Origin: Pirellulales bacterium
Lineage (GTDB): Bacteria; Planctomycetota; Planctomycetia; Pirellulales; S012-138
Reading direction: 5' to 3'
DNA length: 51,517 bases
NCBI GenBank assembly: GCA_028066245.1
Contig: JALCBR010000024.1
Location: 1 to 51,517 of the forward strand
The stretch's first letter is position 1, and every line of letters begins with the position of its first letter. The translations under genes were made by a program, and so were the position numbers. Under the pieces are notes generated by a model, which ran no database searches, had not been told where the DNA came from, and worked only from the letters and a program-made list of their open reading frames with translations. Positions 1-51,517 of this stretch are shown piece after piece.

Positions 1-129
1 CTTCAGGTGTGCTGAAAGGCTCGCTGATTGGTTCTCCGCGGGACACGGAATTCTACGCAACTGCTAGTTCCGGTCCAGTTTCTGTGCCACTTCTTGTGCC
101 ACAGCGACAATCAATCGTCGTAAGTCCAT

Positions 130-203
130 TACGCCCGGCAGGATTCGAACCTGCAACCCTCGGTTCCGAAGACCGATGCGCTATCCAGTTGCGCCACGGG
201 CGC
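130..203 (-). tRNA. tRNA-Arg (anticodon TCG)
   Basis: Read on the minus strand this folds as a full cloverleaf. A seven-pair acceptor stem begins GCGCCCG and closes with CGGGCGT, with one G-U pair at the tip. The anticodon stem TCGGT/ACCGA encloses the loop CTTCGGA, giving anticodon TCG (arginine, CGN codons). The T arm carries the canonical GGTTCGAATCC-type loop. No CCA is encoded after the discriminator A, so CCA would be added after transcription. It stands alone, about 240 bases beyond the stop of the HD-domain gene on the same strand. Confidence 0.95.
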
Positions 204-440
204 GTGCCCCGTAAGGATATGACTTGTGTTGTTGACCTGCAAGCACCCGAGTTCGCACAGTCGGTTGAATCTAGTTACGTGAGATTACGGATTGTGCCGC
301 CGATGGACCTGAGGACGGATTCCAGGCGACCGCATTCCGCAACACTCTTTAGCATCAGAACTGTTTCATTTCTGCGTAGTTGCCGACCAAAACTCGACAC
401 CTTGATGTCGGTGGCGTACATCATCGGACAGCTAACTGTT

Positions 441-1439
441 TCAATCACCTCCCCGATAGATCGGTTGTCGGAGCGGGTTGCGTGATGAAGCCATCTCTTC
501 TGCTGTTGGTTCTCGCAGGACTTCCGCCATGATCTGGAACTTTGCATCAACATCGTCGGCATAGTGCACCAGCAGCGCTTCAGGCGTCATGGGAGGTTTG
601 GGAGAGCCCCATTCCGGCAGCCGCTGATGACTGACAATGATATGTTCCAGTCGCAGCAACCAATCGCTTGGCAACGGGTGCTGAATAGCTATTTCACGAA
701 TGATGTCTCGGCCTTGCAAGATGTGGCCAATGAGTCGCCCGGCAGACGTGTATTCTGCGCCCGTTGGCCCAGGGGCAATCTCGTGGAGTTTTCCAATGTC
801 ATGGAGGATCCCGCCAGCAATGACGAGGTCTTTGTTCAGCGGAGGCTGCATGTCCGCGTGAGACTCTGAGTACTTGTCGGCCAAGAATTGGCAGTTACGC
901 GTTACCGAGAGCACGTGCTCCAGCCAACCTGAAACGAAGGCGTGGTGGTTTCGAGTGGCCGCCGGTAGAGTGAGAAGAGCAGCTTTGTGTTGCTCCAGGG
1001 TGGCCAGGACGAAGTCACGCAAAGCCTGTTCCTGAATGCTTGATTCAGCGAGTTCCACGAGTTGGGCGAACATTTCTTCCGGATCAAACCTCGACCGTGG
1101 CTGGAATGTGAGCGGATCAAAGCCAGCTTCAGCATCTTCAGGTAATACCGCTCGGATTTTCTCAATTTCTAGCTGCGGCCCATAGCTCGTTTCCTGATAC
1201 CGAGCGCGGAGCTTATAGAACGAACCAGCTGACCAGTTATCGCGGGCGTCAATGAAATGAACGGAATCTGCCCAGACCGGAAAGGTAACTTCACGTTGCT
1301 GATCACGAAACGCAACGCGTAAGTAAGGTTTGCCATCGCGAGTGGTGAGTTGCTCCTTAGTTGTCAGCAGCGCGAAGAAGTCCGCTTCTTCGCCATCAAT
1401 CAGATCTGAGAGAGCCACGACGGTCGGGAATAAGGACAT
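441..1439 (-). CDS. HD-domain 3'-5' exoribonuclease-like protein (YhaM family)
   Basis: The predicted protein has 332 residues. Residues about 10-100 look like an OB-fold nucleic-acid-binding domain (DLIDGEEADFFALL followed by a beta-rich stretch). Residues about 160-310 form an HD phosphohydrolase domain with H175 in GWLEHVLSV, the H213-D214 pair in GGILHDIGK, and later His/Asp residues in HIIVSHQ and HYADDVDAK. This order matches YhaM/CBF1-type 3'-5' exoribonucleases, which need divalent metal and trim RNA or single-stranded DNA in the cytoplasm. I chose the ATG at 1439 because the frame upstream encodes a non-domain extension that runs into the end of the MFS gene. No clear Shine-Dalgarno is visible. 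The assignment to the YhaM family is good; the exact substrate is inferred. Confidence 0.85.
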   Translation of the reverse strand: MSLFPTVVALSDLIDGEEADFFALLTTKEQLTTRDGKPYLRVAFRDQQREVTFPVWADSVHFIDARDNWSAGSFYKLRARYQETSYGPQLEIEKIRAVLPEDAEAGFDPLTFQPRSRFDPEEMFAQLVELAESSIQEQALRDFVLATLEQHKAALLTLPAATRNHHAFVSGWLEHVLSVTRNCQFLADKYSESHADMQPPLNKDLVIAGGILHDIGKLHEIAPGPTGAEYTSAGRLIGHILQGRDIIREIAIQHPLPSDWLLRLEHIIVSHQRLPEWGSPKPPMTPEALLVHYADDVDAKFQIMAEVLREPTAEEMASSRNPLRQPIYRGGD

Positions 1440-1623
1440 GGACGGCCCCGTGCCAGTTCGAGAATACGGGAGGCTTGAGTCGGTCTTTGCATTGTACGCG
1501 TGCGAAGAACGCGTGTCTTGCGACGCGTGACCGAACGAGATCCGAGATGGCAGGCTCGTGCGCAGCAGAGGGTCGTTCCCACCGACATGGTTCACGTTTG
1601 GTGCGGTTTCGCACTCACTGATG

Positions 1624-2907
1624 CTACCGGGCACCAGATGCCATCTGGACTGCCTCAGGCATTCCTCTCAGTCGCGCCATGTGCCAGATTCCAAACATCG
1701 GTCCCACGGCCAATATGCCAAAGGCGACGCCGTTTCCGGTTGTTTCCTGGAGCCAAGGCACGGCGCGAATGGTCACCGCCGAGAGTAGAAAGCCCGCGCA
1801 TGTTTGCAACGTTAATGCAGTCCCTACGTATGCTTGATCGCAAAGCTCGCTGACCGCCGTGCTGAATTGAGCGCTGTCCGCCACAATAGTCAGCCCCCAG
1901 ATCAAACAGACACCGGAGATCAGCCAGGGTGTTTGTGGAACAACGCTCACCAAGAGAGCACACGACCCCGACACTGCCATGCTGGCAATTGTCGTTCGGC
2001 ACCGGCCAAACTGGTCCGCAAAGGCACCGGCCAAAACGCTTCCCACACCACCAATCGCCACGGTTGCGAACGCGACGCCAAGCGCGGCCTGCCGGCTCCA
2101 GCCAGCTTCCGAGCACACGCCGGCAACGAAGAGTGGAGCGGAAGCCCACATCGCGTACAACTCCCACATGTGCCCCAGATAGCCAAAATTGGCTCTGCGG
2201 ACAGCAACGTTTTTCCATGCGCGGAGCGCGTAGCCCACGTCGAAAGGGGATCGGGCCGGCAACAGCGGTCCGGTCCGTACAAACAGTAAGGTGACCACGG
2301 CAGCGACGGTCGCGGTTGTGGATGCCGTTATCAGCACGGTTCGCCAATTCATGGCGCCTGCCACAGTCACATCTCGCGAGATGGCATCCGATTGGTCAAC
2401 CTGCTGCTGCCTACTTTCCATAGCGAACGCTTTAAACAAGTGTGGCGAAGCGGACCCGACAGTTAACGCACCAACCACGATACCGATGGCCAGACCACGC
2501 CCGCTTTTGAACCAGGTCGCCACAACCTTCATTGCTGGAGGATAAACGCCGGCCAACATCAATCCGGTGGTGAAACGTAATCCAATCACGGCCACAAAGC
2601 CCGTTGTGGTTTGGGCAACGGCGTCCGAGATCAACAGCGGAATGACCAGATTGCACATGGCTCCGCAGAACGCCGCGATGGCAATCAGTCGCTGCGGCGA
2701 CCACCGGTCGGAGAGATTTAGTATCGCGCTTCCCAGTGCCCCAACAACAAACCCAAATTGAACGCTCATCGTTAGCCAGGCTTGCTGACCGCGATCCAGC
2801 TGCCAGGCGCCTTTGAGCTGATCACCAACGGCAGACGCGGAAAACCAAAGCGCCATCGCCAGCAATTGCGAGACCGCCAACAAGGCGAGTTGTATCCACC
2901 GCTGCAT
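1624..2907 (-). CDS. MFS transporter
   Basis: The protein has 427 residues and about 12 hydrophobic segments, the standard topology of the major facilitator superfamily. It starts with a membrane helix (WIQLALLAVSQLLAMALWFSAS). A loop resembling the MFS motif between helices 2 and 3 is present (NLSDRWSPQRL), as is its repeat in the second half (FADQFGRCRTT). Helix 5 carries the G-rich GIVVGALTVGSASPH motif. A longer frame reaches 2982, but the ATG at 2907 directly precedes the first helix. It lies 191 bases after the OstA-like gene on the same strand and about 184 bases before the HD-domain gene. The substrate cannot be deduced. Confidence 0.85.
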   Translation of the reverse strand: MQRWIQLALLAVSQLLAMALWFSASAVGDQLKGAWQLDRGQQAWLTMSVQFGFVVGALGSAILNLSDRWSPQRLIAIAAFCGAMCNLVIPLLISDAVAQTTTGFVAVIGLRFTTGLMLAGVYPPAMKVVATWFKSGRGLAIGIVVGALTVGSASPHLFKAFAMESRQQQVDQSDAISRDVTVAGAMNWRTVLITASTTATVAAVVTLLFVRTGPLLPARSPFDVGYALRAWKNVAVRRANFGYLGHMWELYAMWASAPLFVAGVCSEAGWSRQAALGVAFATVAIGGVGSVLAGAFADQFGRCRTTIASMAVSGSCALLVSVVPQTPWLISGVCLIWGLTIVADSAQFSTAVSELCDQAYVGTALTLQTCAGFLLSAVTIRAVPWLQETTGNGVAFGILAVGPMFGIWHMARLRGMPEAVQMASGAR

Positions 2908-3098
2908 TGGACCAAGTGACTCAGCGTGAAAGCGAAGAAATCGACAGACTACGTTTTTCGCTGCCACACCGCGAACTTTCAAGTCACAGCAAAGAAAAGC
3001 GCTCCAAGCTGCTCAGTGAGCTTAGAAACGTATTGGCGCCGATGGGCAATCCGAAACTGCCAATGCGTGTCCGCGCAATCCCGCAGCCGTCGCCAGAA

Positions 3099-6000
3099 TC
3101 ACTGCCTTCCGCCAGAACCGCGAGGCGGGACGATCAAGTCCAGGCTGTCAGCTCCATCAAGAGAATACTCGCCGGTCTTGCTATTGTACTTGACCTTGCG
3201 AGCTGCGATTCGTGTCGGGCGGTCGCCAACACGTTTCTGCAAATAGAACTCGGCCGGACGAACGGAGTTCCCCTCCATCACCAGCAATTGCTGACTCTCC
3301 GTATAAGTGATGCGTTCCGCATTGGCCGTGAACATCTTTCCTTCCGAGGTTGTATTTCCGCTGGCAACAAGCTCCCGCCAGGCTGGAGCGCCGGCGGCCG
3401 CAGGCATCTCCGTAACTTGTAGTTGGTCACTGCGGAGCCGCACGGTTTTTTGACTGAATTCGCTGGGGCGCTCGCCGTCAATCGTTTGATTCCAATCCGA
3501 GATCTCGCCGTACACGCAAACAACTTGATGTTGAAAGATCACCTGCCGGCGATGGATGTTACCTGTCATTCCTTGCTGGAAGTCGACTCGCAGATACAAC
3601 GTGCGAGGCTCCTCATCGCGCCGGTTTGATCTGGCGACGGGTGGACGCACAGCTCCCGGTAGCCCCACTTCGCCACGAGAATCACTCCTGGCCACACGCG
3701 TGATCCAGCCTGGACCACCTCCAGAGAGAGCGCCTGACTGCTGGTCGATGCTCAGATCGACAAGCTGCATCTTCTCGATCGATTCCAAATCGCCGTGATT
3801 GTCATACCGGTGGGCTTCCAGATAGACGCCCTCTCGACAAATGAATTGGGCAATCTCGGGCCGGTCACGTTCAGGGCTTCGCCGCAGCTTCGATTCACCA
3901 AAATCGACGCGTTTTGTCATGACGACTTCCAACAATTCCGTCTGCAACTGTTCGTGTTCGCGACGGGCGACTACTCCGGAGTCAAAGATTGCGCGCACAC
4001 CGTCGAACTCAAAACGGTTCCGCCATGTGATCTCCAGCGGCATCGGTTCACGGATCTCGTTGCCTTGCAGATCCCGGTCAACCAACAGCGTCATCAAGCC
4101 GGGTTCATCGATCCAAAGACGGTTTCGTCCACGGTCAAGATTGATCCGATTGGCAGTCAAACTCAACCCTCGCCCTTCAATGTGGGCTGAGCCGCCAGCC
4201 ACGGTCACCAGCGATGTCGGCAAATGAGCGTCTTGCATGTGCAGGACATCACCCCGGACCAGGAGGGGTAAATCGTCAGGCTTTTCAGTCTTTGTTTCGC
4301 GGAGGATTGCGTTCTTGTGGACGGTGACTTGAGAAACCTCAGCCGTCTTATCGAGCTGGATGAGCTGGACTTGAATCGTCTTGCCTTCGACATCGAAACG
4401 TCGCTGCGCGCTAAGCGATGGCAACAGTCCGCTGGGCGGGTGGTTTCGATGACCTGCCGAGGAAGGTCCGTCCACGGGCGGTTGGATCGGCAACAGCGGC
4501 GCTGTGCCAATCTGCGAGACCAACGACGGCGAGCGAAGCGCAAGTTCGCCAGGGTTCGCTTGCTCAACAGCGCGAAGTGGTTGCCCAGGGAGCGAACCGC
4601 CGTGGGAAGGTCCGGTTTGCCAGGGCAGCGGGTTAGCCCGTCGGCCGTCTTGATAACGATTGTCAGAGTTGGCGGGACGTTGCTGCCCACGAAAAGCGGT
4701 TGTGTGCCAGACACCACCGGTTGGCGCGGTAGCCAATAACACAGATGGTCGGCCCGGTTGCGGGTGCAATCTGCGAAGCCTTGGCGCCGCAATCGGATCG
4801 CCCCGATTGAGTCCTCCTGGCCCCACGAACCATGCTTCGAGCCGCTCCGTGCGGCCTGTTAATTCGGCAGATTGGAAGCTGACACCCAGAGATTGCGTAA
4901 CGGCTCCGTCCGGGCTGACATCCGCCGATCCCTGACCAGGCTCCATCACGGCCAACATTCGTTTAGGAATTAGTTCTGGCTTGAGTTCGGTCCCCTCTGG
5001 AGTCAAAGCACCAGGCTCTGGCATATCTTCATAGATCCACGCGTGAATCTGATCGGCAGCGATGCGGCCCATCGCCGTCACGTTGACCACGGCGTTGCCT
5101 TCGATCGAAATGATTTGCAGTCCGTCAATCGGACGAGAGTGCAGGCGGCTTGACCACGATGCCCGGAAGCGGCGCTTCTCTGTTTGATTGTCGTCTCGCA
5201 TTTCCCAGTCCAGCCAACCTGGCCCCTGCGCAAGAAACTGACCGATTCGACCATTCTGACCGGGCTCATATTCGAGGTTGCGCGCGCGCAGCTCATTTCC
5301 CTCATGCCGAAAATGGACTTCGGCCTCGGCGTCTCGCTCGGCGCTGCCCAGTTCGACACCGCCGGTCAAGAAGTTGTACGCCAACCGGGCTCCTTCGGCG
5401 TATGCCTGGCGACTGGGAGCTTTCAGCACCGCCGGCGACCCCGTGGCGTCTAGTCGTTTGACCTCCATCCTGGCAAACGCACGTGTGGGTTGCTCGCCAT
5501 TCGTTTCTTCATTTTCGTCCATCGCTCGAAATCCAATGGTCAACCGCTCGCAATGCAGCGTGTCCAATCCGCCTTCGGGGATCGGGCGTTCGACGATCAC
5601 ACCATCATTGAAACTGGCTTCCAGGTCGATGAAGTCAAAACGAAATGCTCCGCCGCAGTTGATGTCCAGGGGAGTATCTTTGCTGAAGGGAAAGGGATTG
5701 TCCGGTGATTGCGAAGGGCGCAGCTGCAAGGAATTGACCGGTGTTTGCTCATCATCATTGGAGAGAACCAGATGGAGAGAAACATTGTGTCGCATCTCCA
5801 GTGTGGCAAGCCCAGCAAATCGCGATGCTTCGCGCTGGCCATCTTCCTCGGGCAGTAGAGCGATGCTTAGGTCTTTGCCCTGGCCATGATTTTTCCCCCA
5901 GCGGAACGCTACATCCTCGGCCGTACTAATCACATCTCCATGCATGCTGATGTTCCGCGTGGAGAGGAACAGGTCGTCATCGGGAGTTGGCTTTTTTCCC

Positions 6001-6533
6001 GCGCCGCGAATGGTGACGTCTCCCAGGAGTTCGCCGCCGATGAGTTCGCCCACGCTGCCCTTGCGAACGTCGAACTCGCGATCAAACCTCAGATTGGCGC
6101 CTTCGGGCGCGCGGAGGACAACGGCCTCTTGAATACGGCGCTGGGGATCTGTCTGGGAGTCACCAGGCAGCATGATCACACTGCACGGCGTTAAGCGGAC
6201 CGTTCCGCCACGGATGTTTTTGTATTCGTCGAAGACCAAAATCGCCGACGGTGTCTCGATGACCAGCGGGTTCTCCCGTTCCCAGGCGTCCCGTTCCGGG
6301 AACCATTGGGCAAACCGATCATCAGCTGGTGCCGGTCCCGCTTCAGACTTGCGGCCTGTTTTCGTTCCTACCCGCGATTCCGGGCTCTGCTTCTCCACAA
6401 ACGGGACCACAGTCACTGCATACACGGCATACGCGGCCAAAGTAATCATTCCCGCCACGGCTGAAGTCACCAGGCGTCGTCTCGTCGCAGAGGAAATCGT
6501 TGCGGAATTTCTTGAAGCAGCCAACGCTTTCAA
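3099..6533 (-). CDS. Large OstA/LptC-like periplasmic LPS-transport protein
   Basis: The protein has 1144 residues. One N-terminal membrane segment (about residues 22-46, with Arg on its cytoplasmic side) anchors a large extracytoplasmic part. Several stretches read like the beta-taco repeats of OstA/LptA/LptC proteins: GNAVVNVTAMGRIAADQIHAW, VRGDVLHMQDAHL followed by LSLTANRINLD, and near the C-terminus LVASGNTTSEGKMFTANAERITY with a final RIAARKVKYNSKTGEYSLDGA. A proline/glutamine-rich linker lies near residues 600-720. LptA and LptC are normally under 200 residues, so this is a greatly enlarged member. It is 28 bases downstream of kdsC, which supports a role in moving Kdo-bearing LPS across the periplasm. 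The start at 6533 is a TTG with AGGAG too close to it, so the true start is uncertain. No lptB follows it here. Confidence 0.65.
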   Translation of the reverse strand: MKALAASRNSATISSATRRRLVTSAVAGMITLAAYAVYAVTVVPFVEKQSPESRVGTKTGRKSEAGPAPADDRFAQWFPERDAWERENPLVIETPSAILVFDEYKNIRGGTVRLTPCSVIMLPGDSQTDPQRRIQEAVVLRAPEGANLRFDREFDVRKGSVGELIGGELLGDVTIRGAGKKPTPDDDLFLSTRNISMHGDVISTAEDVAFRWGKNHGQGKDLSIALLPEEDGQREASRFAGLATLEMRHNVSLHLVLSNDDEQTPVNSLQLRPSQSPDNPFPFSKDTPLDINCGGAFRFDFIDLEASFNDGVIVERPIPEGGLDTLHCERLTIGFRAMDENEETNGEQPTRAFARMEVKRLDATGSPAVLKAPSRQAYAEGARLAYNFLTGGVELGSAERDAEAEVHFRHEGNELRARNLEYEPGQNGRIGQFLAQGPGWLDWEMRDDNQTEKRRFRASWSSRLHSRPIDGLQIISIEGNAVVNVTAMGRIAADQIHAWIYEDMPEPGALTPEGTELKPELIPKRMLAVMEPGQGSADVSPDGAVTQSLGVSFQSAELTGRTERLEAWFVGPGGLNRGDPIAAPRLRRLHPQPGRPSVLLATAPTGGVWHTTAFRGQQRPANSDNRYQDGRRANPLPWQTGPSHGGSLPGQPLRAVEQANPGELALRSPSLVSQIGTAPLLPIQPPVDGPSSAGHRNHPPSGLLPSLSAQRRFDVEGKTIQVQLIQLDKTAEVSQVTVHKNAILRETKTEKPDDLPLLVRGDVLHMQDAHLPTSLVTVAGGSAHIEGRGLSLTANRINLDRGRNRLWIDEPGLMTLLVDRDLQGNEIREPMPLEITWRNRFEFDGVRAIFDSGVVARREHEQLQTELLEVVMTKRVDFGESKLRRSPERDRPEIAQFICREGVYLEAHRYDNHGDLESIEKMQLVDLSIDQQSGALSGGGPGWITRVARSDSRGEVGLPGAVRPPVARSNRRDEEPRTLYLRVDFQQGMTGNIHRRQVIFQHQVVCVYGEISDWNQTIDGERPSEFSQKTVRLRSDQLQVTEMPAAAGAPAWRELVASGNTTSEGKMFTANAERITYTESQQLLVMEGNSVRPAEFYLQKRVGDRPTRIAARKVKYNSKTGEYSLDGADSLDLIVPPRGSGGRQ

Positions 6534-6561
6534 TCTCCTGCATTGCGTCCGCGGGTTTCAG

Positions 6562-7095
6562 CTATTGTGATCCCGGCGAGGAATACATCTGAATCACGTC
6601 TTCCCAGCGTTTCTGGTTCTGCAAAATGAATTCGACGAGCTCTCGCACTGCACCGTGGCCTCCCGGCGACTGCGTGACGTGATGCGCCGCGTTGCGAACC
6701 TCTTCAGCTGCATCCGCAGGCGCCGCGGCCAACCCTACCAATTGCATGGCGGGGATGTCCGGAAGATCGTCGCCAATATACGCGGCCTGGTCCGACTCGA
6801 CGCCTAACTCGCCCATGACCTCGATGGCCGTCTTCCGCTTGTCTTCAACCCCTTGTCGCACGGCATCAATTCCAAGCTCGTCGGCTCGCAATTGCACCAC
6901 GTGTGAAGTTCGTCCCGTGATGATGGCAAACTTGCCGCCAGATTTGCGCCATAACTTGATGCCTAACCCATCACGAATGGAGAAAGACTTACTTTCCATG
7001 CCCTGGTTGTCATAAGTTACACAACCATCCGTCAGCACGCCGTCAACGTCGGCCATGATCAGTTGCAAGCTCTGGCAACGCTGCGAAGGTTTCAT
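6562..7095 (-). CDS. kdsC: 3-deoxy-D-manno-octulosonate 8-phosphate phosphatase
   Basis: The 177-residue protein is a cap-less HAD phosphatase of typical KdsC length. HAD motif I is MADVDGVLTDG (nucleophile and acid Asp residues), motif II is the Thr in IITGRTS, motif III includes the Lys in EDKRKT, and motif IV is GDDLPDIPAM. The segment FSIRDGLGIKL after motif I is characteristic of KdsC. The enzyme hydrolyses Kdo-8-phosphate to Kdo in the cytoplasm, the step before CMP-Kdo formation for lipid A core assembly. It is flanked by kdsD (78 bases upstream) and the OstA-like gene (28 bases downstream), so the three are probably co-transcribed. Confidence 0.93.
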   Translation of the reverse strand: MKPSQRCQSLQLIMADVDGVLTDGCVTYDNQGMESKSFSIRDGLGIKLWRKSGGKFAIITGRTSHVVQLRADELGIDAVRQGVEDKRKTAIEVMGELGVESDQAAYIGDDLPDIPAMQLVGLAAAPADAAEEVRNAAHHVTQSPGGHGAVRELVEFILQNQKRWEDVIQMYSSPGSQ

Positions 7096-7173
7096 GCGCT
7101 TGGAGGTTAGGTGTGGTGCTATGGCGGAAGAATGTTTGAGCGGCTGGGGACTCAGTCCTGATCACCTCTAATG

Positions 7174-8235
7174 TCAGGCCGGTCTTGCCATTTGTGAATC
7201 TTGCCCGTCTGATTGTGAGTGAGGCCCGTTTGCTTCCGCTAGTTGCGGAAAGGCTGACACAACGTCGGTGATATCAATTAATCCACGCGGACAGCCCTGT
7301 GGATCAACAACCGGTAGTTCACTGATCTTGCGCTGCGCCATGATGGCAACGGCTTCCGTCATTCGTGAGTCGACTTCAACAGTCAGTGGTGACACCGTCA
7401 TGACGTCACGGACCGGCCCATCAAGCCTGGCTTCACTATGACGCTCGAATAGCCTGGCGAGGTCGCTATCGGTAAACAGTCCTGTCAACCGGTCGGACGA
7501 ATCATGCAGCATGATGGCCCCCGTTCTTCTGCCGGGGTTGCCTTGAGCGATCAGGATTTGCCGGACAGTGAACGATTCATCCGCAATACGACATTGAGCC
7601 AGCGGACGCATGTGATCTTGCACGCTGCTGAGCTTCAAACCAAGACTGCCACCGGGATGGAAACGCGCGAAGTCAATCTCGCGGAAGCCGCGCATCTTGC
7701 TAACAACCAGTGCCAGCGCATCACCCAATGCCAACATGGCCATTGTGCTCGTTGACGGAGCCAGGTTCAGGTCGCACGCCTCGGTCACTTTGCCCAAAGC
7801 AAGCGTAACCGCGGCCGACACTCCCAGCGTGCTGTGCGGATTACCGGTGACGGCCAATACCGGGACGCCCATTTCGCGCAGGGCCGGCAGCAACCGAATG
7901 ACTTCTTCCGTTTCGCCGCTCTGCGAGAACATGATGACCACGTCTTCAGCCGTCAGGCGACCCAAGTCTCCATGCACGGCTTCCGCAGGATGCAGGAAGT
8001 GACTGGGTGTGCCGGTTGACGCCAGCGTTGCGGAGACTTTTCGCCCGATGTAGCCAGCTTTACCCATGCCGGAAACGACCACATGCCCTCGGCAGTCAAA
8101 AACACGCTGCGCGGCTTCCAGAAACTCCGCGTTGATTGCTGCCGCCATCTGCTCTAGCTGGCCGGCATAGTCCCGCAGGATACCGCGTGCAAATTGCAGT
8201 CTCTCCAGAGGTGGAAATGATGGCGAATGAGACAT
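7174..8235 (-). CDS. kdsD: Arabinose-5-phosphate isomerase (KpsF/GutQ/KdsD family)
   Basis: The 353-residue protein has an N-terminal SIS sugar-isomerase domain (about residues 40-175) with VVSGMGKAGYIGRK, HPAEAVHGDLG and FSQSGETEE. Two CBS domains follow (about residues 210-335), in which MTVSPLTVE and SELPVVDPQG are clear. The enzyme converts ribulose-5-phosphate to arabinose-5-phosphate, the first committed precursor of Kdo. It is the first gene of the kdsD-kdsC-OstA-like group and has a short C-terminal tail beyond the usual 320-330 residues. The KpsF-type paralogue is the only serious alternative name. Confidence 0.92.
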   Translation of the reverse strand: MSHSPSFPPLERLQFARGILRDYAGQLEQMAAAINAEFLEAAQRVFDCRGHVVVSGMGKAGYIGRKVSATLASTGTPSHFLHPAEAVHGDLGRLTAEDVVIMFSQSGETEEVIRLLPALREMGVPVLAVTGNPHSTLGVSAAVTLALGKVTEACDLNLAPSTSTMAMLALGDALALVVSKMRGFREIDFARFHPGGSLGLKLSSVQDHMRPLAQCRIADESFTVRQILIAQGNPGRRTGAIMLHDSSDRLTGLFTDSDLARLFERHSEARLDGPVRDVMTVSPLTVEVDSRMTEAVAIMAQRKISELPVVDPQGCPRGLIDITDVVSAFPQLAEANGPHSQSDGQDSQMARPA

Positions 8236-8630
8236 CCTGTCCTCGCAACTCAGTTTCGAATGCTAGCTGGCGGAGTTCTGTGGCCTGGCAGGCTCCGTAT
8301 CCCCTTTGGCTCACAGCGGTAACGGACCACTTGAGACGGAGCAAAGATCGTACCGGTCCAGCCTTCGCCAAGTGTTTTCGTGCTAAGAATCGGTGTGCAA
8401 AGCGGCGCGGGATTCTAGTCAACATAGCCATTCGGGACAACGTGAGCGCCGGGACGACGATGCGCGCACTGTGCCAAGCTCAATCCCTCATTTGGCTAGG
8501 AGTTTGGGGCATCCAAGGAGGCTTTCTCGGCAATCTGGCTTGGGGCGAGGATCACGGTCCGTAAACGCCGAACACTAATTGTGTTGAAACATGACTTTTT
8601 CGATAAACATAATTCGTTTAACGTCGGTTT

Positions 8631-8650
8631 TTTCCAAAACCAATTGGAAA
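8631..8650. promoter_or_regulatory. Inverted repeat, candidate operator of the sulfur operon
   Basis: A perfect 7-bp inverted repeat, TTTCCAA, 6 bases, TTGGAAA, lies 17 bases upstream of the putative -35 box and about 90 bases upstream of the sulfite reductase start. Its size and position suit a dimeric regulator such as the Rrf2 protein encoded downstream in the same cluster. That pairing is inference. Confidence 0.45.
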
Positions 8651-8667
8651 TCAACCATTTGCAACCC

Positions 8668-8696
8668 TTGCCAAGTCCTTCTGTAGCGTTTATACA
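8668..8696 (+). promoter_or_regulatory. Sigma-70-like promoter of the sulfite reductase operon
   Basis: TTGCCA at 8668-8673 and TATACA at 8691-8696 are separated by 17 bases, in an AT-rich stretch that contrasts with the surrounding GC-rich DNA. The spacing and position give a short leader of roughly 40 bases before the ATG at 8742. Confidence 0.5.
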
Positions 8697-8741
8697 TAAT
8701 AAAGTTGACCTTTTTAATGATGATTTGAGTGAGGCATAACA

Positions 8742-10676
8742 ATGTCCGCCGAGAAACTCACGCCGCTGGAAAGCATTAAATCAGGCAGCCTTGGGCTCCG
8801 AGGATCGCTCGCTGAGGAGTTGTTGGGCGACAGCAGCCATTTTTCCAAGGACTCTGCCCAACTCCTCAAGCACCACGGGACTTATCAGCAACACAACAGA
8901 GATGAGCGTGCCACAAGTACTGACGGCAAGCGAGAAAAGTCATTCTCCTTTATGGTCCGCACGCGGATTCCTGGGGGGCGCCTGACTGCGGAGCAAATGC
9001 TGGCCGAACTCGATCTTTGCGACGAGGTAGGCAATACCACGCTACGAATTACCACGCGGCAGTCGCTGCAATTGCACGGCGTCGTCAAAGGAAACCTCCA
9101 GCAGACGCTCAAACGAATCAATGATGTCCAACTGACAACACTGGCCGCCTGTGGAGATGTCTGCCGTAACGTGATGTGCTGCCCGGCTCCATGCGAGTCC
9201 AACTCAGTCCATTCACAACTTCAGGCCATGGCCACTCGACTGGCAGACCTGTTTGCACCGCGCACGAAGGCCTACCATGAGATCTGGCTCAAAGACCCCA
9301 GCGGGGAAGATGACGATCAGCGTGTCGCCATCTCCGCGGAGGACGGCAGCGTTTCCTTCGTGCAAAAGACGGACAAAAAGGCAAAACATGTCCAAGCGAG
9401 CACAGCGCACACTCAGGGTAAACGCACCGAACCGCACGCGTTGCCGAGCGAAGTGACTACCGAAGATTCCGACGTTGATCCACTCTATGGGCCATCGCTC
9501 TTGCCACGAAAGTTCAAAACGGCCATCGGTCTTCCGGACGACAATTGCGTGGACTTGTATGCAAATGATCTCGGACTGATGGCCATTTGTGAGGACGACG
9601 AGATCATCGGCTACAACGTGCTGGTCGGAGGCGGGATGGGCGTTTCTCCCAGTAACGCGCGCACGTTCCCGGCATTGGCCAGCAAACTGGCATTCGTCAA
9701 GCCTGATGATGTTCCCGATGTCGCGTTGGCCATCGTCAAGGTTTTCCGCGACTTTGGTTGCCGCACAGATCGAAAGCGGGCGAGGCTGAAGTACCTGATC
9801 CACGATTGGGGGTTGTCTAAGTTTCGCGCCCAGGTTGAAGCCTACTTGGGGCGGGGACTTGCCCCACCGCGCTCAGAGGATGTCACCGGCTTTGATGATC
9901 ATATCGGTTGGCGCCAGCAGCGTCCCGGCGTCTGGTACTACGGGTTGAACATTGAGAATGGGCGCATCGTCGATACGGAAAAGGTCCGCTTGAAGACGGC
10001 AATCCGCGAAATCTTGCGGCTGCTATCGCCGGATGTGCGCCTTACGGCACACCAAAGCATCATCTTCGCAAACATCGCCGAAACTGACCGGGCGCTTCTG
10101 GAAAACATCTTGGCCGAACACGGCGTGCCGCTTTCGAGCCAGATATCCAACGCCCGGCGGTGGTCGATGTCGTGCCCAGCCATGCCCACTTGCGGATTGG
10201 CGATAACGGAAAGTGAACGCGCGCTCCCGGGAGTGATTACTGAGCTGGAGCAAGACCTCGCTCGGCTGGGGCTTTCCGCGGAACGATTCACCGTGCGAAT
10301 GACTGGCTGCCCTAACGGCTGCGCGCGACCCTACAACGCCGACGTGGGATTGGTGGGCAAGGCGCAAGGCAAATACACGCTCCTGCTGGGCGGTCGTTTA
10401 TTGGGTGACCGGTTGAACTTTGTCTATCAGGACATGGTAGCTCTGGAAGAGATCGTTCCAACGTTACGGCCGGTGTTGACGTTCTTCAAATACGCCCGCC
10501 GCCACGGCGAGACTTTTGGGGATTTCTGTCATCGGCAAGGACGTGCGAGCCTGCTTGCCTGGTGTGCTGACCTGCAAGCGGCAACTTTATCTGACAATCG
10601 TGATTCTGCGGTTGTTGAACCGTCAAAAGCGCCCGTCGCTCAGGGCGCGGACTTGGGCATTGCCCGCTGTGCTTAG
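8742..10676 (+). CDS. Assimilatory sulfite reductase (sirohaem, 4Fe-4S)
   Basis: The 644-residue protein has the duplicated nitrite/sulfite reductase fold. The N-terminal half carries TTRQSLQLHGV and CGDVCRNVMCCPAP. The siroheme/4Fe-4S ligands are C478 and C484 in SCPAMPTCGLA, and C523 and C527 in TGCPNGCARPY. These sequences resemble ferredoxin-type sulfite reductases more than nitrite reductases. It reduces sulfite to sulfide for cysteine synthesis in the cytoplasm. It is longer than the usual 550-600 residues because of an acidic, Lys-rich insert at about residues 185-250 and a C-terminal tail of about 30 residues. GAGG just upstream of the ATG is a plausible ribosome-binding site. cysH follows about 110 bases later. 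Confidence 0.92.
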   Translation: MSAEKLTPLESIKSGSLGLRGSLAEELLGDSSHFSKDSAQLLKHHGTYQQHNRDERATSTDGKREKSFSFMVRTRIPGGRLTAEQMLAELDLCDEVGNTTLRITTRQSLQLHGVVKGNLQQTLKRINDVQLTTLAACGDVCRNVMCCPAPCESNSVHSQLQAMATRLADLFAPRTKAYHEIWLKDPSGEDDDQRVAISAEDGSVSFVQKTDKKAKHVQASTAHTQGKRTEPHALPSEVTTEDSDVDPLYGPSLLPRKFKTAIGLPDDNCVDLYANDLGLMAICEDDEIIGYNVLVGGGMGVSPSNARTFPALASKLAFVKPDDVPDVALAIVKVFRDFGCRTDRKRARLKYLIHDWGLSKFRAQVEAYLGRGLAPPRSEDVTGFDDHIGWRQQRPGVWYYGLNIENGRIVDTEKVRLKTAIREILRLLSPDVRLTAHQSIIFANIAETDRALLENILAEHGVPLSSQISNARRWSMSCPAMPTCGLAITESERALPGVITELEQDLARLGLSAERFTVRMTGCPNGCARPYNADVGLVGKAQGKYTLLLGGRLLGDRLNFVYQDMVALEEIVPTLRPVLTFFKYARRHGETFGDFCHRQGRASLLAWCADLQAATLSDNRDSAVVEPSKAPVAQGADLGIARCA

Positions 10677-10786
10677 CGCCCGCTGAGGGCGCCCTCTCCG
10701 CCACGGAACCAACAGCACCTCCTCATCTCGATCGTTGAGGCGTCATCTGCCTGCGCGATTCGAGTGCATCGGCGGGAGACCAAGCC

Positions 10787-11683
10787 ATGGAACTCAAGAA
10801 AGAGAAGTCACGGACGGCGCACATTCAACTCGGCAACCCAGTCACCGAACAAGCGCAGTTGAAGATTGCAGGCGATCAAGCCACGACCAAGGAGGCAAAT
10901 GGGAAACAGGTGATCCGTGGTGCTAAGTCACACACCACGGGTGATGGCGCGGTTTCCGTGTTAGGGTTGCCGCGCGGCGGAGAGCCAAGCAACGCTCAAC
11001 TGCAACTCTTGAGACATCATAGTCGCGCGTTGGAGTCCGCACATCCAAGGGAAATCATCGCTTGGGCGGTTAAGCAATACTTTCCAAAGCTGACCATGGC
11101 CACGGCTTTCGGTCCCGAAGGCTGCGTCATTTTGCATCTCCTGGCCGAAGTTGAGCCACGTGTGCACGTCTTCAACCTCGATACAGGCTATCAATTCAAA
11201 GAGACGCTGGAACTCCGCGATCGGATTGCAACCCGCTACGGTATTCAGGTCAAGTTCGAGCGACCTGAACTTTCTGTTCAGGAGTACGAAGAGAAGAACG
11301 GCGGGCCTGTCTACGCCGTTGATGCTGATCGATGCTGCCTCGAGCGAAAGGTTCGGGTCTTGCGTCGCGCCGTCGCCGGATTTCACGGCTGGATGAGCGG
11401 CATCCGCCGTGATCAAAGCCCTCACCGCCAAAACACGCCGATCATCGATTGGGATCAGAAATTCCAGCTCGTCAAGATCAGCCCTCTGGCTGGATGGACA
11501 AAACACCAAATCTGGGATTTGATCCGCTCGGAGGACATCCCCTACAATCTTCTTCATGAGAAGGGTTACCTCAGCATCGGCTGTTGGCCCTGCACTCGAG
11601 CGGTTGCCGCTGGCGAAGATGAGCGAGCCGGGAGGTGGAGTGGGGCTGCCAAGACAGAATGCGGCTTGCATGTGCAGGGCTGA
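10787..11683 (+). CDS. cysH: Adenylyl-sulfate/phosphoadenylyl-sulfate reductase
   Basis: The 298-residue protein has the CysH fold. ATAFGPEGCVILHLL is the PP-loop-like nucleotide site and NLDTGYQF and WMSGIRRDQS are family signatures. The Cys pair C183-C184 in RCCLERK and C266/C269 in GCWPCTRA would bind the 4Fe-4S cluster, which marks the APS-reducing type. The C-terminal KTECGLH supplies the catalytic cysteine. It produces sulfite for the upstream sulfite reductase, using thioredoxin as donor. The first 60 residues are an unusual hydrophilic extension; the ATG at 10787 has GGGAG upstream, but a later start is possible. No cysD/cysN or sat gene is in this window. Confidence 0.92.
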   Translation: MELKKEKSRTAHIQLGNPVTEQAQLKIAGDQATTKEANGKQVIRGAKSHTTGDGAVSVLGLPRGGEPSNAQLQLLRHHSRALESAHPREIIAWAVKQYFPKLTMATAFGPEGCVILHLLAEVEPRVHVFNLDTGYQFKETLELRDRIATRYGIQVKFERPELSVQEYEEKNGGPVYAVDADRCCLERKVRVLRRAVAGFHGWMSGIRRDQSPHRQNTPIIDWDQKFQLVKISPLAGWTKHQIWDLIRSEDIPYNLLHEKGYLSIGCWPCTRAVAAGEDERAGRWSGAAKTECGLHVQG

Positions 11684-11699
11684 TGCGACCAAAATGCAT

Positions 11700-11747
11700 G
11701 TTTGAGTGCATGCTCTTGCTCACGTTTGAGTGCATGCTCTTGCTCAC
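11700..11747. repeat. Perfect 24-bp tandem duplication
   Basis: Two exact copies of a 24-base unit beginning GTTTGAGTGCATGCTC lie at 11700-11723 and 11724-11747, between cysH and the Rrf2 gene. Each copy holds TGCATG and the 6-bp palindrome GCATGC; a further TGCATG sits just before the first copy. The array ends 50 bases before the proposed Rrf2 start, so it could duplicate a regulatory site. Confidence 0.9.
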
Positions 11748-11797
11748 GGTCGCCTGGACGTTCGTCCGCCCGCAATTCACCCATATCCGGAAACAGT

Positions 11798-12226
11798 GTG
11801 AAAATCTCGGCAAAAGCGGAATATGCGTGCATTGCAATGCTGGAATTGGCCGCCAACTATGAAGGCGGAGAACTGGTGAGGATTCGGTCGATTGCCGGTA
11901 ACCACGGCATCCCCTCGCGGTTTCTCGTGCAAATACTCCTGCAATTGAAAAACGCAGGTCTGGTTGCCAGCACCCGCGGCGCTTCCGGCGGCTATAAGTT
12001 GCTCAAAGCGCCTGAAGACATCAACTTGAGCGAAGTGATCGCCGCCATTGAAGGACCGCTCGGACGTGACCAGACCCCAATGACGGCTGACTCCGCCGCT
12101 GCCCAAGCTCTGCTGGATATCTGCAATGAAGTAGCCGACAAACAGCGCGAGATGCTGGAAGCGGTAACAATCTCCGACTTGCAGGACCGCGTTCGCCAGG
12201 CCCCCAGCGATATGTACTATATCTGA
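11798..12226 (+). CDS. Rrf2-family transcriptional regulator (CymR-like)
   Basis: Starting at the GTG at 11798 gives a 142-residue protein beginning MKISAKAEYACIAML, the typical Rrf2 N-terminus; a longer frame from 11702 is mostly the tandem repeat and is unlikely to be translated. The winged helix-turn-helix is at about residues 20-65 (IPSRFLVQILLQLKNAGLVAS, then RGASGGYKL). The three-cysteine Fe-S ligand cluster of IscR and NsrR is absent; only one Cys lies in that region. That makes it more like CymR, which represses cysteine genes with CysK as partner. Its position directly after sulfite reductase and cysH supports control of sulfur assimilation, and possibly of the molybdenum hydroxylase genes downstream. 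Confidence 0.85.
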   Translation: MKISAKAEYACIAMLELAANYEGGELVRIRSIAGNHGIPSRFLVQILLQLKNAGLVASTRGASGGYKLLKAPEDINLSEVIAAIEGPLGRDQTPMTADSAAAQALLDICNEVADKQREMLEAVTISDLQDRVRQAPSDMYYI

Positions 12227-12292
12227 GCCGGTTGGTTGATTCGCGACCCTGACTTGCAGAACGAATGGTTGCATTGCGCAGAACGGGTACAT

Positions 12293-12330
12293 CTTGCGCA
12301 AATTGCACGCAAGGCGAATTCAGATAGAAT
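12293..12330 (+). promoter_or_regulatory. Candidate promoter and overlapping operator of the molybdenum hydroxylase genes
   Basis: TTGCAC at 12303-12308 and TAGAAT at 12325-12330 are separated by 16 bases. A 6-bp inverted repeat, CTTGCG at 12293-12298 and CGCAAG at 12308-12313, straddles the -35 box, the arrangement expected of a repressor site. It lies about 95 bases before the FAD-subunit start. Confidence 0.4.
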
Positions 12331-12424
12331 GCCGACGAGTTGACTCCACCGGTCGCTGATGTTGCGTGGTATTCTTGGTAGGGTAGGAGTCGATGACTGG
12401 CGTCACGTTGTTCAGGATTTGTCC

Positions 12425-13321
12425 ATGCATTCGTTCGAGTACTCAGCCCCCCACTCTCTTTCCGACGCAGTGAGTCTGCTCGCGCAAGCTGAAGGCAACG
12501 CGCGGCCGTTGGCTGGTGGAACGGATTTGATCGACCAGATGCAGACAGGCCGCTTCCGTCCAGCGTTAGTCATCGACATCAAAAAGTTGCCTGAGTTGAA
12601 TGTGCTGGAGTTCGATGGAGACGGATTGCACTTGGGCGCAGCCGTACCATGCTACCGCATCTATGGAGAGCCAAGGATTGTGCAGGAGTACTCCGCGCTG
12701 GCAGATGCCTGCCACATTATCGGCGGAGTGCAGATCCAAAGTCGCGCCAGCGTGGGAGGGAATTTGTGCAATTCCGGACCTGCGGCTGATTCCACGCCTG
12801 CGATGATCGCGCTTTCCGCCATATGCGTCATCGCTGGGCCCGGAGAAACCCGTCAGGTTCCCGTTGAGGAATTTTGTACAGCACCTGGCGAAAACGTTCT
12901 GCGACGTGGCGAAATCCTCGCCGAGATTCTGTTCCCGCCGAGACCTGCCAACAGCGGCTCGCATTATCGGCGGTTCATCCCTCGCAACGAAATGGACATC
13001 GCCGTTGTCGGTGTGGGCGCCTTCGTCGAATTAGAAGACGATGGACAGACGATCAAGACCGCCCGCATCGGACTGGGCGCTGTTGCGCCAACTCCATTGC
13101 TAGCGGAAGATCTCAGTGCCTCGCTTTCCGGCAAACCGGCCACCGATTCGACGTTTGTCTCTGCCGGCGAGGCAGCCAGACAAATCATCACTCCGATCAC
13201 GGATATGCGCGGCACGGCTGAATACCGCAAGCAGATCACTGGCGTCCTCGTCCAACGTGTGCTCGCTACGGCGACCGCCCGAGCACGGGGAGAACCGTCG
13301 GAGTACAAACCCGGAAAATGA
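12425..13321 (+). CDS. Molybdenum hydroxylase FAD-binding subunit (CoxM/XdhB-like)
   Basis: Starting at the ATG at 12425 gives 298 residues beginning MHSFEYSAPHSLSDAV, the usual start of this family. The FAD-binding motifs are RPLAGGTDL (about residues 31-39) and GGVQIQSRASVGGNLCNSGP with PAADSTPAM after it. The subunit passes electrons from the 2Fe-2S centres to FAD in xanthine dehydrogenase-type enzymes. It is the first of three subunit genes, in the order FAD, 2Fe-2S, Mo. The frame extends upstream to 12359, but those residues match nothing in the family. Confidence 0.92.
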   Translation: MHSFEYSAPHSLSDAVSLLAQAEGNARPLAGGTDLIDQMQTGRFRPALVIDIKKLPELNVLEFDGDGLHLGAAVPCYRIYGEPRIVQEYSALADACHIIGGVQIQSRASVGGNLCNSGPAADSTPAMIALSAICVIAGPGETRQVPVEEFCTAPGENVLRRGEILAEILFPPRPANSGSHYRRFIPRNEMDIAVVGVGAFVELEDDGQTIKTARIGLGAVAPTPLLAEDLSASLSGKPATDSTFVSAGEAARQIITPITDMRGTAEYRKQITGVLVQRVLATATARARGEPSEYKPGK

Positions 13322-13456
13322 CCGGAAGGGAAAGAACGCCAGACGGAAAGTATTCCGCCGAAAGCAAAACCACCATGCTCCAGGCGTTCATACAGAACCC
13401 ATCCCTAAGGTCTTGCCGTTCCTCCTTCTTGCCCATTGCATCTTCCCTCTTCCCTC

Positions 13457-13948
<492 letters not shown>

Positions 13949-14005
13949 CGACGTCAATCTTTTGCCGCAACGATCCTGACCCACGTTGACGTTCTTGAGG
14001 ACAGT

Positions 14006-16282
14006 ATGGCGATCGCAGACAAGCCCCAATACAACGTCATCGGCACTCGCCCGATTCGCCATGACGGCGTCGACAAGGTCACCGGTCGGGCGATGTACGG
14101 CGCAGATTTCCGCATGGCTGGATTGCTGCATGGCGTCATCGTTCGCAGTCCTTATGCGCATGCGCGAATTAAGAGAATTGATACGGCAAAAGCCGCGGCG
14201 TTGCCCGGCGTTAGGGCAGTTGTCACGTCAGACGACCTCCCGCAACATGGCGCCCGACAGGTTGACTTGGGCGAGGGTGCCGTCAGCATGCGGCACTTGG
14301 CTGCCAACGTGCTCACGGATGACAAAGTCCTCTATCGCGGTCACGCGGTGGCTGCAGTAGCCGCGGACAATGTCCACATTGCTGAAGAAGCCGCGCGACT
14401 GGTGAAAGTGGAGTATGAGCCGCTCCCGCCAGTGTTGGATGTTCGCGCGGCCATGCAGCCTGATGCCCCCATCTTGAATGACGATGTTCGCACCGTTTTT
14501 GCCGGCGCGCCGGAAGTTAACGCTGACCAGCCAACCAACATCGCCAAGCATTTGTTGTTTGAGAAAGGCAATCCCCAAGAGGGCTTCGCCGGCGCGGACC
14601 TAGTCTTCGAGCGCGAGTTCGACACCACGATGGTTCACCAAGGCTATATCGAACCGCACAACGCAACGGCGCTTTGGAACGCAGATGGTAAAGTCACTGT
14701 CTGGATGAGCACGCAAGGTTCCTTTACCGCTCGCGAACAGACAGCCGAGCTGCTTCGTTTGCCGGTTTCTAGTGTGAAGGTTGTGCCGATGGAAATCGGC
14801 GGCGGGTTTGGTGGCAAGATCTCCGTCTATCTGCCTCCGGTGGCTGCGCTGCTTTCCCGCAAGTCCGGTCGGCCGGTCAAAGTGATCATGTCGCGCGCGG
14901 ACGTGTTTGAAGCCACGGGGCCAACGCCGGGTTCGCATATACGGCTCAAGCTGGGCGTCACCAAGGACGGGAAGCTCAACGCCGCAGAAGCCTGGGTGGC
15001 GTTTGAAGCTGGCGCCTATCCCGGCTCACCGGTAGGCATGGCGTGCATGTGTGTCTTTGCCTGCTATGACATTCCGCACGCCCGCGTGGAGGGCTTTGAT
15101 GTTTGCGTGAATAAACCTCGAACGAACGCCTACCGTGCACCAGGCTCCACACAAGTGGCGTTTGCAATAGAGACAGTTGTGGATGAAATCTGCACGGAGC
15201 TTGGGGTTGATCCGGTCGAGTTGCGGCTGCGGAACGCTTCCCGGAAAGGAACGCAACGCGTAGATGGGCCCACGTTCGCACGCATTGGCATGGAAGAGAC
15301 AGTCGAAGCAATCAAAGCCAGTTCGCATTACATGTCGCTGGCTCCGCAATCGCGCTCGCCGGACAAGCAATGTGGCCGCGGTGTGGCGTCCGGCTTCTGG
15401 TTCAACGCCGGTCTGAAATCGAGCGTGACAGCGACAGTCAACGCAGATGGCACGGTCTCATTGATAGAAGGCTCCACCGATATCGGCGGCACGCGGACCA
15501 GTATCGCCATGCAATTGGCAGAGACGTTGGGCATTACCGCGGAAGACGTGCATCCCACCGTCGCTGATACCGAGGGCATCGGATACACGGACGTGACCGG
15601 CGGTAGCCGTGTGACATTTTCCACTGGTATCGCGGCGGTCCGCGCAGCAGAAGACATCTGCTCTATCTTGGCGGACCGCGCAGCCGCCCTGTGGGACGTG
15701 CCTGCCGATCAGACAAAGTACGAGAATGGCGGTGTCACCGGTCCCGACGGCAAGCGAATCTCCTTCAAAGAACTCGCTGGCAAACTACATCTGGTCGGCG
15801 GACCCGTGACCGGTAGTGGCATCTCCGGCGAAGAGTCGCAGAGCGGAGCTTTCGGAACACACTGCGTGGACGTCGAGGTCGATACGGAAACTGGCAAAGT
15901 CCAGATTCTGCGGTACACAATCGCTCAAGATGCCGGCACCGCGATTCACCCCAGCTACGTGGAAGGGCAAATGCAAGGAGGTGTGGTGCAGGGCATTGGT
16001 TGGGCTCTGAATGAAGAGTATTGGTATGACGAGCAAGGCATGCGTAACGCCACGTTTTTGGATTATCGCATGCCGACCTGCTATGACGTACCGATGATAG
16101 AGACCATCATTGTGGAAGTACCCGCTTCCAATCACCCTTATGGTGTCCGGGGGGTGGGAGAAGTTCCCATTTGTCCGCCGCCGGCGGCCATTGCCAACGC
16201 CATCTATCAAGCAACCGGCGTGCGGATGCGGCAACTACCGATGTCACCGCCAAGATTATTGGCGGAGTTGCTGAAGTCCTAA
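14006..16282 (+). CDS. Molybdenum hydroxylase Mo-binding catalytic subunit
   Basis: The 758-residue protein is a full-length large subunit of the xanthine oxidase family. It starts with RPIRHDGVDKVTGRAMYGAD, has the Mo-pyranopterin motif EIGGGFGGK near residue 264, and ends with GVRGVGEVPICPP, whose Glu is the catalytic base that deprotonates the Mo-bound water. The active-site loop reads TNAYRAPGSTQVAFAIE and lacks the AYxCSFR motif of form I CO dehydrogenase, so CO oxidation is not supported. It probably hydroxylates a purine, aromatic or aldehyde substrate that cannot be deduced. The MoaD-like gene starts 43 bases downstream. Confidence 0.92.
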   Translation: MAIADKPQYNVIGTRPIRHDGVDKVTGRAMYGADFRMAGLLHGVIVRSPYAHARIKRIDTAKAAALPGVRAVVTSDDLPQHGARQVDLGEGAVSMRHLAANVLTDDKVLYRGHAVAAVAADNVHIAEEAARLVKVEYEPLPPVLDVRAAMQPDAPILNDDVRTVFAGAPEVNADQPTNIAKHLLFEKGNPQEGFAGADLVFEREFDTTMVHQGYIEPHNATALWNADGKVTVWMSTQGSFTAREQTAELLRLPVSSVKVVPMEIGGGFGGKISVYLPPVAALLSRKSGRPVKVIMSRADVFEATGPTPGSHIRLKLGVTKDGKLNAAEAWVAFEAGAYPGSPVGMACMCVFACYDIPHARVEGFDVCVNKPRTNAYRAPGSTQVAFAIETVVDEICTELGVDPVELRLRNASRKGTQRVDGPTFARIGMEETVEAIKASSHYMSLAPQSRSPDKQCGRGVASGFWFNAGLKSSVTATVNADGTVSLIEGSTDIGGTRTSIAMQLAETLGITAEDVHPTVADTEGIGYTDVTGGSRVTFSTGIAAVRAAEDICSILADRAAALWDVPADQTKYENGGVTGPDGKRISFKELAGKLHLVGGPVTGSGISGEESQSGAFGTHCVDVEVDTETGKVQILRYTIAQDAGTAIHPSYVEGQMQGGVVQGIGWALNEEYWYDEQGMRNATFLDYRMPTCYDVPMIETIIVEVPASNHPYGVRGVGEVPICPPPAAIANAIYQATGVRMRQLPMSPPRLLAELLKS

Positions 16283-16325
16283 CGCTTGAGTTGCGGCTAA
16301 ACCAGCGACCAAGTATCGCCATCAT

Positions 16326-16588
16326 ATGCCAAAGCTTTCCTGCCACCTGCCGTACGTGAACTAACCAACGGTCAGCCATCGATCACGGCTGAGGGCGAAA
16401 CGGTCCACGAGGTGTTGGCCGCGATCAACGCTTGCTTTCCTGGTGTCATGGCGAAACTCGTCGATGGCGACCAAGTTCGTGCGGGGCTATCCGTGGTCAT
16501 CAATGACAAACCGCAGCCGCGCGGTTTGGAAACGCGAGTAGCTGCTGATGCCGAGATTCATTTCCTGCCGCCGATTTCCGGTGGATGA
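16326..16588 (+). CDS. MoaD/ThiS-family sulfur carrier with disrupted start
   Basis: The frame ending with TGA at 16586-16588 encodes a ubiquitin-like MoaD protein of about 88 residues: AKAFLPPAVRELTNGQPSI near the start, the PGVMAKLVDGD helix region, LSVVINDKP, and the diagnostic C-terminus EIHFLPPISGG. The terminal Gly-Gly is what is thiocarboxylated to deliver sulfur to molybdopterin. The only well-placed ATG (16326) is one base out of frame, as if one base were missing right after ATG. The in-frame stretch back to the stop at 16298 has no ATG, GTG or TTG. The gene directly follows the Mo subunit, which fits a cofactor role. It is either a decayed start, a sequencing error, or uses a non-standard start. 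Confidence 0.75.
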
Positions 16589-16609
16589 TTGCTGCGCCAA
16601 CCTCAAACG

Positions 16610-16645
16610 CACGCAGGCGTCAGGAATAATCCTGACGCCTGCGTG
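16610..16645. terminator. Strong hairpin terminator after the molybdenum hydroxylase genes
   Basis: A perfect 16-bp stem with a 4-base loop (ATAA) spans 16610-16645; the left arm is ACGCAGGCGTCAGGA plus one outer C. It lies between the MoaD-like gene and the convergent PDZ gene, so it probably stops transcription from both sides. No T-run follows on either strand. Confidence 0.75.
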
Positions 16646-16713
16646 TCTATGATGAACGCGGTTGGGCCGCGGTTGTCTGTTGTCAAGCTGTCCGGGAGGA
16701 CACGCCTTCTAAT

Positions 16714-17358
16714 TTATTTCTTCTTCAACTGTTTCAGGAAGTTTTTCAGGTGGGCCGGAACTTGACCTTGAACGGCCTGCTGTTGACTTGGGGGGAAACC
16801 GCCTTGTCCTTGATTCATCATCACCACGGGTCCACCTCCACCACCGACCGGCTCCAATTGCACGTACACTTGACGGATCTGGAAAGTGCGAACGTCGCGG
16901 ATCAGCAGCACAGCCCAACCGACGTGGTTCTGGTTGAGGATGTGTCGCAGGCTGTGAGTACCGAACACTTGCTGACCGTCAACTTGCAAGATGCGGTCGC
17001 CTGCTTCTAAAGAAACGATCTGGTTGAACGACAGGTAAGCGCGGCTGGCTGGCCCAAAGGGATCAACGCTGCTGATGTAAACGCCTTTGTTCCAAGGGTT
17101 GTTGAGGTCCATGACCGTGACACCCAGTCTCCAACGTTGGAACGGCATGCCCTGTCCCGGACCGACCATCATTGCAGCTTGCTGGCCACCCTGCTGGGCA
17201 GGCGGTTGCATCATCTTCTGCTGCGGCGGTTGTCCTTGTTGACCCTTTTGTGCATTGAGCTGCTGCAAGAACTTTTGCAGATCGTCATTGGCCGAAGCCA
17301 TGGAAGCAAAACCAAAAACCGTGAAGGCAGCAGCCAGAGTGAGTGTGAAGCGTTTCAT
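16714..17358 (-). CDS. Secreted PDZ-domain-like protein
   Basis: Starting at 17358 the protein has 214 residues with a clear signal peptide (MKRFTLTLAAAFTVFGFASMASA). A Gln/Pro-rich low-complexity stretch (QLNAQKGQQGQPPQQKM) follows. The middle reads like a PDZ fold: RWRLGVTVMDLNN, YISSVDPFGPASRAYL, and SLEAGDRILQVDGQQVFGTHSL, where a substrate-binding groove and hydrophobic pocket would lie. The C-terminus is again Gln-rich and basic. There is no attached protease domain, so it is probably an adaptor or binding protein outside the cytoplasm. AGGGAA precedes the chosen ATG; the frame extends to 17526 without signal features. Confidence 0.75.
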   Translation of the reverse strand: MKRFTLTLAAAFTVFGFASMASANDDLQKFLQQLNAQKGQQGQPPQQKMMQPPAQQGGQQAAMMVGPGQGMPFQRWRLGVTVMDLNNPWNKGVYISSVDPFGPASRAYLSFNQIVSLEAGDRILQVDGQQVFGTHSLRHILNQNHVGWAVLLIRDVRTFQIRQVYVQLEPVGGGGGPVVMMNQGQGGFPPSQQQAVQGQVPAHLKNFLKQLKKK

Positions 17359-17765
17359 CGGAGTTCCCTTTCGGCGTGTGTTGTTTTCGTTTGGTTGAGC
17401 CTGAGCTCGCGTGTCGCAGATGCTCGGAAGAAAAAGCACGGCCCGTGCCAATTCGAAAGCGACCGAGGATTGAATGCCATAAGTTATTTTGAAATAATGA
17501 TTTGCAGTTAAAGCAGCAAGAATCATATTGAATTGCTCGGCATTTAAGTGTAATCAAAACGATCGTTTCTCCGTTTTGCTTGTGTCGAATTGATGGCGCG
17601 CATCTGCGGGAATCGTGCCTGCATGGTTCCAGAAGCGAACGGCCCGTTTGATTGTTACAACTGGTTCACCCCATCCCAACAGCCTTGCGGTAGTGGGCTG
17701 AGGTCAAACCTACCGACCGCGGCGGTGCTTTACTGTGCCAGCACATTCTGAGAAAAAACCGCCAT
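17359..17765. promoter_or_regulatory. Divergent intergenic region between the PDZ gene and mch
   Basis: No gene is seen in these roughly 400 bases. An AT-rich patch at 17484-17497 carries a 6-bp inverted repeat, TTATTT, 2 bases, AAATAA, about 125 bases upstream of the PDZ gene start; it may mark a promoter or operator for that gene. Nothing specific is seen upstream of mch. Confidence 0.35.
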
Positions 17766-18719
17766 ATGAGCGCTGTAAAGAAGATGTTGGAACTAAACGC
17801 TCAAGCGTCGAAAGTCTTTGCACAACTTGTGGATGATGCTCTGGCGCTCAAGGTGGAAATCCAAGAGATTGCCGGCGCGACACTCGTCGATTGTGGAATC
17901 AACGCTCCAGGCGGCCTGGAAGCCGGCAGGCGTTTGGCGGAGTTGTGCTTGGCGGGTTTGGGGACAGTCTCCATCGTTCCCGCGTCGTCTGCCGGCGCTT
18001 CCCTGGGCGTTTGTGTGCGCACTGATCATCCTGTTGCGGCCTGTCTCGCTTCTCAATACGCTGGCTGGCGGATTGCTCAAGGCGATTTCTTCGCCATGGC
18101 CTCCGGTCCGATGCGCGCAGTCGCCGGTAGGGAAGAACTCTTTGACAAGATTGGGTTCCGAGAGGCGGCACCCGGCACGCTGGTCGGCGTTATGGAGACA
18201 TCGCAGCTTCCCACCGTCGAAGTCATCGAGTCCATCGCCGAAAGTTGTCACGTCTCTGCGGATCGCCTGTTGCTCGCCGCCGCACCAACCACCAGTCTGG
18301 CGGGCTGTCTGCAAATCTCCGCGCGAAGCGTGGAAACGGCGCTGCATAAGCTCGAGCAGCTTGATTTCGATCTGGCACGGATTGTCAGTGGCTTTGGCCA
18401 AGCTCCGCTTCCTGATCCGACGCCGGAATTTGTCGAAGCAATCGGACGCACCAACGATGCCATCTTGTATCACAGTGAAGTCACACTTTGGGTCCGCGGT
18501 GATGACGCTAGCCTGGCAGAGATCACGCCACAGGTTCCCAGTTCAGCGTCTCCCGATCATGGGCGACCATTCGCGGACATCTTCCGTGGCTACAACGGTG
18601 ACTTCTATCAGATAGACCCTTTGCTCTTCAGCCCCGCCGTCGTGCGTTTGGTGAATATCGAGACCGGCACTGAGTTCCTTGCCGGCATGATGGGAAGCAA
18701 CGCAGCGAGACAGACATAG
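17766..18719 (+). CDS. mch: Methenyltetrahydromethanopterin cyclohydrolase
   Basis: The 317-residue protein matches Mch over its full length. Family features include GATLVDCGINAPGGLEAGRRLAE near residues 37-59, PVAACLASQYAGW, FFAMASGPMRA and the AILYHSEVTLWV and GDFYQIDPLLFSP segments toward the end. Mch hydrolyses 5,10-methenyl-H4MPT to formyl-H4MPT in the cytoplasm. In bacteria this pathway oxidises or detoxifies formaldehyde and is known in methylotrophic proteobacteria and planctomycetes. It is followed after three bases by the ATP-grasp gene, so the two are surely co-transcribed. Other H4MPT genes (fae, fhc, mtdB) are not in this window. Confidence 0.93.
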   Translation: MSAVKKMLELNAQASKVFAQLVDDALALKVEIQEIAGATLVDCGINAPGGLEAGRRLAELCLAGLGTVSIVPASSAGASLGVCVRTDHPVAACLASQYAGWRIAQGDFFAMASGPMRAVAGREELFDKIGFREAAPGTLVGVMETSQLPTVEVIESIAESCHVSADRLLLAAAPTTSLAGCLQISARSVETALHKLEQLDFDLARIVSGFGQAPLPDPTPEFVEAIGRTNDAILYHSEVTLWVRGDDASLAEITPQVPSSASPDHGRPFADIFRGYNGDFYQIDPLLFSPAVVRLVNIETGTEFLAGMMGSNAARQT

Positions 18720-18722
18720 CAC

Positions 18723-19622
18723 ATGCTTCTGGCTATCTTAGGTTCGCCAACAAGTTGGTACGTCAACGAGCTTCGCCGAGTCGCGCAGGATCGGCATGAC
18801 GTTGTTTGCTTCACTTTCAGCGAGCTTGGTTCGGCAGTTTCCAGTTCGGAGTTTCGCGTCACGGCTGATGGTGCACGGCTTGAAGAGATCGATTGCCTGC
18901 ACGTGCGGACGATGTCTGCGGCCAGTCTGGAACAAGTCATCTTCCGGATGGACCTTCTTTGGCAGTTGGAAGCTCGCGGTGTTCGCGTGGTCAATCCGCC
19001 GGGTGCTGTGGAAGCGGCTGTGGACAAATACTTGGCCACCGCCCGGTTGCAAGCGGCCGAGCTTCCAGTTCCGCCGACTGTTGTCTGCCAGAACGTGGAT
19101 CATGCCATGGCCGCATTCGCGGAGCTAGGCCAAGATGTCGTCGTGAAACCACTCTTCGGCGCCGAAGGGCGGGGAATGTCTCGGATTACGGACGAAGATA
19201 TTGCTTGGCGAACATTCAAAACTCTGGCCGAGCTACGTAGCGTGCTCTATCTGCAGCAGTTCATTCCGCACGACGGTTTTGACACCCGCGTCTTGGTCAT
19301 TGGAGATAAGCAGTATGCCATGCGGCGCGAAAATTCAGGAAACTGGCGAACGAACGCTGCGCGGGGAGCGGATTGCAAACCGTGCGAATTAACGCCGGAC
19401 ATTGCCGACCTCGCGCAGCGCGCTGCCGCCGCCGTCGGCGCGAGTCTCGCTGGCGTAGACATCCTGGAAGACTCCGCTGGCAAACGGTATGTTCTCGAAG
19501 TCAATGCCGTGCCAGGCTGGCAAGCATTAGCCAGAACGCTCGATGTTGATATCTCCGCGGAAGTACTGGATCACCTCCTTCGCCAACCGACAGACCGCGA
19601 GATGAGTGCCAGATCGAAGTAA
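18723..19622 (+). CDS. RimK/MptN-like ATP-grasp ligase
   Basis: The 299-residue protein is an ATP-grasp enzyme. NPPGAVEAAVDKYLATARLQ and the glycine-rich loop VVVKPLFGAEGRGM (about residues 140-153) bind ATP, YLQQFIPHDGFDTRV follows, and VDILEDSAGKRYVLEVNAVPGWQ supplies the Mg-binding Glu and Asn. This is the pattern of RimK-type alpha-glutamate ligases. In methylotrophs a related gene lies next to mch and is linked to tetrahydromethanopterin synthesis (MptN adds a glutamate). The adjacency, with only three bases between the genes, makes that role likely here. RimK-type protein glutamylation is the alternative. Confidence 0.82.
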   Translation: MLLAILGSPTSWYVNELRRVAQDRHDVVCFTFSELGSAVSSSEFRVTADGARLEEIDCLHVRTMSAASLEQVIFRMDLLWQLEARGVRVVNPPGAVEAAVDKYLATARLQAAELPVPPTVVCQNVDHAMAAFAELGQDVVVKPLFGAEGRGMSRITDEDIAWRTFKTLAELRSVLYLQQFIPHDGFDTRVLVIGDKQYAMRRENSGNWRTNAARGADCKPCELTPDIADLAQRAAAAVGASLAGVDILEDSAGKRYVLEVNAVPGWQALARTLDVDISAEVLDHLLRQPTDREMSARSK

Positions 19623-19645
19623 CGTCGCCGCCTCCCACCCCATTG

Positions 19646-21358
19646 ATGACATTGGCAGATAACCCAGAAGCTTGCAACGTGGCAGCGCTCCTCTCTGATT
19701 GGGCGGAGCGTTTACCAGACCGGGCGGCTGTGATCGCCTATCGATCTTTCAACGTTGATCAACCGTCTGCGGCCGAGTCCTGGACATTCCGGCAACTGGA
19801 TGATGACAGTTCCGCGATCGCGTTAGGGCTCAAGTCGATTGGCGCTGTGCCCGGCACGAGGCTGGCGATGCTCGTGCCTGTCGGCTTTGAATTCGTGTCG
19901 CTGGTGTTCGCCTGTTTCAAAGCTGGCGTCGTGCCGATCATGATCGATCCCGGTATGGGACGGAAGAATCTCATTGGCTGCCTGGCAGGCGCGCAGCCGG
20001 AGGGATTTTTGGCCATTCCAAAGGCTCAAGCCATTCGCACTCTCCTGCGAAGCAAATTTCCTGCTGCAAAGCTCAACGTGACGGTCGGCCCCAGGTTGTT
20101 TTGGGGCGGGGTCACACTCAAGCAATTGCGTGCCAACCACCTGCCTGAGGTTGCACGTGACCGAGTTTCCGTCCGCGGGCAACTTTGTCAATCACAACGG
20201 GAAGACCCGGCGGCCATCATCTTCACATCAGGAGGGACCGGAGTTCCCAAAGGTGTGCACTACTGTCATGGAAATTTCGCGAGGCAAGTGCAACAAATCC
20301 AAGAGCGATACGCGATTGAGCCCGGCGGCACGGACGTGGCCTGTTTCCCGTTGTTCGCTCTGTTCAACGCCGGGATGGGCAACACAACCGTCCTCCCCAA
20401 GATGAATTTTTCCCGACCGGCGCAAGCCAGCCCCCAACATCTTGTTCAGGTGATTGCGAAACACCAGGCGACGCAAGCCTTTGCCTCACCAGCCGTTTGG
20501 CGGAACGTGGGCGCGTATTGCCGCCGCAAGCAAATCAAACTTCCATCGGTCAAGCGAGTCCTGGCTGCGGGGGCACCGGTCTCGCCCGACGTTCTACAAG
20601 CGATGAAAAATTGCTTGGAACCTGAAGGAGACATGCACACGCCCTACGGTGCGACCGAGGCTTTGCCCGTCGCGTCCAACTCGGCCACTTGCGTATTGGG
20701 CGAAACAGTCAACGCCACGCGTGCCGGCAAAGGGACTTGCGTCGGAACGCGGTTCAGCGGCATTGAATGGAAGGTGATCGAGATTGAGGAAGGGCCGATT
20801 GCCGACATCACAATGGCAAAGGAGGTTCCACCGGGAACCATCGGGGAGATCATCGTTCGCGGGGAAGTTGTCACCAAGAGCTACTTCAACAATCCAAAAG
20901 CCACCGCAGCAGCCAAGATTTCCGCTGCCAATTCCTTCTGGCATCGAATGGGAGATACCGGCTATCTGGACGAGCAGGATCGGTTCTGGTTTTGCGGTCG
21001 CGTGGCACATCGCGTGCTCACTGCAGCGGGCACAATGTACACCATCCCTTGTGAAGCGCTTTTCAACAATCATCCAGCTGTCTTCCGCAGCGCGCTGGTC
21101 GGGATCGGCGAACCGGGCCAGCAAGAACCAGTGATTGTGATCGAACTGGAGCCAGCTACAGGTGGACGCCCTGTTTCCCAACACCAGTGGTCAACAATCA
21201 AGTCCGAACTCCAGCAGATCGTGGAGACACATGAGCTGACCAGAAACATCAAGCATGTCTTGCGACATCCCAGCTTACCTGTGGATATTCGTCACAATGT
21301 CAAGATCTTCCGCGAGCAGTTGAGTGGCTGGGCGGAAAAGCAATTGGAGAGTCGGTAG
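19646..21358 (+). CDS. OleC-like beta-lactone synthetase / AMP-dependent acyl ligase
   Basis: The protein of about 570 residues is an ANL-superfamily adenylating enzyme. The phosphate loop is FTSGGTGVPKGVHYCHGNF (near residue 193), the aromatic motif is TPYGATEALPV and the hinge region is MGDTGYLDEQDRFWFCGR. The segments FPLFALFNAGMG, AGKGTCVGTR, SYFNNPKATAAAKI, and the C-terminal HPSLPVDIRHNVKIFREQL are what I recall as typical of OleC, which turns beta-hydroxy acids into beta-lactones in long-chain olefin synthesis. The normal catalytic Lys context is therefore replaced by the OleC-type tail. OleA, OleB and OleD are not in the window. It begins 23 bases after the ATP-grasp gene; I use the ATG at 19646 rather than the TTG just before it. 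Confidence 0.8.
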   Translation: MTLADNPEACNVAALLSDWAERLPDRAAVIAYRSFNVDQPSAAESWTFRQLDDDSSAIALGLKSIGAVPGTRLAMLVPVGFEFVSLVFACFKAGVVPIMIDPGMGRKNLIGCLAGAQPEGFLAIPKAQAIRTLLRSKFPAAKLNVTVGPRLFWGGVTLKQLRANHLPEVARDRVSVRGQLCQSQREDPAAIIFTSGGTGVPKGVHYCHGNFARQVQQIQERYAIEPGGTDVACFPLFALFNAGMGNTTVLPKMNFSRPAQASPQHLVQVIAKHQATQAFASPAVWRNVGAYCRRKQIKLPSVKRVLAAGAPVSPDVLQAMKNCLEPEGDMHTPYGATEALPVASNSATCVLGETVNATRAGKGTCVGTRFSGIEWKVIEIEEGPIADITMAKEVPPGTIGEIIVRGEVVTKSYFNNPKATAAAKISAANSFWHRMGDTGYLDEQDRFWFCGRVAHRVLTAAGTMYTIPCEALFNNHPAVFRSALVGIGEPGQQEPVIVIELEPATGGRPVSQHQWSTIKSELQQIVETHELTRNIKHVLRHPSLPVDIRHNVKIFREQLSGWAEKQLESR

Positions 21359-21498
21359 TGAATTCGAATTGTATAAATCAACACAACCTCGCGATTTGAA
21401 GTTGATTAGCTTGCTGCCTAGTTTCATCGCGAGGCCGCAGATTCATCATGCTCCTGGAGTTGCCCCGCATGATTTTTACGAGGTTTATTGTTACCAGA

Positions 21499-22758
21499 AT
21501 GCGCACAGTGCGATGGTCTTGCCCAATCGCACTGGTGTTGTGCTCGACGGCGATTCTTGCTTTGCCGAACGCTGTCCGGGCACAATCGGCCGATCTTGAG
21601 GCCGCACTGAGAAACGTTCTGGCGGTCGAAATTGACGGGTCAGGGAGCGCGAAAGCTGCGGAAGCGTTTTCGATTTTGGCGGCAGCCAAGCCGAGTGAAA
21701 TCCCAATCATGCTGTCCGCCCTCGATCATGCTAACCCGATTGCCGCGAACTGGATTTACGGCTCCATTGATGCGGTCGTCAATCGCGCACAGCAGAGCGG
21801 GATGACGTTGCCTGCGGATTCCCTTGAATCGTTCGTGCTGGATGCGAACCATTCACCCCGCGCGCGGCAACGGGCTTTCACGTTGTTGGCCAGCGTCTCA
21901 CCCGAACGTAGCGAAGCCTTTGTGTCGAGCTTTCTTGCAGATCCCAGCCCGCTCTTTCGGCGTGATGCGGTGGAGAAATTGATCGGCGACGCAGAAGCCA
22001 AAGCGGCCGGCGGCGCAGACGAAAGCCAGTTATTGCCGTTGTATTACCAAGCGTATTCTGCAGCACTGGCCGAAGATCAGATCAACGCGATAGCCAAGAA
22101 GCTGGTTGACGCCGGTGAGAGCGTTGATCTGCCCCGTAAGTTCGGCTACCTGACGCATTGGCGAGTGATCGGTCCGTTTGACAATTCAAACAATGCGGAA
22201 TTCGACACGGCCTATCCACCTGAGAAGCTCACACTGGAGAACTTCGAAGGCAAGGGTGGGATTCACTCGGATGCTGCCCACGAAGGCAAACTGGGCGATG
22301 TGAATTGGAAAAACTTTGCCACCGGCGCGGACAACGGAGAAGTCAACCTGAACGAAGCTCTGGCCGACGAGAGTGCTTCGATTGGTTATGGCGCAGCTGT
22401 GTTTACCAGCGATAAATCTCAGGATGTTGAGTTGCGGCTGCGGATTCAGAATGCTTTCAAGGTTTGGGTCAATGGGGAATTGGTCATGTCCCAGCCCATT
22501 GGCCATACCGGTAACTCTTTCGATCAATACTCGGTCCCAGTTCAGTTTCGGCAAGGCAAGAACCTGATCTTGGTCAAAAGCTGTCAAATTGAACGGCCTG
22601 CGTCCGACCCTTGGTTCTCGGCTTGGCAGTTCTGTGTGCGTGTCACGGACAAGACTGGCGCAGCCGTGTTGGCCACCGACCGAAAACCAACTCCCCCGAA
22701 AACTGAAGCCGATGGGCAAGCCGTGTCAAACGGCAACCAAAAAGACGGCAATAGATAA
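21499..22758 (+). CDS. Secreted protein of unknown function with a C-terminal beta-sandwich
   Basis: From the ATG at 21499 the protein has 419 residues and a signal peptide ending near AVRAQSADLE. The first half is alpha-helical and Ala-rich, resembling HEAT-type repeats (ARQRAFTLLASVSPERSEAFVSS). The second half, from HWRVIGPFDNSNNAEFDTAYPP, continues with ELRLRIQNAFKVWVNGELVMSQ, a pattern seen in carbohydrate-binding-like jelly-roll domains of planctomycete secreted proteins. No catalytic motif is seen. It lies 70 bases before the PQQ-propeller gene on the same strand. ATGs at 21448 and 21469 are alternative starts. Confidence 0.7.
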   Translation: MRTVRWSCPIALVLCSTAILALPNAVRAQSADLEAALRNVLAVEIDGSGSAKAAEAFSILAAAKPSEIPIMLSALDHANPIAANWIYGSIDAVVNRAQQSGMTLPADSLESFVLDANHSPRARQRAFTLLASVSPERSEAFVSSFLADPSPLFRRDAVEKLIGDAEAKAAGGADESQLLPLYYQAYSAALAEDQINAIAKKLVDAGESVDLPRKFGYLTHWRVIGPFDNSNNAEFDTAYPPEKLTLENFEGKGGIHSDAAHEGKLGDVNWKNFATGADNGEVNLNEALADESASIGYGAAVFTSDKSQDVELRLRIQNAFKVWVNGELVMSQPIGHTGNSFDQYSVPVQFRQGKNLILVKSCQIERPASDPWFSAWQFCVRVTDKTGAAVLATDRKPTPPKTEADGQAVSNGNQKDGNR

Positions 22759-22828
22759 TCTGAACTACCTAGGAGAATCTGCGGCAAAATCTCAATCATC
22801 CCTTGCCTTGATCCCATACCAACAACCT

Positions 22829-24055
22829 ATGAGTAAGCCTCTTCTCAAACTCAATCAGCGCGTATTCGTACCCGTAGCCATACTGGTGGCCATCGCCTAT
22901 GCGGTGGCAACCGCCAGTGCGTCAGATTGGCGGATGTTTCGCGGCAGCGATAGCTCGGGCGTGGCCGCGGATGCGGAGATTCCGACATCATGGAATCTGG
23001 AGACCGGAGAGAACATCGCTTGGAGTGTGAAAATGCCGGGCCGCGGCGTGTGCGGGCCGATCATTGTGGGTGGCAAGGTCATCGCCACGTCGTCAGCCGG
23101 AAATGACAACAAGCAACTACATATCTGGTGCATGGATGACGCCAGCGGCACAGTCCTCTGGAAGCGGAACTTTCTCGCCACGGGCCGTTCTCAATGCCAT
23201 GAGTTGACTTCCATGGCCGCGCCCACGCCGGCCAGTGATGGCGAGCTAATCTTCGCTTTTTTCTCTTCTAATGACCTGATCTGCTTGGATCTGGAGGGAA
23301 GCATTCGTTGGATGCGAGGGCTGGCTCTCGAACACGCTAACGCTTTTGATGACCGCGGCATGGCAGCTTCGCCAGTGGTGACGGGCGATGCGGTTATCGT
23401 TCAGGTGGAATGTCAGGGTGATTCGTTCGCCGCGGGTTTTGACAAGCACTCCGGCCAGCGCTTGTGGCAAATTCCGCTGACAACTACCACCAGTTGGAAT
23501 TCACCCGCCGTGCTGACGGGAACTAACGGCAAGGAACTGGTCTTGCTGCAATCAACAAAACAAGTCATGGCGATCGATCCACAGACGGGCGAATCCCAAT
23601 GGACGTTTGACGGTCGTAGCTCACAGATTCCGTCCGCAACGGTTTCCGGTGATATCGCGTTTGTGCCATCAGGCGGCCTGGTGGCGATGCGGAATGGAGA
23701 AGTACTTTGGCAAGAAAACCGTTTGGGTCCGCAATCCGCAAGTCCGGTCGCGAATGATGGCAAAGTGTATGTCATCCGCCGCACTGTGCTCGCGTGTGGA
23801 AACGCGGAAACGGGCGAAGTCCTCTGGCAAGAACGTCTCAAGGGCCAACAGTTCTGGGCTTCACCGGTGATCGCGGGGACTAAACTCTTCGTTGTCGATC
23901 TCGGCGGTATCGGTCAGGTGATTGATGTTAGCAGTAAGAAAGCGGAAGTGCTCTCTGAGAACGAATTCGGCGAAGAAGTGTTGGGCACGCCTGCAATCAG
24001 CGGCAATGCACTGTACGTCCGTGGCGTAACGCATTTGTGGAAGATCGCCAACTGA
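22829..24055 (+). CDS. Secreted PQQ-like beta-propeller protein
   Basis: The frame is open from 22589, overlapping the previous gene, but the ATG at 22829 gives a signal-anchor sequence (VFVPVAILVAIAYAVATASA) and is preferred; that leaves 408 residues. From DWRMFRGSDSSGVAADAEIP on it is a propeller with repeated blade motifs such as GTVLWKRNF, GQRLWQIPL, GESQWTFDG and GEVLWQERL. These match PQQ-binding-like or BamB-like propellers that are abundant in Planctomycetota. No haem site is present. It is probably periplasmic, either a pyrroloquinoline-type dehydrogenase relative or a structural propeller. Confidence 0.85.
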   Translation: MSKPLLKLNQRVFVPVAILVAIAYAVATASASDWRMFRGSDSSGVAADAEIPTSWNLETGENIAWSVKMPGRGVCGPIIVGGKVIATSSAGNDNKQLHIWCMDDASGTVLWKRNFLATGRSQCHELTSMAAPTPASDGELIFAFFSSNDLICLDLEGSIRWMRGLALEHANAFDDRGMAASPVVTGDAVIVQVECQGDSFAAGFDKHSGQRLWQIPLTTTTSWNSPAVLTGTNGKELVLLQSTKQVMAIDPQTGESQWTFDGRSSQIPSATVSGDIAFVPSGGLVAMRNGEVLWQENRLGPQSASPVANDGKVYVIRRTVLACGNAETGEVLWQERLKGQQFWASPVIAGTKLFVVDLGGIGQVIDVSSKKAEVLSENEFGEEVLGTPAISGNALYVRGVTHLWKIAN

Positions 24056-24115
24056 GACGTGATAGGCGATTCTCGCGCAGTGTCTGTTGAAGCTGCCTGT
24101 AAAACCGAAGCAGCA

Positions 24116-25891
24116 CTACTGCCGCGCGTCCGCGAATGCTTCCCGCAAACAATTCATGCCCTGGTCTTTCTTCTCCCCATCAACCACGATGTTCACTGAT
24201 ACCTCACTGGAGTTGACCATCTCCAGGTTGATACCGGCTGAAGCCAAGGCCTCAAACATGCGAATCGCCACGCTGGTATGATTTCGCATGCCAATGCCGG
24301 AAACCGTCAGCTTGGAAACCCACGGAGCATGAGAAATACTGCCGCAACCGAAATCTCGGGATAGACCATCCAGCGCCGCCAGACATCTTTCCAACTGTGG
24401 TTGTGGGATCGTGAAGCTCAGGTCAGTCACCCGGTCATCGCGCCCGCAGCTCTGAACGATCATGTCCACAAACACGTCCTGATCTGCGATCTGAGCAAAG
24501 ATCCGGGCAGCAGTGCCCGGCACATCCGGGACCTGAGCGATTGTCACCCGTGACTGATTTTCTTCGCAGGCAATGCCGTCAACAGTCAAGTCTTCCATTC
24601 CTCGCAGACGCTCGACAACGTCCACCGCGTCTCGAGGTCGAACGGGTGGGGGCAACGGATTGGGGTCTGCGTCTGGAGGAGGCACGTGCAGTTCAAAAGC
24701 GGCATGCGCCGCTCGCAACGCTTTGAGATGGTCCTCACGGCTAACCAGCGCTGAGATCTTGATGTCACTAGTTGTGATCATCTGAATGCTCGTGCCGGCA
24801 TCAGCGATTGCCTGAAACATCCGCGTGGCGACGCCTGTCTGCTGCGCCATTCCCAGCCCCACCACGCTGACCTTAGAAACCTTGCGATCAAAGGTGAATT
24901 CGTCCGCGTCCAGCTTTTCGCCGGCTTTTTGCACGGCTTCCAATGTAGCAGGCAAGTCCGAAAGCAGCACCGTGAACGAAACATCCACCCGACCACTGTC
25001 GCCGACATTCTGCACGATCATGTCGACAGGCACGTTCTGAGACGCAATTCGCGAAAAGATCGTGTGGCTGGTGCCAGGCTCATCGGGCACTCCGCGCAGC
25101 GTCACGCGCGCTTCATCGCGCACGCAGGCCGCGCCGCTGACAGCACGTGATTTCGATTCTGGCGCGTTGACAATCAACGTGCCCGGGATGTCCGCGGCCG
25201 CGTTGCGCACGTGAATGGCCACGTTGAACTTCTTACCGAACTCAATTGATCGACTGTGCATTACGCCGGCGCCCATGCTGGCCAACTCCAGCATCTCCAC
25301 ATTACTCACCTGCCGTACCATGCGGGCTTCCGGCAAAATCCGCGGGTCGGTCGTATAAACCCCGTCCACGTCGGTATAGATTTGACACTGTTCCGCACCC
25401 AAGACGGCGGCCAGCGCCACGGCCGTTGTATCAGAACCACCACGCCCGAGAGTGGTGATGTTGAATTCTTCGTCAATCCCCTGAAAGCCGGCGGCGATGA
25501 CAATCTTGCCGGCGGAGAGAGCTTTGCGAATACGGTCCGTGGAAATGGAGTGAATGCGAGCCTTGGTGTGGGTACTGTCTGTGCGAATGCCGATCTGCGC
25601 GCCCGTCAAGCTTACCGCTTCATAACCCATTGAGGTCACTGCCATCGCCATCAAGGCTACGCTAACCTGTTCGCCAGTGGACAGCAGCATGTCCATTTCA
25701 CGGGCTGGCGGATTGTCCGTGACTTCGTTCGCCAGCCGAATCAACTCATCCGTGTTCTTTCCCATCGCGCTCACCACGACGACCACTTGATGCCCTTCCT
25801 GTCGGGCACGCACGGCCTTGCGGGCAGCGGAGCTAATCTTCTCGACATCGGCGACGCTTGTGCCGCCAAACTTTTGCACGATGAGAGGCAT
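24116..25891 (-). CDS. lysC: Aspartate kinase with four ACT domains
   Basis: The 591-residue protein starts at the ATG at 25891 (MPLIVQKFGGTSVADVEKI), the canonical aspartokinase N-terminus; the frame upstream to 26086 has no match to the family. The kinase domain fills about residues 1-250, with GRGGSDTTAVALAAVL and TDVDGVYTTDPR. Two pairs of ACT domains follow, signalled by VTLRGVPDEPGTSHTIFSRI and VGLGMAQQTGVATRMFQAI, then again by VTIAQVPDVPGTAARIFAQI and VSGIGMRNHTSVAIRMFEAL. Usual enzymes have one pair and about 400-450 residues. It phosphorylates aspartate for Lys/Thr/Met synthesis; the extra pair implies more elaborate feedback control. Confidence 0.93.
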   Translation of the reverse strand: MPLIVQKFGGTSVADVEKISSAARKAVRARQEGHQVVVVVSAMGKNTDELIRLANEVTDNPPAREMDMLLSTGEQVSVALMAMAVTSMGYEAVSLTGAQIGIRTDSTHTKARIHSISTDRIRKALSAGKIVIAAGFQGIDEEFNITTLGRGGSDTTAVALAAVLGAEQCQIYTDVDGVYTTDPRILPEARMVRQVSNVEMLELASMGAGVMHSRSIEFGKKFNVAIHVRNAAADIPGTLIVNAPESKSRAVSGAACVRDEARVTLRGVPDEPGTSHTIFSRIASQNVPVDMIVQNVGDSGRVDVSFTVLLSDLPATLEAVQKAGEKLDADEFTFDRKVSKVSVVGLGMAQQTGVATRMFQAIADAGTSIQMITTSDIKISALVSREDHLKALRAAHAAFELHVPPPDADPNPLPPPVRPRDAVDVVERLRGMEDLTVDGIACEENQSRVTIAQVPDVPGTAARIFAQIADQDVFVDMIVQSCGRDDRVTDLSFTIPQPQLERCLAALDGLSRDFGCGSISHAPWVSKLTVSGIGMRNHTSVAIRMFEALASAGINLEMVNSSEVSVNIVVDGEKKDQGMNCLREAFADARQ

Positions 25892-26479
25892 AGGGACAAA
25901 AGCTACAAGATAGGGATAGAAGTGAGGACGCCACAGGCTCCGCTCATGTGGCAGGGAACGCGAAAATAGCTCTAGGAACGTGGGGTGCCGTTCCTGGGAG
26001 GTTAGCAATCCGATCCGGTTTTCCCTGCTAGTGCAGGCCACAACGCGCGGGCTATCAAAGCACCGCAAAAGCCATACACCTGTCACATGAGCAACAATCG
26101 CGGCTGTCCATTCTCGCGGACGGCTGTTGACATAACACGAACGGCGACGTCACCTGACGCCGCCACAGCATATGCTTTCAAGCGTAACGTCCGCCCCCTG
26201 GCAATCAAAGGGGGAAGGAAGCAGGTTGGCCGGGTCGGTCGTTGACGCGTCCGGCGAAAAACGGGAATCCTGGCCAAGGGATGCAGAGCAGAACAATTCG
26301 GATCATAATGGTCCCTCGCCGTCAGCGCGATCGCGGCTAGAGAAGCTGGAAAGCGCGGGCAGAAAGATGATTTGCCCGAGGTCACCTGTCCTGACGCATT
26401 TCCGATTGGGTCGCGCGCCTGCATTACTGTAACCATTCGTGCCCCTCACTTGTCATTCGAAACGATCTGAGTCAGCTCA
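25892..26479. other. Divergent intergenic region between lysC and the haem-protein gene
   Basis: These 588 bases separate two divergent genes. The only open frame of size (26083-26436, minus) has no recognisable features. I see no palindrome, tandem repeat or clear promoter; both promoters presumably lie here. Confidence 0.35.
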
Positions 26480-29400
26480 ATGAGACACGTCACTAAGCAC
26501 ATCGTTTTCTTTTCGCTCTCACTTTGCCTGCTAGTTAGCGCAACGGGCACCTTTGCCGTTGCACAAAATGTGAGCCAACCCGGGCAGACGCCACGACCGC
26601 GAGAACCTCAAGTTGCTGCGGCCTCGGATGAAGCCGCGCGGGCAATCAGCGGGTTTCAGTTGCCAGATGGACTGGCCGTGAAGCTTTACGCAGCTGAACC
26701 GCTGATCGCCAATCCCGTGGCATTCTGCTTCGATGAGCAAGGCCGATTGTTCGTGGCGGAGACTTTCCGTCAGGAGCGTGGCGTCGAAGACAACCGCAAC
26801 CACATGAATTGGCTGGACGATGAAATCGCCGCGGAAACCGTCGCGGAAAGACTTGAGGTCTTCCGCAAGTATCTCGGCGACGATGTGATGAAGTACACCC
26901 TGCACGATGATCGCATCCGCGTGCTCTTGGATAGCGACAATGACGGTGTGGCGGATCAGTCAACCGTGTTCGCCAACGGGTTCAACAATATCGCCGATGG
27001 CACAGGCGCCGGCGTGCTCGCACACAAAGGCAACCTGTACTACACGTGTATCCCCAAGCTCTTGTTGCTACGAGATGATAACAATGACAACGCCGCCGAA
27101 GTTCGCAAGACGCTGCAAGACGGTTATGGGGTGCATGTCGCTTTTCGCGGGCATGATCTGCATGGCTTAACGCTGGGACCGGATGGGCGACTCTACTTCT
27201 CCATTGGTGATCGCGGGTTCAATGTGCCAACGCCGGAAGGCCGTGTCGCGGAACCTCATACTGGAGCGGTCCTGCGATGCAACCTTGATGGTACGGGGCT
27301 GGAGATCTTCGCTTATGGGCTGCGGAATCCGCAGGAATTGGCTTTCGATGACTACGGGAACTTGTTCACAGGCGAAAACAACTCGGACTCCGGCGACCGT
27401 GCCCGCTGGGTCTACGTGATGCAAGGAGCGGACAGCGGCTGGCGGATGAGTTTTCAGTACTTCCGTGACCGTGGTCCTTGGAATCAAGAAAAGCTCTGGT
27501 ATCCGGCGTTTCCGGAACAGGCATCCAACATTGTTCCGCCGATTGCCAACTTTGCCGATGGACCTTCCGGCCTGACATACTATCCAGGCACAGGATTGGG
27601 TGACGAATACCTGGAGACTTTCTTCCTATGCGATTTCCGTGGCGCGTCCAGATCAAGTGGCGTGCGGACCATTCAAGTTGAACCGAAGGGAGCAGGCTTT
27701 GCCATCAGTCATGATGATCGCCTCATCTGGAGGATCCTGGCGACGGATATCGAGTTTGGCCCGCGCGGAGGAGCATACATCAGCGATTGGGTCAATGGGT
27801 GGGAGGGCATCGGCAAGGGGCGGATCTACAAAGTTGAAAACCCAGCAATCGCCGAGGGTGAGTTAGTCTCTCAAGTTGATGCTTTGCTCGCGGCTGAGTT
27901 TTCGAGAAGCGCGATCGCCGACTTGACGCCCTTGTTGGCTCATGCAGACCGACGCGTACGAATCAAGGCGCAATACGAACTGGCCGCACGTGAACCGGCC
28001 CGCGCTGTCGAGGCATTCACGGAAGCAGCCAGCGGTTCGGTAGCCCGTGAAGAACCGGCCAGTACCCGCCTGGCGCTCATCTCACGCCTGCACGGGCTGT
28101 GGGGAATGGGGCAAGTTGCGCGTCGGTCGGAATCCGCTTCCCACCGTGCCGATATCGCCATGCAACTGGCAGCATTCCTGCGTGACGATGATCTTGAAGT
28201 TCGCGCCAATGCTGCCCGCACGCTGGCCGACTGCGCAAACGTGCTTGGCAAGCGCGCCAACGTCGAGGGCGAAGCTTGCAGCATCGACCTCGCGCTTGAC
28301 GAAGTGACCGAGGCGCTTGTTGAACGCTTGAAGGATGACAGCCCGCGCGTTCAATCACTCGCCGCAACGGCATTGGGAGCTTATGCAGGCTCGTCAGCGA
28401 TACAGCCGTTACTGGAGTTACTGAACCGCAACGCCGATGCCGATCCGTTTCTGCGTCACGCCGCGGTGATGGGGCTGGTGGGAATTGGCGACGCTGACAC
28501 GTTTGTTTCCCTGGCGGGTGAGACGCCAAACTCGCTCTCGGTATCGCAGCGGCGTGGTTTGTTGCTTGCGCTGCGGCGATTGCGCGACTCGCGTGTGCGT
28601 CTGTTTCTACGAGATGCCGATCCGAGCTTGATCACAGACGCCGCGCGAGCCATCAATGACGAACCGATTGACGACGCGACGGCAGACCTGGCGGAGTTGA
28701 TCTCCCAACCCGGCTTGCCAGAACCTGCACTGCGGCGGGCTCTCAACGCCAGCCTACGGTTGCGAACAAGGGGTCACGCCGCTGCGGTTGCGCGATTCGC
28801 CGGCAATTCACAAGCCACACCGGCAATGCGCCGCGAAGCGATCGCCATCCTAGAGCAATGGCCGCAAGCTCCGCAGCGGGATCGTGTCATGGGTCTTTGG
28901 CATCGCCAACTTTTTGACGCGCCGCCCAGCCGGGCTGATGTTGCGGAAGTTGTGCGGCCACACTTGGCGAGCATGCTTGCCAGCGACAAAGACGTTCGCG
29001 ACGCCACCGCAAAATTGATCGCCTCGCTCCGCATCGGAGCAGCAGGTGACCTGCTCGTCGCATTGTTCACCGATTCAAATCAACCCGCCACAACGCGAGC
29101 AACGGCGCTGTCGGCGCTCTTTCATTTGGAAGATGATCGCGCACGGCAGGCCCTCCCAACTGCATTTCAAGACGACTCCGCCACGGTGCGCATCGCGGCG
29201 CTTGAGCAAGCATCAGAGCATCATCCGCAGCTGGCGATGAGGCATCTTCCTGCGGCGCTGACAAGCCAGAACATCCAAGAGCGGCAGACCGCCTTGACAA
29301 GTTTGGCGCAGCTCGAATTGCCTGATGCGGCAAAGCTGCTGGAGAGTTGGGCGGAGCGTTTGGCGGGCAATGATGTCGAACCAGAACTGCGACTCGATGT

Positions 29401-29935
29401 CTATTTGGCAGCCAAGTCAAAACAAGACACTGGCACCATCGCCGCATTTGTCGAAACGTATGACGCTTCGCGTGATGCCAACAACCCGTTGGCTCCTTTT
29501 GCGGAGACGCTTCATGGTGGTGACGCGGAACGCGGCGAAGAGATCTTCTTCAATCGGCTGGACTTGTCTTGCCAGCGATGCCACACGATTGACGGACGTG
29601 GCGGCGCCATCGGCCCAGACCTTTCCAAGATCGCGGAAAAACGGGATCGCAAATATCTCTTGGAATCGCTGGTTGCGCCTAATGAGAAGATCGCTGAGAA
29701 CTACGAATCACTGGTTATCGAAACGGTCGATGGCCGCGTCCTCAGCGGGATTCTCAAGGAAGAGACGGAGTCGTCCGTTCGCTTGCAGACCGCGGAAGGA
29801 AACATACTGGTTGTGGCAAAGTCGGACATCGAGTTCCGCGATGCCGGACAATCTGCGATGCCCAATGACCTGACAGACAAGATCAGCTTGCGAGAATTGC
29901 GCGATCTGATCGAGTTTCTAGCGGGCAGGAAATAG
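26480..29935 (+). CDS. PVC-type secreted haem protein: propeller, HEAT repeats and CxxCH domain
   Basis: The 1151-residue protein has a signal peptide (IVFFSLSLCLLVSATGTFAVAQ). A sugar-dehydrogenase-like propeller spans about residues 50-450 (FQLPDGLAVKLYAAEPLIANPV, then LHGLTLGPDGRLYFSIGDRG and YGLRNPQELAFDDYG). HEAT-like helical repeats fill about residues 470-1000. The C-terminal domain contains one cytochrome c motif, CQRCH at 1031-1035, followed by GGAIGPDLSKIAEKRDRKYLLESL. This order is the membrane-bound dehydrogenase/PVC haem-binding type found in Planctomycetota. It probably oxidises a sugar or polyol outside the cytoplasm and passes electrons to its own haem. The distal Met ligand could not be placed with confidence. 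Confidence 0.88.
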   Translation: MRHVTKHIVFFSLSLCLLVSATGTFAVAQNVSQPGQTPRPREPQVAAASDEAARAISGFQLPDGLAVKLYAAEPLIANPVAFCFDEQGRLFVAETFRQERGVEDNRNHMNWLDDEIAAETVAERLEVFRKYLGDDVMKYTLHDDRIRVLLDSDNDGVADQSTVFANGFNNIADGTGAGVLAHKGNLYYTCIPKLLLLRDDNNDNAAEVRKTLQDGYGVHVAFRGHDLHGLTLGPDGRLYFSIGDRGFNVPTPEGRVAEPHTGAVLRCNLDGTGLEIFAYGLRNPQELAFDDYGNLFTGENNSDSGDRARWVYVMQGADSGWRMSFQYFRDRGPWNQEKLWYPAFPEQASNIVPPIANFADGPSGLTYYPGTGLGDEYLETFFLCDFRGASRSSGVRTIQVEPKGAGFAISHDDRLIWRILATDIEFGPRGGAYISDWVNGWEGIGKGRIYKVENPAIAEGELVSQVDALLAAEFSRSAIADLTPLLAHADRRVRIKAQYELAAREPARAVEAFTEAASGSVAREEPASTRLALISRLHGLWGMGQVARRSESASHRADIAMQLAAFLRDDDLEVRANAARTLADCANVLGKRANVEGEACSIDLALDEVTEALVERLKDDSPRVQSLAATALGAYAGSSAIQPLLELLNRNADADPFLRHAAVMGLVGIGDADTFVSLAGETPNSLSVSQRRGLLLALRRLRDSRVRLFLRDADPSLITDAARAINDEPIDDATADLAELISQPGLPEPALRRALNASLRLRTRGHAAAVARFAGNSQATPAMRREAIAILEQWPQAPQRDRVMGLWHRQLFDAPPSRADVAEVVRPHLASMLASDKDVRDATAKLIASLRIGAAGDLLVALFTDSNQPATTRATALSALFHLEDDRARQALPTAFQDDSATVRIAALEQASEHHPQLAMRHLPAALTSQNIQERQTALTSLAQLELPDAAKLLESWAERLAGNDVEPELRLDVYLAAKSKQDTGTIAAFVETYDASRDANNPLAPFAETLHGGDAERGEEIFFNRLDLSCQRCHTIDGRGGAIGPDLSKIAEKRDRKYLLESLVAPNEKIAENYESLVIETVDGRVLSGILKEETESSVRLQTAEGNILVVAKSDIEFRDAGQSAMPNDLTDKISLRELRDLIEFLAGRK

Positions 29936-29975
29936 CCGACATCGCCGGTATGTTGTGTCGAAATAAGTGCAGCGA

Positions 29976-31166
29976 CTATTGAATCTTCAATCCGGGAATG
30001 GCCGCACGGAGCTTGGCAATGCCTTCGTCGGTAACTCCTTTGTGCGCTGCGTGGCGTAGTCGCAGCACCTTCAGCGTTTTGTACTTGGCCAGCCCCGCCA
30101 ACGCCTCGTCATTCATGTGAGGCGTGATGATGGTCAATTCTTCCAGGTGATCAAAATCCGGCAACGAGAGCACGCCTGCTGGTGTGATACTGTTGTCGGA
30201 AATGTAGAGTTCCCGCAACTCCTTAAACGGCGCCAAATGTGGAAGCGTTTCATCGCTGATCATCGAGTTGTTGATATTGAGTACGCGGAGCTTTGTCAGC
30301 GGCGCCCACGACTTGACGACCTCCGTATCGACCTGCGTGTGCGGTGTCCACAGCAATTCCAGATTGGTCAGTTTGGCGAATTCGTGAAAAGCCGGCGCCG
30401 CTTGCTGGGCATTGGCCACACGCAGCCATTTAAGTTTGCTAAGCCGACAGATCGCGGGGATGCTCTCTGCCGTAATTCGCGTTCGTCCGATATCCAACTG
30501 AGTCAGATTTTCCAGCTTGTCTAAGTGCGAGAACGTCTCGTCCGTGACTTGAGTGTAGCGCAAGTCTAGGTTTTCCAGACTCTTGATCTCCAGCACGTGC
30601 TGCATGCCGGCGTCCGTCGTCGAATTCGGCAATGTGATCCGCGTCAACTGAGGGAACTGCTTGAGCAATGCCAGGCCATCATCGGTCACTCGGCTTCCGG
30701 CGAGAAGCAGCACCCGCAAGCCTTTGAGTTCCGTCAACTGCTTGAGTCCTTCGTCGCCGACGCGTGTTTGGGAGAGACTGAGGGCTTCCAGGTGCTTGAG
30801 CTTCTTGACGATCTGCATACCGTCATCATCAATAGCATTGGGCAAGTCCAGAGCGAGAATCGTTTGTAGCGTCTCCAAGTAGACCAGGTCTTCCGTCCAC
30901 GCTTTGCTGCCGAACAGGCTGACGGTAACCGGTTGATTGTGTTCGTCGTACTCGATCACGCCACCGAGGATCTCAATCGCCTCGAGAGGTGTCTCCGCCT
31001 GTTTGGCGCGTTGTCGGGTGTCATCCTGCGCGTCCGCCGGGGCAGCAAGAAAAAGTACGGACAGCAGCGGTGCGAGCAAGCGCGCGGACTGGAGGGGATC
31101 GTTCTTCCTGGAATGCAGTTGAACGGCATCACCTTTGCCATGGAGACCTGTTGTTGGTTCGTTCAT
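29976..31166 (-). CDS. Secreted leucine-rich-repeat protein
   Basis: From the ATG at 31166 the protein has 396 residues. A hydrophobic export segment (LLAPLLSVLFLAAPADAQ) lies about 30 residues in, so the signal peptide is either preceded by a long n-region or starts later. Repeats of about 24 residues follow from residue 100, with consensus LxxLxxLxLxxTxVTDxGL; clear examples are HLEALSLSQTRVGDEGLKQL, NLDLRYTQVTDETFSHL and LRELYISDNSITPAGVL. This is the internalin-like LRR type, which makes a curved binding surface. No enzyme domain is attached. The frame is open up to 31247. Confidence 0.8.
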   Translation of the reverse strand: MNEPTTGLHGKGDAVQLHSRKNDPLQSARLLAPLLSVLFLAAPADAQDDTRQRAKQAETPLEAIEILGGVIEYDEHNQPVTVSLFGSKAWTEDLVYLETLQTILALDLPNAIDDDGMQIVKKLKHLEALSLSQTRVGDEGLKQLTELKGLRVLLLAGSRVTDDGLALLKQFPQLTRITLPNSTTDAGMQHVLEIKSLENLDLRYTQVTDETFSHLDKLENLTQLDIGRTRITAESIPAICRLSKLKWLRVANAQQAAPAFHEFAKLTNLELLWTPHTQVDTEVVKSWAPLTKLRVLNINNSMISDETLPHLAPFKELRELYISDNSITPAGVLSLPDFDHLEELTIITPHMNDEALAGLAKYKTLKVLRLRHAAHKGVTDEGIAKLRAAIPGLKIQ

Positions 31167-31547
31167 GTTCGCTTGAGGGGATGAGAGCACCGGGGCGTCG
31201 CCTGGTTGAATCTTGTTGATCGAATTCGAGAAAAACACGCAGGTCATATGACCCTACGCATACCGAACGGAAACTGATTGTCTTAAATCATATTCCCGCA
31301 CTCCGCACCCGCCAAACATAGTTTGATGCCCCAAGAGTATTCTTGGGCGCTTGTTATTGAGGACTGCGCTGTCGATGGACCTGACACCAAATTCAGAACA
31401 GCCACGTTTTGCGGCATTTGCTAGCACGACAGCAGGTTCACGTTCCGCGCAGCCGTCAATAAGCTGTTCGCTACGATATCGGAGGCGGATATCGGTTTCC
31501 CGTGCAGTCGTTCCACGTGACCGCTGCGATCACGTTACAATTGGGCC
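31167..31547. other. Intergenic region between the LRR and DUF309 genes
   Basis: About 380 bases with divergent genes on either side. No conserved gene or repeat is visible; short frames here have no domain features. Confidence 0.3.
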
Positions 31548-32075
31548 ATGCCGGAACGATTTCTTCCTGACGAGCCTTTTCCCCCGTACTCCTACGTACC
31601 GGGCAAGTTTCCTCACCCCATCCGCGATCCGTCAGGGTACTCTTACGGCAAGGAGGATCCGTCTACTGACGTGCCAGATTCCATCGCCTGGCAAGAGTGT
31701 CGGGTGTATCTCCGCGGCATCGACCTCTTCAACGCTGGGTATTACTGGGAAGCGCACGAAGCTTGGGAACAAGCCTGGCATGCGTGTGGACGTACGGGAC
31801 GAGATGCGGATTTCTTCAAGGGCTTGATCAAGCTTGCCGCGGCTGGCGTAAAAGCCAGGGAAGCCAATACGGCAGGAGCCGTGCGCCATGCTCGGCGGGC
31901 GCACCAACTCCTCAATGGCGTGGCCGAAGCGTTGGCGATAGACGAGACAAGTGTGCGTCACTTTGGGCTGAACCTTGTGGAGGTTGTGACGTTTGCCGGC
32001 AACCTAGTGAAAGACTCCACAGTGTTGTTGCCAAGCGGACCAGCGTTTTCGTTGATGCCGACGGCGGAAACCTAG
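31548..32075 (+). CDS. DUF309-family protein
   Basis: The 175-residue protein has the DUF309 core at about residues 48-130: GIDLFNAGYYWEAHEAWEQAWH and FFKGLIKLAAAGVKAREANTAGAVRHARRA. The paired helices with conserved EAHExxE and GLIxLAAA motifs define this family of small all-helical proteins of unknown biochemical function. An N-terminal Pro/Tyr-rich stretch of about 40 residues precedes the domain. It faces the membrane-protein gene on the minus strand, with 61 bases between the stops. Confidence 0.85.
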   Translation: MPERFLPDEPFPPYSYVPGKFPHPIRDPSGYSYGKEDPSTDVPDSIAWQECRVYLRGIDLFNAGYYWEAHEAWEQAWHACGRTGRDADFFKGLIKLAAAGVKAREANTAGAVRHARRAHQLLNGVAEALAIDETSVRHFGLNLVEVVTFAGNLVKDSTVLLPSGPAFSLMPTAET

Positions 32076-32136
32076 CAACCGTTGATTCTCTCAACAGGCG
32101 ATAAGCACTTTCTCGCCTCACGTACGATCGACCTGT

Positions 32137-33000
32137 CTACGCCTTTGACGGTTGATGCTCGTGGGAATCATGGCGGTCGCGGAAGTATCTCGCAGCCAGG
32201 AACTTCATGTGTGAGTGATCGCGGCGAGTCCGTTCTCGGAGAAAATGTTTGGGGCGTAGCAGAGCGGACTGATTGAGCGTGTAGCAAAGATTGAGCACGC
32301 TGACAAAAGCCAATGGCTGCACCAATGTGACAGACAGGTCCAACCTCTCCAGCGCGAACAAGTCCGGACGATAAGACACGCCTAACAATACTGGCAAATA
32401 CGTCATTGTGATGGCAAAGACCGGAGCCAGTATGGCCACGACCGCCATTGCGGATGATGACCTTGCCTTGGCTGCAACGACGACCGCAAACGCCAGGAAG
32501 TAGTACGTCACTGCGATTTGAAGCGGTCCCAAGCCATGGAATCCCCAAGCCTTCCTCTCCATCTGCCAGATGCGGGGGTCATCTAATTGAGAGAAATCTC
32601 GGAACAACCAAATCCCCAATCCCAACAACAACGCCAAGGCGGTCATCGATTGCAGCGTATCGCCCAAACCCCACTGGTACAGCTTTCTGCGATGGTAGCG
32701 TTTGCTCCGCAGGATCAAGGGATAGATGAGCGAACAAGTTAGCGAAGTCAGCACAACCAAGTAAGTCACAACGCGGATGCCAAACCGCGCAGCTTCATTC
32801 TGGTTGAATTCCGATTCGAGACCGGTGATGTCACCAGTCGGCGCTAAGAGCACTGTCGCCGCCAGGCAAATCAACGCACCGCCGAAGAGCACGCGGGGGA
32901 CAAGTCTCGGCGCGCCAAAGAATGGCAACAACGCCGCGCAGGCAACAAGCGCAAGAGCAAAGGCATCCAGAATTGCCTCAAAAGTCTTCTCCAGGCCCAT
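32137..33000 (-). CDS. Polytopic membrane protein of unknown function
   Basis: The 287-residue protein has about seven hydrophobic segments, including AFALALVACAALLPFFGA, VLFGGALICLAATVLLAP, VVTYLVVLTSLTCSLIYPLIL, MTALALLLGLGIWLF and MAVVAILAPVFAITMTYLPVLLG. The C-terminal tail is cytoplasmic-like and basic, with several His residues (RDHSHMKF, RHDSHEHQ). I do not recognise a family. A transporter or sensor are both possible. Confidence 0.65.
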   Translation of the reverse strand: MGLEKTFEAILDAFALALVACAALLPFFGAPRLVPRVLFGGALICLAATVLLAPTGDITGLESEFNQNEAARFGIRVVTYLVVLTSLTCSLIYPLILRSKRYHRRKLYQWGLGDTLQSMTALALLLGLGIWLFRDFSQLDDPRIWQMERKAWGFHGLGPLQIAVTYYFLAFAVVVAAKARSSSAMAVVAILAPVFAITMTYLPVLLGVSYRPDLFALERLDLSVTLVQPLAFVSVLNLCYTLNQSALLRPKHFLRERTRRDHSHMKFLAARYFRDRHDSHEHQPSKA

Positions 33001-33359
33001 TCACCCCTTCCTCACCGACGCGTGGTCTTCGCGTTGCTCGCGCCACCTCGAATTGAAGCCCCATGCAAATCCAGACGGTGAATCGTAATTGATTGCTCAG
33101 CCGTTTTCACTTGAATTCTCATCTTCGTGAAATTCGCGGATGACTTGACAGCGTCCGTTTGGCGAGCGTAACAGCAATCGGACAGGCGCTCGGGAATAGG
33201 CGCGATTCATCATCGCTCAAAACTTCTGTTCTGGGAGAATAAGGGCAATCAAACCGGTTCGCCCAAAGATTCCGCTGAACGAGCTGAACTTACGTCAAAC
33301 AAACAATCCGCGGTGCGTTCTTGTACGGATCATGCTTGAGGGTAGCGGTTGGGTATCGG
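33001..33359. other. Gene-free stretch upstream of the membrane-protein gene
   Basis: About 360 bases with no recognisable gene. It lies upstream of the membrane protein and downstream of the small anchored-protein gene, all on the minus strand. No strong hairpin was found. Confidence 0.3.
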
Positions 33360-33902
33360 CTACTGCGGCAATCTCCACTTGAAACGCTCTCCAAAAAAGA
33401 CCGCGGAGACGTCTGTAGGCGGACTGAACGGCTCGGTCCGCATTTGCAGTGTTTTGTAGACCAGCGTTTCCGTCCCTTCGGCTGTGTTGTCAGGAACCGC
33501 CACAGGGTTGGTCCAGAAATCGCTGAGACGGCTCCGGAAATTCTCCACAGGAGTTGGGCCCCATTCGCTGGCGCTGAAATCGATCTTGCCTTGGGGATTG
33601 CGAAACACGATCTCGCCGTTGTCGCCCCGCGGTTGTCCCAACTTCTCAACAAGGAACAACGCAGACACATAGTGCACGAGGTTTTCGTCGTGCGACTCTA
33701 AGATGACCCCGTTTTGGATGCCACGAAAGGTCACTCCGTGATTGACACTCAATAACGTCACTCGAACGTTGTCACCGGACTGCAAGGGGCGCGTTGGGCG
33801 TTCTGCACGCGACTCCTGAACGGATGATTCACTGGAGAGATCCGACACAACGAAGCCTATGACAATGACGCCGCTGGCAATACCAAGTAAGAGTGATCTC
33901 AT
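33360..33902 (-). CDS. Membrane-anchored protein of unknown function
   Basis: The 180-residue protein has one N-terminal hydrophobic segment (LLLGIASGVIVIGFVVSDL) and an exported remainder without cysteine. The body is mostly beta (NVRVTLLSVNHGVTFRGIQNG, IVFRNPQGKIDFSASEWGP) and matches no family I know. It begins 48 bases after the DsbD-like frame on the same strand, so it is likely the last gene of that transcription unit. Confidence 0.6.
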   Translation of the reverse strand: MRSLLLGIASGVIVIGFVVSDLSSESSVQESRAERPTRPLQSGDNVRVTLLSVNHGVTFRGIQNGVILESHDENLVHYVSALFLVEKLGQPRGDNGEIVFRNPQGKIDFSASEWGPTPVENFRSRLSDFWTNPVAVPDNTAEGTETLVYKTLQMRTEPFSPPTDVSAVFFGERFKWRLPQ

Positions 33903-33950
33903 ACGAACTCCTCTTAAAAATCTAAAGAAAACTGCGAGCTATTCGGTTGC

Positions 33951-34715
33951 TCAGCGCGATTGGAGCGCTTCTTTCGCACGCGCGGCGGCCACGTCAACGC
34001 GTATCGGGAAACTGGCTTCGGCGGGCGGTAGACAAACCCGTTGGTTACACACTTGGTAACGAACGTTTGCAGTAATTGACTGCTCACCGATCTCAGCATC
34101 GTTACTCACACGCAACACTTGAGTAAACACCACCCCTTGGCCGACGTAGATTTCTTCGAGTCCTTGAAACGCAGGCTCTGGAACCGCTAGCTCTCCGTTC
34201 AGTTTCAAACTCTTGGGGAGCTCAAATCGTACGCTCAAGGGAATCATGGCTCCCACATTCTGTTTCGTAGCTGCGTACACGTGCCAACCCTCTTGGATGT
34301 CCAACCTTAATTGAATGTTGAATTCTGATCCTGAGTTGACACGAAGCGACTTCGTTACTGTGAGCGTCACTGGGCCAACAGTCTTTTTGTTTTGATCTTT
34401 AACCTCGGTTGCGCTGCTAGTCTCTTTCATTCGATCCGTTCCATGGCTGTCCCGGCCTGGAGGACTACCTTTACCTCGCTTTCCGCGGGCGTTCATATCA
34501 GGCGAATTCTCGCCAAGACCGTTTCTCTTCTTGCCTAGAAATACGTAGAGCCTTCCTTGGTGCCGCATCGTCAACCAATGTTCTTTCCCCTCAGCATAAA
34601 GGCGACCGACCGTCTTGTCCCAATAGTCCTGATTGAGCTTCAACATGTCGCGCAACTTATCGTCAGAAAACGCATCGCCAAATTGATTTTGAAGGGACTC
34701 AAGCGTCGGGCGCAC
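33951..34715 (-). pseudogene. Second half of a split FG-GAP/DsbD gene: DsbD-alpha-like domain
   Basis: This 254-codon stretch is in the same frame as the upstream FG-GAP gene; only the TGA at 34716-34718 separates them, and the first codon here is GTG. Its start (TLESLQNQFGDAFSDDKL and WLTMRHQGRLYVFLGKK) looks like a continuation of the FG-GAP protein rather than a new N-terminus. Residues about 120-250 form a DsbD-alpha-type immunoglobulin domain with GWHVYAATKQN and the redox cysteine pair in YQVCNQRVCLPP. That domain works in the periplasm, yet this half has no signal peptide of its own, so as a separate protein it would be misplaced. Read-through or translational restart are alternatives to a true nonsense mutation. 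Confidence 0.7.
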
Positions 34716-35993
34716 TCAAGGGGGATATAAACCCGGATCCTTTCCCGCACTTTGAACTTCCGTGACGTCCTCCCATTGCCAAGACAGTTCGGGCGAAAAA
34801 TCACCGCCGTTCACGGTGGCAACACTTGCTCCTACCAACAAATCGAGTACTCCGTCACGATTCCAATCATCAACGTAGACGCGTGTTCCACTGCCTGGAA
34901 GCGCCTTCAGCCCATCTTTCGTGGGCAACAAATCTTCCCCCGGATGGAAACGAAGCCCATCATCCGTGATGACTCCGCGAAAAAACGCGACCGCCATACT
35001 CTGAACTGATCGGTAGTCATCGGTCGCTAAGATGTCGAGGATACCGTCGCCGTTCCAATCGACGACAAACATTTGGGTTTTGGCGCTCCCGGCCGGCATC
35101 GCCATCCCAAATCCTTCAGAATTGGTTAACTCTTCACTCTGGCGAACCCGCGTTCGCAAAGGCTTTCCATGAATGTCCAGCAGCAATCTGCGCCGCGCAA
35201 ATTTTGGGTTGCGCTTGTCTCCCACGTTCTCGCTAACACGCAATGCGCTTCCACCAACGAATAAATCGAAATCGCCATCACCATCGAAGTCTCCGAAACT
35301 TGCCGACGAGTAGTTCCAATAGTCAAAGCTCTCTAACTCATCGAAGTCCTCGCCTCCTCTTTGCAAACGATTGGCAGCAGGGTTTCCTTCCTGCTCAAGT
35401 TTGACGCGAGGCAAGAAACCAGTTGCACTTCCTCGAAACCAACTGATCTCACCAGGATGGTATTGCCCCGTGATGATATCCAGCATGCCATCATCATTCA
35501 GATCAACAAACTGTGGCGTGAAACCAATACAACACCATTGAGGCACTTCAATCACATCTCCACTTGTATCGCGCGCATAAGAATATGTACTCGTGAACTT
35601 AGGCGCCGCGTCTGTCCCAACATTCAAGTAGACTCGAATCGCCGACCCGGCTTCTCCGGCAGGGAACCCATTACTTTCCGTCTTGGTTGCAAAGTCACCC
35701 AACAAAAGATCGCGCCTTCCATCTCCATCCCAGTCCCAAAGCGCTGGCGCGATCAACCCATGCTTCGTCGTTTGAACGGGTTTGGCTCCACCGAGAATCA
35801 GTAAGGGGCGCTCAAGTTTCGGTGTTCCCGCAATTTCGGGATCGATGAATTCGGGAAACCCCATTTCACCTTCATGCACCTGAGCATTTAAAAGCAACGG
35901 AGTTAGCACACAAATTACAAGCGAAATGAGGAAACGCGCGGCGTGCCTTCCCGGACAAACAACGCCGCATGTAAAGAGGGAAAGATCGTTCAT
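34716..35993 (-). CDS. Secreted FG-GAP/VCBS-repeat protein (first half of a split gene)
   Basis: From the ATG at 35993 the frame gives 425 residues with a signal peptide (FLISLVICVLTPLLLNAQ). It carries at least five calcium-binding FG-GAP repeats: WDWDGDGRRDLLLGDF, VDLNDDGMLDIITGQY, GDFDGDGDFDLFVGGS, VDWNGDGILDILATDD and DDWNRDGVLDLLVGAS, each with the DxDxDGxxD loop. Such propellers bind ligands or partner proteins outside the cell. The frame stops at TGA 34716-34718, after DPGLYPP, and continues without shift into the DsbD-alpha-like part, so the intact ancestor had about 680 residues. Confidence 0.85.
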   Translation of the reverse strand: MNDLSLFTCGVVCPGRHAARFLISLVICVLTPLLLNAQVHEGEMGFPEFIDPEIAGTPKLERPLLILGGAKPVQTTKHGLIAPALWDWDGDGRRDLLLGDFATKTESNGFPAGEAGSAIRVYLNVGTDAAPKFTSTYSYARDTSGDVIEVPQWCCIGFTPQFVDLNDDGMLDIITGQYHPGEISWFRGSATGFLPRVKLEQEGNPAANRLQRGGEDFDELESFDYWNYSSASFGDFDGDGDFDLFVGGSALRVSENVGDKRNPKFARRRLLLDIHGKPLRTRVRQSEELTNSEGFGMAMPAGSAKTQMFVVDWNGDGILDILATDDYRSVQSMAVAFFRGVITDDGLRFHPGEDLLPTKDGLKALPGSGTRVYVDDWNRDGVLDLLVGASVATVNGGDFSPELSWQWEDVTEVQSAGKDPGLYPP

Positions 35994-36518
35994 TTCGAGT
36001 TCCAAGAAATGCACTAGGTTAGGCAACCCCTACTAATTCGCAGCTTTTGCGAAGAGCCCAGAAGAGCTTGTTCCCGACGAAAAGGTCAACCCATCCTGGC
36101 ACAGAACCCCAGCGGCTTCAATCATTGTGTTTCTGATGATCAGTCCAGGGAGTTTCCAAACGGAAGACAGGAAATTTCGGCACTTTGCGTTTGAGGGGGA
36201 ATCCTATTGCCCTCTGCGCGGCCCTGGCCTGCCGCCGACATTGATGAAGCTAGACATCGCAGGATGACGTGGTCGTGTCCATTTGGCCAGCGGACTAGCA
36301 ATCGGACTGTGCAGCTCGTCTCTGCTCGAGGGAGCGAACATCAATGCTCGCCAACCCGAAAGACGCGCGCCACTCGCCCAAAGTCGTTTTGAAAGAGTGG
36401 CCACCGGCCTTGGAATTGCCACAGCCAAATGATCGCGAATAACCACCGTTTCTGGATCGTGACAACGCGTTCCTGAATTGACGAGGAACGCACGCTCCGA
36501 CAGGTCAGCCATCAGTGG
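35994..36518. other. Gene-free region between the FG-GAP and DUF427 genes
   Basis: About 525 bases. The only frame of size (36204-36512, minus) shows no domain and is unlikely to be a gene. I see no transposase remnant, palindrome or tandem repeat. Confidence 0.3.
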
Positions 36519-36800
36519 TCACTCCACTTGCACGCCTTTCCAGAACGCCACGCGGCCTGCAATATTGGCCGCCTCCGGCTTCGGCTCGGCGTAGTACCAA
36601 GCGCAGTCGTCATTCGTCTGGTCGTCAATCTGGACGGAATAGTAGTTCGCCGTGCCTTTCCAGCCGCAGACGCTGGTCGTCTCACTGGGTTGGAAATGTT
36701 CCTTGTTCAACGAGTCCGGCGGAAAGTAGTGATTACCATCGACAATCACGGTGTCTTCGCTCTCCGCAAGCACGGTTCCATTCCACGTTGCCTTGGGCAT
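36519..36800 (-). CDS. DUF427-family protein
   Basis: The 93-residue protein is a complete DUF427 domain. It opens with MPKATWNGTVLAESEDTVIVDGNHYFPPDSL and contains the family signature TSVCGWKGTANYYSV and CAWYYAEPKPEAANIAGRVAFWKGVQVE. Members are small cytoplasmic beta proteins of unknown activity. The single Cys near CGWKG is conserved in the family as I remember it. The gene stands alone. Confidence 0.92.
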   Translation of the reverse strand: MPKATWNGTVLAESEDTVIVDGNHYFPPDSLNKEHFQPSETTSVCGWKGTANYYSVQIDDQTNDDCAWYYAEPKPEAANIAGRVAFWKGVQVE

Positions 36801-37432
36801 GACAGGCTCCTGTGTGAGGGATCTCTCGTTGGTGGTGCTCCCATCAGAGGAATCATAGGCACGGCTGTCAACCGGTTGCTCGAATCACAAGTGTCGCATG
36901 TCCTGCGTTAGAATAACGCTGATGAATTGGTTTGACGTTCCAGATTCTCGGCGGTTTCGGTCGCCGCGCCGTTCACCAGCACGGGCATGAATGACCGATG
37001 GCGCGAGAAGAGTGTTAGGGCGTGTTGATGGCGCCTTAGACGGTGCACGCAAGTGGAGTTAGCGCGCGCCGTCACGGAGCATTTTTCCGCAGGACTCGCG
37101 GCTAACTGCCACCTTAGGGGGGTGGGAAATCTGTTGATCAAAGCTAATCCGTTTGTCAAGATTATGGCAAAGTCCAAGATCGCTGAGAGACTCACATGCG
37201 GATCCTGGGGCTGCCAAATTCGTCATTCCTTTCGGAGTCAACCGTGCGGGCGTGCTGTGCGATGGTTTGCACAGAACGCCACGGTGTGAGTTGCGCCTGA
37301 TTTGGACGCTAGCTTTTCGTTGAGTGACGCCTGCAATTCTGAGCATGGCACCCGCGTCAAATCAATTGCCGCAACAGATACCCACCTGCAAGACTCATCT
37401 CTTCGCCACACATCTCGAATTGGGAAATCTCT
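36801..37432. other. Gene-free region upstream of the Gly/Asp-repeat lipoprotein
   Basis: About 630 bases with divergent genes on both sides. Several short overlapping frames occur on both strands but none shows a domain or signal. No hairpin or tandem repeat was recognised. Confidence 0.3.
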
Positions 37433-39889
37433 ATGTCCCGAAGAACACTCTGCCTGGCCTCTTGGTCGACGATGGCCTGCTTGAGTTTCGCGCTGACTGG
37501 TTGCTCCAACGACGAACCTGAACCGGCACAGCAACCGGTCAATGTCGCTCGAAGTCAGCCTCAGCGGCGACCGAACATCTTAACCAACAAAGACGCCGAC
37601 AAGCCGGCTGAGACCACACCCGAGGTCATTGATCCTGAGGCGGGGTATCCGGCCGAATTAGCGGAATGGTCTGACGATGATTTCCGCAAAGCTCGAGAGA
37701 TTAACCACAGCCGTTTAGTAATGGCCATCAATGAGCGGGCGGATGGTTCTGAGGATGATGCAGACGATGCCAAGTTCTGGATGGAACTCCTGGCCATCGA
37801 GCCGCCATCGCAGGGTCGTGCGCCAGCCTTCGCCAATCAATCTGATCCCAGAGGTCCTTCGGCTGGCGGCCGCTCAAGCATCTCGAGCGGCGATGTCAGG
37901 GGACAGCGGGATACCATGGGTGACGGGCTCGGCGATTTTGGCGAACAGTCCGGTGGCGTTGCCCGAGGGGATGGTATCGCTCAAGGCGATATGGACCTGG
38001 GGGACATGGATCGAGGCGACATGGACCTGGATGATATGGATCGAGGAGGCGGGGAACTTATGGAACCGGGCAGAGGCCCGGGGCGAACAGGCTCACGCGG
38101 AGAATCCACCGCGGAATCCACAATGGGCAAAGGAAGCGCGCAAGAGATCGTCAAAACGCTGATTGACGTGTCGATCAACAACTCAACGGACTTGTCTTTG
38201 GAGACACTGACTGGAGTCATGTCAGGCAAAGTGTCTAACGGAACCGCAGACGGCGTCATGGTCGGCTTCGTGCTGGATTCCCTCCAGGAATCGTCTCGCG
38301 ATGAGCATCAGCAACTCATCTTGGAAGCGCTCCTACAACCTGGCAAGTTCCGCAACGGCTCTGGCGATGACGATAGTGTTACAGCGTTGGATCTGCAGAA
38401 GGAAGCGTTTGCCAAATTGGAAGGCGCCAAGCTCTCTGCCCTAAAGAACACCCTGGCAGAACGAGTCGGCGATGCAAACCCGGCCAATGCCGCACAACCC
38501 ATTATCGAATATCTGCTCAAGGACGATTTTGACAACCTGGAAGCCCAGGTGACGCTCTACCAGAGCGGAGCCATCACGAACAAAGATTTGCGAGCCGAAT
38601 TGCGCGACCTGTTGGCTTCATACAGCAAGTCAGCGTTTAACCGCTTGATGGGACTGACAGCTGCCCCAGTCATGGAAAACGCCACAAACAGCGGCGCCGG
38701 GCAAGGTAACAACGACGCTGATCTTCGTGGAGACGTGCGTGGCGGCTTTGGGGGTGATTTTGATGGTGGGGACGTCCGCGGTGGGTTTGGCGGCGATTTC
38801 GATGGTGGTGACGTACGTGGCGGGTTTGGTGGTGATGTCAGAGGTGGTTTTGATGGTGGAGAAATGGGTGAGGGGGGGCGCCCGATCGGCGGCCGCGGAA
38901 CTGGAAACAACACCAACAACACACCCCGCCGCGGAAACCTCGGTTTAAGAGCCATCCCCCTTTCCGATCAACAAGTCCAGGACGTGGCCGGGCTGTTGTG
39001 GACCAAAGAGTTTGAAGCAACCGTATTGGCCGAACTCGAGACTGCAAACTCCATGGAGGACGTCGGTGACGGGCTGAAACTCGCTGGCGTGTTGCCCATG
39101 CATGCGGTTCGTAGGCGTCTGGCAAAGATGGTCGAGGACAACTGGCAAAACGGCGTGGAAAACCTGGCCCAACTGGGCATCTTCAGTGGCATTCTGCATG
39201 ACCCAGGCATGCTGCTTGTCAGCAAAACTGCGCCCACGAATTTCCCGCTTCGGTTTAACCCCAACAGAACGCCACCTGGTGCTTCAAGTCTGCGGGCCAA
39301 ATGGGATGAAAATAAGCTCAAGTTCGATTGGTTCACAGAAATCTATAACCAAGTCGAAACGCAAACCCAACTGTACCGCGATGCTCCTGGTTTCAGCAAC
39401 TCGCTTGGGAGTTCCGTCTCCCACGTGCGCTTGCACCGTGGAGCTGACAAGGACGTTGAAGCCGTGTTTGAAAGCAGTTGGCCTGATGACGTCTCCCGAC
39501 AGACCGGCGGAGCAGAGCTGGATCCGCTCAAAGTTCAATACATTCGCATCCGTACTCTAGAGCCAATCGCCCGTGTCAGGGGGCATTATGCCAATGCGCT
39601 TCGCAAAGGGCAAAACTATCCGCTGGCGCAACCTGGCGGCGCATGGCTGACCCACACCGAAACCGACCTGGAGAAGGGCGTATCCCGTTCAATCGATGTC
39701 TTCGTCAAGCCAGGGGGCTCTGTGGGAGGCGGACGAAACGTCGGCAGTGGTGACTTTGGAGGTGGCGACTTCGGAGGTGATTTTGGCGGCGGAAGGGGCG
39801 GAGGCCGTCGGGGGCCAGGACGCGGCCAAGTCGGCGGCGGCGTAATCGTTGAGATCCTCGTGATCGAGACGCCAGCAATCTCCGGCTAG
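37433..39889 (+). CDS. Lipoprotein with Gly/Asp-rich repeats
   Basis: The 818-residue protein has a lipoprotein signal: LSFALTGC with the lipidated Cys at residue 24. After an acidic region come GDMD repeats (about residues 185-207), a helical region, and 13-residue repeats of consensus GDVRGGFGGDFDG at about residues 433-476. Another Gly-rich tail (GDFGGGDFGGDFGGGRGGG) lies near the C-terminus. The folded segments (about 235-420 and 485-760) match no family I know. It is probably attached to the outer or inner membrane facing the periplasm. A strong terminator follows directly. Confidence 0.75.
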   Translation: MSRRTLCLASWSTMACLSFALTGCSNDEPEPAQQPVNVARSQPQRRPNILTNKDADKPAETTPEVIDPEAGYPAELAEWSDDDFRKAREINHSRLVMAINERADGSEDDADDAKFWMELLAIEPPSQGRAPAFANQSDPRGPSAGGRSSISSGDVRGQRDTMGDGLGDFGEQSGGVARGDGIAQGDMDLGDMDRGDMDLDDMDRGGGELMEPGRGPGRTGSRGESTAESTMGKGSAQEIVKTLIDVSINNSTDLSLETLTGVMSGKVSNGTADGVMVGFVLDSLQESSRDEHQQLILEALLQPGKFRNGSGDDDSVTALDLQKEAFAKLEGAKLSALKNTLAERVGDANPANAAQPIIEYLLKDDFDNLEAQVTLYQSGAITNKDLRAELRDLLASYSKSAFNRLMGLTAAPVMENATNSGAGQGNNDADLRGDVRGGFGGDFDGGDVRGGFGGDFDGGDVRGGFGGDVRGGFDGGEMGEGGRPIGGRGTGNNTNNTPRRGNLGLRAIPLSDQQVQDVAGLLWTKEFEATVLAELETANSMEDVGDGLKLAGVLPMHAVRRRLAKMVEDNWQNGVENLAQLGIFSGILHDPGMLLVSKTAPTNFPLRFNPNRTPPGASSLRAKWDENKLKFDWFTEIYNQVETQTQLYRDAPGFSNSLGSSVSHVRLHRGADKDVEAVFESSWPDDVSRQTGGAELDPLKVQYIRIRTLEPIARVRGHYANALRKGQNYPLAQPGGAWLTHTETDLEKGVSRSIDVFVKPGGSVGGGRNVGSGDFGGGDFGGDFGGGRGGGRRGPGRGQVGGGVIVEILVIETPAISG
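37985..38047 (+). repeat. Short GDMD-coding tandem repeat
   Basis: Four degenerate copies of a 15-base unit encode GDMDL/GDMDR/GDMDL/DDMDR inside the lipoprotein gene. Frame is kept. The alternating acidic and hydrophobic residues could form a metal-binding or disordered linker. Confidence 0.75.
38729..38860 (+). repeat. 39-base tandem repeat coding GDVRGGFGGDFDG
   Basis: Two full 39-base units (38729-38767 and 38768-38806) are followed by a partial and a variant unit up to 38860. The copies differ at synonymous positions but keep the protein repeat, which suggests selection on the peptide. Confidence 0.85.
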
Positions 39890-39908
39890 CCAAACCGAGT
39901 TCAATCTG

Positions 39909-39951
39909 CAAAAAACAGCGGAGGCAATTTCTGCTTCCGCTGTTTTTTGCG
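39909..39951. terminator. Strong rho-independent terminator after the lipoprotein gene
   Basis: A stem of about 19 pairs (one G-T) begins GCAAAAAACAGCGGA and closes with TCCGCTGTTTTTTGC around a 5-base loop. The A-run on one arm and T-run on the other make it work in both directions. It lies 20 bases after the lipoprotein stop and 42 bases before larC. Confidence 0.9.
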
Positions 39952-39992
39952 CGCTGCTCACAGACCAATACCCAACAAACCTAGGTGCCTAC

Positions 39993-41195
39993 GTGCGAAT
40001 CGCTTATTTGGATTGCTTGAGCGGAATCTCCGGTGACATGACTCTCGCCGCGTTGGTGGATGCCGGCATCCCCTTGACCGATGTCCAGGCAGCTATTGAC
40101 TCGCTGCAGCTGCCCAGTTGCAGGTTGCAAGCCACAACAGTCAAAAAACACGGCTTCCGTGCGACAAAGATCAACGTCCTGCACGAGCCAGAACACGCCC
40201 ATCGCCATCTCTCTCACATCACTAAAATGATTGACGAGAGCCAGCTTTCGGCGAGGCAACAGGAACTGGCAAAGAAAATCTTCACGCGATTGGGCGAAGC
40301 GGAAGCCAAAGTTCACGGAACGACGCTGGAGAAGGTTCACTTTCATGAAGTGGGCGCGGTCGATTCCATCGCGGATATTGTGGGCGCTGCGGTTGCCTGG
40401 GATCTGTTGGGTGTTGATCGGATCGTGGCTTCGCCCATTCCCACCGGCTGTGGAGAAATCAAAATCGCGCATGGGAAGGTTTCCGTGCCTGCGCCGGCAA
40501 CCGCTGAATTACTGCGCGGCATTCCTATGGCTGCTTCAGACATTCCTTACGAACTCACGACGCCCACCGGGGCAGCCATCCTGGCGGCACTGGTTGAAGA
40601 GTTTGGGCCTTGTCCTGCGATGACCGTTCAGCAATTGGGCTACGGCGCCGGATCACGAGATTTGGAACAACAGGCCAACATCTTGCGTTTGTTTGTCGGA
40701 GAAAGCTCAGAGTCCGCAAGTTCCTCGACGGAGCAAAACATAGCGACGGATCAAGTGCTGAAACTGGAAACCAACTTGGACGATGTGCCTGGCGAAGTGA
40801 TTGGCTACGCCACGGAACGCCTGTTGGCTGCCGGGGCGTTGGATGTCTACTCCACATCAATCCAAATGAAAAAACAGCGTCCCGGCGTCATGCTCTCCGT
40901 GCTGACCTCGACGGATCTTGCATCTTCACTGGAACAAATCTTGTTTGAAGAGACTGGCACACTGGGCGTTCGCCGCGTTCTTCTCTCAAGACAGAGGCAA
41001 CTCCGCGAGCAAACAAACGTCACGACATCTTGGGGCGAAGTCAGCGGCAAGGTCGCCTGGTTTGGCAGCGCTTCCCCACGATTCTCGCCTGAGTACGAAA
41101 GCTGCGCAAAGCTCGCGCGCGAGCATGGTGTCGCATTGCGCGATATCTATCAGTCAGCACGCCACGCGTTCGCGGAGTCAAAAAGCGAGAGCTGA
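39993..41195 (+). CDS. larC: Nickel pincer cofactor biosynthesis protein LarC
   Basis: The 400-residue protein is a single uninterrupted LarC, not split by a frameshift as in Lactiplantibacillus. It opens with RIAYLDCLSGISGDMTLAALVDAG, has a His-rich segment (HEPEHAHRHLSHI), the signature EKVHFHEVGAVDSIADIVG, and a C-terminal half with LETNLDDVPGEVIGYATERLL and KKQRPGVMLSVL. LarC inserts nickel, using CTP, into the pyridinium dithiocarboxylate precursor to complete the NPN cofactor of lactate racemase and other isomerases. The start is the GTG at 39993. larB, larE and a lactate-racemase-type target are not in the window. Confidence 0.93.
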   Translation: MRIAYLDCLSGISGDMTLAALVDAGIPLTDVQAAIDSLQLPSCRLQATTVKKHGFRATKINVLHEPEHAHRHLSHITKMIDESQLSARQQELAKKIFTRLGEAEAKVHGTTLEKVHFHEVGAVDSIADIVGAAVAWDLLGVDRIVASPIPTGCGEIKIAHGKVSVPAPATAELLRGIPMAASDIPYELTTPTGAAILAALVEEFGPCPAMTVQQLGYGAGSRDLEQQANILRLFVGESSESASSSTEQNIATDQVLKLETNLDDVPGEVIGYATERLLAAGALDVYSTSIQMKKQRPGVMLSVLTSTDLASSLEQILFEETGTLGVRRVLLSRQRQLREQTNVTTSWGEVSGKVAWFGSASPRFSPEYESCAKLAREHGVALRDIYQSARHAFAESKSES

Positions 41196-41480
41196 TAACG
41201 CTCGCTTTGACGAACCTGCCATTCTTCGGATGAGCTGGTTACAGCACTGCTGGCGCTGCGCGCCGCCTGATCAAGTGGCGATTGATATCGACAGGGTTAT
41301 TGAGTTTCGTCAGATTTCGGCCTTCGTCCACTCGCTATCAGCTCGTTGAAGTCTCATCGAGCAGTGAAAATCCCGGGATGGAATCCTGAATCGGCTGCGA
41401 AAAAGTGTCGCGGTGCGAGATCCACTCCTCCACTTGGCGCGGGTTGGAACGCCACGGAGGCGTCTTCAACAGGCGGCAAT

Positions 41481-41846
41481 GTGTTGACAGAGGCTGCTTC
41501 CCTGATGCCAGAACTTACCGACATGCTGCGGCTGGGAGGAATCCTGCTGATTGTGTTCTTTCTGTTCAGGATGCAAACGCGGAGGAATCGCAACACGCGC
41601 AGTACAGATGCCACCGAGTTCAAACAAGGGTCCGAAGCTGCTCGCCACAAAACCGCTCACGTGGATCTTCGAGCTGGCAACTTGCTGGAACTGGAAATGC
41701 AAGCTGCTTCGCGAGATGCCATTGCTGAAGTGCAAACCCAGGCAGCCATTTTGCAGCGCTTGATTGTGGATGCCAATCTTGCTGCCCAACGGTTGGAAAC
41801 AGCTATGAAAGATGCGAAGTCAGCAGAGAAAAGCTCAGTGTTGTGA
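41481..41846 (+). CDS. Small membrane-anchored coiled-coil protein
   Basis: The frame is open from 41346; I place the start at the GTG at 41481, which has AGGCGG four bases upstream, giving 121 residues. The ATG at 41505 is the other option. One transmembrane segment (LRLGGILLIVFFLFRMQ) is followed by a basic stop-transfer stretch and then a probable coiled coil (NLLELEMQAASRDAIAEVQTQAAILQRL). It resembles no named family. It precedes the 480-residue coiled-coil gene by about 150 bases on the same strand, so the two might act together. Confidence 0.55.
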   Translation: MLTEAASLMPELTDMLRLGGILLIVFFLFRMQTRRNRNTRSTDATEFKQGSEAARHKTAHVDLRAGNLLELEMQAASRDAIAEVQTQAAILQRLIVDANLAAQRLETAMKDAKSAEKSSVL

Positions 41847-41993
41847 TTGAGTCGACAGCCATGGATAAAAGAAGTGACGGATTGGTTTTGTGAGTTGCAC
41901 TACCTGATTTTCCTGTCCCCAAGGGATAGTCTTCGGTAAGATTGTGAGGGATCAGGGGTCCCTTCATTGAGAGCACGAATGGGAGGGGACGTT

Positions 41994-43436
41994 ATGTCGT
42001 CATCATATGATTCCGCCCACGCGAATCAGCCAGCGAGCTTGCCACAGACCAAGCAACCCGGTTTCTCGCAAGGAAATCGTGCGAACGGTGTTGTTTCCGC
42101 AGGGCAGATGCCGCTGGATGATATCGATCAAGCTTCCGGTTTTCACTCGACGCTGCGATACCGGATGCGGTTCACCAAGGCGGTGCGCAACATCTGCGAT
42201 TTGGTGAATGAGGACACCAACGACCAAGATACCGGGATGTCCCTGCATCTCAAGTTCCCCAGCGATGCCGAGTTGGCCGTGACGGGTTCGCTGCGGCTTC
42301 CCATTTACGTTGTCAACCAACGCCGTGAATCTTTCAAGGCGATGGAATTTCACCGCCGCGCCTCTGGGCAATACCATCTCCGCTTGGAGACACGTGACGC
42401 AGGGGCACTGGTGTTTGATTTCCGTTCCACCAATGACCGTTCTGTGGTGCGGGAACTCGGCTATCCGCTCGCGGCATTTCGCAACGACATCGATTTTGAG
42501 AGCGGAATCACACTTGGCTCACTCAAAACGTCACGCACGTTGCAACGGTTGCTGGAAATCGCGTCGGTCAACTTCGTCGAGAGCACATCGCTCTCTTTGG
42601 ATGAAGTGAGCATGAAACGCTTTCTATCCGTCTCTGAAGAAATTCTTCCTCTGGAGGAAGAGATCGAACAGATGGAGGCCGAAGTCCAGATTCTCGAGGA
42701 AGACATTCGTAAGCGAACCGCCCGTGGCCGAAAGATGGAGTCTGATGTTTCCAAGTCATTTGGTGCCAAAGGGAGCTTGCAGCGCGGTGTCGGCAAGTTA
42801 CTGGGACGCAAGTTCCGAGACGACTTGGCCGCCCGAACGCACGCTTTGAAGAAGTCGCAGGAAGAACTCGCGTCGTGTCGCGGGGAACATTTCTATCTTA
42901 AATCGGAGATGGATTCTAAACGGCAAGAATACGCTGAATTGGCCGACGAGTGCGAGCGCTTGCGTGACTCATTTCGCCGGGCCTACAGTAACTTCCTACA
43001 GGGGACCGTCTTCCGCTTTGTGAAGACGGATGCTTCGCGCGAACAAGAGGAATTTGCCAAACACACAGTGTTAGCTGAGTACAGTCGGATTGATATGCCG
43101 CACTTCGACGAGCTGGCACAGCTCGAATTGGTTCGCCAATACCTGGTGATGGACAACAAGATCTTTCTGCAGCGGCGGGATGAAACCCTAGACCTCACCC
43201 GTAAGGGCGATTGGGAAATGTTCGTCAACTACAACGGGGAAGGCGACAAGTACTACATCTCCAACCATCTCGTCTGTGACTTGATCGATGAGTTCTTGGA
43301 CATTGACCGCATCGAAGAGATGCGGTTCAAGATCGGACATGACGCCTGCAAGAGCGTCAGCGGCAACGTGGAAGAGCGCGTGTTCCGCTTCGCTCCCGAG
43401 GTTTCTTCAGCCGTGGAGATCTTGAGCGACAGCTAA
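41994..43436 (+). CDS. Cytoplasmic coiled-coil protein of unknown function
   Basis: GGAGGGGA lies just upstream of the ATG at 41994, which fixes the start and gives 480 residues. The first 60 residues are disordered. Residues about 85-200 look like a beta-rich globular domain (LHLKFPSDAELAVTGSLRLPIYVV, QYHLRLETRDAGALVFDF). A long coiled coil (LPLEEEIEQMEAEVQILEEDI, then a basic break and LKKSQEELASC) fills about 215-330. The C-terminal part is alpha/beta with WEMFVNYNGEGDKYYISNH. No signal peptide or known catalytic motif is present, so it is probably a cytoplasmic structural or scaffold protein. Confidence 0.7.
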   Translation: MSSSYDSAHANQPASLPQTKQPGFSQGNRANGVVSAGQMPLDDIDQASGFHSTLRYRMRFTKAVRNICDLVNEDTNDQDTGMSLHLKFPSDAELAVTGSLRLPIYVVNQRRESFKAMEFHRRASGQYHLRLETRDAGALVFDFRSTNDRSVVRELGYPLAAFRNDIDFESGITLGSLKTSRTLQRLLEIASVNFVESTSLSLDEVSMKRFLSVSEEILPLEEEIEQMEAEVQILEEDIRKRTARGRKMESDVSKSFGAKGSLQRGVGKLLGRKFRDDLAARTHALKKSQEELASCRGEHFYLKSEMDSKRQEYAELADECERLRDSFRRAYSNFLQGTVFRFVKTDASREQEEFAKHTVLAEYSRIDMPHFDELAQLELVRQYLVMDNKIFLQRRDETLDLTRKGDWEMFVNYNGEGDKYYISNHLVCDLIDEFLDIDRIEEMRFKIGHDACKSVSGNVEERVFRFAPEVSSAVEILSDS

Positions 43437-43519
43437 GAATGATTCAAGAGTCGTTTGGTCCGACAGCGGAGCCGACAGTGAACCCGTCACCGCTGACGCT
43501 CTTCACCTGTCTCTATCGG

Positions 43520-44263
43520 CTACCAAACCGTCGCACGTCGGGCATTGCCGCTTTTGATATGGCCATAGTGCGTGCGTTGTGAGTCGGAGAGCAACTCTTT
43601 TTCAACCCGTTTCTCTAGCTTGATGAACGCGCCCGACAGTCGGTCTATCCTTTCAGGAAACTCCTGCACCGCGTCTGATGCCCAATCGCGAACTTGCTGC
43701 TGCTCGTCCGATGAGAGTTCCAATGGTTCCGTTAGCTTCAGCAGCTTGAGAGAGATCAAATAGGCATGCCAGCGATCAACAGCGGAAGGAGACATTGCAG
43801 TGACAATGGCGTTCTGGTGAGCCAGAAGCTTTGTACGTCGTTCCAAGAGCGCCGGTCGTAGCTGGATCTCATAACTTCGCATCCGCTTGGTATTCCCTTC
43901 TGCGGTTGCATCATCAAGTCGCTTCTGGGCTTTCATCACTCCATCCAATCGCTTGGCAGCCCACTCGGCATCGTCTTTGGCGCGGGCGTCAAAGATCTTG
44001 CTGATGGCTTCTGAGTCGGCCTCATCAAACTGCATGATGGCGTCCATTTCCGCAAAAGTGAACTCCGGGTCCAGCAAAGGGTCTTGAAATTCGATCGGCG
44101 TTACCTTGGGCGGCGACTCACTACAGCCTGATGCGGCTACGAGGATGACATATGCTGCCAGCGCCAAAATTGGAAAGCGAGTAGAGATCACAGGATGGGT
44201 GGAGTTGAGATCGATTGAATTTCCCCGGCTTTGGCCAAGGTGCAGGTTCAAAAACTGCCGCAT
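43520..44263 (-). CDS. Lipoprotein with helical domain, unknown function
   Basis: The frame encodes up to 247 residues. A lipoprotein signal appears at FPILALAAYVILVAASGCSE, with a lipobox ASGC at about residue 47; a later start would give a more usual signal length, but no ATG lies between. The mature part is almost entirely helical and charged (DEADSEAISKIFDARAKDDAEW, RLSGAFIKLEKRVEKELLSD). It looks like a small helical-bundle lipoprotein; no family is recognised. It converges on the coiled-coil gene, with about 80 bases between the stops. Confidence 0.65.
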   Translation of the reverse strand: MRQFLNLHLGQSRGNSIDLNSTHPVISTRFPILALAAYVILVAASGCSESPPKVTPIEFQDPLLDPEFTFAEMDAIMQFDEADSEAISKIFDARAKDDAEWAAKRLDGVMKAQKRLDDATAEGNTKRMRSYEIQLRPALLERRTKLLAHQNAIVTAMSPSAVDRWHAYLISLKLLKLTEPLELSSDEQQQVRDWASDAVQEFPERIDRLSGAFIKLEKRVEKELLSDSQRTHYGHIKSGNARRATVW

Positions 44264-44749
44264 GAAAAATTAGAACGACCGTAGCCAGATTACATACAAA
44301 GCCGTCCGCGCGGCGGACGCGTACCTCAATTATATACGACGCAATCTGACAGTAGGTTGCCCAGGAATGTCCCGTGTTTGCGGACGCCACCGCGCAGGAG
44401 GAGAAAAGCCGAAGGCTTGCCCTCAGGCCGGAGGTGACAGCCATCATCGGGCAAGCCTTCTGAGCACAGCGGCCTAAGTTGATGCCCAACAGGTCGATAG
44501 CATCTCCTGCCGGGTGTTCGCATTGTAAAGATACGCCGAACGGGATCAATCAAGGGGTTAGATTATTTGGGAGAATTGCAATGATCTCGCATTCGATCGG
44601 CGTTCGTTAAGTTTTGTTCACCTGTAAACTCTGATGCTCTTTCATGAACGATGGGGATTGCCACTTGTCTCCTTCCCTCAAGAACACGATGGTATTTGGT
44701 AATAACCGCCCTGGAGGACACTGCGGCTGTAAGCCGCGAAGTCGTTCAA
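44264..44749. other. Intergenic region with two palindromes upstream of the BRCT-MerR-TPR gene
   Basis: No gene is seen in these 486 bases. A perfect GTCCGC/GCGGAC repeat around 3 bases lies at 44304-44318. A perfect 12-bp inverted repeat, GAAGGCTTGCCC at 44411-44422 and its complement at 44449-44460, encloses 26 bases. The second could be a structured RNA or the remnant of a small mobile repeat. I could not match it to RNase P, tmRNA, SRP or 6S RNA. Confidence 0.45.
44411..44460. repeat. 12-bp inverted repeat with 26-base loop
   Basis: The arms GAAGGCTTGCCC and GGGCAAGCCTTC pair perfectly and are GC-rich. The loop contains GGCCGG and AGCC, which could pair further. It lies about 150 bases beyond the 5' end of the lipoprotein gene and 290 bases upstream of the BRCT-MerR-TPR gene, so it is not a plain terminator of either. 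Function is unknown. Confidence 0.7.
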
Positions 44750-45994
44750 ATGAATCGCTCAAAACAACTGCCGGACAACGAGTTGCTGACAGAAGGCGCC
44801 CGGATCGCGTTCGTCGGCAGGTTAGCGGCCATGAGTCACAAGGACGCCGCGATCGTGATCGCTCGCCACGGCGCCCGGTGTGTTCCGCAGAGTGACGCAA
44901 GGATCGATCTCATCGTCGTGGGCGAGGTTGGTGTTCCCTTGGGAGAGCCTTGGGGAAAAGCCACGGCTGCTTTACTCAGCACGGAATTGGTGGACGCGGT
45001 TAGCCAAGGCGCCATCAAGCTGGTCGCAGAGTCAGACTTCTGGCAGCAGCTCGGCGTTGTCGAGCACACAGTCGGCTCCGCGGAGAGCCGACTCTTCACC
45101 GCTGGAATGCTGGCAGACGTGTTGAATCTGCCTGTGGCCGTCATTCGTCGTTGGCAGCGACGTGGTCTGATTCGCCCGGTGAAAGAAGTGCGCCGCTTAG
45201 CGTATTTTGATTTTCAAGACGTGGCCGCGGCGCGACAATTGGCCGCGCTGGTTGGCCAAGGCGTTTCTCCGGCACGGATTGAACGGCAGCTCTCAGCGCT
45301 GGCGAAGTTTGTCCCCGGCGTCAATCGCCCGCTGGCTCAACTGGCTGTCTTGGTTGAAGGTCGTAACCTCTTGCTGCGATCGGGAGAAGGACTCGTCGAT
45401 GCGGCTGGTCAACGTCGATTTGATTTTGAGTCCACCGAATCGGCAGCCTTTTCCTCGATTAGCTTGCCGCGTTCTGGACCGACGACAGAAGAAGTCGAAG
45501 CACCCGAGTTTGGACCGTCCAATGCGATGGCGCAACAACTTGCCGCCGAGGCGGAACGGCTTGAAGAAGAAGGCGAGTTGACGATGGCAGCTGAATCGTA
45601 TCGCGCTGCTTTGGCCGCCGGTGGACCTTCTGCGGAGATCAACTTCGCGCTGGCGGAGTTGCTCTATCGGCAGGGAGATGTTGCCGCCGCCCGCGAGCGC
45701 TATTATGCAACTCTGGAGTTAGACGAAGACTACGTGGAGGCGCGCGCCAACCTTGGCTGCGTGCTTTTGGAACAGCACGAGCCGGAGTTGGCGGTCGCCG
45801 CGTTTGAGGGCGCTCTGGCCAGCCATCCCGAGTATCCCGACGCGCACTATCACTTGGCACGCACGCTCGACGCGTTAGGCCACGACGCTGACGCGGAAGC
45901 TCATTGGCGTGAGTTTTTGCTGCAAGCCCCGGCCAGCCCTTGGGCCGAGGAAGCTCGTTCGCGTCTCGACGAACAAGAACGTATGGCAAAGTAA
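44750..45994 (+). CDS. BRCT-MerR-TPR domain protein
   Basis: From the ATG at 44750 the protein has 414 residues; the frame is open from 44651. Residues about 15-62 match a BRCT domain (ARIAFVGRLAAMSHKDAAIVI, ARIDLIVVGEVG). Residues about 115-185 are a MerR-type helix-turn-helix (LFTAGMLADVLNLPVAVIRRW, RRLAYFDFQDVAAARQL). From residue 270 at least three TPR-type helix pairs follow (LTMAAESYRAALAAG, AAARERYYATLELDEDY, PELAVAAFEGALASHPEYPDAHY). No effector domain for metal or drug binding, as in standard MerR, is present. It may be a DNA-binding adaptor. Its Ser/Thr kinase neighbour is convergent. Confidence 0.8.
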   Translation: MNRSKQLPDNELLTEGARIAFVGRLAAMSHKDAAIVIARHGARCVPQSDARIDLIVVGEVGVPLGEPWGKATAALLSTELVDAVSQGAIKLVAESDFWQQLGVVEHTVGSAESRLFTAGMLADVLNLPVAVIRRWQRRGLIRPVKEVRRLAYFDFQDVAAARQLAALVGQGVSPARIERQLSALAKFVPGVNRPLAQLAVLVEGRNLLLRSGEGLVDAAGQRRFDFESTESAAFSSISLPRSGPTTEEVEAPEFGPSNAMAQQLAAEAERLEEEGELTMAAESYRAALAAGGPSAEINFALAELLYRQGDVAAARERYYATLELDEDYVEARANLGCVLLEQHEPELAVAAFEGALASHPEYPDAHYHLARTLDALGHDADAEAHWREFLLQAPASPWAEEARSRLDEQERMAK

Positions 45995-46042
45995 ACACTT
46001 GCCGATTCTCGATCGCTCAGATGGTTAGCGGGCAGACGAAGT

Positions 46043-46065
46043 CCACTCAAGTCCAGCTTGAGTGG
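46043..46065. terminator. Hairpin between convergent BRCT-MerR-TPR and kinase genes
   Basis: A perfect 9-bp stem, CCACTCAAG and CTTGAGTGG, closes on a 5-base loop (TCCAG). It lies between the stops of the two convergent genes, as expected of a shared terminator. No T-run is attached. Confidence 0.6.
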
Positions 46066-46104
46066 GTTAGAGCGCTTAGTCGTCAGGCACTTGTCGTCGA
46101 CCTG

Positions 46105-47214
46105 TTATTCCAGCTCTTCCAACCAAAGCCGGATCTCATTTTCATACTCGCTGGCGAGGTCGCCTTTGATGAGCTGGCGGTGAAACCCGGCCGCGCCCTG
46201 TTTGTCGAGTTCGGCCTCTTCCGCGGAAGCGAAGCGAGCCATCGGGTCGGCGGTGACCAATCGGCGGCAGAAGTTGATCAGCAGGTCATTCACGGCCACT
46301 TCTTTCGGAAGAATCTCCGGCAAGCGACTGATGATCGACCTCTTGGCCGCCAGCAAATCGCGCGGCTTTTCAATCTCGGAGAACATCGGCACGCCGGAGA
46401 GGGCTTCAATCAACACATAGCCTAAGCTGCACAAGTCTGACCGTGGCGAGATATCACGACCTTCCAGAACCTCCGGCGCCGCGTACTTGGGAGTACATCC
46501 GCGCGCGCGAGGCAACTCTTCCAGATCCACCGCCGAACCAATATCGATCAGCTTGGCGTGCCCTGTCCGTTTGAGCATGATGTTGGCTGGCTTCAAATCG
46601 CCATGTACGATTCCGTTGCGGTGCAATGCTGCTAACCCTGCCAAACATTGTCGAATCACACTGATGGCAATCCCAGGCTTCAAGCGAGGAATCTCAGTCC
46701 CAGGAGTCACAATCACGTTATTGATGTATTCCCAGCGGCGCTGGCTGACCCGTTGCTCGGCGCGCTGCAACATTTCCTCGGTCAACAGCCGGCAAAGGTC
46801 GTAGCCGTCGACCCACTCCATTTGCATCAACCGAATGCGGTTCCGCTCGACAAAGTTATGCACGTCCAGCAAGTTGTCATGCTGAATCTGCGCAACCTTC
46901 GCAGCCGTGCGAGCGATATTGAACATGGCCTCGTCATAGGCGCGTGCATCGGCGTACCGCTCAGGCGAAAATACCTTCACTGCGACGGGAATGGTAAAGT
47001 CGTCCGCGCCCCGGCGCTCGCTGAGGAAAACCTGTCCCTGACCGCCAGACCCCAGCAGGCGAATCAAGCGGAGATGCTCAGTCCAATTGAAGCGCTGTTC
47101 GCCGACGAGTTGCTCGTAGCGCGAGAGCAACTCGTTGGCAGGATGCTGCGCTTCGGAGCCCTCGATGGTGCGAGTGACCGAGTCATACGAAAGCGTAGTT
47201 TGGGGGATTTCCAT
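46105..47214 (-). CDS. Eukaryote-like Ser/Thr protein kinase
   Basis: From the ATG at 47214 the protein has 369 residues. The kinase domain has the glycine loop LGSGGQGQVF (about residues 54-63), ATP-binding Lys K80 in VAVKVF, catalytic loop HGDLKPAN (D206, N211), the metal-binding motif as DIG (D224) rather than DFG, and PEVL in place of the APE motif. An insert of about 25 residues (QRAEQRVSQRRWEYI) lies between the N- and C-lobe. There is no transmembrane segment, so it is a soluble kinase, unlike PASTA-type kinases. The C-terminal tail GFHRQLIKGDLASEYENEIRLWLEELE is acidic and helical. Catalysis is likely intact because the HGD/DIG changes keep the essential Lys, Asp, Asn and Asp. Confidence 0.88.
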   Translation of the reverse strand: MEIPQTTLSYDSVTRTIEGSEAQHPANELLSRYEQLVGEQRFNWTEHLRLIRLLGSGGQGQVFLSERRGADDFTIPVAVKVFSPERYADARAYDEAMFNIARTAAKVAQIQHDNLLDVHNFVERNRIRLMQMEWVDGYDLCRLLTEEMLQRAEQRVSQRRWEYINNVIVTPGTEIPRLKPGIAISVIRQCLAGLAALHRNGIVHGDLKPANIMLKRTGHAKLIDIGSAVDLEELPRARGCTPKYAAPEVLEGRDISPRSDLCSLGYVLIEALSGVPMFSEIEKPRDLLAAKRSIISRLPEILPKEVAVNDLLINFCRRLVTADPMARFASAEEAELDKQGAAGFHRQLIKGDLASEYENEIRLWLEELE

Positions 47215-47538
47215 ACGGGATCGCACCAAGAGGTCGCCGCAGACAAAACATGCGGCCAACAGCTATCTTAAACAGGGTCCAAGAAGCGGTCTAGCTTTAG
47301 CACGCTGCCGTAGCTGGCACGCGCACACTGTTCTGACGCTAGCAAAAACACTTGCATCGCCCAGGAGTGTGCTGCAAAATCAACGTCACCTACCGCACGA
47401 GTCTTGCTCGGCCAGATCGCGGTTCGTTACGCTTCAGCAAAGTCCGAACGGCCGCGAACTTGAGTTCAGATGACTCGCATCCTGCCCGCCCAAAGGCTGA
47501 TCAAGTCAGCCCCTCCAAGCAAGGACGAGATTCTCCCG
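47215..47538. other. Divergent region between kinase and oxidoreductase genes
   Basis: About 320 bases between divergent genes. The oxidoreductase frame is open from 47470 but the part before 47539 has no family features. No clear promoter box or palindrome was found. Confidence 0.3.
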
Positions 47539-49038
47539 ATGAAAAAAAACGTCGCTCGCCCGGAAGGCATCCAGATAAGTTCGTGCAGCAGTCATGTGAC
47601 TCGCCGTGGTTTCTTGAAAGCCACGGCCGCCAGCAGCGCTGCGTTCTCGACGTTTGCCATCTCGGGGACAAAGGCGTCCGGTCGCATTGTGGGAGCGAAT
47701 GAGACCTTGCGAATTGCCGTGGCGGGAATCAACGGCCGGGGTCGAGATCACATCAATGGCTTTTCACGGTCAAAGGATGTGCAGATTACTTACCTTGTCG
47801 ATCCCGATTCGCGATTGTTTGACAGCCGCAGCAAGCAAGTTCAGGAAAGGAACGGCCACACACCTGAGTGCGTGCAAGATATTCGCGAAGCCTTGGATGA
47901 TCCCAACCTGGACGTCATCAGCATCGCCACGTGCAATCACTGGCATTCTTTGATGACCATTTGGGCCTGTCAGGCGGGGAAAGACGTCTACGTGGAGAAA
48001 CCGATCTCGCACAACGTATTTGAAGGGCGGCAATGTGTTGTCGCCACGAGAAAGTACAACCGCGTCGTCCAACACGGAACGCAACAGCGATCTAACGCCG
48101 GTCGGGCGAGGGAAATCGCCGCGCTGCAATCTGGCAAGTACGGCAAGCTGCTCGTCTCCAAGGCTTATGCCAGTAAGCCGCGGTGGAGCATCGGCACAAA
48201 GCCAACCAAATCTGTACCCACTGGGCTGGACTACAACCTCTGGCTAGGCCCGGCTGATGAAACGCCTTACCACGAGAACCTTGTCCACTACAACTGGCAC
48301 TGGTTCTGGAATACTGGCAACGGGGAGATTGGCAACCAGGGCGTGCATCAAGCGGATGTCGCTCGCTGGGCGATCAAGGGCGCCACGCTCCCCACTAAAG
48401 TCGTTAGCCTGGGTGGCCGTTTTGGCTATGACGATCAGGCGGAAACGCCCAATACTCAGTTGACGGTTTACGATTACGGTGACGTTCTCGCAGTGTTTGA
48501 AGTCCGTGGACTGGTCGGCAAAAAGGGCAACCTCGACACAGGATACAAGGATGAAATCCGCAACGAGTTCTACACGACCGAAGGCCGCATTGCTGACGGC
48601 AAGTTCTATCCCAACGGTGGTGGCAAAGGTGAAAGACTGGAAGAACTTGGCGGGAGTGTGTATCCCGGCGGGGAGTATGGCAGCTTCCTCAACGCTGTCC
48701 GCAAACAAGATCCGGACATGGTCAACGCCAACGTGGAAGACGCTCATTACTCTGCGGCGCTGTGTCATTTGGGGAACATTTCTTATCGTCTGGGTTCAAC
48801 AACGGCTATGGCCGGCATCCGCTCGCCATATCCCAACAACCCGCAGGTGAACGCATCTCTGGACAAGATTCGTGAGAACTTGGGGCGGATCAACTTGAAT
48901 GTCGATCAGGCGCAATGCCAGATCGGCCAAGTCTTGGAATTTGATCCGGCGACGGAAAAATTCGTGAACAACCCTGCCGCTAACGCACTGTTAACCAGAG
49001 AGTACCGCGGCGAGTTCACGGTGCCTAAGGAAATCTAG
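47539..49038 (+). CDS. Tat-exported Gfo/Idh/MocA-family oxidoreductase
   Basis: The ATG at 47539 gives 499 residues with a twin-arginine signal (TRRGFLKATAASSAAFSTFAIS). The Rossmann fold begins LRIAVAGINGRGRDHINGF, the family motif is KDVYVEKPISHN, and the C-terminal substrate domain has NYNLWLGP-like and GNGEIGNQGVHQADVARW segments, the latter carrying the conserved His/Asp region. It is likely an NAD(P)-dependent sugar or inositol dehydrogenase working outside the cytoplasm after folding with its cofactor. This exported type is expanded in Planctomycetota. Confidence 0.9.
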   Translation: MKKNVARPEGIQISSCSSHVTRRGFLKATAASSAAFSTFAISGTKASGRIVGANETLRIAVAGINGRGRDHINGFSRSKDVQITYLVDPDSRLFDSRSKQVQERNGHTPECVQDIREALDDPNLDVISIATCNHWHSLMTIWACQAGKDVYVEKPISHNVFEGRQCVVATRKYNRVVQHGTQQRSNAGRAREIAALQSGKYGKLLVSKAYASKPRWSIGTKPTKSVPTGLDYNLWLGPADETPYHENLVHYNWHWFWNTGNGEIGNQGVHQADVARWAIKGATLPTKVVSLGGRFGYDDQAETPNTQLTVYDYGDVLAVFEVRGLVGKKGNLDTGYKDEIRNEFYTTEGRIADGKFYPNGGGKGERLEELGGSVYPGGEYGSFLNAVRKQDPDMVNANVEDAHYSAALCHLGNISYRLGSTTAMAGIRSPYPNNPQVNASLDKIRENLGRINLNVDQAQCQIGQVLEFDPATEKFVNNPAANALLTREYRGEFTVPKEI

Positions 49039-49176
49039 AACGTCTGCTTAGCTAATATTTGCTTGCTAGTACTGGCGAGCGAGTACGTGCGCTCCATTGT
49101 GAGTCGATGGGCTTCATTAAGCTCAAGATCCAACGTTCGGCGTTCGTGCATCCCGTCAACACAAGCTGGGCCCCGC

Positions 49177-49485
49177 TCAAGCGGGATCTTCCGACGTTTG
49201 AAACTTACGCCACATGATCGCGGCCTCAATGAGTTCCGCAAAGAGAGCTACGATGATGCCCCATGGCAAGTATTTGTACACGGTTGTGCCGGCCCAAGTC
49301 GGTGAGACAGGCATCCAGAACCAGAGAGCCAGCGCAATCAACCCAAGCACAAGACCGCCGGTTTGCAGGATGCAATACGTACGGCCGGTAATCCAGAACA
49401 GGCCGAGGTACTTCACTCGCCGCGGCTTACGCACGTCTGACGATTGAGGAGCGGAATACGGATTATCGGCGGGGGAATGGCTCAT
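49177..49485 (-). CDS. Small two-helix membrane protein
   Basis: From the ATG at 49485, with AGGAG upstream, the protein has 102 residues. A Pro/Ser-rich N-terminus (MSHSPADNPYSAPQSSD) precedes two membrane segments (TGGLVLGLIALALWFWM and LPWGIIVALFAELIEAAIMW). The N-terminal DNPYSAP-type stretch is common in small planctomycete membrane proteins as I recall. Function is unknown. It follows the DUF423 gene by about 80 bases on the same strand. Confidence 0.65.
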   Translation of the reverse strand: MSHSPADNPYSAPQSSDVRKPRRVKYLGLFWITGRTYCILQTGGLVLGLIALALWFWMPVSPTWAGTTVYKYLPWGIIVALFAELIEAAIMWRKFQTSEDPA

Positions 49486-49563
49486 CTTCGTTGGCTCCTG
49501 GCTTGGGCGGATGTTCAACGAAACGTTGTATCTGTGAGCGCCGTTCATCGATCACGTCAAAGC

Positions 49564-49977
49564 TTAACCAGTCTTGGAAGTCATTCGCCAGCCAGCAATT
49601 GCAACCATGACCCAGCCGGCAAGAAGCGAAACGCCGCCGAACGGGACGATGTGCACCAGCCACTTGGGTCCTCCCAACGTCCAGGCATACAGACAACCGG
49701 AGAACAGCAAGACGCCCAGCAGAATGCAGATGCCGGCGGCGGACGTGATTTTGGATGGCCGCTGGGCAAGCATCAATCCAATGACACCAAGCACTGCCGC
49801 GTGATACATCTGGTAGCGGACGGCCGTGCCAAAGTCATCCATCCGATCAGAGACGGTTTCGCCTGTGTGACCGGCTTTGGAGAAGAATTCATCCAAGCCA
49901 TGGGCGTGCCAAGCCCCCAAGGCAACACCGATGGCTCCACAGAGCCCCGCCACAGTGAACAAAGTTCGAGAAGACAT
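49564..49977 (-). CDS. DUF423-family membrane protein
   Basis: The 137-residue protein has four membrane segments and the family pattern AGLCGAIGVALGAWHAHGLDE near the start, then YQMYHAAVLGVIGLML, GICILLGVLLFSGCLYAW and HIVPFGGVSLLAGWVMVAIAGW. This agrees with DUF423 in length and layout. Its role is unknown. Confidence 0.9.
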   Translation of the reverse strand: MSSRTLFTVAGLCGAIGVALGAWHAHGLDEFFSKAGHTGETVSDRMDDFGTAVRYQMYHAAVLGVIGLMLAQRPSKITSAAGICILLGVLLFSGCLYAWTLGGPKWLVHIVPFGGVSLLAGWVMVAIAGWRMTSKTG

Positions 49978-50534
49978 TGGGGAGAAAGAGCGTTCAAGGA
50001 AGAGGGAATAAAATGGCGTATGTCACACTTGCAGATGCAATAGACCTGCGTAACTCACCAACCAAGATGCAGTGTGAATCCATCTAGGATACGATAGTCG
50101 GTTCACCGAAGAAACGGTCAGCGGAATCTCATTGTTGTCGCAGAAGTAACTGGGGCTCATCGGCCGGCCCTTTGTTCTCTGATTGGCTCTTCCTTCTGTT
50201 TTCTACCAGTTCATAGGAAGTCTCAGCTATTTGCTGCCGTTGCTCTAACACGACATGCTTGCCAATCACAATTGAGGCCACGGCATGCATGCAATTGTCG
50301 CTTTGCAGGCGACTACCTAGGGAAGGTGGATCACCTTGACAAACGCTTGCTCAACCCATAGCAGCTCGGTTGGAAAAACGGTGCAGTCAAGGTTTGGACA
50401 TTGAAGCGTCGATCAACTAGGAATCACCGTATGTGGATGAGCAGCCGCTGGAAGTGATGGCTGCCAGCATCGCACCTGGTGGCAGGACAGCTCATCACGC
50501 ACAGTATCGCTCACACGCCATCTCCCAAGCTTTC
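49978..50534. other. Gene-free region upstream of the HisN-like gene
   Basis: About 560 bases between divergent genes. A perfect 10-bp palindrome, GCATGCATGC, lies at 50283-50292. No gene is seen; the HisN-like frame is open from 50433 but the part before 50535 has no family features. Confidence 0.35.
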
Positions 50535-51347
50535 ATGGCAGATCCAGATCAAAACGAACTGCACGCTCGACTCGACCTGGCACACGAAGTCATTCTAGAA
50601 ACTTGCGAGCTGATCAATCGCTTCTTTGCCGGACGAGATGAGTTGGCGGTTGACCGCAAAACGGACGATTCTCCCGTCACCGCCGCCGACAAAGAGGCCG
50701 AGCAATACTTGCGGATGCGGATTGGGGATGCATTTCCCAAAGATGGCATTCTGGGCGAGGAATTCGGCGAAACCAAAACATCCTCGCCCTGGCGTTGGGT
50801 GCTGGACCCCATCGACGGAACAAAGAGCTTTGTGCATGGCGTGCCGCTGTTCGGCACGTTGATCGGTGTGCAGTTCAATGCCCAATCCGTGATCGGGCTG
50901 ATTGCGATTCCCGCACTCGGCGAACTTGTCTTTGCGGGCCAGGGTTGCGGCGCATGGTGGCAGCATGGCAAAGATTCGCCGGTGCGAGCGAAAGTTGACG
51001 CGGGAACTTCGCTTGCAGAAGGGCTCCTGTGCACGAGCGACTTCGAAGGCTTCGCATTGACGGACAATTGGGACACGCTTCATCGCCTACAACAAGCCGC
51101 GGGACTGGTCCGCACCTGGGGAGATGCATACGGCTATGTGTTGGTGGCGACCGGACGTGCGACAGCAATGATTGACCCGCGTCTCAATGCTTGGGATATC
51201 GCTCCGATGCCTGTCATCATGAACGAAGCAGGCGGAACCTTCTCTGACTGGGAGGGAACATCATCGATCAACAGCGGACATGGGTTGGCCGCCCATCCGC
51301 AAGTCGCTCGGGAATTGTTGTCGTTGATTGGCGGGTCCGCCGGCTAG
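50535..51347 (+). CDS. hisN: Inositol-monophosphatase-family phosphatase, HisN-type histidinol-phosphatase
   Basis: From the ATG at 50535 the protein has 270 residues, standard for the family. Metal-binding motifs are complete: DSPVTAADKEAE, GEEFGE, DPIDGTKSFVHG and, near the end, WDIAPMPVIMNEAGG. The stretch TWGDAYGYVLVATGRATAMIDP resembles HisN histidinol-phosphatases more than SuhB or CysQ. It would dephosphorylate histidinol phosphate in histidine synthesis, needing Mg. No other his gene is adjacent, so CysQ or a general sugar phosphatase remain alternatives. Confidence 0.82.
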   Translation: MADPDQNELHARLDLAHEVILETCELINRFFAGRDELAVDRKTDDSPVTAADKEAEQYLRMRIGDAFPKDGILGEEFGETKTSSPWRWVLDPIDGTKSFVHGVPLFGTLIGVQFNAQSVIGLIAIPALGELVFAGQGCGAWWQHGKDSPVRAKVDAGTSLAEGLLCTSDFEGFALTDNWDTLHRLQQAAGLVRTWGDAYGYVLVATGRATAMIDPRLNAWDIAPMPVIMNEAGGTFSDWEGTSSINSGHGLAAHPQVARELLSLIGGSAG

Positions 51348-51517
51348 AACACCTGTCCGACTGTTCTTCCGCTCGCCCAGGCGGACGCTGTCGAGTCATC
51401 CCCGATGGGATGCACACGCCCTGCTCTCACGCGTACGGGCGAAATTGACATTGGTCAAATTTGGGGGTGTTTCGTGCCGCCCAAGGCGCTGCCGAGCACC
51501 ATAGGGGGTCGACGGTT

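Follow-up and report, generated by a model that had tools for sequence, protein, structure and literature searches.

A TGA-interrupted FG-GAP/DsbD-alpha gene and its apparent selenoprotein paralogues in Planctomycetota

Exported FG-GAP (integrin-like) propellers of Planctomycetota probably form a widespread and undescribed selenoprotein family that carries a vicinal selenocysteine–cysteine (Sec-Cys) pair and an in-frame bSECIS. A gene in the window analysed here (the whole 51,517-nucleotide stretch of DNA, a contig that is part of a 4.94-Mb, 186-contig genome, G000) would be a Cys-Cys form of this family, probably acquired laterally and fused to a DsbD-alpha electron-transfer domain, a fusion that hints at a redox site in the Sec-Cys pair. 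The window gene is itself interrupted by a TGA at another site. As a whole, the observations are very probably best explained by an exported protein cut by a nonsense change, together with planctomycete paralogues that are apparently selenoproteins and of which the window protein is the Cys form. The window stop is ordinary in itself, and the value of the finding lies in the paralogues.

Results

A single TGA splits an FG-GAP/DsbD-alpha frame

A single in-frame TGA on the minus strand (34716-34718) lies between an FG-GAP frame of 436 codons and a further 254 codons that end in a DsbD-alpha-like domain. The frame starts at 36026 (TTG) or 35993 (ATG), reads ...TAT CCC CCT TGA and goes on in-frame with GTG CGC CCG ACG to 33951. 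A sequence-only reading of this DNA had described the split without giving a strand, and our analysis confirmed it. The locus has the following features.

34716..35993, minus strand: FG-GAP/VCBS propeller part with N-terminal export signal, ending at the TGA (ATG at 35993, TTG at 36026 possible); from the frame, Pfam and homologues
34716..34718, minus strand: in-frame TGA, residue 437 of the joined frame; from the codon table and an alignment of 13 homologues
33951..34715, minus strand: same frame 3′ of the TGA, comprising FG-GAP tail, linker and DsbD-alpha-like domain; from the frame, Pfam and homologues
34521..34715, minus strand: conserved C-terminal FG-GAP tail (helical pair and final strand ...WLTMRHQGRLYVFLG), also found in natural FG-GAP-only paralogues
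34008..34343, minus strand: DsbD_N (PF11412) domain; from Pfam, with the ScsB N-terminal domain 6c29 among structure matches
34032..34049, minus strand: CNQRVC, a CxxxxC pair kept in full-length homologues (CKDDLC and similar)
35529..35534, minus strand: TGT TGT, the Cys-Cys of QWCCIGFTPQ, the first Cys aligned with the TGA of planctomycete paralogues
35503..35517, minus strand: place of the paralogues' SECIS-like hairpin, with 3/5 pairs left (GCCAC AGTTT GTTGA)

Pfam matched the first part to FG-GAP_3 (E 8e-17) and FG-GAP (E 5e-9), and the second to DsbD_N (E 3e-10, residues 125-236). Part 1 alone carries an N-terminal export signal, identified by eye (MNDLSLF...FLISLVICVLTPLLLNAQ). The transmembrane beta and thioredoxin-like gamma domains of DsbD were absent, the frame stopping after the alpha-like domain. 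A structure model (mean pLDDT 66), used solely to place the stop relative to the strands, predicted that the TGA falls in a low-confidence loop, which is followed by two helices and by the propeller region's last strand. Matches to the predicted structure included integrin-type propellers and the ScsB N-terminal domain; the PDB held no sequence relative of the window protein.

Homologues continue across the position of the stop

When GTDB species genomes were scanned for part 1, seven relatives came up, six from Gammaproteobacteria or Pseudomonadales MAGs and one from Chitinophaga cymbidii; whole-genome searches added further homologues (G808 and G832) as well as more distant ones (G1082 and G1078). 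Apart from FG-GAP-only copies, the relatives read on past the site of the TGA and share the DsbD-alpha-like domain with its CxxxxC. The joined frame aligned end to end with these uninterrupted homologues at 45-54% identity (about 50%) over 620-670 residues, and the interrupted frame is therefore more than chance. Of the 13 aligned homologues, 11 have Arg at the TGA column (encoded by CGG, CGC, AGG or AGA), one has Gln and one, that of Chitinophaga, has Glu; none shares the stop at 34716-34718. The sequence-only reading had proposed this search of the joined translation as a check. Its outcome bears out the claim made there, that one exported protein of about 680 residues was broken by a nonsense event turning an Arg codon into TGA, as full-length homologues have Arg (or Gln) at that point. 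Homologues consistently encoded as two proteins, the pattern named there as contrary, were not seen; the FG-GAP-only paralogues are not halves of a split gene. A two-gene organization was rejected because no homologue is split.

FG-GAP-only paralogues were found in four genomes, adjoin the full-length gene in three of these and end about 65 residues past the TGA column. The TGA is therefore not at a domain border, and the tail ...WLTMRHQGRVYVMLG is part of the FG-GAP domain; the stop at 34716-34718 severs this tail (34521..34715) from the propeller. In several Gammaproteobacteria (L002 3376-6887; L051; L054), an FG-GAP-only gene directly precedes an FG-GAP/DsbD_N gene, forming a tandem paralogue pair.

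The frame is the same on both sides of the stop, and a frameshift was rejected. General decay of the contig was also rejected, as the other same-frame stop pairs examined are normal gene borders: the neighbour pairs at 11681, 13946 and 18717 are ordinary consecutive genes, and the window gene is the sole interrupted one seen. By eye, the frames that flank the stop at 18717 (17694-19619, plus strand) resemble methenyl-tetrahydromethanopterin cyclohydrolase and an ATP-grasp ligase, which suggests tetrahydromethanopterin C1 genes.

Age of the stop and origin of the gene

In an LG+G4 tree of full-length sequences, the branch of the window measured 0.67 before the stop and 1.10 after it, a 3′/5′ branch-length ratio of 1.65, while the tree as a whole gave 1.84; beyond the stop, the frame has evolved no faster than in homologues. 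Because this ratio is not raised and the FG-GAP tail (64-73% identity to gammaproteobacterial homologues) is conserved like the N-terminal part before the stop (62-66%), no long period without selection is visible. Unaccelerated evolution is what a nonsense mutation of recent date or a base error would leave, and a read-through product would also predict it.

The window gene was not found in other genomes of the host's order (396 searched, E <= 1e-30), so no close planctomycete comparison was possible, and the host species is represented in the comparison by one genome. Across 392 genomes of the phylum, three weaker matches proved to be TGA-bearing relatives, and a scan of viral contigs found nothing. 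Gammaproteobacteria supplied the nearest relatives found, and the window gene has a third-position GC of 0.51-0.54, compared with 0.60-0.68 in six other window genes. Judged from these sequence features, lateral acquisition of the gene is likely.

Weighing explanations of the window stop

The window stop is most likely a nonsense mutation, recent by comparison with the divergence of the gene, or else an error in assembly or base calling. Taken separately, an error, with an intact gene in the organism and a wrong base in the MAG, is a possible though doubtful account. The stop comes from a single genome, the sequence after it looks normal and it is the sole such case seen in the window. Nothing speaks directly against an error, and a MAG consensus error may take the form of a substitution as well as an indel.

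Programmed or suppressor read-through of the TGA, including insertion of Sec, would yield a little full-length protein, and the sequence-only reading had raised it as a form of regulated expression. We regard it as very improbable, although the frame after the stop is preserved and the genome can apparently decode UGA as Sec elsewhere (tRNA-Sec, SelB). Homologues have Arg rather than Cys at the site, the stop is absent from every one of them and no SECIS-like element lies 3′ of the TGA: the RNA fold after it had z = +0.57 with no hairpin above shuffles, and a model of the paralogues' SECIS region did not match at 34716 (E <= 10). Of the about 50 tRNAs of the genome, tRNA-Sec alone reads UGA, and no other suppressor tRNA was present. 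Sec at the window TGA was rejected, given Arg, Gln or Glu in place of Cys in homologues and the missing SECIS. The companion proposal of two-part expression, by restart at the GTG just after the TGA, fares marginally worse still. This GTG lies immediately 3′ of the stop and opens 254 codons, but no ribosome-binding site, that is, no purine-rich stretch at Shine–Dalgarno distance, precedes it (TTTATATCCCCCTTGA followed directly by GTG). It encodes Val at a variable position where homologues have Glu or Pro, and its product would begin within the FG-GAP tail and lack an export signal.

A second TGA marks the planctomycete paralogues

The weaker planctomycete matches with one TGA carry it at a shared site other than the window stop. 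Its contexts are VPxG*C[IV]GFTPQ and W*CTSSTPQ, and in the alignment the codon stands opposite the first Cys of the window protein's QWCCIGFTPQ. Where 12 members carry this TGA, Cys-Cys is found in the window protein, in gammaproteobacterial and Bacteroidota members and in two from planctomycetes. All 12 read TGA TG(C/T), followed by TCC(A/G)C AG(T/G)TN G(T/C)GGA. A 5-bp stem (columns 18-22 with 28-32) pairs in 12/12, one pair varying between A-U, G-C and G-U, and its loop, A-G-K-U-N, starts 19 nt past the UGA and has G as its second base. In PMC13188914, a bSECIS is described as having a small apical loop that carries G at its first or second position and lies 16-37 nt from the UGA; the hairpin of the paralogues agrees with this description. 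The stretch had no match in Rfam.

In 15 distinct Cys-form sequences, the stem keeps 1-4 of its 5 pairs. The first stem base is T in 12/12 TGA genes and never T in the 15 Cys-form sequences. Conservation of the hairpin is due in part to the conserved PQ[FVL]VD peptide; coding alone preserves 4/5 pairs in some Cys homologues. The window gene, itself a Cys form, lacks the hairpin. Two planctomycete relatives (L012 1795-1869 and L013 992-1066, minus strand) likewise have Cys-Cys in place of Sec-Cys and no hairpin; Sec and Cys forms therefore coexist in the order. By computational analysis of codon, alignment and hairpin, the planctomycete FG-GAP paralogues appear to be selenoproteins. Simple calling of open reading frames was unreliable in high-GC genomes when six neighbourhoods of TGA genes were inspected, and we therefore claim no conserved context for these genes.

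Distribution of the TGA form and the Sec machinery

We searched 334 Planctomycetota genomes with the pattern TGATGY...TCCRCAG..GYGGA, allowing one mismatch, and found it in 69 genomes and in 45 of 231 genera; a reversed-pattern control gave 0 matches. All listed matches have TGA, though a Cys codon instead would cost just one mismatch. SelB scored above the curated cut-off in 209/334 genomes. Counted by hand from two tables, with E <= 1e-70 standing in for the cut-off, SelB was present in 62 of the 69 carriers, including all 36 well-assembled ones; the seven carriers that lack it have a completeness of 64-89%. For 62/69 against 147/265, Fisher's exact test gave p = 2e-8, an optimistic value as the genomes are related.

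SelB was scored in all 334 genomes and tRNA-Sec in the window's own genome, which holds a TGA gene on contig C36, a tRNA-Sec with anticodon TCA on C63 and SelB (397 bits) on C46. This paralogue (G000:C36:11317-11361, minus strand, within L057/L144) has TGA-TGC and the SECIS-like hairpin. Open-reading-frame calls on L144 place, by eye, DoxX-like and Gfo/Idh-like frames upstream of it on the same strand.

Discussion

The window gene would once have encoded one exported protein with a signal peptide, an FG-GAP propeller bearing a vicinal Cys-Cys and a C-terminal DsbD-alpha-like CxxxxC domain. A nonsense change at the Arg codon would halt translation at residue 436, with loss of the propeller's last helices and closing strand and of the whole redox domain. 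We infer that the stop is recent, that function was lost and that the protein had a redox role. The U-C or C-C site may serve thiol/selenol redox or metal chemistry outside the cytoplasm, and the DsbD-alpha domain of the fused form may act as an electron partner, passing electrons to that site.

About one-fifth of the sampled Planctomycetota genomes have FG-GAP genes in which gene finders would take a Sec codon for a stop; a group of exported selenoproteins has therefore probably been overlooked or annotated as truncated proteins. An extracytoplasmic beta-propeller with a redox-active Sec-Cys pair would, if true, be unusual among selenoproteins, and the Cys form fused to DsbD-alpha offers a testable hypothesis about the electron donor.

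In the literature that we searched, we found no description of an FG-GAP or VCBS repeat selenoprotein; an earlier listing is possible in the supplement of PMC4807772, which lists the selenoproteins of two planctomycetes. Bacterial selenoprotein families number 87 in PMC9312934, whose table holds no FG-GAP or VCBS protein, and more than 110 in the 2026 review PMC13188914. FG-GAP, VCBS and propeller are absent from the text of that review, the available portion of its family table has no FG-GAP/VCBS entry, and Deep-Sep (PMC12013277) mentions none of the three terms. No NCBIfam model matches the paralogues.

Among known systems, the closest to the window protein are the gammaproteobacterial and Bacteroidota FG-GAP/DsbD_N proteins (G776-G782, G808 and G832; for example, Chitinophaga cymbidii NZ_BKAU01000001), which share its order of parts, a CCIGFTPQ-type motif, the GKDPG region and the CxxxxC; unlike the window gene, they have no stop at the Arg position, and in several genomes they stand in tandem with an FG-GAP-only paralogue. 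With the DsbD alpha domain (PF11412) and the ScsB N-terminal domain (6c29), the window protein shares the Pfam match, the CxxxxC and a predicted beta fold; unlike DsbD, it lacks the transmembrane (beta) and gamma domains and is fused to an FG-GAP propeller. The paralogues resemble bSECIS-decoded bacterial selenoproteins in having a UGA, a Cys form in other lineages, SelB in the genome and, at the described distance, a hairpin whose small apical loop carries G in position 2. Most selenoproteins have a thioredoxin-like fold, but the U-C pair of the paralogues lies in a propeller.
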